DNA of 64,000 bases, taken from Lachnospiraceae bacterium (lineage in GTDB: Bacteria > Bacillota > Clostridia > Lachnospirales > Lachnospiraceae). The translations under genes and the position numbers were made by a program. Shown piece after piece: positions 1 to 64,000 of this stretch (position 1 is its first letter; every line of letters begins with the position of its first letter). Under the pieces are notes generated by a model. That model made no database searches and was not told the DNA's origin. It saw only the letters and a list, made by a program, of their open reading frames with translations. The DNA lies in the NCBI GenBank assembly GCA_024697225.1, contig JAILGA010000143.1:1-64000 (forward strand). The letters are read 5' to 3'.

Positions 1-189
1 GGCGGGATCCGTGTCCGGCATCAGTTCGTCGATGAAGATGCAGTCAAAATGCATATCCTTTACTACACCCGACGCGCCGGGAACGGAGGCGGTACTTCTG
101 ACCGTCAGCGAGTTCCGGCGCAGAAGCTCTGTCATGTACTCCCTTTCCAGATGATCATCATCAACAACTAAGGCTGTTCTCGTCTCCAT
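1..189 (-). CDS. Response regulator receiver-domain protein (partial, runs off window start)
   Basis: Minus-strand translation from ATG at 189: METRTALVVDDDHLEREYMTELLRRNSLTVRSTASVPGASGVVKDMHFDCIFIDELMPDTDPA; acidic DDD near the N-terminus and FIDELMPD phosphoacceptor region are receiver-like. Confidence 0.7.
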   Translation of the reverse strand, partial: METRTALVVDDDHLEREYMTELLRRNSLTVRSTASVPGASGVVKDMHFDCIFIDELMPDTDPA

Positions 190-207
190 ACTTAAGGGCT
201 CCCGTGT

Positions 208-2142
208 CTATACGTCCAGCAGCGCGTCCGTCGCGTGTGTTCTTATGTAATCCCTGCGCGGAGGAACATCTGTGCCCATCAGCAGTTCAGTCATTTCGGA
301 AGCCATCCTGGCGTCCTCTATCGCAACCGACTTCATCATACGGCGCGCCGGATCCAGTGTCGTCTCCCACAGCTGCTCGGGATCCATTTCACCAAGGCCT
401 TTGTATCGCTGCAGCGTGAACGGCCCCTTGTGTTTCTTTCTGTACCTTGCAAGAGCCTCGTCGTCGTAAAGATACTCCTCCTCACCCCTCCCGGGTATGG
501 CTTTGTACAGTGGCGGCATGGCGATATAAACATGTCCCTCGTATATCAGATCAGGCATGAATCTGTAAAAAAGCGTAAGAAGAAGAGTCGCGATATGCGC
601 TCCGTCAACATCGGCATCCGCCATTATGATTATCTTGTCATATCTGAGCTTCTTTATGTCGAAGTCGTTGCCATAGCCCTCCGAAAAGCCGCAGCCAAAG
701 GCGTTTATCATAGACTTGATCTCGGCGTTGGCAAGAACCTTGTCGATCGAAGCTTTTTCTACATTTAGAATCTTTCCTCTAATGGGAAGAATGGCCTGAA
801 AATCACGATTTCTTGCCATTTTGGCACTTCCGCCTGCGGAATCACCCTCCACGATGAAGATCTCACATTTTGAAGCGTCCCGGCTGATGCAATTGGCGAG
901 TTTTCCGTTGGAGTCAAAGGAAAACTTCTGCTTCGTGAGCATGTTGGTCTTCGCCTTTTCCTCCGTCTTTCTTATCTTTGCGGCCTTTTCGGCACAGCTT
1001 ATCACAGCCTTTAAGACCTCGAGATTCCTGTCAAAGAATCTCACCAGCTCATCGCCCACGACCTTGGACACGACCTTGGCGGCGTCCTGATTGTCAAGCT
1101 TGGTCTTGGTCTGGCCCTCGAACCTGGGATCGGGATGCTTGATGGAAATGACCGCCGTGAGACCGTTACGCACATCCGCGCCGGTATAGTTCGCATCCTT
1201 TTCCTTGAGGGATCCGAGCTGTCTTGCGTAGGTATTGATCTCAGTGGTGAGAACAGTCTTGAAGCCGGTGAGATGCGTGCCGCCTTCTGCATTGTATATA
1301 TTGTTGCAGAAGCCCAGCACCTCTTCCCTGAACTCACCGATATACTGAAATGCACAGGATACCTCTATGCCCTCGCTGGCGCCGGAAACCGTGATAACAT
1401 CAGTCACGGTCTCATGACCCTTGTTGAGCTCCCTGACAAAACCCGATATGCCGTCCGGCTCATGAAAAACGACCTTTTCCTCTGTTCCCGGGCGCCTGTC
1501 CTCATAGAATATGGTGAGCTCCGGGTTCAGATATGCAGTTTCATGCAGCCTTGATTTGATATCATCCTCTTTGAACCTGGTCTTTTCAAAAATGGTGTCA
1601 TCCGGCAGAAAGTTTACCTTGGTGCCGGTTCCTCTGGCATCACCCACAGGTGTGAGGAGACCCATGACGAGCGGCGTGGTGGGTTCGCCTCTCTCATAGG
1701 TGTCCCTGTATAAATGCCCGCCCGTTTTCACCTCGACGGTCATATGCGCCGACAGCGCGTTTACCACCGAAGATCCGACGCCGTGAAGACCGCCGCTGGT
1801 CTTGTATGAGGCATTGTCAAACTTACCTCCGGCATGGAGCGTGGTATAGACTATACGTTCCGCTGAGATACCCTTTGCGTGTCTGTCAACGGGAACTCCG
1901 CGCCCGTTATCTGACACCGTGGCCGAACCGTCAGCTTCAAGGGTGACTCTTATCTCGCTGCAAAAGCCTGCAAGGTGCTCATCCACAGCGTTGTCAACTA
2001 TCTCATATACAAGATGATTCAGACCCCTGGTGGTAGTCGACCCGATGTACATGCCGGGTCTCATCCTTACAGCTTCGAGCCCCTCCAGTACGGTTATGCT
2101 CGAAGCATTGTAATCATCCTGCCTGTTTACCTGATTTCCCAT
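208..2142 (-). CDS. DNA topoisomerase (ATP-hydrolysing) subunit B, GyrB/ParE family
   Basis: 644 aa; EGLEAVRMRPGMYIGS, EIVDNAVDE, GLHGVGSSVVNALS, EGDSAGGSA, ADADVDGAHI and QRYKGLGEM motifs. Confidence 0.95.
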   Translation of the reverse strand: MGNQVNRQDDYNASSITVLEGLEAVRMRPGMYIGSTTTRGLNHLVYEIVDNAVDEHLAGFCSEIRVTLEADGSATVSDNGRGVPVDRHAKGISAERIVYTTLHAGGKFDNASYKTSGGLHGVGSSVVNALSAHMTVEVKTGGHLYRDTYERGEPTTPLVMGLLTPVGDARGTGTKVNFLPDDTIFEKTRFKEDDIKSRLHETAYLNPELTIFYEDRRPGTEEKVVFHEPDGISGFVRELNKGHETVTDVITVSGASEGIEVSCAFQYIGEFREEVLGFCNNIYNAEGGTHLTGFKTVLTTEINTYARQLGSLKEKDANYTGADVRNGLTAVISIKHPDPRFEGQTKTKLDNQDAAKVVSKVVGDELVRFFDRNLEVLKAVISCAEKAAKIRKTEEKAKTNMLTKQKFSFDSNGKLANCISRDASKCEIFIVEGDSAGGSAKMARNRDFQAILPIRGKILNVEKASIDKVLANAEIKSMINAFGCGFSEGYGNDFDIKKLRYDKIIIMADADVDGAHIATLLLTLFYRFMPDLIYEGHVYIAMPPLYKAIPGRGEEEYLYDDEALARYRKKHKGPFTLQRYKGLGEMDPEQLWETTLDPARRMMKSVAIEDARMASEMTELLMGTDVPPRRDYIRTHATDALLDV

Positions 2143-2152
2143 ATTTCTACCG

Positions 2153-2629
2153 TCATTCCTTCTCTGTCATTTTTCTCATCAACTGTTTCAGGAACAAAGG
2201 CTGAAACACCAGAATGAGTATATAGGCCACTACCAGACTCAGGGCGAGAGACGGCAGAAACATCGCAAGAAACGGTATCTGCGCCCCCTGAGCAGCAGCC
2301 TGCCTGTAATTGAGAATGATCATGATGAGAGTGATTACCGGCGTATAGATCAGATCCGAGATCAGTGCATCGATCAGTCTGGCTTTTAACGTACCCTGCC
2401 CGTACTTTTCGCTCACGGATCTGCTTATTCGTCCCATGGGCACGGCAAAACCGATGATCAGACTGACAATGGCGCTTATGATAAATCCGATCAGCCAGCC
2501 TACCATGGGAAAAGGCCTTCCCGCTCTCATCGTTCCGAAAAAAGTACCGACAAGGGACAGACAGAAGCTAAGCGTAAGTCCCATGAGTATACTCATCCTC
2601 ATCCCTATAGATCTCATTTTCTGTTCCAT
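2153..2629 (-). CDS. Small multi-pass membrane protein, DUF2798-like
   Basis: 158 aa with about four hydrophobic helices (GWLIGFIISAIVSLIIGFAVPMGRI etc.). Confidence 0.6.
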   Translation of the reverse strand: MEQKMRSIGMRMSILMGLTLSFCLSLVGTFFGTMRAGRPFPMVGWLIGFIISAIVSLIIGFAVPMGRISRSVSEKYGQGTLKARLIDALISDLIYTPVITLIMIILNYRQAAAQGAQIPFLAMFLPSLALSLVVAYILILVFQPLFLKQLMRKMTEKE

Positions 2630-2655
2630 AAACGAAACCTTCTCCTTCCTGATGT

Positions 2656-3528
2656 TTACATCGAAACCGGATCGCCGTCACAGACCGTTGCAGTCACTGC
2701 AAGAGCTCCCGGACCGATATGACAGCCCACGGAAAGCGACAGCGGAGCGTAATAAATCTCTCCCGCCCACGGAAACGCCTCCTTTACTTCCTCCCTGAAG
2801 GATAAAAGAGCCTCTTCATCAAAGGTATAGGCCATGTCAATGACAATGCGCGATCCCGAAAACCTCTTCTGAATATCATCCCTTATAGCCTGGATCATGA
2901 GTTTCCTGCCCTGCGCCGGCGTTCTGGCCTTGGCATAGGCATCGAGTTTTTCGCCCTGCAGCTGCAGTACCGGGCGGATCTTTAAAAGAGTGCCGATAGC
3001 GGCGGCTGTGGGCGTGATCCTTCCGCCTCTCTTCAGGTAGGTCAGAGTATCAAGCATTATATATATGGTGGTATCAAGCCCTGTTTCTTCAAGCTTTTTT
3101 CTGATCGATGCCGCATCCATGCCCTCATCGGCCATTCGCTTCGCATCGAGGATCGAACGCCTGAGCGTGACCGAGATCCTCTTGTTGTCAGCGACCTCCA
3201 CCCTGCCGTTATAATTCTGTGCCAGCATCCTTGCGCTCTCACAACTCCCGGAGAGCCCGCTGCTCATCGGAATGTGCACGATCGAATCGTGATCGGTCAG
3301 AATGTCATCCCACAGCGCCTTTACATCCGCCGGAGACGGCTGTGACGTCCCTATCTCCACGCCTTCATCGATCATCAGATAGAAGTTCTTCTGGTCTATG
3401 TTTATCCCCTCGAAGAAATCCCTGTCCCTGATATGAAACGGCATCGGCAAAACATAAACTCCGAGTTTGCTGGCTTCATCGACGGTGATCCCGCTGTTGG
3501 AATCCGTGACTATCGCAACTTTGCTCAT
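2656..3528 (-). CDS. DegV family fatty-acid-binding protein
   Basis: MSKVAIVTDSNSGI N-terminus, TSQPSP motif, IPMSSGLSGSCESA, LTYLKRGGRI; likely start is the internal ATG at 3528 rather than the longest ORF. Confidence 0.92.
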   Translation of the reverse strand: MSKVAIVTDSNSGITVDEASKLGVYVLPMPFHIRDRDFFEGINIDQKNFYLMIDEGVEIGTSQPSPADVKALWDDILTDHDSIVHIPMSSGLSGSCESARMLAQNYNGRVEVADNKRISVTLRRSILDAKRMADEGMDAASIRKKLEETGLDTTIYIMLDTLTYLKRGGRITPTAAAIGTLLKIRPVLQLQGEKLDAYAKARTPAQGRKLMIQAIRDDIQKRFSGSRIVIDMAYTFDEEALLSFREEVKEAFPWAGEIYYAPLSLSVGCHIGPGALAVTATVCDGDPVSM

Positions 3529-3601
3529 ATATAAGTCCCCCGCTGGAAACAATGTTTAATCTAAATATTTTACTATAGACGGTTCTTGTTGTCAAAAATG
3601 C

Positions 3602-5677
3602 TCACAGTGTGTCGTGATCCAGAAGTCCGCCGTTTTCAAGCACTCTCTTAAGATTTTTACTCTCCGCCCTCTCGAGGGACGGATCAACGGCAAAAATCTC
3701 ATCCACATCGGCCGCCGCGAGTTTCAGCAGGTCAGAATCCGAATATATATCACCTATCCGGAAGGAAAACTCCCCGCTCTGCCTGACACCGAAGAGATCT
3801 CCCGGTCCGCGAAGCTTCAGATCCTCATCAGCAATTTTAAAGCCGTCATTTGTCTCTTTTAGTACCGCAAGTCTCTCTGCTGCTGCTTCGCCGTCCGAGG
3901 TGTTCACAAATATGCAGTACGACTGATGTTCCCCTCTGCCCACACGGCCTCTCAGCTGATGGAGCTGGGCAAGTCCGAATCTTTCGGCGTTTTCTATCAT
4001 CATGACCGTTGCATTCGGCACATTTATACCCACCTCAACCACGGTGGTGGATACCAGCACATCTATCCTTCCCCCGGCCATCTCAGACATGACCTCGTCC
4101 TTTTTTTCGGAACTCATTTTTCCGTGCAGGATACCGATCCTGATATCAGAAGGATAAACACCCCTCAGTTTCTCCGCATACTCCGTGACGCACTCCATCC
4201 CGTCAGGATCGTCGCCGTCCTCATCTTCGTTTCTCTCTATCATCGGACATATCACATAAGCCTGCCGCCCTTTTTTCACCTCATCCGCTATAAATTTCCA
4301 TGATCTTTGTCTGAGGGAAGGGCCTACGATCGCATTCTTTATGCTCTTTCTGCCTGACGGCAGTTCGTCGAGAACAGATATGTCCAGGTCTCCGTACAAT
4401 ATCATTCCAAGTGTTCTGGGGATCGGCGTCGCGCTCATAACCAGTATGTGCGGTGCCTCACCTTTGCCAGCAAGGAGTTCTCTCTGCCTCACGCCAAAGC
4501 GGTGCTGCTCATCCGTGATCACAAGTCCCAGCGCATGATAGCTCACTTTTTCCTGCATCAGCGCGTTGGTGCCGATGATAAGATCAGCTGCACCTGAAGC
4601 GATCGCCTCATTTGCTTCGCGCTTTTCTTTTGCCGTCATATTACCCGAAAGAAGCACCGGCCGAAGGTTCAGGCCGTATTTTTCTATAATGCCGGAAAAT
4701 GTCTCGAAATGCTGCGTCGCGAGAACCTGCGTAGGCGCCATAAGCGCCGCCTGATATCCGCCTGATGCGGCAATAAGCATGGATATGAGTGCAAGAATGG
4801 TCTTTCCGCTGCCCACGTCGCCCTGTACCAGACGGTGCATCCTTACACCGCCCGTCATATCCCGTCTTATCTCGGACAGAACCCTCTTCTGTGCGCCGGT
4901 CAACTCGTAGGGAAGCGCACCGATAAGCCTGTCGGCGCAGTCGGGATATTTGAACTCTATCCCCTTTTCGGCACCGTGAGTGCTCTCCCTGAAATACCTG
5001 GTTCCGGCAATGAACAGGAAGAACTCGTTGTATATCAGTTTTCTCCTTGCGAGCGAAAGCTCATCATCGCCGTTCGGAAAATGCACTGCCGACAGAGAAT
5101 CCGCAAGAGGCATGAGTTTTCTTTTTGCCGCCACACTTTCCGGGATGGGATCAGCCGCGTCACCAGCGTATGGCATGGCCTCCCTGACTGCTTTCATAAC
5201 TGTGTTGTTCTTCAGTCCCTTAACAAGCCTGTAGCGCGGAAGCATTTTATCCGCCATCGACTCATAATCTTCAGGTGAATAAATCGCAGGCTGTTCGAGA
5301 ACCAGGCTGTTCCCTTTTTTTCTGGCAAGTCCCCGGAATACGTATTCTCTTCCAGGAAAAAGCGTCTTTTTCAGATAAGGCTGGTTGAACCAGGTTACGC
5401 GTATTGTTCCTGTGGAATCGGACGCCTCGCCGGTCAGGATCTTGTAATTTCCCGCATATTTAAGTGCCGGCGTCCGAAGAAGCCTGACTCTTACCGCACA
5501 GCGGACGCCATCCCTCACCTCTGCGGCATTTACCGGCTGAACAAAGCGTTCATAAGCTCTTGGAAGATAATAAAGAAGCTCTTCGACGCTTTGTATGCCC
5601 AAAGCGTCAAAGAGCTTTGCAGTCTTCTCGCCGACACCTTTTACCCGGGTGACGGGTATTCCTGACGGATCGCTCAA
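3602..5677 (-). CDS. recG: ATP-dependent DNA helicase RecG
   Basis: 691 aa; QGDVGSGKTILAL Walker A, DEQHRFGVRQR, VMSATPIPRTL, LRGRVGRGEHQS, LRGPGDLFGVRQSG. Confidence 0.97.
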   Translation of the reverse strand: MSDPSGIPVTRVKGVGEKTAKLFDALGIQSVEELLYYLPRAYERFVQPVNAAEVRDGVRCAVRVRLLRTPALKYAGNYKILTGEASDSTGTIRVTWFNQPYLKKTLFPGREYVFRGLARKKGNSLVLEQPAIYSPEDYESMADKMLPRYRLVKGLKNNTVMKAVREAMPYAGDAADPIPESVAAKRKLMPLADSLSAVHFPNGDDELSLARRKLIYNEFFLFIAGTRYFRESTHGAEKGIEFKYPDCADRLIGALPYELTGAQKRVLSEIRRDMTGGVRMHRLVQGDVGSGKTILALISMLIAASGGYQAALMAPTQVLATQHFETFSGIIEKYGLNLRPVLLSGNMTAKEKREANEAIASGAADLIIGTNALMQEKVSYHALGLVITDEQHRFGVRQRELLAGKGEAPHILVMSATPIPRTLGMILYGDLDISVLDELPSGRKSIKNAIVGPSLRQRSWKFIADEVKKGRQAYVICPMIERNEDEDGDDPDGMECVTEYAEKLRGVYPSDIRIGILHGKMSSEKKDEVMSEMAGGRIDVLVSTTVVEVGINVPNATVMMIENAERFGLAQLHQLRGRVGRGEHQSYCIFVNTSDGEAAAERLAVLKETNDGFKIADEDLKLRGPGDLFGVRQSGEFSFRIGDIYSDSDLLKLAAADVDEIFAVDPSLERAESKNLKRVLENGGLLDHDTL

Positions 5678-5698
5678 TTTTCGCGCTCCTTCTTGAGT

Positions 5699-7390
5699 TT
5701 ACTCCACCGAAACTATGAAATCGTATATGGGCTGTCCTCCGTATTGAAGTTCAACCTCAGCGCCGGAGAATTTGGAATTTATCCTGTCAAGAAGTCCCGC
5801 GGCCTCGTTCTCATCCACATCCTCGCCGTAATATACACTTATGAGCTCACTGTCGCTCTTCATGAGCTTCTCAAGCATCCCGACGGTAACATCGACTCTG
5901 TTGTTTCCGACGCACAGAATGCCGCTGTCTCCTATGCCCATGTAATCGCCCTGTTTGATGGATTGTCCCTCTATCACGACATCTCTCACAGCATAGGTCA
6001 CTTCTCCCGAAGCGACGGTACTAATCGCCTCTCTCATTGAACTCTCGTTTTCCTCGGCGGATTCTCCCGGTATGTAATTTACAAGAGCCGAGATACCCTG
6101 AGGTACTGTCTTCGTGGGTATCACTACTATTCTGTCATCACCGGTCATCTTTCCCGCCTGTTCCGCGGCGAGTATTATATTTTTATTGTTCGGAAGAATG
6201 AATACTTTGTCGGCATTCACTCTCTCTGCGGATTTGATGATATCATCGGTACTGGGATTCATGGTCTGACCGCCCTCAATAACTATATCGCATCCGAGGC
6301 TCTTAAATATCTCAGCCATTCCCACGCCCGAACACACCGCGACAAAACCGGTGTCCTTGTGTTCCGCAGGTACTTTTTCAAGAGGGGACGCACCGGCTTC
6401 GCTCTCTTCACAGAGTTTAAGTGACTCGGAAGTGATGGGCGTGCCCTCGGGAGCATCTATATGTCCCTCCATGGCGATATTGCTTACGGTGATCTCGCAG
6501 ATCTCGCCATACAGCAGGGATTTCTGTATCACAAGGCCGGGATCGTTGGTATGTATGTGAAGAAAGACTCCCTTGCCCGTGTCGTTTACCTTCACATCAT
6601 CGCCGACGGAGCTGAGAAATCCTCTTATATCCATCATTTGTTTCCGGTTTAGATTCTGACTGAGGATAACCCTGAGCACAACGCAGTAAGCATATTTAAG
6701 CTTCACTTCCTCGACCTGTTCAGCCTGGGAATCACAGCCCGCTCCGGTTTTCTGTTCAAAGGGGATACCCTTGCCCAGATAGCCGTCATATGCACCCTTT
6801 AATACTTCAAGCAGGCCTTTCCCGCCCGAGTCCACAACACCGGCCTCTTTCAGCACGGGAAGCAGATCCGGTGTGGTTTCCAGCGTTTCGGATGCTGCCC
6901 TTATTATCTCGGTAAAATAAACCTCTATATCGGTCTCACCGGAAGCCGCGAGTTCTCTTGCGCGGTCACCGGCACCTCTGGCGACCGTCAGTATCGTGCC
7001 CTCCTTGGGCTTCATGACAGCTTTGTATGCAGTTTCCACCGCCTTTTCAAAGGCCTCTGCCAAAACCGGTCCCGTTATCTCGTCATGCTTTTTAACGACT
7101 TTAGTGAAACCCCTTAACAACTGGGAAAGTATGACGCCCGAATTACCTCTTGCGCCCCTCAGTGACCCCGAAGATATGGACTTGCATATGACATCCATCG
7201 GCGCGTCAGGTTCCGCATAAACCTCGCTTGCGGCCTGCATTATGGTGGCAGTCATATTTGTTCCCGTATCGCCGTCGGGGACGGGAAAAACATTGAGTTC
7301 GTTGATGATCTCCTGATTAGCTTCCAGATTCTTTGCTCCCGCAAGGAACATCTGTGAGAGCATCTTTGCGTCTATCGATGTGGCGCTCAA
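5699..7390 (-). CDS. DAK2/FakA (YloV)-like fatty acid kinase-type protein with DegV-like C-terminal half
   Basis: NVFPVPDGDTGTNM, SLRGARGNSGVILSQLLRG, VDSGGKGLLEVL; start placed at TTG 7390 behind an AGGAGG (GATCAACAGGAGGATAAGGTTTTGAGC). Confidence 0.92.
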   Translation of the reverse strand: MSATSIDAKMLSQMFLAGAKNLEANQEIINELNVFPVPDGDTGTNMTATIMQAASEVYAEPDAPMDVICKSISSGSLRGARGNSGVILSQLLRGFTKVVKKHDEITGPVLAEAFEKAVETAYKAVMKPKEGTILTVARGAGDRARELAASGETDIEVYFTEIIRAASETLETTPDLLPVLKEAGVVDSGGKGLLEVLKGAYDGYLGKGIPFEQKTGAGCDSQAEQVEEVKLKYAYCVVLRVILSQNLNRKQMMDIRGFLSSVGDDVKVNDTGKGVFLHIHTNDPGLVIQKSLLYGEICEITVSNIAMEGHIDAPEGTPITSESLKLCEESEAGASPLEKVPAEHKDTGFVAVCSGVGMAEIFKSLGCDIVIEGGQTMNPSTDDIIKSAERVNADKVFILPNNKNIILAAEQAGKMTGDDRIVVIPTKTVPQGISALVNYIPGESAEENESSMREAISTVASGEVTYAVRDVVIEGQSIKQGDYMGIGDSGILCVGNNRVDVTVGMLEKLMKSDSELISVYYGEDVDENEAAGLLDRINSKFSGAEVELQYGGQPIYDFIVSVE

Positions 7391-7409
7391 AACCTTATCC
7401 TCCTGTTGA

Positions 7410-7772
7410 TCAGTCGATGACGCGCACGCCTTCGACAAAAATATTTATCTTTTCTATCTCCATACCGGTGAATTCCTCAACCTTGTACTTTACATTATCC
7501 ACAAGATTGTCCGCCACGGCCATGATGCTCACGCCGTAGGACACTATCACATGAAACTCAAGCCTGAGCTTCCTGCCCGGCAGAACCGTCACCGATATGC
7601 CGCGCGTCATATTCTCACCCTTAAGCAGTTTGGCAAGGCCTTCTCTCACATTGACCCCAGCCATACCCACAACGCCAAAGCACTCCATGGCAACCGCGCC
7701 GGCGTACTGTGCAATGACCTCGCTGTCTATGGCAATACTGCCCATATGGGTATTTAACGATGCAGATTTCAT
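7410..7772 (-). CDS. Asp23/Gls24 family envelope stress response protein
   Basis: Short protein with GSIAIDSEVIAQYAG, ECFGVVGMAG and NVKYKVEEFTGMEIEKINIFVEGVRV; ATG at 7772 preceded by AGGAGGTGCCT; directly upstream of the DAK2 protein as is common in Firmicutes. Confidence 0.9.
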   Translation of the reverse strand: MKSASLNTHMGSIAIDSEVIAQYAGAVAMECFGVVGMAGVNVREGLAKLLKGENMTRGISVTVLPGRKLRLEFHVIVSYGVSIMAVADNLVDNVKYKVEEFTGMEIEKINIFVEGVRVID

Positions 7773-7843
7773 AGGCACCTCCTGTCGCAGAATCAATCCT
7801 GTGTATTATAATTGGAAATCAGTAAAAAATAAAGTCTTTTTGC

Positions 7844-7872
7844 TTGCATTTATAATAATTATCTGTTATCAT
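7844..7872 (+). promoter_or_regulatory. Sigma-A-type promoter for rpmB
   Basis: TTGCAT (7844-7849), 17-nt spacer, TATCAT (7867-7872), upstream of L28 start at 7930. Confidence 0.55.
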
Positions 7873-7929
7873 ATCATCTGTTTCGCGTCGGAATACAGCG
7901 AAACGGATCGAGTAAGGAGGGTTTGAGTC

Positions 7930-8115
7930 ATGGCAAAATGTGAAATCTGCGGCAAGGGCGTTCACTTCGGTAACAACGTCAGCCATTCCCACAGAAGGTC
8001 TAATAAAGCGTGGCATGCTAATGTACAGCATGTTACCGTGCTTGTCAAAGGCGCCAAAAGGCGCATGAACGTATGCACGAGCTGCCTTCGCTCCGGGAAG
8101 GTTGAGCGCGGTTGA
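7930..8115 (+). CDS. rpmB: 50S ribosomal protein L28
   Basis: 61 aa MAKCEICGKGVHFGNNVSHSHRRSNKAWHANVQ...; AAGGAGGG upstream. Confidence 0.97.
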   Translation: MAKCEICGKGVHFGNNVSHSHRRSNKAWHANVQHVTVLVKGAKRRMNVCTSCLRSGKVERG

Positions 8116-8135
8116 GCGTTCATTTATCGCGAATG

Positions 8136-8166
8136 AAAAAAGCGGCCTGAAGGCCGCCTTTTTTAT
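8136..8166. terminator. Bidirectional rho-independent terminator between rpmB and the convergent J-domain gene
   Basis: AAAAAAGCGGCCTGAAGGCCGCCTTTTTT: perfect GCGGCC/GGCCGC stem, T-tract on both strands. Confidence 0.9.
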
Positions 8167-8180
8167 TTCCGTATTTTGTT

Positions 8181-8744
8181 TTATGCTCCGTATTCCATAG
8201 TGAGTTCGGCATATTCGTCATTTATTATCTGAATGATCTCATGATCACCGCCGGCATTATCGGGATGGAAGATCTTTATCAGATCCTTGTACCTCTTGTG
8301 AAGCGCCCCCTGATCGTTCACTCCCCTGAACAGGAATGCACCTGTCTCAAGTCTCGCCCTGGCAGCCATTTCCTTCTCGGCTTCAAATTTGATCCTGTCC
8401 TGTTCCAGCCTTTTCTTGTCCTCTGCGAGTTTGTCAAAACCGCTCTTAAGTATACCCAGCCTCTTCTCAAAGAGTTCACTGTCGAGCCTGAACTGTCTTC
8501 TGTCATGCTCAAGCTGGTGGTTTAAGCTTATCATTTCCTCACGAAACTGCTTTCTCTCAATCTCAAAGCGCTCAACCTTCTCATCGATGGCATTTTCCCT
8601 TGCAGTCAGTCTCACACTCTCGCGGAAAAGCCAGGATCTGAGATCCTTCAGATCATCCTGGTCGCCATGACCGATGATCTCATCCTCGCGCTTCCGAAGT
8701 TCCTCCGAGTCCAGTTCTTCCCACGTAATCTGAGTACTCATCAC
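8181..8744 (-). CDS. Coiled-coil protein with C-terminal J-domain-like segment
   Basis: 187 aa; long charged heptad-like region followed by LHKRYKDLIKIFHPDNAGGDHEIIQIINDEYAEL with an HPD motif. Confidence 0.7.
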   Translation of the reverse strand: MMSTQITWEELDSEELRKREDEIIGHGDQDDLKDLRSWLFRESVRLTARENAIDEKVERFEIERKQFREEMISLNHQLEHDRRQFRLDSELFEKRLGILKSGFDKLAEDKKRLEQDRIKFEAEKEMAARARLETGAFLFRGVNDQGALHKRYKDLIKIFHPDNAGGDHEIIQIINDEYAELTMEYGA

Positions 8745-9145
8745 TGATCATCCTCCGGAAAAGCTATATCCAATGCTTCCTTATCGTCAGGGAGATCTCC
8801 CTTTCCTCCAAGAAACTTGTTGACCAGATCGGGGACAAGATCTATTGCCTTCGTCACCGCATCCTGATTCTTGATATTTACGACCTTTGTCACGCCGTCT
8901 TTGATAATGAGTGCCGCCGACGGGGACATCTTGGCCGAAAAGCCGCCACCGCCGCCTCCTTTCTTATCCGAGACGGAGGATCCGGCTCCCGCGCCGATGC
9001 TGACGTCCACTAACGGGATGATAGTTGTGTTATCACCGATGTTTATCGGCTGTCCGACAACTGTCTTAGTGTTCATCACGGAACCCATACCGTTCACCAG
9101 CGACTGCATTACATCAGAAAAAGCGTTCTGTCTGCTGTCGGCCAA
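8741..9145 (-). CDS. GerW/YtfJ family sporulation protein
   Basis: 134 aa; GQPINIGDNTTIIPLVDVSIGAGAG...GGGGGGFSAKMSPSAALIIKDG typical of GerW/YtfJ. Confidence 0.93.
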   Translation of the reverse strand: MADSRQNAFSDVMQSLVNGMGSVMNTKTVVGQPINIGDNTTIIPLVDVSIGAGAGSSVSDKKGGGGGGFSAKMSPSAALIIKDGVTKVVNIKNQDAVTKAIDLVPDLVNKFLGGKGDLPDDKEALDIAFPEDDQ

Positions 9146-9147
9146 TT

Positions 9148-10167
9148 CTATACCTCCTTATCAAGCTCCTTAAGTTCTTTGAATCTGCGGCGGATCCTCC
9201 GCACATCCCTGCTGAAAAACAATCTCAAAAAAGAAAACAGCGGGACGACCAATATGATCCTTCCTGCGATCCGCGCATATCCGCCGGTCACTTCGCGATC
9301 AAAATCCGGCACAACAGTAAGCCTCTCCTCGAACAAAGGATACAGCATGCCGGCATAACCGATAATATCGGCTGTCTTGGCAGGATCATCCGCGCCATAA
9401 TGCACATATATGCGCGTCTTACGCGGCATGATACTCCTGATCACGCGTGAAACCTCATTCAATAACAGTTGTTTCGCGCGCTCAAAGCATCTGCTCTCGA
9501 TTGTAGCGCGCACGTGTTTTATTTTAGCATATGTCCCATATATTGTATAGTAAATTTTTCTTGCCGCAATTTCTGGCTTTTCAGATACACTCTCAAGTTT
9601 TTCAAAAAAATCGTCTATTCGTTCATTTATGGACTTTTTTTCGTTAACTGTTTCTCCGGGAGCTTCTGTCTCTTTTGAAGCTTCTGTCTCTTTTGGAGCT
9701 TCTGTCTCTGACGGCGCCGGTTCTTCCGTACCGGCAGCTTCGCCTGCAGGAGCTTCCTCCTTAACAGCGATCGTTTCCTGTACCTGTGTCTCTTCCGGGA
9801 CAGCATGTTCTTCTGTCAGACCATTATCACCCGGGGTATCATCAGTTTTCTTTTTCTTTCCGGGGATCAATGTGAAAAATGCGACCTTGAGGCTGATCAT
9901 TCCGTTTTCGGGATCGGCGGGATATCTGACAAAAAAACGGATAAGACGCAAAAGCCAGGTAACGCTCACAGTGACATCAGCGCGCTCTGCAATGCCTGCA
10001 TCGTCCTTCTCGTTTTCATCCTGCTCACGCAAATCTGCGTTCACCCTGTACCTGATCGGCCAGAATAATACTATGCATACGATAAGTAATACCAGCCCCA
10101 ACAGGGAAAGCAGCACGATGCCGATTATCTTAAGTACGGTCAGCGTGATAATAAGTGCCTGCGTCAT
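9148..10167 (-). CDS. DUF2953-like membrane-anchored protein
   Basis: 339 aa; N-terminal TM, low-complexity E/A/P/T linker (SETEAPKETEASKETEAPGE), C-terminal ARIAGRIILVVPLFSFLRLFFSRDVRRIRR; adjacent to gerW as in many Clostridia. Confidence 0.7.
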   Translation of the reverse strand: MTQALIITLTVLKIIGIVLLSLLGLVLLIVCIVLFWPIRYRVNADLREQDENEKDDAGIAERADVTVSVTWLLRLIRFFVRYPADPENGMISLKVAFFTLIPGKKKKTDDTPGDNGLTEEHAVPEETQVQETIAVKEEAPAGEAAGTEEPAPSETEAPKETEASKETEAPGETVNEKKSINERIDDFFEKLESVSEKPEIAARKIYYTIYGTYAKIKHVRATIESRCFERAKQLLLNEVSRVIRSIMPRKTRIYVHYGADDPAKTADIIGYAGMLYPLFEERLTVVPDFDREVTGGYARIAGRIILVVPLFSFLRLFFSRDVRRIRRRFKELKELDKEV

Positions 10168-10496
10168 CGGATGCTCTCCAGATAATCCCTGAGACGACCG
10201 GGCATTCCCGCACGCGCAGCATCCTCTGCAATCATGAGAACAATATCCGTCGCCCCCGTATATGACCTTGCTATACCGCAGATCACGGGGGGTGATGATT
10301 TAAACCTTCTGCTCTTAAGAAAAATGCTCCGCATGATGTCGAGCTGTTCTCCTGGGTTTTCGGCGAGAGTCACGACATAACTCATAAGATCGGCTTTACC
10401 GCTCCTGATCCTGGCTTTCTCCCGTCCTTTTTTCTTTATCTCATCGGAAAAATAACAACTTTTATGAAATTTGCAAAAAACTCTTTTATTTAGCAT
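10164..10496 (-). CDS. Hypothetical protein (start uncertain)
   Basis: 110-aa ORF overlapping the start of the DUF2953 gene by 4 nt; SYVVTLAENPGEQLDIMRSIFLKSRR. Confidence 0.45.
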   Translation of the reverse strand: MLNKRVFCKFHKSCYFSDEIKKKGREKARIRSGKADLMSYVVTLAENPGEQLDIMRSIFLKSRRFKSSPPVICGIARSYTGATDIVLMIAEDAARAGMPGRLRDYLESIR

Positions 10497-10552
10497 TTAC
10501 TTTCTTTATACTTTAATTTGTTATTTAAGTCAACTTAGCATAGGAGAACGTT

Positions 10553-11617
10553 ATGAAAAACCTGGCAAGAGCAGAACTCGAACCCGGTATGCAGGTAGCG
10601 GAAGATATAATCAACTACCGGGGAGATATCGTTTTCAAAAAAGGCACCACTCTCGATGCCGTCAAGATCGCAAAGCTCGCGAGGCATTCCATAATGGTCG
10701 TGCCGATCTTTGAAAAGATCGACTTTGCCGCATCTCACTTTGAGAGAGTACGGCTTTCCGATGGTTTTCAGAAATTCTCCGAAATGTATAACATGGGATT
10801 CGTCGCATATAAAAGGGCGATGATGGATTATGTGATGTTCCAGACCGCCTTCGACATGGACAAGCTCTATAACAACATTTATCTCAAGGTCGTCGAAACA
10901 GCACCCTCTCCCAAGGATATCCTCGATTATCTGTACAATATGATGCCCTCCGAGGACGACATGACTCACGCCCACTGCTTCAACTCAGCACTGATCGCCG
11001 GGGTATTTGCGGACTGGATGGGACTGTCGGAAACAGACCGGATAATCTTTGTCCAGACGGGGTTTGTCTACGATATAGGAAAGCTGCGTATCCCCGACAG
11101 CATCCTGTGGAAAACCGGTGCACTCGACGATTCCGAGCGGACTCTTCTTATGAAACATGCCAGGATGGGTTATGATCTGCTAAAGAGGCTCCCCTGCAAC
11201 GCTCACATCCCCATCGCCGCCATGCAGCACCACGAGCGCCTGGACGGAAGCGGTTACACCGAGGGTCTCCGCGGAAACAATATAGATATTTTTGCCAGAT
11301 ATATAGCCATCGTCGACACCTATGAGGCCATGACAAGCGCCAGAGTATACCGCCAGTCCATGAATCCCTTCCAGGTTATCGCCGCATTCGAGAGCAACCA
11401 CGGCTACGAACGTTACGACAAAGATGTGCTCCGTACTATACTCACCAACATCGCGCAGAATCAGATCGGACTCGAGGTCCGGCTCTCCGACGACACCATC
11501 TGTAAGGTTACAGGCATCAACTCCGATGCCCTCTCCCGCCCCTTCGTAAAGCCCCGCGGCAGTGACGAGATACTCGACCTTACCATGTACAACATGACTA
11601 TCGAAGCCCTGTGCTGA
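10553..11617 (+). CDS. HD-GYP-family protein with degenerate HD motif
   Basis: 354 aa; N-terminal ELEPGMQVAEDI...GDIVFKKGTTL; HD-GYP core HAHCFNSALIAG / FVYDIGKLRIPDSIL / KHARMGYDLL / MQHHERLDGSGYTEGL / AIVDTYEAMTSARVYR. Confidence 0.9.
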   Translation: MKNLARAELEPGMQVAEDIINYRGDIVFKKGTTLDAVKIAKLARHSIMVVPIFEKIDFAASHFERVRLSDGFQKFSEMYNMGFVAYKRAMMDYVMFQTAFDMDKLYNNIYLKVVETAPSPKDILDYLYNMMPSEDDMTHAHCFNSALIAGVFADWMGLSETDRIIFVQTGFVYDIGKLRIPDSILWKTGALDDSERTLLMKHARMGYDLLKRLPCNAHIPIAAMQHHERLDGSGYTEGLRGNNIDIFARYIAIVDTYEAMTSARVYRQSMNPFQVIAAFESNHGYERYDKDVLRTILTNIAQNQIGLEVRLSDDTICKVTGINSDALSRPFVKPRGSDEILDLTMYNMTIEALC

Positions 11618-11643
11618 TACGGGAGTACTACAGGCAGCAATCC

Positions 11644-13089
11644 TTACTCAAAATACTTATCAAATACCCTTTTCGCCACAGGCACCGCATATTCCCCTCC
11701 GGAGCCTGCCTCCTCGATCACCACTGTCACGGCGATCTGCGGATCCCCTGCCGGGGCAAATCCCGTAAACCACGCATGACTCTCTTCTTTATGCCCGGAA
11801 TCATATTCCGCAGAGCCCGTTTTTCCGGCAGCGTCATATTCTGTTCCTGACAGGATACGCCCGGTACCGCCGTTCACAACCAGCCGCATCATCTCGGTAA
11901 GAACCGCAGCCTCATCCTCGCTCATCACCCTTACGGGTTCACCGACAGGCCCTCCTTCTTCAAGCACCTTGCCGTTTGCATCAGTGACGCTCCCGATAAG
12001 ATAAGGCTTTTTCATCATTCCTCCCGACGCCACCGCACCGGTTATCATATTCAGATGGATGGGCGTCATAACCGTCGCCCCCTGTCCTATGGCAAGCTGC
12101 ATAAGATCCCCGTCCGATGTACCGGCATCCATTGAAGCCTGTGACTTCGCGGTTTTAAACGGGAGTCCCGGATCAACGTTAAACATAAGATCCGAAAGCG
12201 TCTTTTCATAACTCTTCCTGTCAAGCCCCAGACCGATATTCGCGAATGACGAATTGCAGGATTTCTGGAAGGAAGTGTAAAAATCCAGATGACCGTGACT
12301 GGTGCCGTGAAAACAATGTATCACCTCATCGCCCGATCTGAAACTCCCCGTGCAGTTGAAACTGTACTGCCCGTAATCCCCGGGGTGTTCCCTGATGTAT
12401 TCAAGTGCAGTCACTATCTTCAGCGTCGAGCCGGGCGGATAAAGGCCGTTTGCCGCCCTGTTTAAAAGTCTGCTGTCGTCCTTGTCCTCCACCAGATCCT
12501 TCCAGATGCTGTCAATCTCATTGGGATCAAAATCAGGCTTTGATACCATGGCGAGTATGGCACCCGTCTGTACATCGGTTACCACAACCGCACCTCTGTA
12601 GGCGGCAAGGGCTTTGTATGCCGTCTCCTGAAGCCCCATATCTATTGTTATCCTCACATCGTTTCCGGGGAATTTCTGCCCTGCGTCTGTAAACCCGGCT
12701 TTTTCCTTCAACGATATATCCGATCTTATCAGCCAGTAATTTGCAAGGGATTCGACACCTGATCTGCCCTTTGAGGCATAGCCCACCACATGCGAGCAGA
12801 CGTTTCCGAAAGGATACAGCCGCTTTTGTCCGCCGCTTTCATCGCTTTTTGTCACAGCAAGGATCTCGCCGTCGGAGGAGATGATACTGCCCCTGACGGT
12901 CTGTTCGGAGAGTATCTTCTGCCTTGAATTGTAGGAGTTGCTCATCATCTCCTGCCTGTTGTTGTATGCATATCTGCAAAGATATATGCTCATGGCCGCA
13001 AAGAGGACTATGAAGAAAGCACCCGTGACCTGCATGGGCGTAGGCAGATAGCTCTCTCTCATGTTTTCCGGGATCTTACTCTTCTTCAT
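11644..13089 (-). CDS. Penicillin-binding protein, PBP2/PbpA-type transpeptidase
   Basis: SxxK (PPGSTLKIV), SxN (KSCNSSF), KTG (AGKTGSAEY); N-terminal TM; likely start ATG at 13089. Confidence 0.94.
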   Translation of the reverse strand: MKKSKIPENMRESYLPTPMQVTGAFFIVLFAAMSIYLCRYAYNNRQEMMSNSYNSRQKILSEQTVRGSIISSDGEILAVTKSDESGGQKRLYPFGNVCSHVVGYASKGRSGVESLANYWLIRSDISLKEKAGFTDAGQKFPGNDVRITIDMGLQETAYKALAAYRGAVVVTDVQTGAILAMVSKPDFDPNEIDSIWKDLVEDKDDSRLLNRAANGLYPPGSTLKIVTALEYIREHPGDYGQYSFNCTGSFRSGDEVIHCFHGTSHGHLDFYTSFQKSCNSSFANIGLGLDRKSYEKTLSDLMFNVDPGLPFKTAKSQASMDAGTSDGDLMQLAIGQGATVMTPIHLNMITGAVASGGMMKKPYLIGSVTDANGKVLEEGGPVGEPVRVMSEDEAAVLTEMMRLVVNGGTGRILSGTEYDAAGKTGSAEYDSGHKEESHAWFTGFAPAGDPQIAVTVVIEEAGSGGEYAVPVAKRVFDKYFE

Positions 13090-14491
13090 CGGAAAACTCC
13101 TCCGCATCTGTGTCTTCATCATCTGTTTCAGAAGAAGGTCTGTTCTTATCTTTTATCAGCCTGTGCTTAAGTCTCCGCGCCGCATCCCTGTGTTCGTCAG
13201 CCCTGATAAGCACCGCTCCCTGAAAGATCCCGAACATGATGATCGTCGATAGGACCGAGGAACCTCCGTAGCTGACAAGCGGCAGAGTCACACCCGTGAG
13301 AGGTATGAACTTGACGCCCCCGCCCACAGTCAGAAATACCTGAAAAATATACACTACCGCGAATCCCGAGCACAGAGTCCTGTAGAAGGGATCCCTGATC
13401 CTCTCGGAAACCCAGAGCATCATCAGGCAGGTCGAAAGACAGATCGCGAGCAGAGAAACGGCAAAGACTATGCCAAGCTCCTCACATATCGCCGAAAAGA
13501 TGAAGTCCTGTTCCGCAAACGGTATTGCGTCAGGCGCTCCCCCGTACAGTCCCAGACCGAAGGGCCCGCCCACACTGATCCCGAAAAGTGACTGCGCCAC
13601 CTGATATCCGGCTCCGTCTATCTTGCTCCAGGGATCGATAAAGGCGGCAACTCTGGTCCTCACGTGAGTAAACATCCTGTAGGCCAAAAGACACGCCATC
13701 GTTCCCATCACTGCACAGATAAACAGGTATTCCAGCCTGTCTCTGGCAATATAGAGCATAAAGAAAAACACCACATAGTAAATCAGCCCCGCACCAAGAT
13801 CCCTGGAAAAAACAAGAATGATCACGTGAAGCGCGGCAAGAACGCAGATACCCAGGATCTGTGTCAACTTCTCCGCCTTTGCAAGCGATGCCGCGACAAA
13901 GAAAACGAACAGTATCTTCACGAACTCCGAGGGCTGAAATGACAGGCCGCCGACGGAATAGTTTATATTTGACCCGTTCACGGCCCGCCCCAGTATCAGA
14001 ACAAACGCGAGCATCGCTATCCCGACGGTTGCATAAATCCACCAGATATCCCTGAGAAATGTCAGCCTGTGCACGATTGCGGGAATACAAAGCGCCAGTA
14101 TGAGCGAAAGTGCCACCACTATAAACTGTCTTATCGCGCGGTTTCCGGAAAGTCTGGTGAGGATAGCCATACTCACCATCAGCAGAAGGCAGATATTATT
14201 CATGATGAGCATATTTCCATCGGGATAGATAAGCTTATGCATCACAATTGTCGCGATAAGAACTATAGCCTGAAAGGCAAAGAAAAACATGTAGCGCATA
14301 TCGCCTGTCTTTATGAGCATCTGCATAAACAGACAAAACTGTATAAGAACCATGGTTATGGCCTGTAAGACATAGAAAACCATACGCTTTTTCTCTGTCC
14401 TGTATATAAATACAAGAAAAGAAAGAAGCGCATATACCGCCATCAATACTCCGCCGCCTATCCTGGCGGCCTCAGTCAGATAAAGACTCAT
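13076..14491 (-). CDS. FtsW/RodA/SpoVE family peptidoglycan glycosyltransferase
   Basis: 471 aa polytopic; LSFQPSEFVKI, GGPFGLGLYGGAPDAIPFAEQDFIFSAICEELG, LPLVSYGGSSVLSTI. Confidence 0.95.
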   Translation of the reverse strand: MSLYLTEAARIGGGVLMAVYALLSFLVFIYRTEKKRMVFYVLQAITMVLIQFCLFMQMLIKTGDMRYMFFFAFQAIVLIATIVMHKLIYPDGNMLIMNNICLLLMVSMAILTRLSGNRAIRQFIVVALSLILALCIPAIVHRLTFLRDIWWIYATVGIAMLAFVLILGRAVNGSNINYSVGGLSFQPSEFVKILFVFFVAASLAKAEKLTQILGICVLAALHVIILVFSRDLGAGLIYYVVFFFMLYIARDRLEYLFICAVMGTMACLLAYRMFTHVRTRVAAFIDPWSKIDGAGYQVAQSLFGISVGGPFGLGLYGGAPDAIPFAEQDFIFSAICEELGIVFAVSLLAICLSTCLMMLWVSERIRDPFYRTLCSGFAVVYIFQVFLTVGGGVKFIPLTGVTLPLVSYGGSSVLSTIIMFGIFQGAVLIRADEHRDAARRLKHRLIKDKNRPSSETDDEDTDAEEFSDEEE

Positions 14492-14497
14492 CTTCCT

Positions 14498-16837
14498 CTA
14501 TTCCACACCCTTGATAAAGCGTCCGGATGTACCGGTTCCTGCAGGCTTTCCCGCAAATACTGCCGATGCTTCTTCACTGTTCTCACATGTAAGCGCCGTG
14601 CGAAACTCCCTTATACCGGCTTTGATCAGCTTATCCCTGTGAGCCATGATGTCAGTCGGATAAGCATTCAACAGTATATTATAACAGTATCTGCAATCAC
14701 TTATTACAGGAAGTCTGTTTCGCTTCCTGTCAGTGAGAACGGTGACATGGCTCTCCGGCCTGCCGGGGCCCGTGCATTTCCCCCCGGTTTTACGGACGCA
14801 GTTTGCGGATATCATCATAGGAACACGGCCGTACAGGACGACTGACCCGGTCACTTTACCGCCTTCATTCCAGTTTTCACATAATTCTTTAATCTCTGAA
14901 ATGTTCAGTTCCGGTGATATCGTATAACTTTGCGCAAGTCCCTCAAGTCCGTTTATCGCAGCCTTATTCCATACCGGTATTGTGAGATCGCTCACCACGG
15001 TTTTTTCGTAACCCCGGGATCTTAAATAGCCCAGTTCTTCAAGATTTCTCGCAAGCACCCCCTCAGGCACCGTCACTCCCCGTCCTCCAAAAATGACCCG
15101 GTCGATATCAGCTTTTGCAAGGTATGCGTCTTCCCTCATGATATACGGAAGAGATGCAAAGATGCATGATTTCCCGGATATCTCTGCAATAACATCCGCA
15201 CAGGAATCATCAAGAAAAAGAGCAAGCGGAACATATACTCTGTCCGGTATATCGGCCAATTTCCCAAGCACATTAAGCTGCTCCTTTGTCGTGACGGACA
15301 CGCTTAAGATGATCCGGCTCAGCCCGCCGTTTCCTTCACCTTCTGTCTCCCCGGCTCTTACGGAGGCCCTGGATGCAGTTTCTCCAGCTTCTCTTATACT
15401 TACTGCAGGCTTCACAGAGGCTGCGGGTTCTCCGCGGCGTCTGTCATATTTATCCAGTATCGCTGAAACAGCCTCATTGCAGGCTTCTCTTCTCAGGGAA
15501 TTGAGAACAGACGCAGGGACAAACACGGATCCGTCCGTATCGATCTCTATTTTCACTGGATCCAGATCGCTCCCGCCAAACCTGTCAAGCTGTTTCTTAA
15601 GCACATCCCGGTCTGTCGGATTGTCTCTGGCTTTTTCCGGTACAGCCCCGTGTACGGATGCTATTGTTTCGCCGGCAGAATATCCATGCACACCCTCTCC
15701 GGCAGCTCTTAACTCAAGCGTAAGCGGTTCATCTATCCGGGCCTTCAGACAGGCTTCAACCGGGATCCTTGCTTTATTTTGCAGAAATTTAGCCTCGACC
15801 TCCCCGCGTATATCATCTCTGCCTCCAAGATACCCCGGCTGATCCCCGGATATCATAGCGGAGCCGTTATGCAGAAAAAAGTATCCGCCGCACAGATCGG
15901 TCCTCAGATACAGTCCTTTAAGGATATCGAGATCGTGCTTTGAAGCCTCATAGGGCTTATCTGGCCCCTCAAAGATCAAATCAACGGCTCTACGGTATAC
16001 ATCTGTAACTCCGGCGGTATAATCCGCGCTTTTCATCCGCCCCTCTATCTTCAGGGAATCAATCACAGGCCTGCCGTCTTCGGGAAGGATCAGTTCTTTA
16101 AGATAAGGCAGCGTGCACATATCCCTAAGGCTTAACGGATAAGGCGGCAGGGACAGTTCACCGGCCTTATCTCGGCTTTCGTACGGAAGCCTGCAGGCTC
16201 CGCCGCAGCGGCCTCTGTTTCCGCTCCTGCCGCCTATCATTGCCGAGAAAAGACACATGCCGGAATAGGAATAACACATAGCGCCGTGTATAAATGCCTC
16301 TATCTCTATGCCGGTGCTTTCCTTTATCGACTTCAGTTCCGCAAGTGAGAGTTCCCTTGCCGGCACAACGCGTGACACTCCGCGATCCTTCAGCATTTTT
16401 GAGGCAAAGATGCCTGTTACCGCAGCCTGTGTACTGGCATGGACCTTCAGTCCCTCAAATTCGCCTGTTATAAGATTCATCACGCCGATATCCTGCACTA
16501 TCACGGCATCAAGCCCTGCCTCATGCAGCGGTTTTATGTACTCTCTCACATCATCATACTCTCTTTCCTTCACGAGAGTATTCAGGGTCAGATATATCTT
16601 AACACCGCGCAGATGTGCATATTCTATGGCTTTTATCAGCGCTTCACGCGTAAAGTTTCTCGCATAAGCCCTCGCGGTGAATCTGTCTCCGCCCAGATAA
16701 ACGGCATCCGCTCCGGCGGCGACAGCACCCATGAGAGCCTCCATATCCCCCGCAGGCGAAAGAAGCTCAGGCTTATATCCGTATAAAGAAGCAGGGCCGC
16801 CAGCCGGCGGCCCCTGGTGATTATTTACCTTTTTCAT
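14498..16837 (-). CDS. Peptidase U32 family protein (RlhA-like, extended)
   Basis: 779 aa; ELLSPAGDMEALMGAVAAGADAVYLGG, HGAMCYSYSGMCLFSAMIGGRSGNRGRCGGACRLPY, LKIEGRMKSADY. Confidence 0.92.
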   Translation of the reverse strand: MKKVNNHQGPPAGGPASLYGYKPELLSPAGDMEALMGAVAAGADAVYLGGDRFTARAYARNFTREALIKAIEYAHLRGVKIYLTLNTLVKEREYDDVREYIKPLHEAGLDAVIVQDIGVMNLITGEFEGLKVHASTQAAVTGIFASKMLKDRGVSRVVPARELSLAELKSIKESTGIEIEAFIHGAMCYSYSGMCLFSAMIGGRSGNRGRCGGACRLPYESRDKAGELSLPPYPLSLRDMCTLPYLKELILPEDGRPVIDSLKIEGRMKSADYTAGVTDVYRRAVDLIFEGPDKPYEASKHDLDILKGLYLRTDLCGGYFFLHNGSAMISGDQPGYLGGRDDIRGEVEAKFLQNKARIPVEACLKARIDEPLTLELRAAGEGVHGYSAGETIASVHGAVPEKARDNPTDRDVLKKQLDRFGGSDLDPVKIEIDTDGSVFVPASVLNSLRREACNEAVSAILDKYDRRRGEPAASVKPAVSIREAGETASRASVRAGETEGEGNGGLSRIILSVSVTTKEQLNVLGKLADIPDRVYVPLALFLDDSCADVIAEISGKSCIFASLPYIMREDAYLAKADIDRVIFGGRGVTVPEGVLARNLEELGYLRSRGYEKTVVSDLTIPVWNKAAINGLEGLAQSYTISPELNISEIKELCENWNEGGKVTGSVVLYGRVPMMISANCVRKTGGKCTGPGRPESHVTVLTDRKRNRLPVISDCRYCYNILLNAYPTDIMAHRDKLIKAGIREFRTALTCENSEEASAVFAGKPAGTGTSGRFIKGVE

Positions 16838-17234
16838 GATTCTTTGACATGGCTTCGAGAAGCAGCAGCTTCTTGTTGGCCTCGTCCAGTTCTTCCTTTG
16901 TCTGCTGAGCTTTTTTCTCGGCGTTTTCCTGCTTTATCTGCGAGGAGATAAGTTCATGCTTGAGGTCATAGAGTTCCTTGTCTTTTTCTTCCAGCTGCGC
17001 TGTAAGATCATCGATCTCTTTTCTGGCCTTAAAATAGTCATCGGAAATATTAAGCTGCACCATTATAGACTGCATGTCCAGCGGCTGATGCTTAAATCCT
17101 TCAGCCTGACTGCACTCCGCAAGCTTGTTGTTCAGATAAGACGCGACCTTCTGAAGGTAATCCTCACTTTCAAAGCCGCTCAGGGTAATGACTCTTCCGC
17201 CTATGACTACTTCCGTATCTGTCTTGGCCGCCAT
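16821..17234 (-). CDS. zapA: Cell division protein ZapA
   Basis: 137 aa; TEVVIGGRVITLSGFESEDYLQKVASYLNNKL plus C-terminal coiled coil. Confidence 0.88.
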   Translation of the reverse strand: MAAKTDTEVVIGGRVITLSGFESEDYLQKVASYLNNKLAECSQAEGFKHQPLDMQSIMVQLNISDDYFKARKEIDDLTAQLEEKDKELYDLKHELISSQIKQENAEKKAQQTKEELDEANKKLLLLEAMSKNHEKGK

Positions 17235-17305
17235 CTGTCGTCTCCTTTATCTTGAATCGCATTTTTCTTTTGCGTACAACATCATAGCACATAACAAAGC
17301 CGAGG

Positions 17306-18070
17306 TCAAAAGCTATCGGCAAAAGTGAGGTCGTTTATCACTTCTCCCGCTATTATCATACCTGCCACCGATGGCACAAAAGCCGTCGAACCCGGAATGC
17401 TCCTGCTCCCGGTACCTTTCCCATCCGTCACCAGAGGACTGACACCATGCTGTCCGGAGCTTATGGACATGCCCTTATGGGGGGTTACCGGTTTTTCCCT
17501 GGAATAAACAACCTTAAGTGAATCTATTCCCCTCTTCCTGCATTCATGCCGCATCACCTTTGCCAAAGGGCAGACAGATGTGCTGTATATGTCAGCCACT
17601 TCAAACATGGAAGCCATAATTTTATTCCCGGCTCCCATGGAGGATATGACCGGCACGCCCGCTTCCTTAGCTTTTACTATGATGGCAAGCTTCCCCGTGA
17701 CCGTGTCGATCGCATCCACCACGTAGTCATAATCATGAAAGTCAAACATGTCCTGAGTCTCCGGCAGAAAGAAGGTTCTGAAGGTTCTTACCTCACAATC
17801 CGGGTTAATATCGTGTACCCTTTCCTCCGCAACCTCTACCTTATACCTTCCGACTGTTTTCTCTGTGGCGATTATCTGACGGTTGATATTGGAAAAGCAC
17901 ACCCTGTCATTATCTATCAGATCCAAAGCGCCTATCCCGCTTCTTGCGAGAGCCTCGACCACATAACCGCCCACGCCTCCTATGCCGAAAACCGCAACTC
18001 TGGTGGCCGCAAGCTTTTCCATGGCCAAAGCGCCATATAATAACTGCGTTCTTGAAAATCTGTCCCGCAT
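17306..18070 (-). CDS. tRNA threonylcarbamoyladenosine dehydratase (TcdA/CsdL family)
   Basis: 254 aa E1-like; GIGGVGGYVVEALARSGIG, DNDRVCFSNINRQI, SMGAGNKI, DPxxDxxxxDxDYVVDAIDTVTGK region. Confidence 0.92.
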   Translation of the reverse strand: MRDRFSRTQLLYGALAMEKLAATRVAVFGIGGVGGYVVEALARSGIGALDLIDNDRVCFSNINRQIIATEKTVGRYKVEVAEERVHDINPDCEVRTFRTFFLPETQDMFDFHDYDYVVDAIDTVTGKLAIIVKAKEAGVPVISSMGAGNKIMASMFEVADIYSTSVCPLAKVMRHECRKRGIDSLKVVYSREKPVTPHKGMSISSGQHGVSPLVTDGKGTGSRSIPGSTAFVPSVAGMIIAGEVINDLTFADSF

Positions 18071-18103
18071 CCGGATCCGCTCCTAGTATCACATCGGAGG
18101 CAG

Positions 18104-19141
18104 TCAAAGCACCCCCTGAACCCCCATCTGTATCCCCATATGGTGATATGCGGTCTCAGTCACTACCCTTCCCCTTGGAGTCCTGTTTATAAGACCGTTC
18201 TTTATCAGATATGGCTCATAGACATCCTCGATGGTGCCGGCATCCTCGCCTATGGCGGCCGCTATGGTATCGAGTCCGACCGGGCCGCCCGAAAAACGCT
18301 CTATCATGGTCATGATCAGACTTCGGTCAGTATGATCAAGCCCCAGTTTGTCCACATCCATGATGTCCAGAGCCGTCACAGCAACTTCGCCCGTTATCCG
18401 GCCGTCATAGCGGACCTGTGCGTAATCTCTTACCCTCTTTAGTATCCTGTTGGCTATCCTCGGCGTTCCGCGGCTTCTTCTTGCCATCTCCTCAGCTCCC
18501 GCTTCGTCCACCTCAACATTAAGAACACGCGCCGACTGCTGTATAATGCTCTTGAGCTCATCCACATCATAGAATTCCATTCTGTGGATCATCCCGAAGC
18601 GGTCTCTGAGCGGAGCTGAGAGCATTCCCGCTCTCGTGGTCGCCCCGATAAGAGTGAATCTGGGGAGGTCGAGTCTGATCGATCTGGCGGTGGGGCCTTT
18701 GCCTATCATAATATCTATGCAAAAGTCCTCCATAGCCGGATACAGCACCTCTTCAACCTGTCTGTTCAGCCTGTGGATCTCATCGATGAAGAGCACATCG
18801 CCCGCCTTGAGGTTATTCAGTATGGCAGCCATCTCTCCGGGCTTTTCTATCGCCGGTCCGCTCGTAATCTTGATCCCCACTCCCATCTCCGCGGCGATTA
18901 TGCCCGAGAGTGTGGTCTTGCCCAGGCCTGGAGGTCCGTAGAACAGAATGTGATCCAGGGATTCTCCGCGCTTTTTTGCTGCTTCAATGTAAATTTCCAA
19001 GCTTTCCTTTATCTTGGACTGGCCTATGTAATCCTTTAATCTTTTGGGTCTGAGGGACAGCTCGATCTTATTGTCCTCGGGTGTCTTAGATGCATCGAGG
19101 GCTCCCGAGGTCTGTATCCTTCTCTTTTTAATCTCGGACAT
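18104..19141 (-). CDS. ruvB: Holliday junction branch migration DNA helicase RuvB
   Basis: 345 aa; [67 protein letters not shown]. Confidence 0.98.
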
Positions 19142-19765
19142 TTATATCATCTCCTTAAGAGCCGCCTTCAGTATACTCTCGGTATCTTTTGACTCCTCTG
19201 GCAAAGGTGCCGACGTTGCAGCTCTTACAGCCCTCAACGCCTCCTGTGCACCGTACCCCAGAGCGATCAGAGCATCTACAGCCTCCTTACCCGGATCATC
19301 AGCGGACATATGCGCTGCTGCAGCGATCGCGTCATCAGTAACAGGACCGGTGCCGAAATCCTCATCCTTAAACTTGTCCTTGAGTTCAAGCACAATGCGC
19401 TCGGCCAGCTTTTTGCCGACGCCGGGCGCCGCGGTTATAGACCTTGTGTCACCCGTGGCTATGGCAAATCTCAGCTCTTCGGGCGTCATAACGGACAGTA
19501 TCGCCTGTCCTCCCTTCGGTCCCAGACCGCTGACGGTTATCAGTTTCTTAAAGATATCCAGATCATCCCTCGACAGGAAGCCGTACAGTCTCATGGCATC
19601 CTGAGTTACGTTGAAATATGTGTAGAGCCTTACGGTTTCACCGACGGCAGGGAGCCTCGAAAGCGTGTCCGCAGGAAGAAAAACCTCAAAGCCCACTCCC
19701 CCGACATCTATAACGGCCGTGCTCTCGCCTATCTGTTCAATTATACCCGATAAAAAAGAGATCAT
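19142..19765 (-). CDS. ruvA: Holliday junction branch migration protein RuvA
   Basis: 207 aa; MISFLSGIIEQIGESTAVIDVGGVGFEV, LITVSGLGPKGGQAILS, GVGKKLAERIVLELKDK. Confidence 0.97.
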   Translation of the reverse strand: MISFLSGIIEQIGESTAVIDVGGVGFEVFLPADTLSRLPAVGETVRLYTYFNVTQDAMRLYGFLSRDDLDIFKKLITVSGLGPKGGQAILSVMTPEELRFAIATGDTRSITAAPGVGKKLAERIVLELKDKFKDEDFGTGPVTDDAIAAAAHMSADDPGKEAVDALIALGYGAQEALRAVRAATSAPLPEESKDTESILKAALKEMI

Positions 19766-19768
19766 GCT

Positions 19769-20320
19769 TCACTTCATCCTTTCAAAAGCCCTGATCATAA
19801 GCGATGCCGCGGCGCCGATCGCCATTCCCGTCACAGTTCCCGCAAAAATGAGGACAGGAGAATAATACACTATTCCGGAAGTCTTTACAACATAAGCTGC
19901 GATCAAAAGCTGTGCAAGATTGTGGGAAACACCCCCGGCGACGCTCACTCCGGTTATACCGTATTTTTTGTTCCTCATCATAAAAAGCATCACGGCATAG
20001 CTTGCCGCCGCGCCGGCGATGCTGAAAATAATCGAAAAAAGAGAGCCGAAAAGCAGTCCCGAAACAGCTATCCTCAGAATGTTCACCGCAAGAGCCGTTT
20101 TTTTCCTGCCTGTGAAAAGAAGAAGCACCACAGCAAGATTAGGCAGGCCCAGTTTCATTCCGGGGACACCGAAAAAGAAAGGCACAAGCGATTCGACATA
20201 GGACAGGATAAGCGCTGCAGCAAGCAGGACTCCTGCAAAAGCCAGGCTTCTCACATTCAAAGCATTATGACTGTCATTATTCCCGGTATCACTCATAGCT
20301 CTCTCCGTGATCCGCCTCAC
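19769..20320 (-). CDS. Gx transporter family protein (heptaprenyl diphosphate synthase component I-like)
   Basis: 183 aa membrane protein; VESLVPFFFGVPGMKLGLPNLAVVLLLF, GGVSHNLAQLLIAAYVV. Confidence 0.88.
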   Translation of the reverse strand: MRRITERAMSDTGNNDSHNALNVRSLAFAGVLLAAALILSYVESLVPFFFGVPGMKLGLPNLAVVLLLFTGRKKTALAVNILRIAVSGLLFGSLFSIIFSIAGAAASYAVMLFMMRNKKYGITGVSVAGGVSHNLAQLLIAAYVVKTSGIVYYSPVLIFAGTVTGMAIGAAASLMIRAFERMK

Positions 20321-20700
20321 CTTGTGACCGCATCATAATCCTCTTCACCGGCTCCGGTTGACTCTATCTTAACTGTCAGTCTGTGAGGCAGGCAGATTAT
20401 TGCCTCTCCCGTCCTCGATATACCGCCCTGTTTGACGCACAGTCTGTCCGGACAGTCCGCACTTCTCACAAAGCACACGCCGTCCTTTATCTCAACGACA
20501 TTTTCACCGTATTCCGTATTAACCGAAAACAACACATCCTCACTTAGAGGATATCTTTCCTTCTCGATGCCGTTTACACTTACTACGGCTTCCTTATCGG
20601 CCTTTCCTAAAAAAAGACCTGACAGCGCCAGTACCGCCCATAGGGTCAGTGCTGACGCTGTCAGTGAAAGGGTTAAAATGATGTCGTTTCGTTTGAACAA
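20317..20700 (-). CDS. NusG domain II-containing protein
   Basis: 127 aa; TM plus RSADCPDRLCVKQGGISRTGEAIICLPHRLTVKI; overlaps the Gx transporter gene, a common pairing. Confidence 0.9.
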   Translation of the reverse strand: MFKRNDIILTLSLTASALTLWAVLALSGLFLGKADKEAVVSVNGIEKERYPLSEDVLFSVNTEYGENVVEIKDGVCFVRSADCPDRLCVKQGGISRTGEAIICLPHRLTVKIESTGAGEEDYDAVTR

Positions 20701-20711
20701 GTATCTTCAGC

Positions 20712-22328
20712 TCATTCAGCCGGATTTATGTAGAACAGGCACCGGTTGCTCGTTTTTGTGAGCTCCGTATTTATTGTTTTGATTACTTTCTTAAGCTTCT
20801 TTATATCAGTTTTTGACATTTTCCCAAGTTTTTTTGCCTTGGTGCTGTTCACCTTCAGTTTGACAGTAAAATACGGTCTCTTGGAATAATTGTCATTAAC
20901 GGTCTGATCTATGAATACTTTCTTGTTATTCTTGAATGTAGTTTTTTTGAAGGTTACGATCTTTGAAACAACCGCAGGATCCTCTACTCCATACACCTTT
21001 AAGAGTTCAGTTGCATCAATACTTGCATGAAGTCTCTTGCGGGTGACACCAACTGCCTTGCCCTTCTTTTTCCTGTAGGTTGTCGACCGATCATACTTGA
21101 TATATACTGTTCCCTTATGATCATTGCCCTTATAAGTAGTCTTAAAGTCAACACCTACCTGAGTCGGACTCGCCGGAATCGTTTCAAAAACAGTGAGAGG
21201 ATAATTACTCGACATCGTTCCGGGAGGAGCGATCGAAATAAACACAGGACCTGCGCTCAAAGCCTGCACGTTACCTTCGTCATCAACCGTTGCTCTGCTG
21301 CTGTCACTGCTCCTCCAGCCAAGTCCTTTGCTGATCTTAACTGTCTTTTTGCTAAATTCGATATTATTTGACTTTACCGAAGCCAAAGTTGCACTGGCCT
21401 CTATCTGCCTGCAATTTGGCACATACAGGTTTTTAAAGGTACTGGAAAACTTAATATTGCTTACCAGTTCTTTGGTCTTATCCCCGGAGAGCTCAACTCT
21501 TTGCCATGTATTGCCTGCGGCAGTATTCTTATCTTCATTTAAGCCCGCGTCGCTGGAAAGAATAAGGACTAATGAATAATATTTATCTCCCTTAGGCTTA
21601 AAGCAGCCAAGGCCCACATATTTATACCTGGGATTGATGATCTCTTTCCAGTCTTCGCAGTTATTGCCTTTATTCTTAAAATAATCTGTGCCCTGCTGTT
21701 TAAAAACACTAAGTGCATCACTTAAACTCTTCTCACTGAATGCCCTGCACTCGATCGATCCATTCTGAAGTTTTTCATCTAAAACAGTATCACAGGGCTT
21801 ACCATTGGGTCTTCTCGCTGAAGAAGGAAGCACAGTTGCCTCTGCCGCTCTTATCCTGGCTGCATTCTCAAGTTCCAGAGACCATTTCAAATCCTCGTAT
21901 TTTACATCATCTCCGTATTTCCTGCCTTTATTATCCTCATAGCCCTTTACATACGCAATCTCTCTTATCGTATTTATTTCCTGCAGGAGATTGAGAGTTT
22001 TCTTTGTATAATAGTATCCATAGATACTGATGACTGTATTATCCGTCGCAGAAACATCAAAGTTCTCCTCATTCTGTTCTCCGTAACCGGCGGCAGCAGC
22101 TGAGGCAGTTTCTTCAGTATAGTATCCATCAGCATCAAAGATGTTTGCCGCAAAGCCATTATCTTCCGCCTCAACAGCACTCACTGTTGCCGCATCCTCA
22201 GGCACAAATGCAAATACATCCTCGGCGGCATATGCCCCGGGTGTGCACAAAAAAAACTGACAGGCCGCCATCCCTGCAGCGATAATCCGCTTCCTGTAAG
22301 TATTCAGTAACATGTTTCCCCCTTTCAT
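20712..22328 (-). CDS. Secreted CAP (SCP/PR-1)-domain protein with Ig-like (BIG2-type) module
   Basis: 538 aa; signal peptide-like N-terminus ending AYA; LLQEINTIRE...LELENAARIRAAEATV...RRPNGKPCD...PRYKYVGLGCF...YYSLVLILS; VKISKGLGWRSSDSSRATVDDEGNVQALSAGPVFIS. Confidence 0.75.
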   Translation of the reverse strand: MKGGNMLLNTYRKRIIAAGMAACQFFLCTPGAYAAEDVFAFVPEDAATVSAVEAEDNGFAANIFDADGYYTEETASAAAAGYGEQNEENFDVSATDNTVISIYGYYYTKKTLNLLQEINTIREIAYVKGYEDNKGRKYGDDVKYEDLKWSLELENAARIRAAEATVLPSSARRPNGKPCDTVLDEKLQNGSIECRAFSEKSLSDALSVFKQQGTDYFKNKGNNCEDWKEIINPRYKYVGLGCFKPKGDKYYSLVLILSSDAGLNEDKNTAAGNTWQRVELSGDKTKELVSNIKFSSTFKNLYVPNCRQIEASATLASVKSNNIEFSKKTVKISKGLGWRSSDSSRATVDDEGNVQALSAGPVFISIAPPGTMSSNYPLTVFETIPASPTQVGVDFKTTYKGNDHKGTVYIKYDRSTTYRKKKGKAVGVTRKRLHASIDATELLKVYGVEDPAVVSKIVTFKKTTFKNNKKVFIDQTVNDNYSKRPYFTVKLKVNSTKAKKLGKMSKTDIKKLKKVIKTINTELTKTSNRCLFYINPAE

Positions 22329-22414
22329 GCTATACGCGGTTTCCGGAATGATCTTTCCGGCATTTTGTCCGATTTAGTGATAACAAATCATCTATATATT
22401 GTGTTAACGGGGGA

Positions 22415-22443
22415 ATTATAACACATGCTATCTAAAATAGCAA
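22415..22443 (-). promoter_or_regulatory. Sigma-A-type promoter for the CAP-domain gene
   Basis: Minus strand TTGCTA (22443-22438), 17-nt spacer, TATAAT (22420-22415). Confidence 0.75.
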
Positions 22444-22484
22444 GATAAATTTATTAAAATTTAGTAAAACAGTTGTTACTGTTT

Positions 22485-23594
22485 TCACTCAAGCGCAAAT
22501 GTCATGACCACAGGATTGTGATCCGTCGCCTTAAAACCGTAATCTCTGGTCTCGACGGATTCTACCCTGATGTTGTCGGATACGATGAAGCCGTCGATCA
22601 CATAGTACTGAAATCCGGCCGGTGTCTTATCAGGTGCATCTGATAGCGGTCTGTCAAGGGATCTGCAGGACGGCACGGAATTGTCCATATAGAATGAGTA
22701 GCTCGGATCAAAATCATCCTCATCGATATATCCGCACTCCCAGGTACCGGGCATGACCGGATAAGCCGAATTATCAACGCCTGAGAATATCTGGTTGAAA
22801 TCGCCGCCCGCGATTATGTAATTGCCCGAGTCCGCTTCCCTGTCCAGGATATCGGTAAGCAGCCTTGTCTGCGCTATCTTGCCCTCTCCGCTGTCATATG
22901 CTTCAAGATGGAGATTGATAAGCGTCAGCATTTTGTCCGAATCCGCCACCGGTATATGTGCAACCAAAAGACACCTCTTCAGGTTAGCGATCCTGACAGG
23001 CCATTTGAAAGATGACGGGAGCGCTATCCTCTCACCGTCCGATACCGGATAGACCGACGCGGTAAATATTCCCGAGTTTACTTTTCCTATCGGCGGTACC
23101 GGGAATGGTACAAAAGGACACCTGAAGTTATATGCAAAAAGCGAATCACTGTTGTTAAGAAATGCCACTTTTCCGCCCGATGTAAACCTGACACATTCGT
23201 CTGTTCCGTGCGATCTGTAGGAATTTCTGTCGATCTCCTGCACCAGCAGAAAATCCGGCGATATATCCGATATGACATCCTCGATAAAACCAAGATTCTG
23301 TTCTAGTCTTGCGGCATCCGCAGTGTTTACCATCTTGCCGCCGTCCATGACAAAATCAGCATTATCGCCCAGTGCGCCATAGCCTATATTCCAGGTCATC
23401 ATCGTCTGTTCATCGCCCGGTCTCAGTTCCCCGGCGCTCCCGGCATCGCAGGATATAAAAGATGCGGCTTCACTCTGCTTTGGTTTCCACTCCACAGCGG
23501 TAAGCCATCCAAGGATCCCAGCATAGCCGATCACCGGAACAAGAATGATGATCAAAAGTATCTTCAGAAATTTACCTATGCCGGCTTTCTTCAT
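22485..23594 (-). CDS. Endonuclease/exonuclease/phosphatase family protein
   Basis: 369 aa; MTWNIGYGALG, VQEIDRNS, LINLHLEAYDSGEGK, AGGDFNQIF, ATDHNPVVMTF. Confidence 0.92.
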   Translation of the reverse strand: MKKAGIGKFLKILLIIILVPVIGYAGILGWLTAVEWKPKQSEAASFISCDAGSAGELRPGDEQTMMTWNIGYGALGDNADFVMDGGKMVNTADAARLEQNLGFIEDVISDISPDFLLVQEIDRNSYRSHGTDECVRFTSGGKVAFLNNSDSLFAYNFRCPFVPFPVPPIGKVNSGIFTASVYPVSDGERIALPSSFKWPVRIANLKRCLLVAHIPVADSDKMLTLINLHLEAYDSGEGKIAQTRLLTDILDREADSGNYIIAGGDFNQIFSGVDNSAYPVMPGTWECGYIDEDDFDPSYSFYMDNSVPSCRSLDRPLSDAPDKTPAGFQYYVIDGFIVSDNIRVESVETRDYGFKATDHNPVVMTFALE

Positions 23595-23668
23595 CAGTTT
23601 TCTCTCCTCACATTTTGCAAAATGCTTTTCGGTTCTGAGCGATCAGTTCTGCACGTCTCTCCCGCAGG

Positions 23669-25126
23669 TTATAAAACAACTCTAAGCCCTTTGGGATAAT
23701 GGTTTTTATACACTCCGCCGGCAAGCTTTCCCCACCCCAGGATAAGTCCCCCGTATACGGCCGGCATAAAGCCATTGAAACCTTTATCTTTAACCTGACC
23801 TGTGATCGTCAGTCTGTCTTCCGGGATCGACAGACCTGACAGATATCCGGCCGCATCCTCAGCCGACAGCACCGCCGTACGTAAAACATCCTCAGGCATA
23901 AACATATGCGATAAGGCATGAGCGGGTTCAACCCTGTCCTTCTTTATATCCGCCGCATGAAGCCCCGGCCGCAGTATCTTTATACTCCCGGAAAGCCTCG
24001 AAACACAGTCCGGAACATAATAGACGCCATCCCTTATCCTTCTCAGTGTCCCTCCCGCAGGAAAGACCTTATCCGCAGACACTGCAAGCAGTTCGCCGAG
24101 CATCTTGCGGACGATATCAGCGACTTTCTGATCCGTCTTATCAGGTTTCTTTTTCGGGGGGGTATTACTGTTGCCTTTGCCTTCGTATCCCACAGAAAAC
24201 GCGGACACCGGGCGGACACTTCTCCTGCCTTCCCTTTCCATCACGGCATAGTACTGCCCCTCGCCATTGACTTCGTGGGGCATCAGCTTCTTTTCAAGAA
24301 TGAGCTTTATATCCCCGTGCTTCTCAATGAAGCTGCGGATCATATCCTCGTCCTCTTCCCTTGAAAAGGTGCACGTGGAGTATACCATCCTGCCGCCGGG
24401 CGAGAGCATTTCCAGTGCACATTCCAGGATCTGCGCCTGCCTCTCGGCGCACATTTCCACATTTTCGGCCGACCACTCGCCTATAGCTTCCGGATTCTTC
24501 CTGAACATCCCCTCGCCGGAACACGGAGCATCGACCAGTATTCCGTCAAAGAAAGCGGGAAACACCTCCGATAGACGCTCCGGAGTTTCATTTGTGACCA
24601 CTGCGCCGGCTATCCCCATGCGCTCGATATTCCGGGACAGGATCTGCGCTCTGGCCGGATGGATCTCGTTCGATACCAGAAGTCCACGTTTCTTCAGACT
24701 TATCCCTATCTGCGTACTTTTGCCGCCGGGGGCTGCACACAGATCCAGGATATACGGTTCCTCCTCAGGGACAAAACCTTCCATCAGGGCCCTTGCCGGA
24801 GCCATGGCGCTCGCTTCCTGTATATAGTACGCCCCGGCTTCATGGAGCACGTGTTTGCCGGGTCTTTTGCCATCAGACATATCGTAATAATATCCGTCAG
24901 GCTCCCATAAAACGGATGTTTCGGAGAGTTCAAAGGGAAGCATGTCCTTAGTCACGCCCCTCAGCGTATTGAGCATAAGCGAACGGACAGGTTCCCCGCT
25001 CATGGATCTGATATATGCATCAAAATCATCGCCCAGCTGTTCTTTTATCGCGCGAACATAATCAGCAGGAAGTGCCTGCCGCCCGGATGCAGCTTCCCGT
25101 TCTCCGGGATATAATTCTGTCATTTC
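23669..25126 (-). CDS. RsmF/RsmB/NOP-family class I SAM-dependent RNA m5C methyltransferase
   Basis: LDLCAAPGGKSTQIG, VDAPCSGEGMFRKNPEA, MVYSTCTFSREEDE. Start placed at an internal Met after the rarA stop. Confidence 0.94.
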   Translation of the reverse strand, partial: EMTELYPGEREAASGRQALPADYVRAIKEQLGDDFDAYIRSMSGEPVRSLMLNTLRGVTKDMLPFELSETSVLWEPDGYYYDMSDGKRPGKHVLHEAGAYYIQEASAMAPARALMEGFVPEEEPYILDLCAAPGGKSTQIGISLKKRGLLVSNEIHPARAQILSRNIERMGIAGAVVTNETPERLSEVFPAFFDGILVDAPCSGEGMFRKNPEAIGEWSAENVEMCAERQAQILECALEMLSPGGRMVYSTCTFSREEDEDMIRSFIEKHGDIKLILEKKLMPHEVNGEGQYYAVMEREGRRSVRPVSAFSVGYEGKGNSNTPPKKKPDKTDQKVADIVRKMLGELLAVSADKVFPAGGTLRRIRDGVYYVPDCVSRLSGSIKILRPGLHAADIKKDRVEPAHALSHMFMPEDVLRTAVLSAEDAAGYLSGLSIPEDRLTITGQVKDKGFNGFMPAVYGGLILGWGKLAGGVYKNHYPKGLRVVL

Positions 25127-25137
25127 TCCGGCGGTGC

Positions 25138-26484
25138 TCAACTCTCTGCCCCGTCCGAAGCTTCGTGCGATCTCTTCCAATCCTTTATATACTCGAGCCT
25201 CTTCTTAAAGCGCTCCTCTTCGCCCTCACCCGCAGGCCTGTAATACTCCCTTCCTTCAAGAGAGTCCGGCAGACACTTCAAAGTGGTCAGCTTATCCTCG
25301 TAATCGTGAGCATACATATAGCCCTTTCCGTAATCAAGATCGCTCATCAGTTTCGTGGGAGCATTTCTTATCTGAAGAGGCACAGGCTCGGCGAGCATAG
25401 TAACGGCATCAGCCTTTGCCTCGTTATAAGCAACCTCCATGGCATTGGACTTGGGCGCAAGAGACATGTAAACGACAGCCTCCGTCAGATGCACCGAGCA
25501 CTCTGGCATCCCGATCAGCCTGCACGCCTCGAAGGCTGCGATCGCAAGCGGAAGTGCATGGGTATCGGCGAGACCTATGTCCTCGCTCGCCATCCTGGTC
25601 ACGCGCCTCGCTATGTATATCGGATCCTCACCTGCCTCGAGCATTCTTGCGAGCCAGTATACGGCTGCATCCGGGTCGGAATTCCTCACGGACTTATGCA
25701 GCGCAGAGATCAGATTATAGTGTTCCTCGCCGTTCTTATCATAGAGAAGTGACTTCTTTGAAATGCATTGCTCGATTATGTCTCTCGTTACCGTGATAGA
25801 GCCGTCGCGCTGCATATCGGAATTGGTGACCACCATTTCCAGGGCGGACAGCGCTGCTCTTGCGTCGCCGTTTGCATAACCTGCGATCACGTATATGTCG
25901 TCATCCGTGATGCTTATCTTCTGACTACCGAAGCCGCGCCTGTCCTTCAGGGCATTGTTTATGAGCTTCACCATGTCGTCGGTGGTCAGCGAATGCAGCA
26001 CAAAAACACGGCATCTCGACAAAAGAGCGTTGTTCAGCTCAAAGGAAGGATTCTCCGTCGTGGCGCCTATAAGCGTGATGCTTCCCTTTTCTACAAAGGG
26101 CAGAAAAGCATCCTGCTGCGCCTTGTTGAAGCGATGGATCTCATCAACGAATACAATGGTCCTGACACCGGCAAAGCGGTTCTCTTCGGCCTCCTTCATC
26201 ACATCGCGGATCTCCTTGATACCGCTCGTGACTGCGGAGAAGTCGATAAATCTGGCTTTTGTCCTGTTGGCGATAATCCTGGCAAGTGTCGTCTTGCCCA
26301 CCCCCGGCGGCCCCCAGAATATCATGGAAGATATCTGATCTGACTCGATGAGCTTTTTCAGCACCTTTCCCTCTCCAAGAAGATGCTCCTGTCCTATATA
26401 CTCATCGAGATCCTTAGGCCTCAGCCTCGCCGCCAGCGGTTCTGCCAGGATCGGCGTCTCTGTAAAAAATGACATCTGTTCCAT
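25138..26484 (-). CDS. rarA: Replication-associated recombination protein A (RarA/MgsA, AAA+)
   Basis: 448 aa; LAARLRPKDLDEYIGQEHLLGEGKVL, WGPPGVGKTTLARI, VDEIHRFNKAQQDAFLP, GATTENPSFELNNALLSRC. Confidence 0.96.
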   Translation of the reverse strand: MEQMSFFTETPILAEPLAARLRPKDLDEYIGQEHLLGEGKVLKKLIESDQISSMIFWGPPGVGKTTLARIIANRTKARFIDFSAVTSGIKEIRDVMKEAEENRFAGVRTIVFVDEIHRFNKAQQDAFLPFVEKGSITLIGATTENPSFELNNALLSRCRVFVLHSLTTDDMVKLINNALKDRRGFGSQKISITDDDIYVIAGYANGDARAALSALEMVVTNSDMQRDGSITVTRDIIEQCISKKSLLYDKNGEEHYNLISALHKSVRNSDPDAAVYWLARMLEAGEDPIYIARRVTRMASEDIGLADTHALPLAIAAFEACRLIGMPECSVHLTEAVVYMSLAPKSNAMEVAYNEAKADAVTMLAEPVPLQIRNAPTKLMSDLDYGKGYMYAHDYEDKLTTLKCLPDSLEGREYYRPAGEGEEERFKKRLEYIKDWKRSHEASDGAES

Positions 26485-26488
26485 TCGA

Positions 26489-27166
26489 TCAGGCCTCCAG
26501 CTTGTATCCTACGCCCCAGATGGTCTTTATAAGATCGCCCTTTTCACCCATCTTGCTGCGAAGTTTCTTGACATGGGTGTCTATCGTTCTTGCATCTCCG
26601 AAATAGTCGTAGTTCCAGACGTTGTTGAGGATCTTTTCGCGATCCAGCGCTATGCCTCTGTTCTCCATGAAATACATCAAAAGCTCATATTCCTTGTAGC
26701 TGAGATCGATCGGCTTATCATCGATGGTGACGCTTCTCGCCGCCTGATCGAGACGTATCCCGCTCATCTCGAGCACCTTGCCTTCACCCGCGCCGCTCCT
26801 GCGGAGTATCGCCGATATCCTTGCAACCAGGATCTTGGGGCTGAAAGGCTTGGAGATATATTCATCGGCGCCCTCTTTAAAGCCCTGCAGTTCATCCCTC
26901 TCCTCACTCTTTGCCGTCAGCATTATGATCGGAACCTGCTTGTCATATTCCCTGATCTCACGGCATACTTCATAGCCGTCCCTTCCGGGCATCATGACAT
27001 CCAGGACGATAAGAGCGATCTCCTGTCTCTTTTCAAAGAAAACATCGATCGCTTCGTCGCCATCGGCGGCTTCCAGAACACCGTAATCGCTCTTGATCAG
27101 AAAATCGCGCACGAGTTTCCTCATGCGCTCTTCGTCGTCAACCACCAGAATCTTCTGTTTATCCAT
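26489..27166 (-). CDS. OmpR/PhoB-family response regulator transcription factor
   Basis: 225 aa; ILVVDDEERMRKLV, LIVLDVMMPGRDGYEV, LTAKS, wHTH with DARTIDTHVKKLRSKMG and TIWGVGYKLE. Confidence 0.96.
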   Translation of the reverse strand: MDKQKILVVDDEERMRKLVRDFLIKSDYGVLEAADGDEAIDVFFEKRQEIALIVLDVMMPGRDGYEVCREIREYDKQVPIIMLTAKSEERDELQGFKEGADEYISKPFSPKILVARISAILRRSGAGEGKVLEMSGIRLDQAARSVTIDDKPIDLSYKEYELLMYFMENRGIALDREKILNNVWNYDYFGDARTIDTHVKKLRSKMGEKGDLIKTIWGVGYKLEA

Positions 27167-27908
27167 CTGTCATACCATCCTCTGTATCGTCTGCGTTGCC
27201 GTCCTCTGTCTCAGGTGCATCGGCATCATCGGGCTTTATCTCATGCGGCACTCCCAGTTCTCTCTCCTTTTGTCTTATGACCTTTTCACGGGCGGCAAGA
27301 TCCTCCGCCCACGAAGAATACTCATTCAGCACATTGCGCCTGTAATTGATTATATTATCAGTTTTACTTGTTGCCGCGACTATGAACATCACTATAACAA
27401 GCAATACAAGTATCACATTGACAGCCACGGACAGCCCCATACCAAAACCGGGCTTTTGTCTGGGAGTCTGTATAATGCACTCCTTTACACGATGATCACC
27501 GGATAATCCCCGCCTTGTGAATGTCACGGGAACGGGTATCGAAGAAAGCTCGTCGGGTTCGTAACCCTGATCCATCAGCATGCTTCTCAGATCCTGCAGA
27601 TACTCCCACCCCACAGGCGTTGTGAATATCCGGTTCTGGATCGCTTTTTCATAGAGCATTTTGATATTGGCTGACTTGCCGTTACTCAGGTAGCGGTTTA
27701 GATGTTCGATACGTATCTGGTCGGTTCTTGCAGCCTCGGCGTCTTCCTTTATCAGGAATCTGTATCCCCGCACGGTAAGGAAGTTCTCCCGTCCCGTACC
27801 GTCATCGTCGGAGAGAGCCGAAAGCGCGTTTTCATTGGCCACAGCCGAACGCGCCGCATCATCTTCGGAAAGAAGCTTCTCATTCATTTGGTGTCTCTCC
27901 CGCCACAA
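27159..27908 (-). CDS. Hypothetical single-TM protein
   Basis: 249 aa ORF; 8-nt overlap with downstream response regulator; hydrophobic segment VAVNVILVLLVIVMFIVAA, then acidic C-terminus. Confidence 0.75.
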   Translation of the reverse strand: MWRERHQMNEKLLSEDDAARSAVANENALSALSDDDGTGRENFLTVRGYRFLIKEDAEAARTDQIRIEHLNRYLSNGKSANIKMLYEKAIQNRIFTTPVGWEYLQDLRSMLMDQGYEPDELSSIPVPVTFTRRGLSGDHRVKECIIQTPRQKPGFGMGLSVAVNVILVLLVIVMFIVAATSKTDNIINYRRNVLNEYSSWAEDLAAREKVIRQKERELGVPHEIKPDDADAPETEDGNADDTEDGMTDG

Positions 27909-30084
27909 GGACCATGACGCTCCTGGATCTGACAGTCATCCTGTTTTCAAATAAAAGCTTAGGGATCCGCCTGTAATACCTGCCGCTCACATCGCCGGTA
28001 TCAACGGCAAGAAACCAGTGTTCATAACCCGAGAATACGGGAAGAGTCACCTCTGCGTCTTCCCAGTACGGGTTCAGAATGAGCATTACAACATCATCCC
28101 TCTCGGTATCCTTTACGGTCTCATGCCCCGCAAAACATATGCAGATCTGTTTCGTCTCGGTAGTAGCCATTGTGATATTACCGTTAATATCAAAGAACGC
28201 CACGCCGGGCAGTCCGCAGAGCGCATGCGGCAGTTCTCCGCGTATCGCGGCATGATGTCTTCTGAAATGTATCATGTTTCTGTAGAAATCAAAGAAGTTC
28301 TTATTTTTGTCAAGATATGTCCAATCAAGCCACGATATCTCATTATCCTGACAGTAGGTATTGTTATTCCCGAACTGAGTGTTCGCAAACTCGTCACCTG
28401 CGAGAATCATGGGCGTGCCTCTGCTGCACATGAGTATCGCGATGGCATTTCTCATCAGGCGGAATCTCAGATCAAGTACCTCGGGATCGTTCGTATCGCC
28501 CTCCACACCGCAGTTCCATGAGTTGTTGTCATCTGCTCCGTCGGTGTTGTTCCAGCCGTTTGCCTCGTTGTGCTTGGTCTGGTAGGAGTACAGGTCATAG
28601 AGCGTAAATCCGTCGTGACAGGTTATGAAATTGACAGATGAATTGTAACCTGCATACTGCGTATGATACATATCCATGGAGCCTGTTATGCGCTTGACCG
28701 CCTCGGGCATCACCCAGTAATCGCCCTTAATGAGCTTTCTGATGTCGTCCCTGTATCTGCCGTTCCACTCCGCCCAGCGTTTCCATGCCGGGAAACTGCC
28801 GACCTGATACATCCCTCCGGCATCCCATGCCTCAGCAATGAGCTTTACGTTGCCAAGGAGCGGATCATATGCCAGTCTCTGAAGCAGAGGGGGATTCTCC
28901 ATCGGCGATCCGTCCTCGTTACGTCCCAGTATACTTGCCAGATCAAAGCGGAAACCGTCTACCCTGTATTCCTCAGCCCAGTATCTCAGACATCTGACGA
29001 TAAGCTCCTGCACTATGGGCTGATTGCAGTTCATGGTATTGCCGCAGCCGCTGAAATTGTAATATCCGCCGTCTGGTGTGAGCATGTAATAGATATTGTT
29101 GTCAAATCCCTTGAAGGAAATGACGGGTCCCATCTCATTTCCTTCCGCGGTATGATTGAACACCACGTCAAGTATCACTTCTATATTGTTGTCATGGAGT
29201 TCGCGAACAAGCTCCTTGAGCTCCACTCCCTCGCGGTTCAGCACATCTTCAGCAGCGTAGCTGGTATTGGGTGAAAAGAAGCTGACCGTATTGTATCCCC
29301 AGTAATCGATGAGTCGTCTCCCGTCATGAATGCGCTCGTTAATCGCTTCGTCAAACTCAAATATGGGCATGAGCTCCAAAGCTGTGACCCCGAGATTTTT
29401 CAGATATCCGATCTTTTCTTTTATGGCATGGAAGGTTCCCGGAAACTTCACTCCGGAAGATGGATCGATGGTAAATCCCCTCACATGCATCTCATAGATG
29501 ACCGTATCCTCCATCGGGGTATTGGGCGACGTCGCTGCATTCCACTCAAAATTATTCTGCACCACCCTCGCACGATATCCCGTACCTGCGGGATTTCCCG
29601 GTTCGCCCCAATGACGCTGTCCCGCAACTGTCCTTGCGTAAGGATCAAGAAGCTGCTTTCTCTTATCGAACAGAAGACCCTGTGCCGGATCCCACGGACC
29701 GTCCACCTGATAATTGTATTCCAGGTCTCTTATGTCCAGACCGAAAACTATCATGGAGAACACTCTTCCTATCCGGTAAGCCTTCGGAAATGGAATCGTC
29801 GCATAATGCTTCTTTTCTCCGCGATGGAACAGAAGAAGCGTAACGCTCTTTGCACCGTTTGAATGCACTGTGAAATTCACGCCGTCCGTAAGTGCGGTCG
29901 CACCGTACATATCATATATTCCCGGGCGCACCCTGAAACCATTTACTTCATCAAGCGCGAGCATCTGCCTTGGCTGCCTTGCGTATTCCGGCTCCGCATC
30001 ATCATCAAGGCTTACCGCTCTTCGATCTCCGAAAACACCCTCATCGGTTTTTGCGATCGCTTCCCCGTTTTTTTCAGCTTTCAT
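27880..30084 (-). CDS. glgX: Glycogen debranching enzyme GlgX-type / isoamylase (GH13)
   Basis: 734 aa; VIYEMHVRGFT, VILDVVFNHTAEGNE, VDGFRFDLAS, LIAEAWD, NFITCHDGFTLYDL, GTPMILAGDE. Confidence 0.93.
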   Translation of the reverse strand: MKAEKNGEAIAKTDEGVFGDRRAVSLDDDAEPEYARQPRQMLALDEVNGFRVRPGIYDMYGATALTDGVNFTVHSNGAKSVTLLLFHRGEKKHYATIPFPKAYRIGRVFSMIVFGLDIRDLEYNYQVDGPWDPAQGLLFDKRKQLLDPYARTVAGQRHWGEPGNPAGTGYRARVVQNNFEWNAATSPNTPMEDTVIYEMHVRGFTIDPSSGVKFPGTFHAIKEKIGYLKNLGVTALELMPIFEFDEAINERIHDGRRLIDYWGYNTVSFFSPNTSYAAEDVLNREGVELKELVRELHDNNIEVILDVVFNHTAEGNEMGPVISFKGFDNNIYYMLTPDGGYYNFSGCGNTMNCNQPIVQELIVRCLRYWAEEYRVDGFRFDLASILGRNEDGSPMENPPLLQRLAYDPLLGNVKLIAEAWDAGGMYQVGSFPAWKRWAEWNGRYRDDIRKLIKGDYWVMPEAVKRITGSMDMYHTQYAGYNSSVNFITCHDGFTLYDLYSYQTKHNEANGWNNTDGADDNNSWNCGVEGDTNDPEVLDLRFRLMRNAIAILMCSRGTPMILAGDEFANTQFGNNNTYCQDNEISWLDWTYLDKNKNFFDFYRNMIHFRRHHAAIRGELPHALCGLPGVAFFDINGNITMATTETKQICICFAGHETVKDTERDDVVMLILNPYWEDAEVTLPVFSGYEHWFLAVDTGDVSGRYYRRIPKLLFENRMTVRSRSVMVLVAGETPNE

Positions 30085-30137
30085 CTGTGCCTTCCTGTTT
30101 ATCTGTCAAAACGATATTGAGCTAAACATACAGAGTA

Positions 30138-30166
30138 ATTATATCAATACTCCCTGACAATATCAA
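30138..30166 (-). promoter_or_regulatory. Sigma-A-type promoter for glgX transcription unit
   Basis: Minus strand TTGATA (30166-30161), 17-nt spacer, TATAAT (30143-30138). Confidence 0.8.
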
Positions 30167-30226
30167 TCAATTCTTGCCCGTCAGGCAAACCGGCCGCTAT
30201 AAAACAACCATCAAGCATGAAAACAG

Positions 30227-30255
30227 TTGTGCTCCGTCATCTTTTATGATATCTT
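30227..30255 (+). promoter_or_regulatory. Candidate promoter for the EAL chimera gene
   Basis: TTGTGC (30227-30232), 17-nt spacer, TATCTT (30250-30255), giving a ~30-nt 5'UTR to ATG 30291. Confidence 0.4.
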
Positions 30256-30290
30256 AAACATTGGTTCAAACAGACAGCTCACTAACTGAT

Positions 30291-33200
30291 ATGGCAGAAA
30301 GAAAACGTATTGCTCTGCTCCTTGGGCAGGCAGAAGAATTCTATCAGCGCCGCTTTATCGACGGATTTTTGAAACAGACATTTAAGGCCGATCTTGATGT
30401 CTGTGTTTTTTCTATGTTCCTTAAATACCAGGATACCGAGGCCAGAGAACGGGGGGATACCAGGATCTATTCCCTGATCAATTTCTCCCTTTTTGACGCT
30501 GTCGTCGTATTGCCGGATACGATACAGACACCCGGTACCGCACAGATGATCGAAGAACGGATCAAAAAAGAATTTGACGGTCCCGTGCTCTATGTCGATC
30601 TTGAAAACAGCAGCTTCCCGTATATCCTGACAGACAGTTATACCCCGGTAAAGCAGCTGATCGAGCATCTCGTGAAAGTCCACGGATATCGTGACATAGC
30701 ATATCTCACCGGCAAAAAGAAGCACGAGCATTCAAAGATCAGACTGCAGGCGTACAGAGATGTCATGAACGCCTCCGGGCTGACCGTAAGAGAGGACCGG
30801 ATATTCTACGGAGACTACTGGTATACCAGTGGAAAAACCTGTGCGGAGGAATTATTAAAAAACAGAGATGATCTTCCGGAAGCAGTTGCATGTGCAAATG
30901 ATTTTATGGCCATCGGTTTATGTGAAGAGTTGACGCATCATGGCATAAGGATCCCCGAAGATATCGCCGTCATTGGTTTTGATACATCTGAAGAGGGTCA
31001 GAGAAGTCCCAGTCCGTTGACAAGTGCCTATATACCCGCCAGATCGACAGGCAAAAGAGCGGCCGAAAGCATCATCAGACTGATGCATGGCGAGACAATA
31101 GACGAATCACCTGATGAAACCGATCTCTTCATCGGAACCAGCTGCGGCTGTGCAGACAACAAATCGCTCTACGAGAATTTCAGAAGAAAATCCTGGTCAA
31201 CAACGCTCTCCGAAGAGGGATTCCATTCCATGCACAATCACTTTATCGAAGACATGCTCGCGCAGAAAGACCTGCTGGCATTTTGGGATACGGTTTATTC
31301 CCATGTATATCAGATTAAGGATTTCGACAGTTTTCACCTGTGCATTCCGACAGACTGGGATGACTCCTCTCTCTCGGATGATGAAACCCTCAGCACCAAG
31401 GCCTATCCGGATCAAATGATCCATGCACTGGCTTCCTACCGCGGCGGCGGACGAATTGACAGAGTCGGTCATGATGAATGCTTTGACACATCGATTCTAC
31501 TGCCTGAAATATATGAGCCTCATGAAAAGCCGTCATCATTTTTCTTTACTCCGCTCTATTTCGGTGCCAGGAATTTCGGCTATGCGGTTATAAGCTACGG
31601 CAATCTGACCATATGCTATGATGAGATATACAGACAATGGATGCAGGCGTTCTGCTGCGGTATGGAAGGCATACGCCGCACTCTTCTTACACATGCACTG
31701 CGGAGAGTCGAATCAATGAAGGGGCTGAAGACGAAATTCCCTTCGGGATTTACGTCAGAGCCGGTCGTCAGTCCGGATATTACCGAAGAAGACGAAGAAT
31801 CACTCGATTTCGTAAGACAGATTCTGGATGAAAACCTTTTCACCTATCATTTCCAGCCGATAGTCAGCGCCTTTGACGGCAGTATATACGCTTTTGAAGC
31901 TCTTATGCGCGTGGAGACAGGAAAGAGGATGTCTCCCCTCGAAATCCTGAAATATGCAAACATGCTGCGGCGGCTCCCGGATGTCGAAAAGGCCACATTC
32001 ATGAATGTACTCGAACAGATGGCAAAAGAGAAAGATTCTTTCGGAGACAGATACGTATTTATCAACAGCATTCCGGGAACAAGACTTAGTGAATCGGACG
32101 AAAAGCGGATCGAGGAGCTTTTGCTCTCCCGTAACAATCAGGCAGTTGTGGAACTCACCGAACAGGCAGAGCTCAACGATAGAGAGTTGGACCAGATGAA
32201 AAAGAGGTTTAACAGTCTGGGCATAGACACCGCCGTCGATGACTTCGGAACAGGATATTCCAATATTTCCAATCTGCTCCGCTATATGCCGAATTATGTC
32301 AAAGTGGACCGTTCCCTTCTTTCGAATATTCAGGACAGCCGTTCGAGACAGCATCTCGTAAGAGAGATCGTGAGTTTCTCTCATGATGCCAATATCAAGG
32401 TTCTGGCGGAGGGTGTGGAGACATCGGATGAGCTGCGTACCGTGATCAGTCTCGGCTGCGATCTGATACAGGGATTCTACACAGGCAGACCCTCCCCTGA
32501 AATACCAAAGCATATCGCTCCGGAAATCGTACAGGAGATCTGCTTCTATCAGAGAGAACGTCAGGAAGGATCCAACCGACGCAGTTACAGAACCGGGCGC
32601 AGCAACAGATTATCCGCCGGTTCCCTTGAGCGTGAGGGTTATCAGATCCTTGTCACCACCGGTGATATGACAACCTTCAGAGACTATACCTTAAGCGGGA
32701 CACCCGGTCAGAACACCGAACTCACCATAGAGATAAAAGAAGGCTATGACGGACAGATCACGCTCGAGAATGTAAGTCTTGTAAGTCCAAGGCTCAGACC
32801 CTGCATCGAGATCGCCCCGGGTGCAAAAGTGGTACTGGTACTCCACGGTGAAAACACCCTTACAGGCGGAGGCATTCTTGTTCCCAAAGGTGCTGAACTA
32901 ACCGTAAGAGGTGACGGCGATCTGCTGATCCGCATGAACCAGAGGCAGTATGCTGTGATCGGCACATCAAAAGGATCAGCCGGCCGCATGGAATTCTGCC
33001 ATGAGGGCACGATCCTGCTGGATGCCGGCGGCACGTGCGGCGTAGGCATCGGCGGCATGACCGGCGCGGACATCCGCATCAGCAGCGGAAAGTTCGTGAT
33101 ACAGCAGCGAAGCGATCAGGCTGCCGGCATAGGAAGCATAGAAGGTGAAGTGATAATGGAGGTCAGCGACTGTGACATCGACATGACCTTCTCAGGCACT

Positions 33201-33581
33201 TCGGGAGTAGGCATAGGTTCGTTGTCAAATGATGCCGCCCTCGATGTGTCACGAACCTATTTCCATTGCTCTGCCGACAGCGGAGAATATACAGCTATCG
33301 GCAGTTTACGGGGCAGCCTTGCCAAAGTTCTTTTCGCCGACTTCGGAACCGACATGGAGATCAATGCTCACTCCGCTGCCGGAACCGGTGCACTGAACGG
33401 ATATTCGGAGATCGTGATGATCGGAACTAATTACCGCTATACCGGCAACGGTGCTCTGAATTATGCTTTCGGCAGCGCAAACGGCAACGGGAGTATCAAG
33501 ACCAGACAATCCAATATAAATGCTCACGCCAATAATGATTCCGGACGCATCACCGAGCTTGCGGATGATGATAAGAGATAA
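30291..33581 (+). CDS. Chimeric c-di-GMP phosphodiesterase-type protein: LacI-type periplasmic-binding-like sensor, GAF-like middle region, EAL domain, C-terminal beta-solenoid-like domain
   Basis: Sensor: RIALLLGQAEEFYQRRFIDGF...DIAYLTGKKKHEHSKIRLQAYRDVM...ACANDFMAIGL...IPEDIAVIGFDTSEEG. EAL: FHFQPIVS-like YHFQPIVSAF, FEALMRV, FINS, VELTE, AVDDFGTGYSN, YVKVDRS, LAEGVET, LIQGFYTGRP. C-terminus: repeated G(V/I)GIG/AGIGS/TAIGS turns. Track ORF begins at TTG 30261; ATG 30291 preferred. Confidence 0.88.
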   Translation: MAERKRIALLLGQAEEFYQRRFIDGFLKQTFKADLDVCVFSMFLKYQDTEARERGDTRIYSLINFSLFDAVVVLPDTIQTPGTAQMIEERIKKEFDGPVLYVDLENSSFPYILTDSYTPVKQLIEHLVKVHGYRDIAYLTGKKKHEHSKIRLQAYRDVMNASGLTVREDRIFYGDYWYTSGKTCAEELLKNRDDLPEAVACANDFMAIGLCEELTHHGIRIPEDIAVIGFDTSEEGQRSPSPLTSAYIPARSTGKRAAESIIRLMHGETIDESPDETDLFIGTSCGCADNKSLYENFRRKSWSTTLSEEGFHSMHNHFIEDMLAQKDLLAFWDTVYSHVYQIKDFDSFHLCIPTDWDDSSLSDDETLSTKAYPDQMIHALASYRGGGRIDRVGHDECFDTSILLPEIYEPHEKPSSFFFTPLYFGARNFGYAVISYGNLTICYDEIYRQWMQAFCCGMEGIRRTLLTHALRRVESMKGLKTKFPSGFTSEPVVSPDITEEDEESLDFVRQILDENLFTYHFQPIVSAFDGSIYAFEALMRVETGKRMSPLEILKYANMLRRLPDVEKATFMNVLEQMAKEKDSFGDRYVFINSIPGTRLSESDEKRIEELLLSRNNQAVVELTEQAELNDRELDQMKKRFNSLGIDTAVDDFGTGYSNISNLLRYMPNYVKVDRSLLSNIQDSRSRQHLVREIVSFSHDANIKVLAEGVETSDELRTVISLGCDLIQGFYTGRPSPEIPKHIAPEIVQEICFYQRERQEGSNRRSYRTGRSNRLSAGSLEREGYQILVTTGDMTTFRDYTLSGTPGQNTELTIEIKEGYDGQITLENVSLVSPRLRPCIEIAPGAKVVLVLHGENTLTGGGILVPKGAELTVRGDGDLLIRMNQRQYAVIGTSKGSAGRMEFCHEGTILLDAGGTCGVGIGGMTGADIRISSGKFVIQQRSDQAAGIGSIEGEVIMEVSDCDIDMTFSGTSGVGIGSLSNDAALDVSRTYFHCSADSGEYTAIGSLRGSLAKVLFADFGTDMEINAHSAAGTGALNGYSEIVMIGTNYRYTGNGALNYAFGSANGNGSIKTRQSNINAHANNDSGRITELADDDKR

Positions 33582-33609
33582 TCTGGCAGTATGAAAGGAG
33601 TATGGGGAA

Positions 33610-34947
33610 ATGAATGAACGGGATAATCTTGGAAGCCGTCTTGGTTTTATACTTTTGAGCGCAGGCTGTGCCATAGGATGCGGGAATGTGTGGAAGTTTC
33701 CGTGGATGGCCGGTCAGTACGGCGGCGGCGGGTTCCTCCTGATATACTTTTTCTGTCTGCTGCTTTTAGGCATTCCCTGTCTGGTGATGGAGTTCACCCT
33801 GGGCCGCGCAGCCAATGCCAGTCCGGTGAAAATGTATCAAAAGCTGGAAAAGCCCGGCCATAAGTGGCATCTGCACGGATGGTTCTGTCTGCTTGGTTGT
33901 GTTGCGCTGATGGCGTTTTATACGGTTGTCACCGGCTGGATGATCTATTATTTTGTGTCATTCCTAACAGGAAAAAGCGCCGATCTCGGCTTTGTTGAGA
34001 TGATCACGAATCCGGAAGTAAATGTCATATATATGCTGATAGCTGTAGTTGTCGGATTTGCGGTGCTGTGCTTTGACATAAAGTCTGGTCTTGAGAGGGT
34101 TTCAAAGTATATGATGATCGGCCTGTTCCTGCTCATGCTGGTCCTGGCCGGCAGAAGTCTTACCATGCCGGGTGCTGCGGAAGGTCTCAGTTTCTATCTG
34201 ATCCCCGACTTTTCCAAGATCAACGGCTCGGTCATAGTCGGCGCGATGAATCAGGCGTTTTTCACGCTCAGCCTCGGCATCGGCGCCATGGCGATCTTCG
34301 GCAGTTATATCGACAAAAAACACTCACTCCTGGGAGAGTCGATAAATGTTGTGATACTGGATACACTTGTGGCGATCATCTCTGGTCTCATCATGTTTCC
34401 GGCCTGTTTTACATATGGCATAGAGGTAAATGCGGGGCCCGCACTGCTATTCAACACCATGGCCACTGTGTTTAATAATATGCCCGGCGGAAGGATATGG
34501 GGATCCCTTTTCTTCCTCTTCATGGTTTTTGCCGCATTTTCAACCGAACTTGCAGTATTTGAAGGGATACTCGCCTGTGTGCGCGAGCTGACCGGATGGG
34601 AACGCCCCAAGGGGTGCTTTGTCTGCGGTGTGGTGATAGCGGCACTGTCTCTGACCACGGCCCTTGGCTACAGTGTTCTTCCCTTCCAGCCCTTTGCTGA
34701 AGGTTCTGCCTGGCTGGATTTCTGGGATTTCATCGTGAGTACTAACCTGCTTCCTTTAGGCTCGGTCGTGATGGCTCTGTTCTGCTGCTACAAGTTCGGC
34801 TGGGGTTGGGAGAATTTTGTCAGAGAGGCAAACGAGGGAGAAGGACTGAAGATAAAGAACTGGATGAGGCCTGTATTTATGATCTTCGTTCCGATCTGTG
34901 TTATTGTCCTCTATGTGATAGGACTTATGCAGTTTTCGTGGAAGTAA
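33610..34947 (+). CDS. Neurotransmitter:sodium symporter (NSS/SNF) family sodium-dependent transporter
   Basis: 445 aa; GSRLGFILLSAGCAIGCGNVWKFPWMAGQYGGGGFLLIYF, PCLVMEFTLGRA, LSLGIGAMAIFGSYIDK. Confidence 0.95.
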   Translation: MNERDNLGSRLGFILLSAGCAIGCGNVWKFPWMAGQYGGGGFLLIYFFCLLLLGIPCLVMEFTLGRAANASPVKMYQKLEKPGHKWHLHGWFCLLGCVALMAFYTVVTGWMIYYFVSFLTGKSADLGFVEMITNPEVNVIYMLIAVVVGFAVLCFDIKSGLERVSKYMMIGLFLLMLVLAGRSLTMPGAAEGLSFYLIPDFSKINGSVIVGAMNQAFFTLSLGIGAMAIFGSYIDKKHSLLGESINVVILDTLVAIISGLIMFPACFTYGIEVNAGPALLFNTMATVFNNMPGGRIWGSLFFLFMVFAAFSTELAVFEGILACVRELTGWERPKGCFVCGVVIAALSLTTALGYSVLPFQPFAEGSAWLDFWDFIVSTNLLPLGSVVMALFCCYKFGWGWENFVREANEGEGLKIKNWMRPVFMIFVPICVIVLYVIGLMQFSWK

Positions 34948-34956
34948 AGACAGAAT

Positions 34957-34997
34957 GAAAAACCCGCCGGCCGCATACGCGGTCGGCGAGTTTTGTA
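34957..34997. terminator. Bidirectional rho-independent terminator between NSS transporter and tsf
   Basis: AAAAACCCGCCGGCCGCATACGCGGTCGGCGAGTTTTGTATTTT; strong GC stem, T-tract on both strands. Confidence 0.85.
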
Positions 34998-35025
34998 TTT
35001 TATTCTTGATACCGGGCGTAAGTGC

Positions 35026-35976
35026 TCACTTAATGCCTGCCTGCTTGGCAACTTCCTCAGCGAAGTTCTCGCTTCTCTTCTCAATGCCCTCACCCGTCTC
35101 AAATCTCACGAAACGCTTGATGGAAAGATTCGCGCCGTTCGCCTTGGCGACCTGAGCAACATACTGTGCGACGGTCTGCTTGCCATCCTCGGCCTTTACA
35201 TAGACCTGCTCGTTGAGGCACATCTCTTTGAGTTCCTTCTGAAGTCTGCCGACAAGCATCTTCTCGAGGATCTGCTGAGGCTTTCTCTTCTCCTCGGGAA
35301 GCTCCTCGTTCTCCTTAACAGACTGTGCAAGGAGGATTTCTCTCTCATGCTCCTTGAAGTCTTCGGGAACGTCCTTCATATCTATGTATGCAGGATGAAG
35401 AGCAGCTACCTGCATAGCTATGTTCTTAACCGCTTCTTTGATCTCATCGTTCACCACGTCGGTATCGGCCTCAACGAGAACTGAGATCCTGCCGCCGCCA
35501 TGGAGATAAGGCACCACGATACCATGAACTGCCGTGACCTTCTCAAATCTGCGTATGCTGATCTTCTCGCTGATGACAGCCGTGATCTCTACAAGAGCAT
35601 CCTGAACGGTCTTGGACTCGTCAAGATTCCATTTCTCAGCCATGAAGGCATCCATATCTGCGGCATCGGAGTTGACAGCCTGCTTTGCGACGGCCTCGAC
35701 GTAGCTCTGGAACTGCTCATTCTTTGCGACAAAGTCGGTCTCGGAGTTGACTTCGACAACCGCAGCTGTCTGATCGTCCTTAACCGCGATCCTGGTGAGA
35801 CCCTCGGCAGCGATCCTGCTGGCCTTCTTCTCGGCCTTCATCTGGCCGTTCTTTCTGAGGTACTCAACAGCTTCATCCATATTGCCGTTTGTTTCCGTAA
35901 GTGCCTTCTTACAATCCATCATTCCCGCGCCGGTTGACTCGCGGAGTTCCTTGACCATTGCTGCTGTAATAGCCAT
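35026..35976 (-). CDS. tsf: Translation elongation factor Ts
   Basis: 316 aa; MAITAAMVKELRESTGAGMMDCKKALTETNGNMDEAVEYLR. Confidence 0.98.
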   Translation of the reverse strand: MAITAAMVKELRESTGAGMMDCKKALTETNGNMDEAVEYLRKNGQMKAEKKASRIAAEGLTRIAVKDDQTAAVVEVNSETDFVAKNEQFQSYVEAVAKQAVNSDAADMDAFMAEKWNLDESKTVQDALVEITAVISEKISIRRFEKVTAVHGIVVPYLHGGGRISVLVEADTDVVNDEIKEAVKNIAMQVAALHPAYIDMKDVPEDFKEHEREILLAQSVKENEELPEEKRKPQQILEKMLVGRLQKELKEMCLNEQVYVKAEDGKQTVAQYVAQVAKANGANLSIKRFVRFETGEGIEKRSENFAEEVAKQAGIK

Positions 35977-36062
35977 TATATCCTCTCTTTCCCGGGGCTT
36001 TATGCCGCCTCGAAGCTGTATCTCAATTCTTTGCTATCCCTGTAATTACCGGTTTATAAACA

Positions 36063-36090
36063 GACTGACTGATCATGACTGACTGATCAT
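36063..36090. repeat. Perfect 14-bp tandem duplication in the rpsB-tsf spacer
   Basis: GACTGACTGATCAT at 36063-36076 and again 36077-36090, abutting the rpsB stop codon. Confidence 0.95.
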
Positions 36091-36848
36091 TACTCAGCGT
36101 CTTCAGCTGCGTCTTCCTGCTCTGCCTGAGCCTCCGGGTCGGGCTTGGGCTCCGTGCTCATCTCTTTTCCTTCCTTAGCTTCGATGACGGCATCAGCCAT
36201 ACGTCCTACAAGAAGCTTGACTGCGCGGATCGCATCGTCGTTGCCGGGGATAACATAATCGAGTTCCTCGGGATCGCAGTTGGTATCAACTATACCGATA
36301 ATGGTGATGCCCAGTGCCTGAGCCTCTGCCACACAGATCCTCTCCTTCTTGGGATCGATGACAAAGATAGCATCAGGGATTCTCTTCATATCACGGATAC
36401 CGCCGAGATTCTTTTCCAGTTTTTCAAGTTCCTTCTTAAGGCCTGCGACTTCCTTTTTAGGCAGAACATCAAAGGTGCCGTCAGACTGCATCCTCTCAAT
36501 ATCCTTAAGCCTGGTGATGCGGGACTGAATGGTCTGAAAATTCGTCAGCATGCCGCCGAGCCATCTCTCGTTGACATAGTACATGCCGCAGCGCTCAGCC
36601 TCTACCTTTACAGCGTCCTGCGCCTGCTTTTTTGTTCCGACGAACATGATGGTACCGCCCTGCTCCGCGATCTCAAAGACAGCCTTGTAGGCCTCGTCAA
36701 CCTTACCTACTGTCTGCTGAAGATCGATGATGTGGATGCCGTTTCTCTCCGTAAAGATATACGGTGCCATCTTGGGGTTCCAGCGCTTGGTCTGATGACC
36801 GAAGTGTACACCCGCTTCCAACAGTTGCTTCATACTTACTACACTCAT
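36090..36848 (-). CDS. rpsB: 30S ribosomal protein S2
   Basis: 252 aa; [54 protein letters not shown]. Confidence 0.98.
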
Positions 36849-36939
36849 GATAACCTCCGTTTCGGTTTTTTCTTCCGCGCACGTCAGTTCCAGATACTAA
36901 CACCGAAAGCCCGCGCGCGTGCTTTTTTGCAACTTGCTG

Positions 36940-36968
36940 ATTATACCACGGAAAATACTGATATGCAA
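36940..36968 (-). promoter_or_regulatory. Sigma-A-type promoter (extended -10) for rpsB-tsf
   Basis: Minus strand TTGCAT (36968-36963), 17-nt spacer, TGGTATAAT with -10 TATAAT (36945-36940). Confidence 0.85.
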
Positions 36969-36985
36969 GAGATAAGTTCAGAGAA

Positions 36986-37981
36986 TCACCTTGTGATGAT
37001 ATCTTTTATCTGATCCCAGGTGGCACCTTCGGGAATGCTCATGGTGCCGCTTCTTATTGATCTGTCGACTCTGTTGTCGCAGAGATATTTGTCATATGTT
37101 GCTGCAGAATCAACGAGCCCCGCATCCGCAAGGATACGTGAAACCGTCTCCGATCCCACACCGCTCGGGATTACGATAGTCCTAACACCCCCGGCCGACG
37201 CAGGTGCCGGAGTATCAGATGACGTGGTTGCAGTACTGCCGGTTGCGGCAGGTTCGGGATTGCCGGCAGCTGGGCTCGCATCCGCTGAATTCTTTGCTGT
37301 ATCAGCTGTCGCAGCATCCGCTGTCTTCTTCGCTGTATCAGTTGTCGCAGCATCCGCTGTTTTCTTTGCTGTATCAGCTGTCGCAGCATCAGCCGTCTTC
37401 TTCGCTGTATCTGCTGTCGCAGCATCCGCTGTTTTCTTCGCTGTATCAGCTGTCGCAGCATCAGCCGTCTTCTTCGCGGTATCATTTTCCCTGCTCATGA
37501 CACCCGAGGCATCGGCTGCCTTTTTGCCTTCCTCAGTGCTCTTTGAGGAATCTCCGGATTCCTTTCCGGTCCGGTTACCATTGTCCGATGCGGCAGAGTT
37601 TGCTTCATCCTTCTTCTCACCGCTTTTAAGAGCGCCTGTACCCGCATCTGCGGAGGTCGGCTGTTCCACAGGATCGATCTTCTCAAAAACTACGCGATGA
37701 GAGCCCGCTTCTCCCGACTGGGTCACGCTCCTGACAGACGCTCCTGCCGAGCCGTCAGCAGCATTGCCCATATCTCCTGCGCCTCCCATGGCATCTCCCA
37801 TAACGCCTTGAGCCGCATAGTCTGAAAGCACTGTGGAATCTATCATTCCCAGTTCTCTCGCCCTGGCCATAATCTCAGCATCAGACAGAGTTTCCTTCCG
37901 CCCGTTCAGTGCTATTCCCATCACTATCGCGGTGATGATCATCCCGATCCCCATTCCGCGAAGGTAATACTTAAGCTTCAT
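36986..37981 (-). CDS. Membrane-anchored repeat protein with C-terminal MltG/YceG N-domain-like module
   Basis: 331 aa; N-terminal TM (YYLRGMGIGMIITAIVMGIALNG), tandem AKKTADAATADT repeats, C-terminus TIVIPSGVGSETVSRILADAGLVDSAATYDKYLCDNRVDRSIRSGTMSIPEGATWDQIKDII. Confidence 0.8.
   Translation of the reverse strand: MKLKYYLRGMGIGMIITAIVMGIALNGRKETLSDAEIMARARELGMIDSTVLSDYAAQGVMGDAMGGAGDMGNAADGSAGASVRSVTQSGEAGSHRVVFEKIDPVEQPTSADAGTGALKSGEKKDEANSAASDNGNRTGKESGDSSKSTEEGKKAADASGVMSRENDTAKKTADAATADTAKKTADAATADTAKKTADAATADTAKKTADAATTDTAKKTADAATADTAKNSADASPAAGNPEPAATGSTATTSSDTPAPASAGGVRTIVIPSGVGSETVSRILADAGLVDSAATYDKYLCDNRVDRSIRSGTMSIPEGATWDQIKDIITR
37281..37484 (-). repeat. Coding tandem repeat, 36-nt unit (12 aa AKKTADAATADT), about 5-6 copies
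   Basis: Head-to-tail near-identical units with a few substitutions, read directly from the sequence. Confidence 0.95.
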
Positions 37982-38990
37982 TCTTCCTGCTATCCCTTAT
38001 CTGTTTATTGGACAGATCGATCACCAATCTGACCTCTCCTATCCCTAATCCAAGTTCTCTTGCGATAACCATGTTGGATTTACCGGCCTTGTGCATCTCC
38101 AATATGCGCTTGTTCTGGGAAAGAGGCTCCACCGCACCCGGTGTCCTGGGCGTTACCTTCGCAGTATTGGGTGTGTTTCTGTTCCTCGTCTCCGGTTCCG
38201 CATCGGAAGACCTGTTATCTGTCAGCGCTTCAGCGCTTTTGACTGCGGGTGTGATCACAGTTTCACCGGGAGCCGCCGCATCGGACCCCGGTACGATACC
38301 GGCCTTTTCCAGTACTGCAATGGGATCGGCCTTGGCAGTTTCGGAAGAAGCAGCCGGTCTTATGATCTTCATAGCGGGAGCTGCCTGCGGTTCATCCGGG
38401 GCTATAATAGGCTCGAACTGCAGCTGGACCGGTTCGGTCTCTTTAACGGCGGCTGCGGCCTGTGCACTCATCTTTTCCTGAGCCTTCAGCGCAGTAGCTG
38501 CTTCCCTCGCTCTTGAAGCCGCGGCATCCAGAGTCGCCACAGCATCTATTGCATCCCTGGCCTTCAGCTCGGCATCCCTGACTGTCTGCTTCGCATTCTC
38601 GGCGGTTCTCGTCATCTCGGTCACGGTGGATGTAAGGTTCTTATGCTTGTCGTTAAGCATGTCATACATGAAAACGACCTCGTCATGGTTCTTTTTTATA
38701 TCATCCAGAACCGTGCCGGCGTACTCACTTATTTCGGTTACCTTCTCATTGGATATCCTTGAGAGCGAAAGCTTGTTGTCATCTATTGCATCCGCAACGG
38801 CATCCTGAGCCATAGTATCGATCTGACGGCGCACCGTGACATTCAGCGACTGATCAAGCTTATCCTGAACGATATCCTCGATCTCGCCCTGATCGACGCC
38901 GCTGCCGTTCTTGCCCGCCGGGAGCACGTACCCCAGCACGACGATCGCCACTCCTATGATTATGAGTATTATCTCTGTAACACTGATCAT
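37971..38990 (-). CDS. DUF6115-like protein: N-terminal TM, coiled coil, C-terminal HTH-like segment
   Basis: 339 aa; SVTEIILIIIGVAIVVLGYVLPA, long helical region, C-terminal RILEMHKAGKSNMVIARELGLGIGEVRLVIDL. Confidence 0.78.
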   Translation of the reverse strand: MISVTEIILIIIGVAIVVLGYVLPAGKNGSGVDQGEIEDIVQDKLDQSLNVTVRRQIDTMAQDAVADAIDDNKLSLSRISNEKVTEISEYAGTVLDDIKKNHDEVVFMYDMLNDKHKNLTSTVTEMTRTAENAKQTVRDAELKARDAIDAVATLDAAASRAREAATALKAQEKMSAQAAAAVKETEPVQLQFEPIIAPDEPQAAPAMKIIRPAASSETAKADPIAVLEKAGIVPGSDAAAPGETVITPAVKSAEALTDNRSSDAEPETRNRNTPNTAKVTPRTPGAVEPLSQNKRILEMHKAGKSNMVIARELGLGIGEVRLVIDLSNKQIRDSRKNEA

Positions 38991-38991
38991 C

Positions 38992-39345
38992 TCATATTTT
39001 CAGGTCGAAGGCTGAGCGTTTGGAGCCGTACAGAGGTTTTCCGTCAGCTCCGATAAGGATCCCTTCCGGATCCTTTATAACCGCCTCCTTCTTTTTACCC
39101 GCGTTCTTTCTCCTGTTCCCGATCAAGTGCTTGTTCTTTCCTTCCTCACTTGCATCGTATTTCTCATCCGCTGCCTCATATGCCTCGGTTCTGGTCACGG
39201 CCATATGATTCTCCTCCGCTTCGCGCTCAAATTGCGAAGCGAGGCTGGTCATGTCGGCATAGGCACGGTTTTCCTGATCCTGCCTCAGCTGTGCTACATC
39301 CTGTCTTATAAATGTCCCCTGGACATCAACACGGTTTATGGCCAT
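38992..39345 (-). CDS. Conserved hypothetical protein, soluble and charged
   Basis: 117-aa ORF in operon context: MAINRVDVQGTFIRQDVAQLRQDQENRAYADMTSLASQFEREAEEN. Confidence 0.75.
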   Translation of the reverse strand: MAINRVDVQGTFIRQDVAQLRQDQENRAYADMTSLASQFEREAEENHMAVTRTEAYEAADEKYDASEEGKNKHLIGNRRKNAGKKKEAVIKDPEGILIGADGKPLYGSKRSAFDLKI

Positions 39346-39361
39346 CTGATAACCTCTTTTA

Positions 39362-40945
39362 TCACAATGATGTGTAGCGCACGTCGCCGCCGTCGCTGAA
39401 GAACTTTCCGTACTTGTACTCTTTTTTCAACGTCTGCGAGAGGGAACCTATCATGATCTGAGTACCCGGATACGCAACACCAGTAAACCTGACATTGGCT
39501 TTTTTTACATCAAGAAGCTCCTCATGAAGCTTGTCCAGTTCCTTGTTCTTTTCCTCTCTGTCAGCCTTCAGCGCTTTGTCCATGGCAAGGAGCTTTTGCA
39601 GATACTGCACCTGATCCGGTGTGGGTTTGAAACCCTTTTTGAGTTTTTCGGAAAAGCCGGCTATAGTAGGCTCTATCGCATTCAGATTCTTTTCCGTATT
39701 TGCGAGAGCCATTTCCTTTTCCTTTATCTCCTCCTTTAGCCTGGGGTTGACACCGACCTCAATGATAGTGCTGCCGCCCATTTCCGAGCCGATAGTCTTG
39801 GCTTCGATCTGCTCGGTGGCCGACAGATGCCCTCCGGTGATATTGCCTCTCTTTCCGCTTACGGTAATCTCTGTTCCTGCAGAAACACTTGCATGTATTA
39901 TGGACTCGGAGGTAACGCTGCCTCCGGCAGTGATTGTGGCGTTCTCGATAAATTTAGTAACAATGTTTCGTTCAGCCTTGATCTGTCCGTGACCCATACC
40001 GTTTACGCCGCGCTCAAGTATCACATCGCCGCCTGCCTCAACCTTGGCACCTTCAACTATGCCCTTAACGAGCAGATTACCGCCGCACTTCACCTCGAAG
40101 CCGTCAGCTACCACACCCTTAACCTCAACGCTCCCCTCGTATTCAATATTTCCGGTGGAGAGATCCACATTCTCGACCTGCATGACATCCGAGACAGTCA
40201 CATGTTCTCCCTCGAGTATGGCATGTCCGGTCTTATTAGCAAAAAGATGCAGTTTGTCCTCGGAGATCCTGGTATTTTTTCCGGGATGCAGCGCAAGAAC
40301 CTTCACCTTTCGGGGTTTTACGGGATCACCGAAAATGTTCATGCCGTTGTCACCGAGATCCTCTTTCTTCAGTGTTGCAAGCTCATCCCCTTCCTTGCAG
40401 TGATTGATCAGGTTGAGATGATAATAATCCACAGTGCCGTCGGCGTTCATGGTGGGCTTCGCATGGAGATCGGTATTGAAATGATATGTCACCTCGGCAT
40501 CTTCACCGTCTCTTGGAGCCTTTCCCTCCGCCAGCACAATCTCCGTGCAATACTGCCGGTTCTTGAAATAGTTTTCTATGTTTTCCTTCTTTATTCCAAA
40601 GAGGATCTTGTGATACTTCAGATCCCCCAGAAGTTCCGCGGCATTCATGGCTTCCGCCTTATCCATGGGCGGATAGAAATACGCGACTGCACTCATCTTG
40701 TCATCCGCGATATCCAGTCGATAGCTCTCGCTTACAGGATGTATTCTGTCGAGAGCGATCCTTACATAGTTGCCGTCCGCTGCCTTGATCGCCTTGTCGA
40801 TAAGAACCGGGTCACCCTTTAATTTGTGCATATCCAGGTAATCGAGGACCATCTGCGTAGTCGTTGGATTACCGCCGTCAGTTGGGGCTATGATCTGCAG
40901 AAACAGTCCGTCAGAATTGGCGGTCATCTTAAAATATCCGTTCAT
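39362..40945 (-). CDS. FapA/DUF342 family protein
   Basis: 527 aa; beta-helical core VDLSTGNIEYEGSVEVKGVVADGFEVKCGGNLLVKGIVEGAKVEAGGDVILERGVNGMGHGQIKAERNIVTKFIENATITAGGSV. Confidence 0.92.
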   Translation of the reverse strand: MNGYFKMTANSDGLFLQIIAPTDGGNPTTTQMVLDYLDMHKLKGDPVLIDKAIKAADGNYVRIALDRIHPVSESYRLDIADDKMSAVAYFYPPMDKAEAMNAAELLGDLKYHKILFGIKKENIENYFKNRQYCTEIVLAEGKAPRDGEDAEVTYHFNTDLHAKPTMNADGTVDYYHLNLINHCKEGDELATLKKEDLGDNGMNIFGDPVKPRKVKVLALHPGKNTRISEDKLHLFANKTGHAILEGEHVTVSDVMQVENVDLSTGNIEYEGSVEVKGVVADGFEVKCGGNLLVKGIVEGAKVEAGGDVILERGVNGMGHGQIKAERNIVTKFIENATITAGGSVTSESIIHASVSAGTEITVSGKRGNITGGHLSATEQIEAKTIGSEMGGSTIIEVGVNPRLKEEIKEKEMALANTEKNLNAIEPTIAGFSEKLKKGFKPTPDQVQYLQKLLAMDKALKADREEKNKELDKLHEELLDVKKANVRFTGVAYPGTQIMIGSLSQTLKKEYKYGKFFSDGGDVRYTSL

Positions 40946-40968
40946 ATCGGGCTACCTCCTCGCTCCTG

Positions 40969-41745
40969 TTATACAATCTCTGAAAAGATGCCCATATAGA
41001 CACCCATTTTCTGTTTCATTTTCTGAAGAGCCCTGGTGTGAAGCTGAGAGATCCTGGACTCTGTGACAGAGAGGACAGCTGCGATCTCCTTCAGGTTCAT
41101 CTCCTCATAGTAATACATGACTATGACCTGTTTCTCCTTGTCTGTCAGTATCTCAAGGGCCTCGGCCAGTTTCTTTTTAACTTCTTCCTTTTCTACTGCA
41201 TCCTCGGGGCGGACAAACCTCGCGTAATCTGTACCGCTTTCCTCGGGTATATCACTTCCCTGCTCCAGAAATTCATTGAGGGATACCACGCCTGTCACCT
41301 TCATCTGACTCTGCCAGTCGTAGAATTCCTCCTCCGTGATCTCCATTCTTTCCGCGATCTCGGCATCAGTCGGTATCCTGCCAGTCTCATTTTCGAGCTC
41401 GCGCATGGCTGTATCTATCTTTTTCTGTCTCTGTCTGACAGTTCTCGGGATCCAGTCCATCTTTCTTATCTGGTCAAGGATCGCTCCTCTTATCCTGAGG
41501 GATGCATAAGTTTCAAACTTGACATCCTTCATGGTGTCATACTTGTCAATTGCATCTATCAACCCGAAGATGCCGTATCCCACAAGATCATCGTACTCGA
41601 CATTAAAGCCCAGATACATGGAAAGACGCCCGGCGACAAGTTTTACAAGCTGAGCGTACTCCAATATAAGCTTCTCACGAAGCTCCGGCGATCTGGTTCT
41701 GGCATATTGAGCCCAAAGGGCGTTTTTTTCGGCATCATCCATCAC
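40969..41745 (-). CDS. sigD: FliA/WhiG-family RNA polymerase sigma factor (sigma-D)
   Basis: 258 aa; YDDLVGYGIFGLIDAIDKYD, FETYASLRIRGAILDQIRKMDWIPRTVRQRQKKI, MNLKEIAAVLSVTESRISQLHTRALQKMK. Confidence 0.97.
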   Translation of the reverse strand: MMDDAEKNALWAQYARTRSPELREKLILEYAQLVKLVAGRLSMYLGFNVEYDDLVGYGIFGLIDAIDKYDTMKDVKFETYASLRIRGAILDQIRKMDWIPRTVRQRQKKIDTAMRELENETGRIPTDAEIAERMEITEEEFYDWQSQMKVTGVVSLNEFLEQGSDIPEESGTDYARFVRPEDAVEKEEVKKKLAEALEILTDKEKQVIVMYYYEEMNLKEIAAVLSVTESRISQLHTRALQKMKQKMGVYMGIFSEIV

Positions 41746-42005
41746 AGATCCTCAGTCTGCAGTCCTTCATTGTCCTTTTCCGCTTCCTGCTCCTCTTCTT
41801 CCGCTTTTTCCCTCTCCTCATTGACCTTCATAAAGTACTCTATCATCTGTCTGATCACTTCGCCGATGAAGAGGAATAGCACCATTACTGCTATAACTAT
41901 TACCAGCCACGTACCAAAAGGAAAATCCCGCAGATAAGTGATCACTGCGACGGTTGAAGTCGCGGCAAGCATCACTAACGGCGGGATCAGCTTGATTTTA
42001 TTCAT
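41742..42005 (-). CDS. Small membrane protein between cheD and sigD
   Basis: 87 aa, two hydrophobic segments then Glu-rich tail; 4-nt overlaps with both cheD and sigD. Confidence 0.8.
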   Translation of the reverse strand: MNKIKLIPPLVMLAATSTVAVITYLRDFPFGTWLVIVIAVMVLFLFIGEVIRQMIEYFMKVNEEREKAEEEEQEAEKDNEGLQTEDL

Positions 42006-42487
42006 ATTACTTTTTCGGGTTTACCGACGGTCTTTATCACATAATCCCCGGTCTCCGGATAAAAGATAACCGTTCTTCCGTAGGTATCCCCTGTATCCTC
42101 CGCCAGAAGCCTTATGCCTAATTCCTGAAGCTTTTTCTTGACAGCGATCACATTGCGCGCACCCACCTTCATTGTATTGCTGTTCGTACTGGATGCAAAC
42201 ATCTGCGCTCCGCCGGCAATTTTTGCCACAAGTGTCCTGCGGTTTGCACCGGCACCTGTAATTTTTTTAACCAGCTCTTCAATACCCGTGTCCGCAAATT
42301 TCGGAACATGCGTGACACTTGATATCTCCTTTGAATCAGGAAGCATTATGTGAGCCAGTCCTCCGATCTTGGTTCCCGGATCTCTGATTGCTATTCCGAC
42401 ACATGATCCGAGACCAAGTGTCGTAATACTGTCAGGCGCTTTACATACATTCAGATCAGCCATGCCGACAAGTATCGATTTACCCAT
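42002..42487 (-). CDS. cheD: Chemoreceptor glutamine deamidase CheD
   Basis: TTLGLGSCVGIAIRDPGTKIGGLAHIMLPDS catalytic Cys/His region; ATG at 42487 preferred. Confidence 0.96.
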   Translation of the reverse strand: MGKSILVGMADLNVCKAPDSITTLGLGSCVGIAIRDPGTKIGGLAHIMLPDSKEISSVTHVPKFADTGIEELVKKITGAGANRRTLVAKIAGGAQMFASSTNSNTMKVGARNVIAVKKKLQELGIRLLAEDTGDTYGRTVIFYPETGDYVIKTVGKPEKVI

Positions 42488-42519
42488 GTGTACCAACTCC
42501 TTGCACAATCAATGATGCT

Positions 42520-43137
42520 TTATAATGAAATGCCAAGCGACGTCAGGATCCTGGAATAGGAATCAAGATCCGGAAGCAGGATGAAATAACCGTTCATCTC
42601 TGTCTCATCGTTAAACTGCGTCTCAATAAGAAGAATATTGTCGCCGATCAGACCAAACTCGATCGCGGGTACGCTCAATATCGCTCCTGCCATATCCACT
42701 GCAACAGAAGGTACTGTAGGCAGCATCTTCAGATTTGTCAGAGCCGACAGCGAATTGAGGTATGAGCCGGTTATGATATTGCCTACCTCTTTAAGAGCTG
42801 AAAGCTCGATCTCAGAAAAAGGTCCGTCCGTCGGCTCCTGCATCATGAGCTTAGCCACAAGATGCTTGGCGCTTTCAACGCCCAGAAGGAACATCATGCT
42901 GCCGCTGATATCGCCCTCTACACCGAGGTATATACCTGCCATGATTTGATCTGCTCCGCCCATCAGATCTCCGACATCTTTAAACTCAAGAAGCCGTACC
43001 TGCGGTACCGACATATCGAGTTTGCCCCCGAGCATCTGCGCCAGCGCCGTCGTAGCATTACCGGCACCTATGTTGCCCAGTTCCTTCAGGATGTCATAAT
43101 ACTGGCTGGACAGTTGTTCCATACTTAGATTACTCAC
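42520..43137 (-). CDS. cheC: Chemotaxis protein CheC (CheY-P phosphatase family)
   Basis: 205 aa; YDILKELGNIGAGNATTALAQML and LSALKEVGNIITGSYLNSLS paired motifs. Confidence 0.95.
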   Translation of the reverse strand: MSNLSMEQLSSQYYDILKELGNIGAGNATTALAQMLGGKLDMSVPQVRLLEFKDVGDLMGGADQIMAGIYLGVEGDISGSMMFLLGVESAKHLVAKLMMQEPTDGPFSEIELSALKEVGNIITGSYLNSLSALTNLKMLPTVPSVAVDMAGAILSVPAIEFGLIGDNILLIETQFNDETEMNGYFILLPDLDSYSRILTSLGISL

Positions 43138-43207
43138 TAACAGTCCTTTCCCTGCGACTGACCGCAGTCATAATCCTGCCACGAAAATACCGTCGGTTGT
43201 ATCAAAC

Positions 43208-43717
43208 TCAATCCGCTATTGACAGCAGCTGCTTATCTCTCTCCTTGTCTCTGCTCTCGAGGGATTCAAGTTCAAGAGTATTGAGATCAAGTATAGATAC
43301 GAGGCCGCCTTCATATTTTCCTACACCGCTTAGGAACTCTCCATGCTTCTTGCTGTCGTCGCGGTGTACGCGCTCGATATTGTTGGAATCGAGAGTCAGG
43401 ACATGATCGACCTGATCTACAATAAATCCGATCAGATCTCCTCCCGTCATCTTAACTATGATGATACGGGTCTTTCCGGTGTACTCATCGGCATTCATGT
43501 CCATTATGAGTCTCAGGCTCATGACCGGCACTATCTCGCCCCGGATATTGATCACGCCCTTAAGGTAATGCTGAACCTTGGGAACACGCGTGATCTGCTG
43601 CATCCGCACGATATTATCAACGAAGCGGATATCTATTCCGAACTGCTCTTCGCCGAGTCTGATGACTATATACTGTATCAGTTCGCCAGCACTTTCCTTA
43701 TCGCTCAGATCATTCAT
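43208..43717 (-). CDS. cheW: Chemotaxis coupling protein CheW
   Basis: IVIRLGEEQFGIDIRFVDNIVRMQQITRVPKVQHYLKGVINIRGEIVPVMSLR; ATG at 43717 preferred. Confidence 0.96.
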   Translation of the reverse strand: MNDLSDKESAGELIQYIVIRLGEEQFGIDIRFVDNIVRMQQITRVPKVQHYLKGVINIRGEIVPVMSLRLIMDMNADEYTGKTRIIIVKMTGGDLIGFIVDQVDHVLTLDSNNIERVHRDDSKKHGEFLSGVGKYEGGLVSILDLNTLELESLESRDKERDKQLLSIAD

Positions 43718-43752
43718 AGAAATAAACTCCTTTCGTGATTGGTCTATCAGTA

Positions 43753-45885
43753 TCAAACAAGCGCGTTGGTGTCGAGGATCAGGGCGATCTCGCCGTCACC
43801 GAGTATCGTGGCGCCGCTTATGAACTTGCACTTGCTGGTATACTTGCCGAGAGGTTTGATAACGATCTCAAGCTGACCAAGCATCTCATCGATGACAAGA
43901 CCTGCCTGCTGCTCGCCCTTCTTGACGATAACTACCACCATGTTGGCATCCTCAGGCTGGTTGCTCTCTATCTCCAGAGATTTGGAGAGTCTGATGAGCG
44001 GTGTCACGGATCCGCGCAGATTTATGACCTCTCGGTTCTGTACAAGCTTGATCTCATCGGGCGCTACATCCTCGATTATCTGAATGGAATCAAGAGGGAT
44101 TGCGTATGTCTCGCCGCCCACCTTGACCATCAGAGCCTGAATGATAGCTAACGTCATGGGAAGTCTTATGATCCAGGTGCTGCCCTCGCCGAGCTTTGTT
44201 CTTACATCGACTTCGCCGTTTAAGGACTCAACCTTTGACTTGACGACATCCAGACCGACTCCGCGTCCTGAGATCTCGGATACGACCTTGGCTGTTGAGA
44301 AACCAGCATTGAAGAGAAGACCGATTATTGCCTTTTCGCTCATCGCCTCTCCCTGCTCGGGAGTGATGACACCGCGCTCTATTGCGCGTTTCTTGACAGA
44401 TTCGACATCTATGCCGCGTCCGTCGTCTCCAACCTCGATGACGACATTGTTGCCATCCTGATAAGCCCTAAGGAATATCTGTCCCACCTCAGGCTTGCCG
44501 GCCGCGATACGTTCTTCGGGAGTCTCAAGACCGTGATCCGCACTGTTTCTGAGCAGATGCATCAGCGGATCGCCGATCTCATCAACAACGGTTCTGTCCA
44601 TTTCGGTGTCTTCACCGGTCATGGTCAGCTCCATCTTCTTTCCGAGGGATCTGTTCAGATCACGGATCATTCTCGGGAATTTCTGCAGCGTGCTCTCAAG
44701 AGGCACCATCCTGACCTTCATGACGGACTCGTGAAGGTTGGTCGTGACGCTCTCAAGGTACTCGATCTGCTCATTTACATTGCCACTCTCTGCTTTTTCG
44801 GAGGTTGCTGCTGAAATAAGAGAGTTCTTTGCAATGATAAGCTCACTGACAAGGTTCATCAGAACATCAAGTTTATCAATATCAACCCTGACTGTTCTGG
44901 CGATCGCCGGCTTGCCCGCGGGTTTCTTTCCGCCCTGTGCAGCGGCATTGCCGCCTGCGGCAGCCGCCTTAGGTTCTGCCTCTTCGCTCTTGACATCCGC
45001 TTTGGCAACTGCGGCGGTCTCTTCTGAAGCAGCTGCACCCTGAGCACCCTCAGAAGCTTTGTCAGCGTCAGCAGCTTCGCTGTCGAGATCAAAGTCGCCC
45101 ACATCAACAGATTCGATCTCGGATACATGATTGATTATCTCGCTGATCTTTTCCTTCGATTCATCGGTCGTGACGATCATGTTAAAGGACAGATCAAACT
45201 TCTCGTCCTCGATATCCTGGGTGCTGGGATCAGACACGGAAATCTCGCCGACGTCCTCAATTCCCTTGAAGACCAGGAAGGCTCTGGCCGCCTTTAATAT
45301 GCAGCTCTCCTGGATGTTGACGGTCACGCCGTAGATGTTCTTGCCCTGCTCTTTTGCCTCAACAAGAGCGCTCCTGACGGAATCGTTAAGTTTGATGCTC
45401 TTCCAGGGAGCTTCGCCGGAAGCTTCGGCTTCCTTCTTTTCCTCAGCGGGAGCCTCTTCCTTCTTTGCTTCGGCGCTCTTATCCCTGCCATCGCCTCCGC
45501 TTTTTCCGGATCTGATATCGCTTAGAGCCTTGATGATGTCAAGATTCTCCTCCGTTCCCTCGTCCTGGGTCTCGGAGATCAGATCAACGTAAGCCTGCAG
45601 CGCATCAAGGCATTTGAACAGGGTATCTATCATGTCACCGTTAACCTTGATCTGACCCGCACGCACATCGGAGAAAACATCCTCCATGTGATGCGTGAGC
45701 TCCTGCATGCGCTTGTAGCCCATCGTCCCTGCCATTCCTTTAAGGGAGTGCGCAGCGCGGAAGATCTCGTTGATGCAATCCTCATTGGCCGGATCCTGCT
45801 CAAGGGCCATGATATTATCATTCAGACCCTGCAGATGTTCCTTGGACTCATCAAGAAAGACGCCCAAATATTGTCCTACATCCAT
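43753..45885 (-). CDS. cheA: Chemotaxis histidine kinase CheA
   Basis: HPt FRAAHSLKGMAGTMGY; N-box LMHLLRNSADHGLE; GRGVGLDVVKSKVESLNG; C-terminal CheW-like domain. Confidence 0.97.
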   Translation of the reverse strand: MDVGQYLGVFLDESKEHLQGLNDNIMALEQDPANEDCINEIFRAAHSLKGMAGTMGYKRMQELTHHMEDVFSDVRAGQIKVNGDMIDTLFKCLDALQAYVDLISETQDEGTEENLDIIKALSDIRSGKSGGDGRDKSAEAKKEEAPAEEKKEAEASGEAPWKSIKLNDSVRSALVEAKEQGKNIYGVTVNIQESCILKAARAFLVFKGIEDVGEISVSDPSTQDIEDEKFDLSFNMIVTTDESKEKISEIINHVSEIESVDVGDFDLDSEAADADKASEGAQGAAASEETAAVAKADVKSEEAEPKAAAAGGNAAAQGGKKPAGKPAIARTVRVDIDKLDVLMNLVSELIIAKNSLISAATSEKAESGNVNEQIEYLESVTTNLHESVMKVRMVPLESTLQKFPRMIRDLNRSLGKKMELTMTGEDTEMDRTVVDEIGDPLMHLLRNSADHGLETPEERIAAGKPEVGQIFLRAYQDGNNVVIEVGDDGRGIDVESVKKRAIERGVITPEQGEAMSEKAIIGLLFNAGFSTAKVVSEISGRGVGLDVVKSKVESLNGEVDVRTKLGEGSTWIIRLPMTLAIIQALMVKVGGETYAIPLDSIQIIEDVAPDEIKLVQNREVINLRGSVTPLIRLSKSLEIESNQPEDANMVVVIVKKGEQQAGLVIDEMLGQLEIVIKPLGKYTSKCKFISGATILGDGEIALILDTNALV

Positions 45886-45911
45886 AGTCTCACCCTCCAA
45901 AAATGACTTTG

Positions 45912-46982
45912 TTATCTAACACCGACTCGTAAGATTATCTCCTGTGCTATCTCGCCCAAGGGCACAACAACATCGGTAAGTCCGGCATTGGCTATGCTCT
46001 TCGGCATTCCGTACACAGTGCAGGTGTCGGCATCCTGTGCTATAACATGAACCTTCTTCTTTTCCTTGAGATTCTTTATTCCCTCTGTTCCGTCAGCTCC
46101 CATACCGGTCATCACCACGCATACCACTTCATCGAAGGGACTGTCGGCAAGTGATTCAAACATATAATTCGCACAGGGCTTTACGCCTTCTCTGTTCGGC
46201 TCATCAGTGTAATGGATCATGCACTTGCCGCCCCGCGAAATGATATTCATATGCGCACCGCCTTTGGAGAGATATACACATCCATCCTTCAGGAAATCTC
46301 CTTCAGCGGCTTCCTTGACCTCGAGTTCGCTGGTCTTGTCTATCCTGTCCGCAAGGGACTGGGTAAATCCGACGGGCATATGCTGAACCATGACCACCGG
46401 AGCTCTGAGTTTTCCGGGCAAAAGCGGTATCACCGACTGAAGTGCCCTTGGCCCACCCGTTGAAGATGCTATGGCTACTATCCTTCTGCCGGAGATCTTG
46501 GCGGAATGCTTTTCGGCCAGTCTGGACAACGCACCGGATGTCTTTATGGATTCAACTGTAAATACCTTGTTATCCGGTGCCTTTGACTCCGCCACAGCGG
46601 TCAGTGTTGCAAGGAATGCCCTGGCAAAAGCCTCCGAGCGACAATCCATGGTATTGTCCGGCTTGTGGACGAAATCCATCGCCCCCAGTTCCAGACAGTC
46701 CATAGTGATCTGCGCACCCTCTTTGGTGTCGGTGGATGCGATCATGATCTTGGCATGGATCCTTTCCTTCTGAAGAGCTCGTAACAACTCCAAACCGTTC
46801 ATCCGCGGCATGTTAATATCAAGAACTACCGCATCATACGTCTTTTTCTTCAGAAGTTCCAGCGCTTCGAGGCCGTCAATAGCGCGGTCTTCCACGTGAA
46901 ATCTCGCATCTGCGTTGATAATACCACTCAATACACTTCTTATGAGTGCAGAGTCATCAACGATCAAAATTTTTTTTGCCAT
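45912..46982 (-). CDS. cheB: Protein-glutamate methylesterase CheB
   Basis: 356 aa; receiver KILIVDDSALIRSVL, VVLDINMPRMNGLELL; ASTGGPRALQSVIPLLP, VQHMPVGFTQSLADRID, MTGMGADGTEGI. Confidence 0.97.
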   Translation of the reverse strand: MAKKILIVDDSALIRSVLSGIINADARFHVEDRAIDGLEALELLKKKTYDAVVLDINMPRMNGLELLRALQKERIHAKIMIASTDTKEGAQITMDCLELGAMDFVHKPDNTMDCRSEAFARAFLATLTAVAESKAPDNKVFTVESIKTSGALSRLAEKHSAKISGRRIVAIASSTGGPRALQSVIPLLPGKLRAPVVMVQHMPVGFTQSLADRIDKTSELEVKEAAEGDFLKDGCVYLSKGGAHMNIISRGGKCMIHYTDEPNREGVKPCANYMFESLADSPFDEVVCVVMTGMGADGTEGIKNLKEKKKVHVIAQDADTCTVYGMPKSIANAGLTDVVVPLGEIAQEIILRVGVR

Positions 46983-47009
46983 TTCCGCCTCCCTGTATTA
47001 TGCTTCGTA

Positions 47010-47765
47010 TCAGTTCTCCTGTTTACGGCGTATTCTTCTCTCTTCTTCAAATATATAATGAATTATCTCTTCGCGTTCTTCCTCGCCGATATCAACATAT
47101 TTTGCTCTGTGCTCAAACAATCCGGGATGATCTTCCTTCTCCTTTACCTCAAGAACACGGCTTACGATCTTATATTCCTTCAGGCCCTCGGATGTCTTGA
47201 GATGATATACGCAGAGTATCAGGCTTCCCGGCTTGTAGCAATACTTGCCGACAAATCTCAGACCGCCTCCGCTGATGTCCATGATAACGCTTGACTCAAG
47301 GGGCTGTGCGGGAGATGTCGGTATGTCAAGTCTGTCATCCATATCAAGAACATGCACCTCATCGTCATCAAGTATCCTTGACGAGAGCTGCAGCGTACAG
47401 CTGAATCTGTAGTACTCTCTTCGCTGAAACCTGCGGAGATTACTTGTGAGCTCCATGGCGAGAATAAAGATATTTCCGTTCCTGTATCTGTCCACCACTT
47501 TTGACAAAGCCTGATACAGGACATTATTGCTGAAAAAAGTAAGGTTATACTCGCCTCCCTGAGGCAGGAGGATGAGCTTTTCCTTTTCCATGGGCATCAT
47601 GATCTCTATGCGTTCGTCTGATATGATGTCATAAAGCTGAGAGACATAAACCTTGTCAGATTCCTCCTGACTTGCCCGCCCGACCTCGGTCAGCTCGACT
47701 CTGTCCCCCAGTCCGATATAGTCGGCAATGGTGTTCTTAGGCTTCTTTGATGGTAAAAACGCCAT
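47010..47765 (-). CDS. PilZ-domain flagellar brake protein (YcgR-like)
   Basis: 251 aa; N-terminal YcgR-like barrel; PilZ motifs RREYYRF (RxxxR) and DISGGG (DxSxxG). Confidence 0.93.
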   Translation of the reverse strand: MAFLPSKKPKNTIADYIGLGDRVELTEVGRASQEESDKVYVSQLYDIISDERIEIMMPMEKEKLILLPQGGEYNLTFFSNNVLYQALSKVVDRYRNGNIFILAMELTSNLRRFQRREYYRFSCTLQLSSRILDDDEVHVLDMDDRLDIPTSPAQPLESSVIMDISGGGLRFVGKYCYKPGSLILCVYHLKTSEGLKEYKIVSRVLEVKEKEDHPGLFEHRAKYVDIGEEEREEIIHYIFEEERRIRRKQEN

Positions 47766-47766
47766 G

Positions 47767-48651
47767 TCAGGTACCTCCGTTTTGTTTACCGCTCAGTATA
47801 TGTGAAAAGAAAGCCGCCATACCTCTCGACCGCGCTCTCTTTAGTTCGTCATTATCGGTAAGCTCGCCTACTATCCTCTCAAAAGCCTTGGAAGACCTGG
47901 CCTGAGGGTTCTGCATTGACACAGGTATCTGCTGCATCACGGCATTGGCGAGCGCCTGATCCCTGGGTATGGCACCGAGATAAGTCATGGGCAGCTTCAG
48001 GTATCTGGCAACCACCGCGTTCAGCTTATTGTACAGCACCTGACCCTCGCCGTCCGAGGCCACGAGATTCGAGACCACCTTGATATGTGTGTTTTCCCTC
48101 TGAAACCGCGGATTCTGATTCAAGGCCTTTAAAAGTGAGTAGGAATCCGTTATGGATGTCGGTTCGGGAGTTGTGACCAGAATTATCTCACCGCTGGCCA
48201 CAAGAAACTCCATTACGGAATCGGCTATTCCCGCTCCGGTATCGATGATCACCGTATCGGCGATGGCATCGAGTTCCGCCAGATTGACTATGATATAAGT
48301 CAGATATTCACGGTCAAGCTGACTCATTCTGGTAATTCCTGATCCGCCTGAGATGAAGCCCACATCCATAGGCCCCCAGGTTATTATCTCCCTGATATTC
48401 TTGCCCTGATAGATCAGATCGCTGAGATTATGCTTCGGTACCGTGCCGAACATAATCTCGATATTTGCAAGACCCAGATCGGCATCAAGTATTATCACCC
48501 GCTGCCCGAGCTTTCTCAGCTGAATAGCCAGATTGATAGCAACATTGCTCTTTCCGACGCCTCCCTTGCCGCTTGTCACCGTGATGACTCTTGCTCTGGG
48601 GCGCACATTCTGGCTCTTTATGATATTTCTTAACTGACTCGCCTGATCCAT
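47767..48651 (-). CDS. flhG: MinD/ParA-family ATPase FlhG (YlxH)
   Basis: MDQASQLRNIIKSQN...VITVTSGKGGVGKSNVAINLAIQLRKLGQRVIILDADLGLANIEIMFG; ATG at 48651. Confidence 0.95.
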   Translation of the reverse strand: MDQASQLRNIIKSQNVRPRARVITVTSGKGGVGKSNVAINLAIQLRKLGQRVIILDADLGLANIEIMFGTVPKHNLSDLIYQGKNIREIITWGPMDVGFISGGSGITRMSQLDREYLTYIIVNLAELDAIADTVIIDTGAGIADSVMEFLVASGEIILVTTPEPTSITDSYSLLKALNQNPRFQRENTHIKVVSNLVASDGEGQVLYNKLNAVVARYLKLPMTYLGAIPRDQALANAVMQQIPVSMQNPQARSSKAFERIVGELTDNDELKRARSRGMAAFFSHILSGKQNGGT

Positions 48652-48655
48652 ACGA

Positions 48656-50119
48656 TCACCCGTTCTGCTTCTTTCCGCCCAGTAAACCCTTGACAACGCT
48701 CTGGGCATCGAAAACAGCGATATCGTCAGGTACGTTCTGTCCGTTTGTTATGTATGACATGGGCGCCCCGGTCCTCAGCTTTATATTATAGAGGTTGCCG
48801 GCCGCAGAAGTCTCGTCCATCTTGGTGAACAGCAGGCGGTACTGCGTCATGGCAGAATAGGAATCCGTTATATCAGTAAGATCCCTGTATTTCGTAGTGG
48901 CTGACAGCACCAGGAAAACATCCGATTCGATCACTCCGTCAAAAGCGTGAAGAAATGCGTCGGTGTTTTTTCTCTGTTCTTCGTTATGCATGGAATGCCC
49001 CGCCGTATCTATGCAGAGGAAGTCGTAATCCCTGAAATTCTCCGCTGCGGTGCGCATCTCATCCACGGAATAGATTACCCTGCAGGGTATCTCCATTATC
49101 GAAGCATATGTCTTTAACTGCTCGGCAGCCGCTATCCTGTATGTATCGACCGTCAGGAGCGCAACCTTCTTGTGCTGCATCACAAACAGTTCTGAAGCTA
49201 TCTTGGCTATCGTGGTGGTCTTGCCGACGCCGGTGGGCCCGATGAAGAAAAGCGCTTTCGGTCCTGCCTGGGCGGGAGTTATCGGTTCGGATTTACCGAA
49301 TTTCAGGACCATCTTCTGATAGACATTCGCAAGCACATACTCAAGCGGCATGTTGGGTTTGTTCATCTTCTCAATCTCATCCGTCAGCTGATTGGCATAT
49401 ATCTCATCCACATCATTGGATATGAGAGTATTGTAGAGAAGCTTGACAAAGGTAAGCATTTCGCCGTTAACCGACGTGTCATCCTCATCCCTGGAATTGT
49501 CCGCTTTCTTATCTCTCGCAGTGGAAGAACCTCCAATCCTCTCTTCAAGAAGATTATGCAGGGAGTCGAGTTTCTCCTCAAGAACACCGACATCACCGCT
49601 TCCGGAACGCCTCGCGGCGTTTTCTGAAGGTCTTGCGTTCTGCTCGGGCCTGCCCTCGGTCGGAAGGTTAAGATCCTTCGGATGTTCCCTGGATGATCTG
49701 TCCGGGCGCTGAACTGCCTGTCTTCCGGCGCTCTGCGGCTGTCCCTGAATATCCTGAGGCGGCATCTGCCTCGCGGAACTCACCGGGTTCACAGGCGAAA
49801 CCCTTGATCCGAGAGGTGGCAGAGTCCCGTCCTGGGTCGCTCTCACCAGCTTTTCACCCGCGGTCAGATCCACATTTGCTCCTGGCCTCTGATTCTGCTG
49901 GGGCCTGAGTGTCTGCATCGGCGTTTTGCCGATAGGAACGTCATCGGGTTCATCCTCCAACGCGACAGTCACCTCCACACGCGGAGGAAGAAGGAACGCA
50001 AAAAAGCCCTTCTGCTTGACAGGCCGGACATTCATTATCACTATGCCCTGCCCCAGCTCTCTCCTTGCGTCCTCGGTAGCGTCAGCTTCAGTTTTTGCCA
50101 CAAATTTCTTGATTATCAT
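48656..50119 (-). CDS. flhF: Flagellar biosynthesis GTPase FlhF
   Basis: 487 aa; MIIKKFVAKTEADATEDARRELG, GPTGVGKTTTIAKIASEL, DTYRIAAAEQLKTYA, IDTAGHS. Confidence 0.97.
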   Translation of the reverse strand: MIIKKFVAKTEADATEDARRELGQGIVIMNVRPVKQKGFFAFLLPPRVEVTVALEDEPDDVPIGKTPMQTLRPQQNQRPGANVDLTAGEKLVRATQDGTLPPLGSRVSPVNPVSSARQMPPQDIQGQPQSAGRQAVQRPDRSSREHPKDLNLPTEGRPEQNARPSENAARRSGSGDVGVLEEKLDSLHNLLEERIGGSSTARDKKADNSRDEDDTSVNGEMLTFVKLLYNTLISNDVDEIYANQLTDEIEKMNKPNMPLEYVLANVYQKMVLKFGKSEPITPAQAGPKALFFIGPTGVGKTTTIAKIASELFVMQHKKVALLTVDTYRIAAAEQLKTYASIMEIPCRVIYSVDEMRTAAENFRDYDFLCIDTAGHSMHNEEQRKNTDAFLHAFDGVIESDVFLVLSATTKYRDLTDITDSYSAMTQYRLLFTKMDETSAAGNLYNIKLRTGAPMSYITNGQNVPDDIAVFDAQSVVKGLLGGKKQNG

Positions 50120-50140
50120 ATCAGTCCGCGGTCCTTGTCA

Positions 50141-52195
50141 TCACACGTCTATAACACCGATGGGATTGAAGTGCACGCCGTTATCGATCTCATTATATGA
50201 TATCACGATCAGATCCCTGAATCTGTCCTCGGTCATCCTCTTAAAGTACATGCGCACGATGGGTGATGTCATGATGATCGGATACTTGCCCATCTCCTCA
50301 AGTTTTCTTCCCCATTCACCGGCGGCATTTATAATGGCGGCGGATCTGTCGGGATCCAGCGTGATATAAGCGCCGTTCTCCGTCTGTTTGACGCTTGCCA
50401 TGATCTCCTGTTCAAGCTCATACTTGAGCGCCACCACCGGCGTCTCCTCACCGGGCGGGAAATACTTCCCGCAGATCGCGCGCTTAAGAGCCTGTCTCAC
50501 ATACTCCGTCAGGATATCGGGATCGTGCGTGGAGGGCGCGTAATCCGCAAGAGTCTCGAAGATCGTGACAAGATCCCTTATGGAGACGCCTTCCCTAAGC
50601 AGATTCTGCAGAACCTTCTCAATCTCGCCCAGACTCATGAGCTTAGGATACAGCTCATCGACAAGCGCCTGGTTGTTGTTCTTGAGGTTATCGACCAGGT
50701 TCTGTACATCCTGTCTGGTGAGCAGCTCTGCAATATGTTCTCTTATCACCTCCGTCAGGTGCGTCGCGATTATTGACGGAGGATCCACAACGGTGTAGCC
50801 GTAGCTTTCCGCCCTCTCCCTCTGGCTCTCGGTGATCCATGTCGCCGGCAGATGGAATGAAGGTTCAAAGGTGTCTATACCGACGATCTTTTCCTCCACA
50901 TGACCCGGATTCATGGCCATGTAGTGATCGAACATGATCTCGCCCTCGCTGATCTGGATGCCCTTTATCTTGATGATATACTGATTGGGATTGAGCTGTA
51001 TATTGTCGCGCAGTCTTATGATGGGCACGACAGTTCCCAGTTCAAGCGCTATCTGTCTGCGGATCATGACAACGCGGTCAAGCAGGTCACCGCCCTGATT
51101 GACATCCGCAAGGGGAATGATGCCGTAGCCGAACTCCAGCTCAATGGGATCCACCTGGAGCAGCGAGTTAACATTCTCGGGCTGCCTTATCTCCTCGGCG
51201 GTGGTCTCCTCCTGTTCCGCCTCGGTCTCTATTCCGACTGTCTCAAGCGTGCCGGTCATGACCCGTCCGCATACGATAAAGAGCGCGCCGATAGCGATAT
51301 AGATCACATCCGGCAGGGGTGTCGCTATGCCAAGGAAAGCCACAAGCGCACCCACAAGATAGAGAGCCTTCGGCATCGAGAAGAGCTGCTTGATAAGCGT
51401 AGAGCCGAACTCCGCCTCCTTGGCGCCCTTGGTGACAAGCACACCCGTTGCAAGCGATATCAGCAGCGATGGTATGGAACTGACAAGGCCGTCACCGATG
51501 GTAAGTATGGTGAAGTGATCGAGCGCCTCGTTGATGCTCATGCCCTGGCGCCACATTCCCATTGCTATACCGCCCACAATATTGATCGCAGTGATTATGA
51601 GACCGGCAGTCGTGTCTCCCTTGACATACTTTGTGGCACCGTCCATGGATCCGAAGAAGCTTGCCTCATCCTGAAGCTTCTGCCTCCTTGCCATTGCCTC
51701 CTGATCGGTTATGGCACCGGTGTTCAGATCGGCGTCAATAGCCATCTGTTTACCGGGCATGGCGTCCAGCGTAAACCTTGCCGTGACCTCCGAAACACGC
51801 TCCGAGCCCTTATTGATGACCTGCAGCTGCACTATGATCAGGATAATATAGACGACAACACCTATGACCAGATCGCCGCCGCCCACAAATTCACCGAACA
51901 CCTCAATGACGCGTCCTGCGTTACCTGTAGACAATATCATTCTGGTCGACGAAACGTTTAGTCCTACACGAAATATCGTACTGATCAGCAGGATGGTGGG
52001 ATAATTGGACATCTCCAGCACTTCACGCACATACATGGCGTTGAAAAGTATGGCAAAGGAGATGGACATATCAACCGCGAGAAGGATATCCAGCAGCCAG
52101 TCCGAGAGGGGTATGATCAGCATGACGAAGGCGAACACAACATACAGTGCAACGCCGTAGTCAAAGATCCGCGAGCGGAACTTATCTCTGGTCAT
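50141..52195 (-). CDS. flhA: Flagellar export apparatus protein FlhA
   Basis: 684 aa; MLIIPLSDWLLDILLAVDMSISFAILF, RFTLDAMPGKQMAIDADLNTGAITDQEA, SFFGSMDGATKYVKGD. Confidence 0.98.
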   Translation of the reverse strand: MTRDKFRSRIFDYGVALYVVFAFVMLIIPLSDWLLDILLAVDMSISFAILFNAMYVREVLEMSNYPTILLISTIFRVGLNVSSTRMILSTGNAGRVIEVFGEFVGGGDLVIGVVVYIILIIVQLQVINKGSERVSEVTARFTLDAMPGKQMAIDADLNTGAITDQEAMARRQKLQDEASFFGSMDGATKYVKGDTTAGLIITAINIVGGIAMGMWRQGMSINEALDHFTILTIGDGLVSSIPSLLISLATGVLVTKGAKEAEFGSTLIKQLFSMPKALYLVGALVAFLGIATPLPDVIYIAIGALFIVCGRVMTGTLETVGIETEAEQEETTAEEIRQPENVNSLLQVDPIELEFGYGIIPLADVNQGGDLLDRVVMIRRQIALELGTVVPIIRLRDNIQLNPNQYIIKIKGIQISEGEIMFDHYMAMNPGHVEEKIVGIDTFEPSFHLPATWITESQRERAESYGYTVVDPPSIIATHLTEVIREHIAELLTRQDVQNLVDNLKNNNQALVDELYPKLMSLGEIEKVLQNLLREGVSIRDLVTIFETLADYAPSTHDPDILTEYVRQALKRAICGKYFPPGEETPVVALKYELEQEIMASVKQTENGAYITLDPDRSAAIINAAGEWGRKLEEMGKYPIIMTSPIVRMYFKRMTEDRFRDLIVISYNEIDNGVHFNPIGVIDV

Positions 52196-52295
52196 CTGTG
52201 ACTGTTACCCCCTTTCGACAATTTAACTTATATACTATATCATAAAAAGGGTTTCCCGTCACGTCCGCAGCAACAAATTAATAAACGGATTTTTG

Positions 52296-53465
52296 TTATA
52301 TTTTACCTTTTATCTTGTATACAAAGGCCAGTACATTTGCCACTGCCTCATACAGCTCCGGCGGGATCTCTGCGCCCAGCGGAACATTGGCATACAGCAT
52401 ACGCGCAAGAGGCTTATCCTCGTATATCTCGATATTGCACTCTTTCGCGGTCTCCTTTATCTTCTGTGCAAGATGATCCGTTCCCTTGGCGATCACGACC
52501 GGCGCATGATACGTATCCTGCTCGTATTTAAGCGCCACGGCATAATGAGTAGGGTTTGTGATGACCACATCCGCCTGGGGAAGCGCACTCATCATCCTTC
52601 TTCTGGATGCCTCCATCATCTTCTGTCTGATCCTTGATTTGATCTGAGGATCTCCCTCCTGGTTCTTATACTCGTCCTTGACCTCCTGCTTGGTCATCTT
52701 CATCTCTTCGTGGAATTTGTGCTTCTGGTAGATAAAGTCGACTGCGGCAATGATCATATACACAAGCGCGATACGAAGCCCAAGATTGAATATAATGTCA
52801 TACATCGCCGCGAGAGCCTGTCTCAGCGGCATATCGTAGAGAAGAAACAGCGACTCCCTGCGCCCGATTATATATGTGTAAACCACGATGCTTATCATTG
52901 CCAGCTTGGCGATGGACTTAAAGAGTTCAAAAAGCTTTTCCATAGAGAACAGCTTCTTCATCCCGGAAATGGGATTGAGCTTTGAAAAATTGGGTTTAAG
53001 AGGCTTTGTAGTGACATGCCATTTGACCTGAAGAAGATCGGTCAGAAACGCCACAAGGAAACCCACCGCAAAAAATGGCGCGATAAGGGTCAGCACACGA
53101 AAGATAGCCTCCCTGAACAGCCTGTTGATAGTGGTCATGGGCACACGCCCGTCATACATCTGTATAAGCGCGGGCATATCCTCATACATCTTCTCAAAGA
53201 AATTCCGGAAATTGCTCCCGAAGGTCGGAAGAAAAATCCGAAGCAGAATAAACAGCGCAAGTATCGACAGCGCCTGGTTGATCTCCCTGCTCTTCGCGAC
53301 ATTGCCTTCATCTCTGGCATCCTTGAGACGTTTGGCCGTGGGTTCCTCGGTCTTCTCGCCTCCGGGGCCCTCCTTAGCGAAGAACTGGATATCCATTTCC
53401 AGACGGCGGTCTCCGGAAGGATATCCCTGTCTGTATGCGGTTGGGATCACAAATCTCTTTTTCAA
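52296..53465 (-). CDS. flhB: Flagellar export apparatus protein FlhB
   Basis: 389 aa; GEKTEEPTAKRLKDARDEGNVAKSREI, autocleavage NPTH in DVVITNPTHYAVALKYE. Confidence 0.97.
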   Translation of the reverse strand: MKKRFVIPTAYRQGYPSGDRRLEMDIQFFAKEGPGGEKTEEPTAKRLKDARDEGNVAKSREINQALSILALFILLRIFLPTFGSNFRNFFEKMYEDMPALIQMYDGRVPMTTINRLFREAIFRVLTLIAPFFAVGFLVAFLTDLLQVKWHVTTKPLKPNFSKLNPISGMKKLFSMEKLFELFKSIAKLAMISIVVYTYIIGRRESLFLLYDMPLRQALAAMYDIIFNLGLRIALVYMIIAAVDFIYQKHKFHEEMKMTKQEVKDEYKNQEGDPQIKSRIRQKMMEASRRRMMSALPQADVVITNPTHYAVALKYEQDTYHAPVVIAKGTDHLAQKIKETAKECNIEIYEDKPLARMLYANVPLGAEIPPELYEAVANVLAFVYKIKGKI

Positions 53466-54247
53466 GGCATCATGGCTCCCGTGAATCCCTTCAGCATCTG
53501 CTGCATATACCTGAAAATAAAATCGGCGGCATGCCCCAGCGTTATCGATGTCATGTAGAGGATCGCCATACCTGTGAGTATCTTTATCTGCATTCCCACG
53601 GCGAACATGTTCATCTGCGGCGCCACCTTTGCCAGTATTCCCAGCACTATATTTATTATAAAAGTTATCACAAACACCGGAAGACAGATCCTGAAGCCGA
53701 TGATGATGTAATTTCTGAAATATGTCATTATCTGCTGCAGGAGCATGCCGCTGCGGATCACAGCCCCGTTCACCGGGATCATAGTGAATGAGTCAGCGAT
53801 GGCGGAAAGGATATACCGGTAAAGACCGCTTACGAGCATCATTGCAAGCAGAGTGTACTGATAGAGCGATCCCGAGACAGTGACCTGGTTTCTTGATACG
53901 GGGTCAAAGAGCGAGACCATGGAAAGACCTACCTGCATATCCACCAGATTGCCGGCAAAAGAGGTTATCGTAGTGACGATCTGTGCCGCAAGTCCCAAAA
54001 AAAGCCCCACAGCCACTTCCTTCAGAACGATGACCGCATAGCCAATCACCGTGTCATACTCAAGGGGAACCATCGGAACCGTACCATACAGAAGGATCGA
54101 AACAAATACGGCAAAAGTGATCTTGAAACGGTTTGGCGGAACGCCCTGCATTCCGAACACCGGAGCCACGGCCGTAAATGTCGCCACCCGCATAAGTATC
54201 AGCAGAAAGTATTCCAGATCTCCGTAGCTGAAAGTGTAATCAAGCAT
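53462..54247 (-). CDS. fliR: Flagellar export apparatus protein FliR
   Basis: 261 aa polytopic; KEVAVGLFLGLAAQIVTTITSFAGNLVDMQVGLSMVSLFDP. Confidence 0.96.
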   Translation of the reverse strand: MLDYTFSYGDLEYFLLILMRVATFTAVAPVFGMQGVPPNRFKITFAVFVSILLYGTVPMVPLEYDTVIGYAVIVLKEVAVGLFLGLAAQIVTTITSFAGNLVDMQVGLSMVSLFDPVSRNQVTVSGSLYQYTLLAMMLVSGLYRYILSAIADSFTMIPVNGAVIRSGMLLQQIMTYFRNYIIIGFRICLPVFVITFIINIVLGILAKVAPQMNMFAVGMQIKILTGMAILYMTSITLGHAADFIFRYMQQMLKGFTGAMMP

Positions 54248-54263
54248 AGCCGCACCTGTCCGG

Positions 54264-54533
54264 TCACTTGATATAGAGGCTGAAGCTGCTCCACAGCTTT
54301 GTGATATAATCGGTTATCGTCGTTGCCATCCAGTTGCCAAGAAGGATAATGGCGATAAATGTCAGTATTATCTTGGGTATCGAGGTGAGTGTCTGCTCCT
54401 GTATGGATGTAACGGTCTGAAAGATCGAGATCACCAGACCGACGACAAGAGAGACCAAAAGACACGGCGCAGAAAGCCTGATAACGAGAAACAGGGCATC
54501 CTGAACGATCATATTCACATCATTAATCGTCAT
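54264..54533 (-). CDS. fliQ: Flagellar export apparatus protein FliQ
   Basis: 89 aa; SAPCLLVSLVVGLVISIFQTVTSIQEQTLTSIPKI. Confidence 0.97.
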   Translation of the reverse strand: MTINDVNMIVQDALFLVIRLSAPCLLVSLVVGLVISIFQTVTSIQEQTLTSIPKIILTFIAIILLGNWMATTITDYITKLWSSFSLYIK

Positions 54534-54542
54534 GTCTTCCTC

Positions 54543-55484
54543 CTAGTAGAATGTCTTTACCAGACTGCCTATAATGAGGTTCCATCCGTCAGCCAGCACA
54601 AAAAGCAATATCTTGAAGGGCATAGATATGGTGGTAGGCGGCAGCATCATCATACCCATACTCATCAGCACCGAAGCCACGACCATATCAATGACGATAA
54701 AAGGTATGTAGATGATAAAGCCGATGATAAATCCGGTTCTCAACTCACTTACCATAAAGCTGGGTATCAGGACCTGATTGGGTATGCTGTCAAGTTCACC
54801 GTCCCAGTCAGTCTTTGATATTTCCATGAACATGCGCACGTCCTTGGTCTGCGTCTGCCCGTACATGAAGGTTCTTATGGGCTGCATTGCCGTCTCAAAA
54901 AAGACCTGCTGATCCATCTCCCCGTTTTCAAACGGTATGACGGCGTCATTATACACGGCAGTTATCGTAGGCTGCATGATAAACAGCGTTAGGAAAAGCG
55001 CAAGGCCTAGCAGAACCATGTTCGGCGGCGCCGTCTGCGTTGCAAGCGCCTGTCTCGTAAAGTGCATCACAACTATGATCCTCGTAAAGGAGGTCATCAT
55101 CACGAGCATCAAAGGTGCCAGCGAAATCAGCGTGAGAGTTATGAGTATCCGGAGGGCACCGTTTATTGTTCCGTTGCCGTTGTCGTAGGTCACAGTGACC
55201 GTATTGGCAATATTCAGTTCAGCAAGATCATCGGGATCCTGAGCAGTACCAGGCTCCGTTATATTGGTTCTGTCGGTCATCGAGCCCGTAGGAGGCGGAT
55301 CCGCGTCAACAAGCGGATCCGTGGTCTGATTCTCGATCACCGCTGTTGCCGGGTTCTGAACCGCAGCATGCGCATTTAGGGGCAGAACAAGCATCGCACC
55401 AACAAGCACGCAGATAAAGAAAGCGGCTGATGATGCCGCCATCCGTAATGATATACCCCTTTTTTTGTCACTCCTCTTTGTCAA
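54543..55484 (-). CDS. fliP: Flagellar export apparatus protein FliP
   Basis: 313 aa; LMMTSFTRIIVVMHFTRQALATQTAPPNMVLLGLALFLTLFIMQPT, GMMMLPPTTISMPFKILLFVLADGW. Confidence 0.97.
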   Translation of the reverse strand: MTKRSDKKRGISLRMAASSAAFFICVLVGAMLVLPLNAHAAVQNPATAVIENQTTDPLVDADPPPTGSMTDRTNITEPGTAQDPDDLAELNIANTVTVTYDNGNGTINGALRILITLTLISLAPLMLVMMTSFTRIIVVMHFTRQALATQTAPPNMVLLGLALFLTLFIMQPTITAVYNDAVIPFENGEMDQQVFFETAMQPIRTFMYGQTQTKDVRMFMEISKTDWDGELDSIPNQVLIPSFMVSELRTGFIIGFIIYIPFIVIDMVVASVLMSMGMMMLPPTTISMPFKILLFVLADGWNLIIGSLVKTFY

Positions 55485-55839
55485 TCCGGTCTTCCTTTTT
55501 CCCGAGATTTTTCAGCACACTCCCAAAATCCGGCATATTGCCCGGTTTCTTTTCGGGGATCGATATCTGTATCTCGTCCGCGGTCCACTCTCCGAGTTTC
55601 TCCACGTGATCCTTTCCCACAGCCACGGCGATATATCTGTCCCCGATCTTCAAAAGCTCAACTACCTGTGACTGAGACAGGCGCGCGGCTTCAATTATCT
55701 CAATATTGGTACCGGCGATCCCTCCGGTCTTCTGATAACCCGCGATAAAGCGCGCGGTGAGCCACGCGAGAACAAGTACCAGCGCGAAGACCGCGAGCAT
55801 CGTCAGAAGCTGGGAAACGGATCCGGTCGGCGTGTACAT
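55468..55839 (-). CDS. fliO: Flagellar biosynthetic protein FliO
   Basis: 123 aa; single TM, IIEAARLSQSQVVELLKIGDRYIAVAVGKDHVEKLGEW. Confidence 0.88.
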   Translation of the reverse strand: MYTPTGSVSQLLTMLAVFALVLVLAWLTARFIAGYQKTGGIAGTNIEIIEAARLSQSQVVELLKIGDRYIAVAVGKDHVEKLGEWTADEIQISIPEKKPGNMPDFGSVLKNLGKKEDRIDKEE

Positions 55840-55841
55840 TT

Positions 55842-57086
55842 CTACTTCACTATCTCCGTGACACGCACGCCGAAACTTTCTTCAATGACAACAACCTCGC
55901 CCTTAGCCACAAGCTTGCCGTTAACCAGTACATCCACCGGTTCGCCCGCTATCTTGTCCAGTTCAACAATGGTGCCCGGTGCAAAGTCAAGAATATCCGA
56001 TATCGGTCTCTTGGTACGTCCGAGCTCAACCGTGACATCAAGAGGAACATCCTGAATGAGACTGATATTCTCAGCTCCGGGTATGTTCGACATATCCGCG
56101 GGGAAACTCTGGAACTGGGCCGTCTGATAATCCTGCGGCGCCTGCATGGGCATACTCATGGGCATTCCCATAGGCATCTGCATCTGAGGCATCTGCATCT
56201 GGGGCATCTGCATCTGGGGCATCTGCATCTGAGGCATCTGCATCTGAGGTGTCTGCATCTGAGGTGTCTGCATCTGAGGAGCCTGAGGCATACTCATCTG
56301 AGGAGGCGGAGATGTCTGAACAGACATATCCGGCGGAGGCGCCGAAGGTGCGGGTGCGGGAGCCGGTGCCGGTTCCTCAGCCTGACTCAGGAATGTATCG
56401 TACAGTGTCCTTGCAAAATCGATCGGATACAACTGCATAAGCGCAGAGTCTATCAGATCGCCGATCTGCATGCGGAATGTGATCTTGACAAAGGTACCCG
56501 CAAGGAAAGGAGAAATCTCCGCAGGATCCTGTTCTGTCAAATCAAGAAGAGTCGACTGCGGCGGGCTGATATCGATCTTCTCGCCGAGCATGGTGGACAG
56601 TGACGTCGCCGCCGCGCCCATCATCTGGTTCATTGCTTCTGATATGGCCGAGAGCTCAAGATCGCCCAGTTCCTTATTCTCAACATTTGTACCGTCATTG
56701 CCCATCATCAGATCCGTGATGACAAGCACGTCATGCTCTTTGAGGATCAGAATGTTGCTGCCGTCCAGACCGACCGTGTACTTAATGACCGTAAACACGC
56801 AGGGTCTGGCGTAATCCTCAAGCACGTTTTTCCACGTCGCAAGCTCAACCTTGGGCGTGGTGATATTGACCTTGAGATTTAAGAGCGAATAGAGCGTCGT
56901 CGCGGACGACCCCATGGAGATATTCGCTACCTCGCCGATGGCGTCCTTCTCAACGTCAGAGAGTTCCTCGTTCCCGAATGAACCACCGGCATCTCCTCCG
57001 CCGTCTGAAGCGGCTTCGGTTTCGCCCGTCGCGTCCATGCCGTTCAGGAGAGCGTTTATCTCATCCTGTGATAGCATCCCGTCCAT
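55842..57086 (-). CDS. fliY: Flagellar switch protein FliY (CheC-like phosphatase domains plus FliN domain)
   Basis: 414 aa; MLSQDEINALLNG, CheC-like AIGEVANISMGSSATTL and AISEAMNQMMGAAATSL, C-terminal FliN VPLDVTVELGRTKRPISDILDFAPGTIVELDK. Confidence 0.94.
   Translation of the reverse strand: MDGMLSQDEINALLNGMDATGETEAASDGGGDAGGSFGNEELSDVEKDAIGEVANISMGSSATTLYSLLNLKVNITTPKVELATWKNVLEDYARPCVFTVIKYTVGLDGSNILILKEHDVLVITDLMMGNDGTNVENKELGDLELSAISEAMNQMMGAAATSLSTMLGEKIDISPPQSTLLDLTEQDPAEISPFLAGTFVKITFRMQIGDLIDSALMQLYPIDFARTLYDTFLSQAEEPAPAPAPAPSAPPPDMSVQTSPPPQMSMPQAPQMQTPQMQTPQMQMPQMQMPQMQMPQMQMPQMQMPMGMPMSMPMQAPQDYQTAQFQSFPADMSNIPGAENISLIQDVPLDVTVELGRTKRPISDILDFAPGTIVELDKIAGEPVDVLVNGKLVAKGEVVVIEESFGVRVTEIVK
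56170..56285 (-). repeat. 15-nt coding tandem repeat (PQMQM/T) in fliY linker
   Basis: Repeated ggcatctgcatctgR on plus strand, translating to PQMQMPQMQMPQMQM on minus. Confidence 0.95.
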
Positions 57087-58071
57087 GCTCGTCCTCCTCT
57101 TCTCTCACGACCGATGTAACGCGTACGGCATAGTTATCCCGCACGGTTCCCGGCAGTGCGTCAAATTTATAGATGCTCCCGACGTACAGCTTCATATCGT
57201 TCGTGAGATGATTATCCAAACGTATTATATCACCTCGCTGCAGATGTATGAAATCATTAACAGATATATGACACGATCCGAGTACTGCTCTGAGAGGTAT
57301 CTCAACCCTGCGGATAAGGCTCTCAAGGTGCTCCTCATAATGATCATCGCCCCCTCTCTGCATCGTGGAATACCAGTATTTGGTATTGAGCCTGTCCATG
57401 ATGCTCTCCAGGGTAAAGTACGGGAGACACACATTCATAAGTCCCTCGGTATCCCCCATCTTTATATTCAGGGTCACAATCGCTATCATGTCCGTGGGCG
57501 ATATGACCTGGGCAAACTGAGGATTAGTCTCTATTCTCTCAAGAGTCGGTGATATGCCTATCACGTTGCCCCACGGTTCTATCATCAGATTCATGCAGAT
57601 ATCCACAAGCCTCTGTATAAGAGGCATTTCGATATCCGTGAAGGGTCTTGCCTTTTCTATGGCAGTTCCCTCGCCTCCGAGCATTCTGTCAATGAACGCA
57701 AATCCCAGATTGGACTGCACCTCAAGAAGTATCGTGCCCTGGAGAGGCTGAAAATTAACTATGCCCAGTATGACCGGATTCGACAGTGCGTTCGAAAACT
57801 CCGAAAAAGTGACAGTCTCGGAGTTTGCCACCGCGACATTGACATTCTTTCTTACATAGAGCGGCAGCGTCGTGGATATCAGCCGGCCGTAATGCTCATG
57901 AATGATCTCCAGTGTACGCAGATGCTCCTTTGAGAACTTGGCAGGTCTCGCGAAATCATATTCCTTGACCTTCTTCTCATCAGTCTGCTGCAGCTCCGCG
58001 GCATCCAGCTCGCCGCTGTTAATGCCGTTTAACAGCGCATCTATTTCACTTTGAGATAGTACGTCAGCCAA
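57061..58071 (-). CDS. fliM: Flagellar motor switch protein FliM
   Basis: 336 aa; VLSQSEIDALLNGI, YDFARPAKFSKEHLRTLEIIHEHYGRLISTTL, AFIDRMLGGEG. Confidence 0.97.
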   Translation of the reverse strand: MADVLSQSEIDALLNGINSGELDAAELQQTDEKKVKEYDFARPAKFSKEHLRTLEIIHEHYGRLISTTLPLYVRKNVNVAVANSETVTFSEFSNALSNPVILGIVNFQPLQGTILLEVQSNLGFAFIDRMLGGEGTAIEKARPFTDIEMPLIQRLVDICMNLMIEPWGNVIGISPTLERIETNPQFAQVISPTDMIAIVTLNIKMGDTEGLMNVCLPYFTLESIMDRLNTKYWYSTMQRGGDDHYEEHLESLIRRVEIPLRAVLGSCHISVNDFIHLQRGDIIRLDNHLTNDMKLYVGSIYKFDALPGTVRDNYAVRVTSVVREEEDEHGRDAITG

Positions 58072-58082
58072 GTGCGGGCTCC

Positions 58083-58625
58083 TTACGCATACTGGATCAG
58101 CGGGAAGTCAACTTTAAATATAAAGTCTGACTCAAACATCTCCTGCAATTTCTGAAGTATCTGATCTTTTGCCTCGGCCTCGTTGGCTCTGAGCCCGTCA
58201 AAGGTGTAGGAGGAAACAACCTCCTGAACCACGGACTTGATCCTGGAGAGTCTGCTGTCAAGGCCGCCGTTTGCCACATCATAGATCTTGTAGCCCTCGC
58301 TGTCGGAATTCAGCGACAGGGCAACCTCCAGCTGGACATAATGCGTCTCGCCGTCCTCGCCGGGTGCAAGCGCTATGGTCATCTTGTTATCGCCGTTGAT
58401 ATCATACATGACAGTCTTCTCAAACGGCACATTTGCGGGAGAACCATAGCCCTGTGTGCTGTTTGCGATCGTGGTATTGTCTATATTGACAGCCGCCGCC
58501 ACGTCGGAGATGAGCTTGACGGTCTTGGAATTCGTATTCATTACCGTCAGCATCATAAAGGCATTGATGCCCATATTGATGATGCACACCGCCAGTATTA
58601 CTATCGCAAGCATATTTCTCTTCAT
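58083..58625 (-). CDS. fliL: Flagellar basal body-associated protein FliL-like
   Basis: 180 aa; N-terminal TM, LSRIKSVVQEVVSSYTFDGLRANEAEAKDQILQKLQEMFESDFIFKVDF; between fliM and motB. Confidence 0.85.
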   Translation of the reverse strand: MKRNMLAIVILAVCIINMGINAFMMLTVMNTNSKTVKLISDVAAAVNIDNTTIANSTQGYGSPANVPFEKTVMYDINGDNKMTIALAPGEDGETHYVQLEVALSLNSDSEGYKIYDVANGGLDSRLSRIKSVVQEVVSSYTFDGLRANEAEAKDQILQKLQEMFESDFIFKVDFPLIQYA

Positions 58626-58642
58626 AACAAGCTCCTTTTTGC

Positions 58643-59464
58643 TTAATACATAGGACTAAGCGGATTGTAGATCCTTATCTCCACGCGTCTGTTCTTAGAT
58701 CTTCCCTCGGGTGTCTCATTGGTCGCCACCGGCATATACTCGCCGCGTCCGGTGTGCATGATCCTTGAAGGCTCGAGTGTCGTATTCTCAATGAGGTAAT
58801 TGAACACCGACAGCGCACGTCCGGATGAGAGCTCATCATTGTTGGAATACTTCGCACCGTGCATGGGCACGTTGTCCGTGTGTCCCTCGATCTCGATGGT
58901 GCCGCCGGCATAGCGCTCAAGTATCGCTCCGACCTTGTCGAGGATGGGCTTTGCCTCGTCCTTTATCACGACTTCACCGGAATCGAAGAGTATCGCGCCC
59001 TGGAGAGTCAGCTGGACATACTGGCTGGTGAAATTGAGTTCTATCTGATCCGTGATACCGTTGGCTTCGAGAGCCGCCGCTATCTGCTCGGCCAGTTTCT
59101 CAGACGCCTCAAGCTGCTCCTCAAGAGCCTCCTTTTGGGTATCCTCGCTCTCACCGTCAGCATCCTTGGACTTATCCTTCTGGGCCTCGTCCACCATACC
59201 CATTGAGTTGACATAGATATTCAGTTCATTCAGCTGCGATACGCCGTCTCCGACAAGTGCTCCCTCGCCGAAGCTCACCTCGCCGCCGTCAAATATGTTA
59301 AACGCCTGCGAAAAAGACGCAGCAACAGCTTCGAACTTCTCCTTTTCGATACTGGACATCGAAAAGAGAAGAACGAAGAAACACAGAAGCAGATTCATAA
59401 GATCTGCAAATGTCGATTGCCATGCCGGCGCCCCCTTCGGGGGTTCTTCGGGTTTCTTTGCCAT
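58643..59464 (-). CDS. motB: Flagellar motor protein MotB (OmpA/MotB domain)
   Basis: 273 aa; WQSTFADLMNLLLCFFVLLFSMSSI; OmpA-like IEIEGHTDNVPMHGAKYSNNDELSSGRALSVFNYL. Confidence 0.96.
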   Translation of the reverse strand: MAKKPEEPPKGAPAWQSTFADLMNLLLCFFVLLFSMSSIEKEKFEAVAASFSQAFNIFDGGEVSFGEGALVGDGVSQLNELNIYVNSMGMVDEAQKDKSKDADGESEDTQKEALEEQLEASEKLAEQIAAALEANGITDQIELNFTSQYVQLTLQGAILFDSGEVVIKDEAKPILDKVGAILERYAGGTIEIEGHTDNVPMHGAKYSNNDELSSGRALSVFNYLIENTTLEPSRIMHTGRGEYMPVATNETPEGRSKNRRVEIRIYNPLSPMY

Positions 59465-59487
59465 TAGTAGTTCTCTTTAGTCGGTCA

Positions 59488-60294
59488 TCATTCTTCTCCG
59501 CCGCCTGATCCTTCTCCGCTGCTTGCTTCAAAAGCGGCCTTATCTGCGGGCGACAGGAATGATTTCAGTTTTTCTTCAGTCACACGCGGGTTTTCACCGG
59601 CCTGTATCGAGAGGATTCCCTCTATCATGATACTCTTGGCGGTGTACTCGTCATTATTGAGATGCTTAAGCTTGGTAGCAGTCGGCGCGCACAGCCAGTT
59701 GGCTATGACCGATCCGTACAGGGTCGTGATAAGAGCAACAGCCATGTTAGGACCGATGGCGGAGGGGTCGTCCATGTTCTGCAGCATGTTGACCAGACCG
59801 ATCAGGGTTCCGATCATACCCCAGGCAGGACCCATGGATCCTATGTCCTCCCAGACCGCAATACGCAGCTTGTGTCTGGAATCGATCGCGTCCATCTCGG
59901 CTTCAAGTATGCTCTTGACCAGCTCCGGATCCGTGCCGTCAACTATGAGCAGAAGGCCTTTCTTCAAAAACGCGTCCTCGATATTGCCCGCCGCCTCTTC
60001 GAGAGCCAGCAGACCTTCTTTTCTGGCGGTATTGGACAGAGCGATGATCTGCTTTATATTCTCTGACACATTGTTGGCCGGGAGCTTCAATATCAGCTTA
60101 AGTGACTTAAGACCCGCCAGGAAATCAGGCAGCGTATTGCTGGCCAGAACACACATGAAAGAGCCGATGACCGTCACGAAGAATGACGGAATATCTATCA
60201 TGTTCTTGAACGCCGTGACGCCTCCGGAGGTGATGATACCGATGACCATGGCGACCAGACACATTCCCAGGCCGATTAATGTTGCAATATCCAC
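59488..60294 (-). CDS. motA: Flagellar motor stator protein MotA
   Basis: 268 aa; MDIATLIGLGMCLVAMVIGI, EDIGSMGPAWGMIGTLIGLVNMLQNMDDPSAIGPNMAVALITTLYG. Confidence 0.97.
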   Translation of the reverse strand: MDIATLIGLGMCLVAMVIGIITSGGVTAFKNMIDIPSFFVTVIGSFMCVLASNTLPDFLAGLKSLKLILKLPANNVSENIKQIIALSNTARKEGLLALEEAAGNIEDAFLKKGLLLIVDGTDPELVKSILEAEMDAIDSRHKLRIAVWEDIGSMGPAWGMIGTLIGLVNMLQNMDDPSAIGPNMAVALITTLYGSVIANWLCAPTATKLKHLNNDEYTAKSIMIEGILSIQAGENPRVTEEKLKSFLSPADKAAFEASSGEGSGGGEE

Positions 60295-60330
60295 TTTATG
60301 CTACCTCATAAACGCAAAAAATCCGGGACA

Positions 60331-60543
60331 TCAGGCACCCCTTTCCGCGTCTGCGAACGCGGCTGCCATGATCTCCTTTTTGTACGATTTTATCAGTTCG
60401 ATTACTTCCTGTCTACTTTCCTTAACCAATAACTTCTGCCCCGATGTGAACGTCAGAAGCGTGTCCGGCGTCTCCTCCACCGATTGGATGAGGTCAGTGT
60501 TCACAGTGATCATAAGTCCGTTCATACGCGTTACATTGATCAT
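60331..60543 (-). CDS. flbD: Flagellar FlbD family protein
   Basis: MINVTRMNGLMITVNTDLIQSVEETPDTLLTFTSGQKLLVKES; start ATG 60543 behind GGGGG; the longer ORF would overlap the promoter. Confidence 0.93.
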   Translation of the reverse strand: MINVTRMNGLMITVNTDLIQSVEETPDTLLTFTSGQKLLVKESRQEVIELIKSYKKEIMAAAFADAERGA

Positions 60544-60576
60544 CAGACACATACCCCCGAATACACATACCCATAA

Positions 60577-60605
60577 AATATACCACAAAAACAGCCCGTG
60601 GTAAA
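60577..60605 (-). promoter_or_regulatory. Candidate extended -10 promoter for flbD-motA-motB and downstream genes
   Basis: Minus strand TTTACC (60605-60600), 17-nt spacer, TGGTATATT with -10 TATATT (60582-60577). Confidence 0.55.
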
Positions 60606-60678
60606 GAAATAATATAAACTAAATATAGTATAAATATTGCCGTTATACAGGTCATTATTGACCGGCACGACCATAGTC

Positions 60679-60710
60679 AAAAATGCCTCGCGGTCGCCCA
60701 CGAGGCACTT
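60679..60710 (-). terminator. Rho-independent terminator downstream of flgE
   Basis: Minus strand TGCCTCG-loop-CGAGGCA followed by TTTTT. Confidence 0.8.
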
Positions 60711-60731
60711 TGAACCATTATAAACCGATCA

Positions 60732-62525
60732 TCATCTCTTGAGGTTCGTAAGCTCTTCAAGAAGTGTGTCAGATACGGTGATGATACGGCTGTTTGCCTG
60801 GAAGCCTCTCTGGGTCGTGATCATCGTCGTGAACTCGCTGGAGAGGTCAACATTACTCATTTCCAGAACACCGGTGTTCATCTTGCCGCCTGAAGCCTCG
60901 ATCTCCTGGATCGTCGCGTCGCCGGAGTTGTTGGTCTGTCTGTAGAGGTTGTCGCCGCCCTTTTCAAGACCGGAGGCATTGGCAAACTCTGCGGTGGCAA
61001 TCTGTCCGAGGAGCTTGGTCTGGCCGTTTGAATAGGATGCCCAGATCTTTCCTGTCACCTCGACCGAGATGCCGTTCATGGTTCCGACCATACGTCCGGT
61101 GTTATTGCCGTCCGTATCGCCCTTGGTCGCCTTGAAGGTTGAAGATCCGTTGGTATTGATGTTGGTCAGAGTGGTTGCATCGACCTCGATATTCTTAAAG
61201 CTCTCAAGGCCGCGGGGCGGATCGTTGGTGAATTTCATGGTCATATTGCTCCCGCCGGTGATCGCGCCTGTATCGGGATCAAAGGTGACTATGCTCGTCT
61301 TGTTCTCGCTGGAGATATAGAGCTTTCCGCCGGAGAAATAATATGTTGCATCCTTACCGTAGCTGTCTATCTCGGCATCGGACATTCCGAAGAACTCGCC
61401 GCCGACTCCGGCAAGAGGGCCTGACACGGTTTTTCCGCCGTCATTGACGATGGTGGCCGAAGATTTCAGTTCCTGGAGACTGCGCGCCGTAGCGGAATCT
61501 GTAGCTGAAGCAAAGGCATTTGCCGGAATACTGGTCGCAGGATCCGTACTGTAATCGTCCACCGCCGCATTGGTGATATCGGAGGCCACTTTACCCGATA
61601 CCAGATTTCTGTTCCATACATGGCTCTCGCCAAAGGTTACGCCGCCGAGAGGATCGGCCGCATTAAGTCTGTCGATGCCGATAGACTGATTGTCGGAATC
61701 AAGTATGTCTGTGAGGGTGATGGTGTACATCGGCTGATTCTTGGGGGTGATACCTGTCTTGCCGACATCGTAGTATTTATCCATCTGAGTCTTCATGGGC
61801 TCTTCCATGGATGCAGGCAGAGGATTCATGTTCGAAGTCGTCATGGGGGTACCGTCGGCATTCTTCATCTGCTTTACGGAGAATCTGGCAGTGTAGAGAT
61901 AGCCCCTGTCATCATAGAATTCCAGTGTCATGGTGCGTCCTGCCGCCGCCTTGACATTTGAATCATTCTGGTCGATATTTCCGGTCATCACGCTCTTGGT
62001 GGTTGCGGCTGCGGGATAGGTTGTATTCTCGGCATTCATCAGCTGAAGCCTGCCGATACCCGAGTTGACATCAACCTGATAAGCTCCGTTCTCGTCCTGA
62101 TAAGCTCCCCAGCCCTGGACAAGATAACCGTTGGACTGCATTGCGAGATTGCCCACACCGTCGAGATAGAAGGAACCGTCTCTCGTATAGAGCTGCTCCT
62201 GTCCGTTATTGACCACAAAGAAGGCATCTCCGGAGATCATGATATCAAAGGGATTGTTTGTCGTCTGGCTGGCGCCCTGCTGATCTATGGCAGTTGAGAT
62301 AGCACTGGTCTGAACACCCAGACCTATCTGTCTTGCGTTCACGCCGCCCATCCTCTCGGAGGCGCCCGATGCATTCTGGGTGGTCTGGTACATGATATCC
62401 GAGAAGGTCATGCTCTGCGATTTATAGGCCGTGGTGTTGACGTTGGCAATATTGTTACCGATGACGTCCATTCTCGTCTGATGGGTTTTGAGTCCGGCCA
62501 CGCCGGAAAAAAGTGAGCGCATCAT
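60732..62525 (-). CDS. flgE: Flagellar hook protein FlgE
   Basis: 597 aa; MMRSLFSGVAGLKTHQTRMDVIGNNIANVNTTAYKSQSMTFSD, C-terminal NVDLSSEFTTMITTQRGFQANSRIITVSDTLLEELTNLKR. Confidence 0.97.
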   Translation of the reverse strand: MMRSLFSGVAGLKTHQTRMDVIGNNIANVNTTAYKSQSMTFSDIMYQTTQNASGASERMGGVNARQIGLGVQTSAISTAIDQQGASQTTNNPFDIMISGDAFFVVNNGQEQLYTRDGSFYLDGVGNLAMQSNGYLVQGWGAYQDENGAYQVDVNSGIGRLQLMNAENTTYPAAATTKSVMTGNIDQNDSNVKAAAGRTMTLEFYDDRGYLYTARFSVKQMKNADGTPMTTSNMNPLPASMEEPMKTQMDKYYDVGKTGITPKNQPMYTITLTDILDSDNQSIGIDRLNAADPLGGVTFGESHVWNRNLVSGKVASDITNAAVDDYSTDPATSIPANAFASATDSATARSLQELKSSATIVNDGGKTVSGPLAGVGGEFFGMSDAEIDSYGKDATYYFSGGKLYISSENKTSIVTFDPDTGAITGGSNMTMKFTNDPPRGLESFKNIEVDATTLTNINTNGSSTFKATKGDTDGNNTGRMVGTMNGISVEVTGKIWASYSNGQTKLLGQIATAEFANASGLEKGGDNLYRQTNNSGDATIQEIEASGGKMNTGVLEMSNVDLSSEFTTMITTQRGFQANSRIITVSDTLLEELTNLKR

Positions 62526-63250
62526 AGGGCAGTTCCCTCCGTTTCTTTTACTTCTTCTGTTTCGGTTTCTGTTGCGGTTTCCTTGTTATCCTCTTCGGCG
62601 TTCTTCGCATTTTCCTCTTCAAGAGCCCTGAGAGATGCGATCCTGTTGCGAAGCTGCGTGAGCGATGTCACATATGAGCTGTCCATGAGCTGCTTCGTAC
62701 TGTCGGAGAAGGCATCATATATCGCTCCGAGAGCGTCAACCTTGCCTGCGTCCGCCAAAGTGAGCTCATTTACATTCGGCATCTTGTCAATCTCCGCGGC
62801 GAGGGCTTCTATCGCTTTGACCGCATTCGCGTAATCATCGCTCATAACCTCCGATACATCGCCTGCGCTGAAGGTTCTGCCGTCCACCGTGATATATGCC
62901 TTGTTTCCCGAATACGTCACCGAATCGACCTGTCCCTGGAGCGGATCCCTCAGACCGTTGTCATCCGTGGGATTAATTGTTACAAGCTTTCCTACCAGCT
63001 CGGAAGCCCTTGAGAGCTCGAGCGATTTTGACATGTTCTGCATCTGCTCAAGTTCCGAGAATGTGGCGTACTGGGAGATATACTCCGTGTTCGATGTGGG
63101 TTCAAGGGGATCCTGATACTTCATCTGAGCCACCAGAAGCGTCATGAACTGGTCCTTGTCCACATTGCTGGATGCGCTCTTCTGATCCTTGCTCATGGCC
63201 GATTCCATATTGGTAACCTGGCCCTTGTCAACTACTGCACTGACTCCCAT
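62522..63250 (-). CDS. flgD: Flagellar hook capping protein FlgD
   Basis: KDQFMTLLVAQMKYQDPLEPTSNTEYISQYATFSELEQMQNMS; ATG 63250 preferred over the upstream ORF start. Confidence 0.95.
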   Translation of the reverse strand: MGVSAVVDKGQVTNMESAMSKDQKSASSNVDKDQFMTLLVAQMKYQDPLEPTSNTEYISQYATFSELEQMQNMSKSLELSRASELVGKLVTINPTDDNGLRDPLQGQVDSVTYSGNKAYITVDGRTFSAGDVSEVMSDDYANAVKAIEALAAEIDKMPNVNELTLADAGKVDALGAIYDAFSDSTKQLMDSSYVTSLTQLRNRIASLRALEEENAKNAEEDNKETATETETEEVKETEGTAL

Positions 63251-63336
63251 AATGATCCTTTCCGAAAACTCCGTTTCTCTTGAGTATCTGCGATCTCCGA
63301 CCGCGTGATTATGTTGAAACACCCGTATCCGGTCTC

Positions 63337-64000
63337 TTACGCGGTGTAGTCCACCGAATTTCCGTTTGCAGCCATCATTTCAGCCGCGAGCTTCGTCTCC
63401 TCGTCCGCGTTCTCCTCGTCCTCTTCGCCGAGATTGATACGTCTCGTTCCCCTGGGTCCCTGGGCACGTATGCCTTCGTCTCTGCGCCTGTCGGCCTCTT
63501 CACCGGTCTGCTGTCCGCCCGTGCCGTTATCAAGGGTGCGTCCACCGACTGTGACCTCTACCGCCTCGACTCTTATACCCTGCTCATCAAGCCTCTGCTG
63601 CAGGGTCGAGAGCTGGCTCTCAACCGCCTGCCTGACAGTCTCATTCTCGACCACGAACTGTGCCACCATCCTGCCCTGTGCATCCTGAGCCACCGTTATA
63701 TGCACATTGCCGAGGCTTGCGGGATGAAGAGTGAGTTCCATACTGGTCACATCAGAGCTCATATCAACCCTTATCTGCTCAGTGATCTGCCTGACTATAT
63801 CGACCATCTGCTGCTGCCTCGCTTCAGGCGTCTGCTCGACGGGCATCGCCTCATTGAAAGCCGCCTGAGCCTCATTCATGCGTCCGGCTATCTGGCTTAT
63901 CACGGTTTCGGCCGCATTGTGCTCCTCTGCGGTATTTCCGTGCTCCCTGCGGTCTCTTCTGCTCTCACGTCCGCCATCATCGTTCTGACTCTGGGTTTTC
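63337..64000 (-). CDS. fliK: Flagellar hook-length control protein FliK, C-terminal part (partial, runs off window end)
   Basis: MELTLHPASLGNVHITVAQDAQGRMVAQFVVENETVRQAVESQLSTLQQRLDEQGIRVEAVEVTVGG; reading frame stays open to 64000. Confidence 0.92.
   Translation of the reverse strand, partial: KTQSQNDDGGRESRRDRREHGNTAEEHNAAETVISQIAGRMNEAQAAFNEAMPVEQTPEARQQQMVDIVRQITEQIRVDMSSDVTSMELTLHPASLGNVHITVAQDAQGRMVAQFVVENETVRQAVESQLSTLQQRLDEQGIRVEAVEVTVGGRTLDNGTGGQQTGEEADRRRDEGIRAQGPRGTRRINLGEEDEENADEETKLAAEMMAANGNSVDYTA

Follow-up and report, generated by a model that had tools for sequence, protein, structure and literature searches.

The closest described systems are the EAL phosphodiesterases (PF00563; YahA/PdeL, MucR, MorA, BlrP1), the LacI-family sugar-responsive regulators (CcpA, RbsR, LacI, CelR) and, on the side of β-helices, secreted Clostridial proteins such as Cthe_2159 (PF14262) and the bactofilins, which are cytosolic β-helix polymers. 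LapD and FimX are EAL receptors without the catalytic and metal-binding residues of such phosphodiesterases. An open question is how individual phosphodiesterases achieve a local effect although they draw on a shared pool of c-di-GMP. Among c-di-GMP sensing proteins, PBP-clan domains are prevalent, of which the LacI-related one may bind sugars, and the term beta-helix is absent from the main text of the review concerned (PMC8846402). We analyzed a window of 64,000 nucleotides (contig JAILGA010000143.1 of the Lachnospiraceae bacterium assembly GCA_024697225.1), in which an earlier note, made from the sequence alone, had pointed to a gene for a LacI-type sensor, an EAL domain and a C-terminal Gly-rich β-helix-like domain in one protein.

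Reading frame and domain layout

The reading frame was found where the earlier note had placed it. It is uninterrupted up to the stop codon at 33579-33581 and encodes 1096 amino acids, or 1106 from an alternative start. The nearest homologue found, from a sheep-omasum Lachnospiraceae MAG (L089), aligns from the methionine of the ATG start with 63% identity over 1094 amino acids and a single one-residue gap, and full-length homologues are also present in same-genus genomes (G015 and G034, at 39%). The genome is a draft of 165 contigs, which might speak for two genes fused near 32.6 kb by a frameshift or an assembly error, the flaw that the earlier note itself had named. However, the identical EAL/solenoid junction is present across the family (80 best loci, from many genomes) and L089 is collinear across it. 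We therefore rejected such a chimera as hardly conceivable. No transmembrane segment or signal peptide was detected in the protein (maximum 19-residue Kyte-Doolittle mean of 1.3), so that secretion was rejected too and the earlier prediction of a cytosolic location held. We conclude that this is a single, intact gene and that its product is an enzyme with a predicted location in the cytosol.

Table 1 Features of the EAL-solenoid gene and its direct neighbours in the window
Feature	Position	Strand	Basis or remark
Whole gene, 1096 aa from ATG 30291	30291..33581	+	ORF list
Alternative TTG start, 1106 aa	30261 (same gene)	+	ORF list
LacI/PBP-I type ligand-binding fold without HTH, aa 1-285	30291..31145	+	Pfam, Foldseek
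α/β region, possibly GAF-like, aa 287-480	31149..31730	+	Full-length model
EAL c-di-GMP phosphodiesterase domain, aa 509-734	31815..32492	+	Pfam PF00563, Foldseek
Linker helix between EAL and solenoid, aa 744-759	32520..32567	+	Models, alignment
β-Solenoid domain, coils of 27-30 residues, aa 764-1081	32580..33533	+	AlphaFold2, repeat Gly positions
SNF-family Na+-dependent symporter	33610..34947	+	Pfam PF00209; 28 bp downstream of the EAL gene
Glycogen-debranching/isoamylase-like gene (CBM_48 and α-amylase)	27880-30084	-	Pfam; divergent from the EAL gene

The AlphaFold2 model of the full-length protein (pLDDT 85), in which the placement of the domains is not informative because of a pTM of 0.50, contained a PBP fold, an α/β region, the EAL domain, a linker helix and, in residues 764-1081, almost only strands. 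The architecture is thus four-part and not three-part as originally described, since an α/β region of 190 amino acids between the LacI-type and EAL domains had been overlooked. The Gly-rich C-terminal β-helix was borne out by its repeats and an all-β model; its size, given before as about 310 amino acids, was revised to about 320, with a short helix joining it to the EAL domain. E749 and I750 of this helix are nearly invariant in the homologue alignment.

The N-terminal part is indeed a LacI/PBP-I fold without a preceding HTH. It matched PF13377 (E 4e-29, amino acids 125-275) and PF00532 (E 1e-13, amino acids 92-265) in Pfam, and the LacI ancestor 9nt4, CcpA (1sxg) and RbsR (9ny7) in Foldseek with a TMt of about 0.8. 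No HTH in the protein matched Pfam above the cut-off, and there is no room for one, because the first PBP strand comprises residues 6-13 of the full-length model. The LacI-type fold is followed by a GxSCGC motif that is conserved in the relatives. A helix of 35 residues (445-479) closes the α/β region. This region matched nothing in Pfam or among PDB sequences, and in one of 36 relatives GAF_2 was matched at E 0.009, which is only a hint at a GAF assignment.

The middle of the protein was confirmed as an EAL domain (PF00563, E 8e-52, 176 bits versus a curated cut-off of 31.3), with the EAL domains of FimX, LapD, YahA and MorA as Foldseek matches. It possesses Q522, E536, R540, N592, E621, E624, D650, D651, K671, D673, E707, E710 and Q727. 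As FimX and LapD are among the closest structural matches, and as degenerate signalling domains (GGDEF) are frequent in the family, the EAL domain could in principle be an inactive c-di-GMP receptor and the protein an effector rather than an enzyme. This is very unlikely given that all 116 relatives keep the catalytic and metal-binding residues, with the exception of one T>V and one K>T exchange. Pfam revealed no GGDEF domain in the window protein, and none of the 40 GGDEF domains in its solenoid-bearing relatives has the canonical GG[DE]EF motif, which leaves hydrolysis as the conserved catalytic output. The window protein is probably an enzyme that degrades c-di-GMP upon sensing a sugar-like ligand.

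The SNF symporter gene is absent next to the relatives and probably not part of the EAL-solenoid system; nor do the relatives have the debranching gene as a neighbour, apart from a single 25% match two genes away at one locus (L162). A guess at the ligand from the operon (SNF transporter, glycogen debranching) was rejected, as these neighbours are not conserved. Of the earlier note's interpretation, the cytosolic sensor-phosphodiesterase architecture was supported, and the EAL catalytic set is intact; an amino-acid-derived ligand found no support, the transporter being absent beside relatives. A GGDEF, EAL or LacI-GGDEF gene adjoins 9 of 80 loci, a raw count that is at most suggestive; one further LacI hit, at L115, is a split half of the EAL-solenoid protein itself and was left out of the count. 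No Rfam match to a c-di-GMP riboswitch was found anywhere in the window.

The EAL-solenoid family and its relatives without the tail

Both EAL and solenoid were found in 116 relatives, most of them from MAGs; the window contributes one copy. Both domains were present in all 80 best loci of named genomes, connected by a near-constant linker of about 22-26 amino acids. We defined the family by an EAL domain of the high-scoring subfamily followed by the solenoid within about 26 amino acids, which includes the window protein. The 80 loci belong to Lachnospiraceae, Eubacterium, Ruminococcus, Saccharofermentans and other Clostridia, and at least 56 of the 80 named records have a ruminant source, as judged in part from known strain and study names. 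Two loci (L119 and L122) are labelled Bacteroidales and Bacteroides and are suspected to come from mislabelled or contaminated MAGs. At E 1e-5, the solenoid profile was matched in 30 of 397 genomes of the family-level sample: 26 of these encode EAL-solenoid proteins (two with a truncated solenoid), and four are weak matches to other proteins. The order sample had matches in 11 of 392 genomes (two weak) and the phylum sample in 3 of 399. Within the genus, the distribution of the EAL subfamily is patchy, with matches in 8 of 61 genomes at E 1e-55, of which one is far weaker than the others. No solenoid was found on plasmids or phages. The EAL-solenoid family is apparently uncharacterized, and it forms a large group in rumen and gut Clostridia.

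The N-termini were typed with home-made HMMs, so the counts are approximate: 50 proteins had the order LacI-relay-EAL-solenoid, 36 LacI-relay-GGDEF-EAL-solenoid and about 19 a short form with EAL and solenoid, while a few each carried GNAT, GGDEF only or two hydrophobic segments. By sequence, the EAL-solenoid pair is a near-constant unit behind a choice of predicted interchangeable N-termini, among them the LacI sensor. In two proteins (L076 and L079), the two N-terminal hydrophobic segments precede a degenerate GGDEF-like region, so that both EAL and solenoid would face the cytosol. The genome of the window has a second EAL-solenoid gene, with a GNAT N-terminus (L002/L088, contig C131, 1438-3801).

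A GNAT acetyltransferase is likewise fused to the EAL-solenoid unit in L054 and L083; besides LacI it is thus another kind of input or enzyme joined to this unit, and one that the window's own genome has as well. In an R. flavefaciens MAG (L115, 4468-7811), LacI and EAL-solenoid are encoded by separate ORFs that share about 73 bases, either through a frameshift or as a natural split. Another protein of the window's genome (L017, 499-3513) extends about 430 amino acids beyond its EAL domain and reads by eye as PAS-GGDEF-EAL followed by a PAS-like part.

An EAL-only search retrieved five close LacI-GGDEF-EAL proteins (L214-L218) that end 20-30 residues past the EAL domain, showing that the solenoid is not indispensable. 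In an EAL tree, a quick one in which many branches are weak and three rows have long branches, L214 and L217 are nested among solenoid-bearing proteins, which indicates secondary loss of the solenoid; the remaining three split off close to the base, where gain and loss are both possible. At least three changes of solenoid presence are needed on this tree. The EAL scores separate 159 proteins with a solenoid (274 or more) from 25 without (127 or less), but this split reflects the retrieval of loci and not a strict coupling of EAL and solenoid. The next EAL relatives outward (L219-L226) are GGDEF-EAL proteins that end right after EAL; most have about 1000 amino acids, an N-terminal hydrophobic segment and an extracellular-type sensor.

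One or more losses of the solenoid inside the clade, from proteins that are otherwise intact, would fit a passive passenger, i.e. a translocated secreted domain without a specific role. We regard this as decidedly unlikely: the solenoid is kept in 116 relatives over wide divergence, the linker preceding it hardly varies in length, and an omega of 0.09-0.29 reveals purifying selection, albeit laxer than that on EAL.

Structure and possible role of the β-solenoid

When the C-terminal domain was modelled alone with 64 homologues, AlphaFold2 produced an all-β solenoid with a pLDDT of 94.8 and a pTM of 0.89. In these homologues, Gly is invariant or nearly so at positions 861, 891, 921, 948, 976, 1004, 1033 and 1061, i.e. 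at a spacing of 27-30. The case for solenoid repeats rests on alignment and model, because a Gly autocorrelation test was borderline (p 0.05). The last 340 residues of the window protein had no match in Pfam, and no family in Pfam, NCBIfam, PHROG or PDB sequences covers the solenoid; it is a domain that the searched copies of Pfam and NCBIfam lack. Two of 64 solenoid members, though not the window copy, matched Cthe_2159 (best E 1.7e-4). Foldseek matches of the solenoid model were weak and mostly to β-helix proteins (TM of about 0.2-0.4); none in the PDB was significant (best E 0.035, TM about 0.2-0.3), and the best match among viral models had an E of 0.0011.

The earlier note had likened this domain to secreted β-helices, and the likeness was corroborated by four more distant proteins (L051, L052, L053 and L179) encoded by genomes of the same order. 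The domain HMM hits them at 1e-12 to 1e-15, whereas their reversed and shuffled versions score at noise; the four proteins have hydrophobic signal-like N-termini and no EAL domain. Since such distant relatives look like secreted β-helix proteins, the solenoid probably represents a secreted fold of which one branch has come to serve in signalling proteins with a predicted cytosolic location.

Our preferred reading, to which we give a probability of about 0.6, is that of a ligand-gated cytosolic c-di-GMP phosphodiesterase whose solenoid is a rigid module for assembly or docking. Sequence and models provide its parts: a LacI-type PBP without HTH, an α/β region with a long helix, a complete EAL residue set, a β-solenoid and no export signal. 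The PBP would close upon binding a small metabolite from the cytosol, which is most likely a sugar, since most LacI-fold sensors bind sugars; the closure would be relayed via the α/β region and its terminal helix to the EAL dimer and would alter the hydrolysis of c-di-GMP to pGpG. In other family members, the interchangeable N-termini would supply the input. The coils proximal to EAL are the most conserved (entropy 1.75-2.06 versus 2.46-2.74 distally) and most likely pack near EAL, but this gradient could simply be due to the way in which the solenoid's N-terminal cap folds. Along its length, the solenoid would serve as a rigid module for homo-oligomerization or for a partner protein and so place the enzyme; assembly or partner docking is its most likely role.

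A more far-reaching variant is that solenoids stack head to tail and polymerize in the cytosol, giving ligand-gated phosphodiesterase filaments or patches with local depletion of c-di-GMP. We consider this quite unlikely; if true, a β-solenoid scaffold borrowed from secreted proteins would serve compartmentalized second-messenger signalling.

The earlier note had also considered polysaccharide binding. If the solenoid bound, for instance, glycogen in the cytosol, it would be a second sensor for the phosphodiesterase. Cthe_2159, its weak sequence neighbour, is a carbohydrate-binding family, the best structural neighbours are polysaccharide-active β-helices, albeit not significant ones, and the debranching-like enzyme is encoded divergently. 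However, Trp makes up 0.1% of the solenoid domain family and is missing from the window copy, which speaks against classic glycan binding, and the conserved aromatics are scattered. Moreover, the PDB fold matches stay at E 0.035 or worse with a TM of about 0.3, and the debranching gene is not retained beside the relatives. With so little in its favour, we judge this role unlikely, and continue to prefer assembly or docking.

Comparison with known systems

No characterized equivalent of this architecture was found in the libraries searched, nor any description of EAL with a β-helix or solenoid in the literature searched, which covered a minority of the subscription papers; within this scope the architecture is undescribed, as the earlier note had suspected. 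The family is of interest in that a rigid β-solenoid stays fixed to a phosphodiesterase while the sensor is swapped.

Bactofilins resemble the solenoid in being cytosolic β-helices, but none of 64 solenoid sequences matched the Pfam bactofilin domain at E 1. Cthe_2159 and other secreted Clostridial β-helix proteins share Gly-rich coils and detectable HMM similarity with the solenoid; unlike the window protein, they have signal-like N-termini where inspected and no EAL, and the window copy has no Pfam match. From LacI-family regulators, which have the same PBP-I ligand-binding fold, the protein differs by the absence of a DNA-binding HTH and by EAL as its output. It has not lost the catalytic residues as LapD/FimX-type receptors have, and it lacks the GGDEF that precedes EAL in bifunctional GGDEF-EAL proteins. 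With the EAL phosphodiesterases it shares the fold and the full catalytic set, but it has a LacI-type PBP sensor, no GGDEF and a C-terminal β-solenoid. The nearest relatives without the tail are L214-L218 from Lachnospiraceae, which have LacI, relay and EAL in common with the window protein but keep a degenerate GGDEF and stop shortly after EAL. Since related copies with and without the solenoid exist (L068 versus L214 or L217), its role is directly testable.
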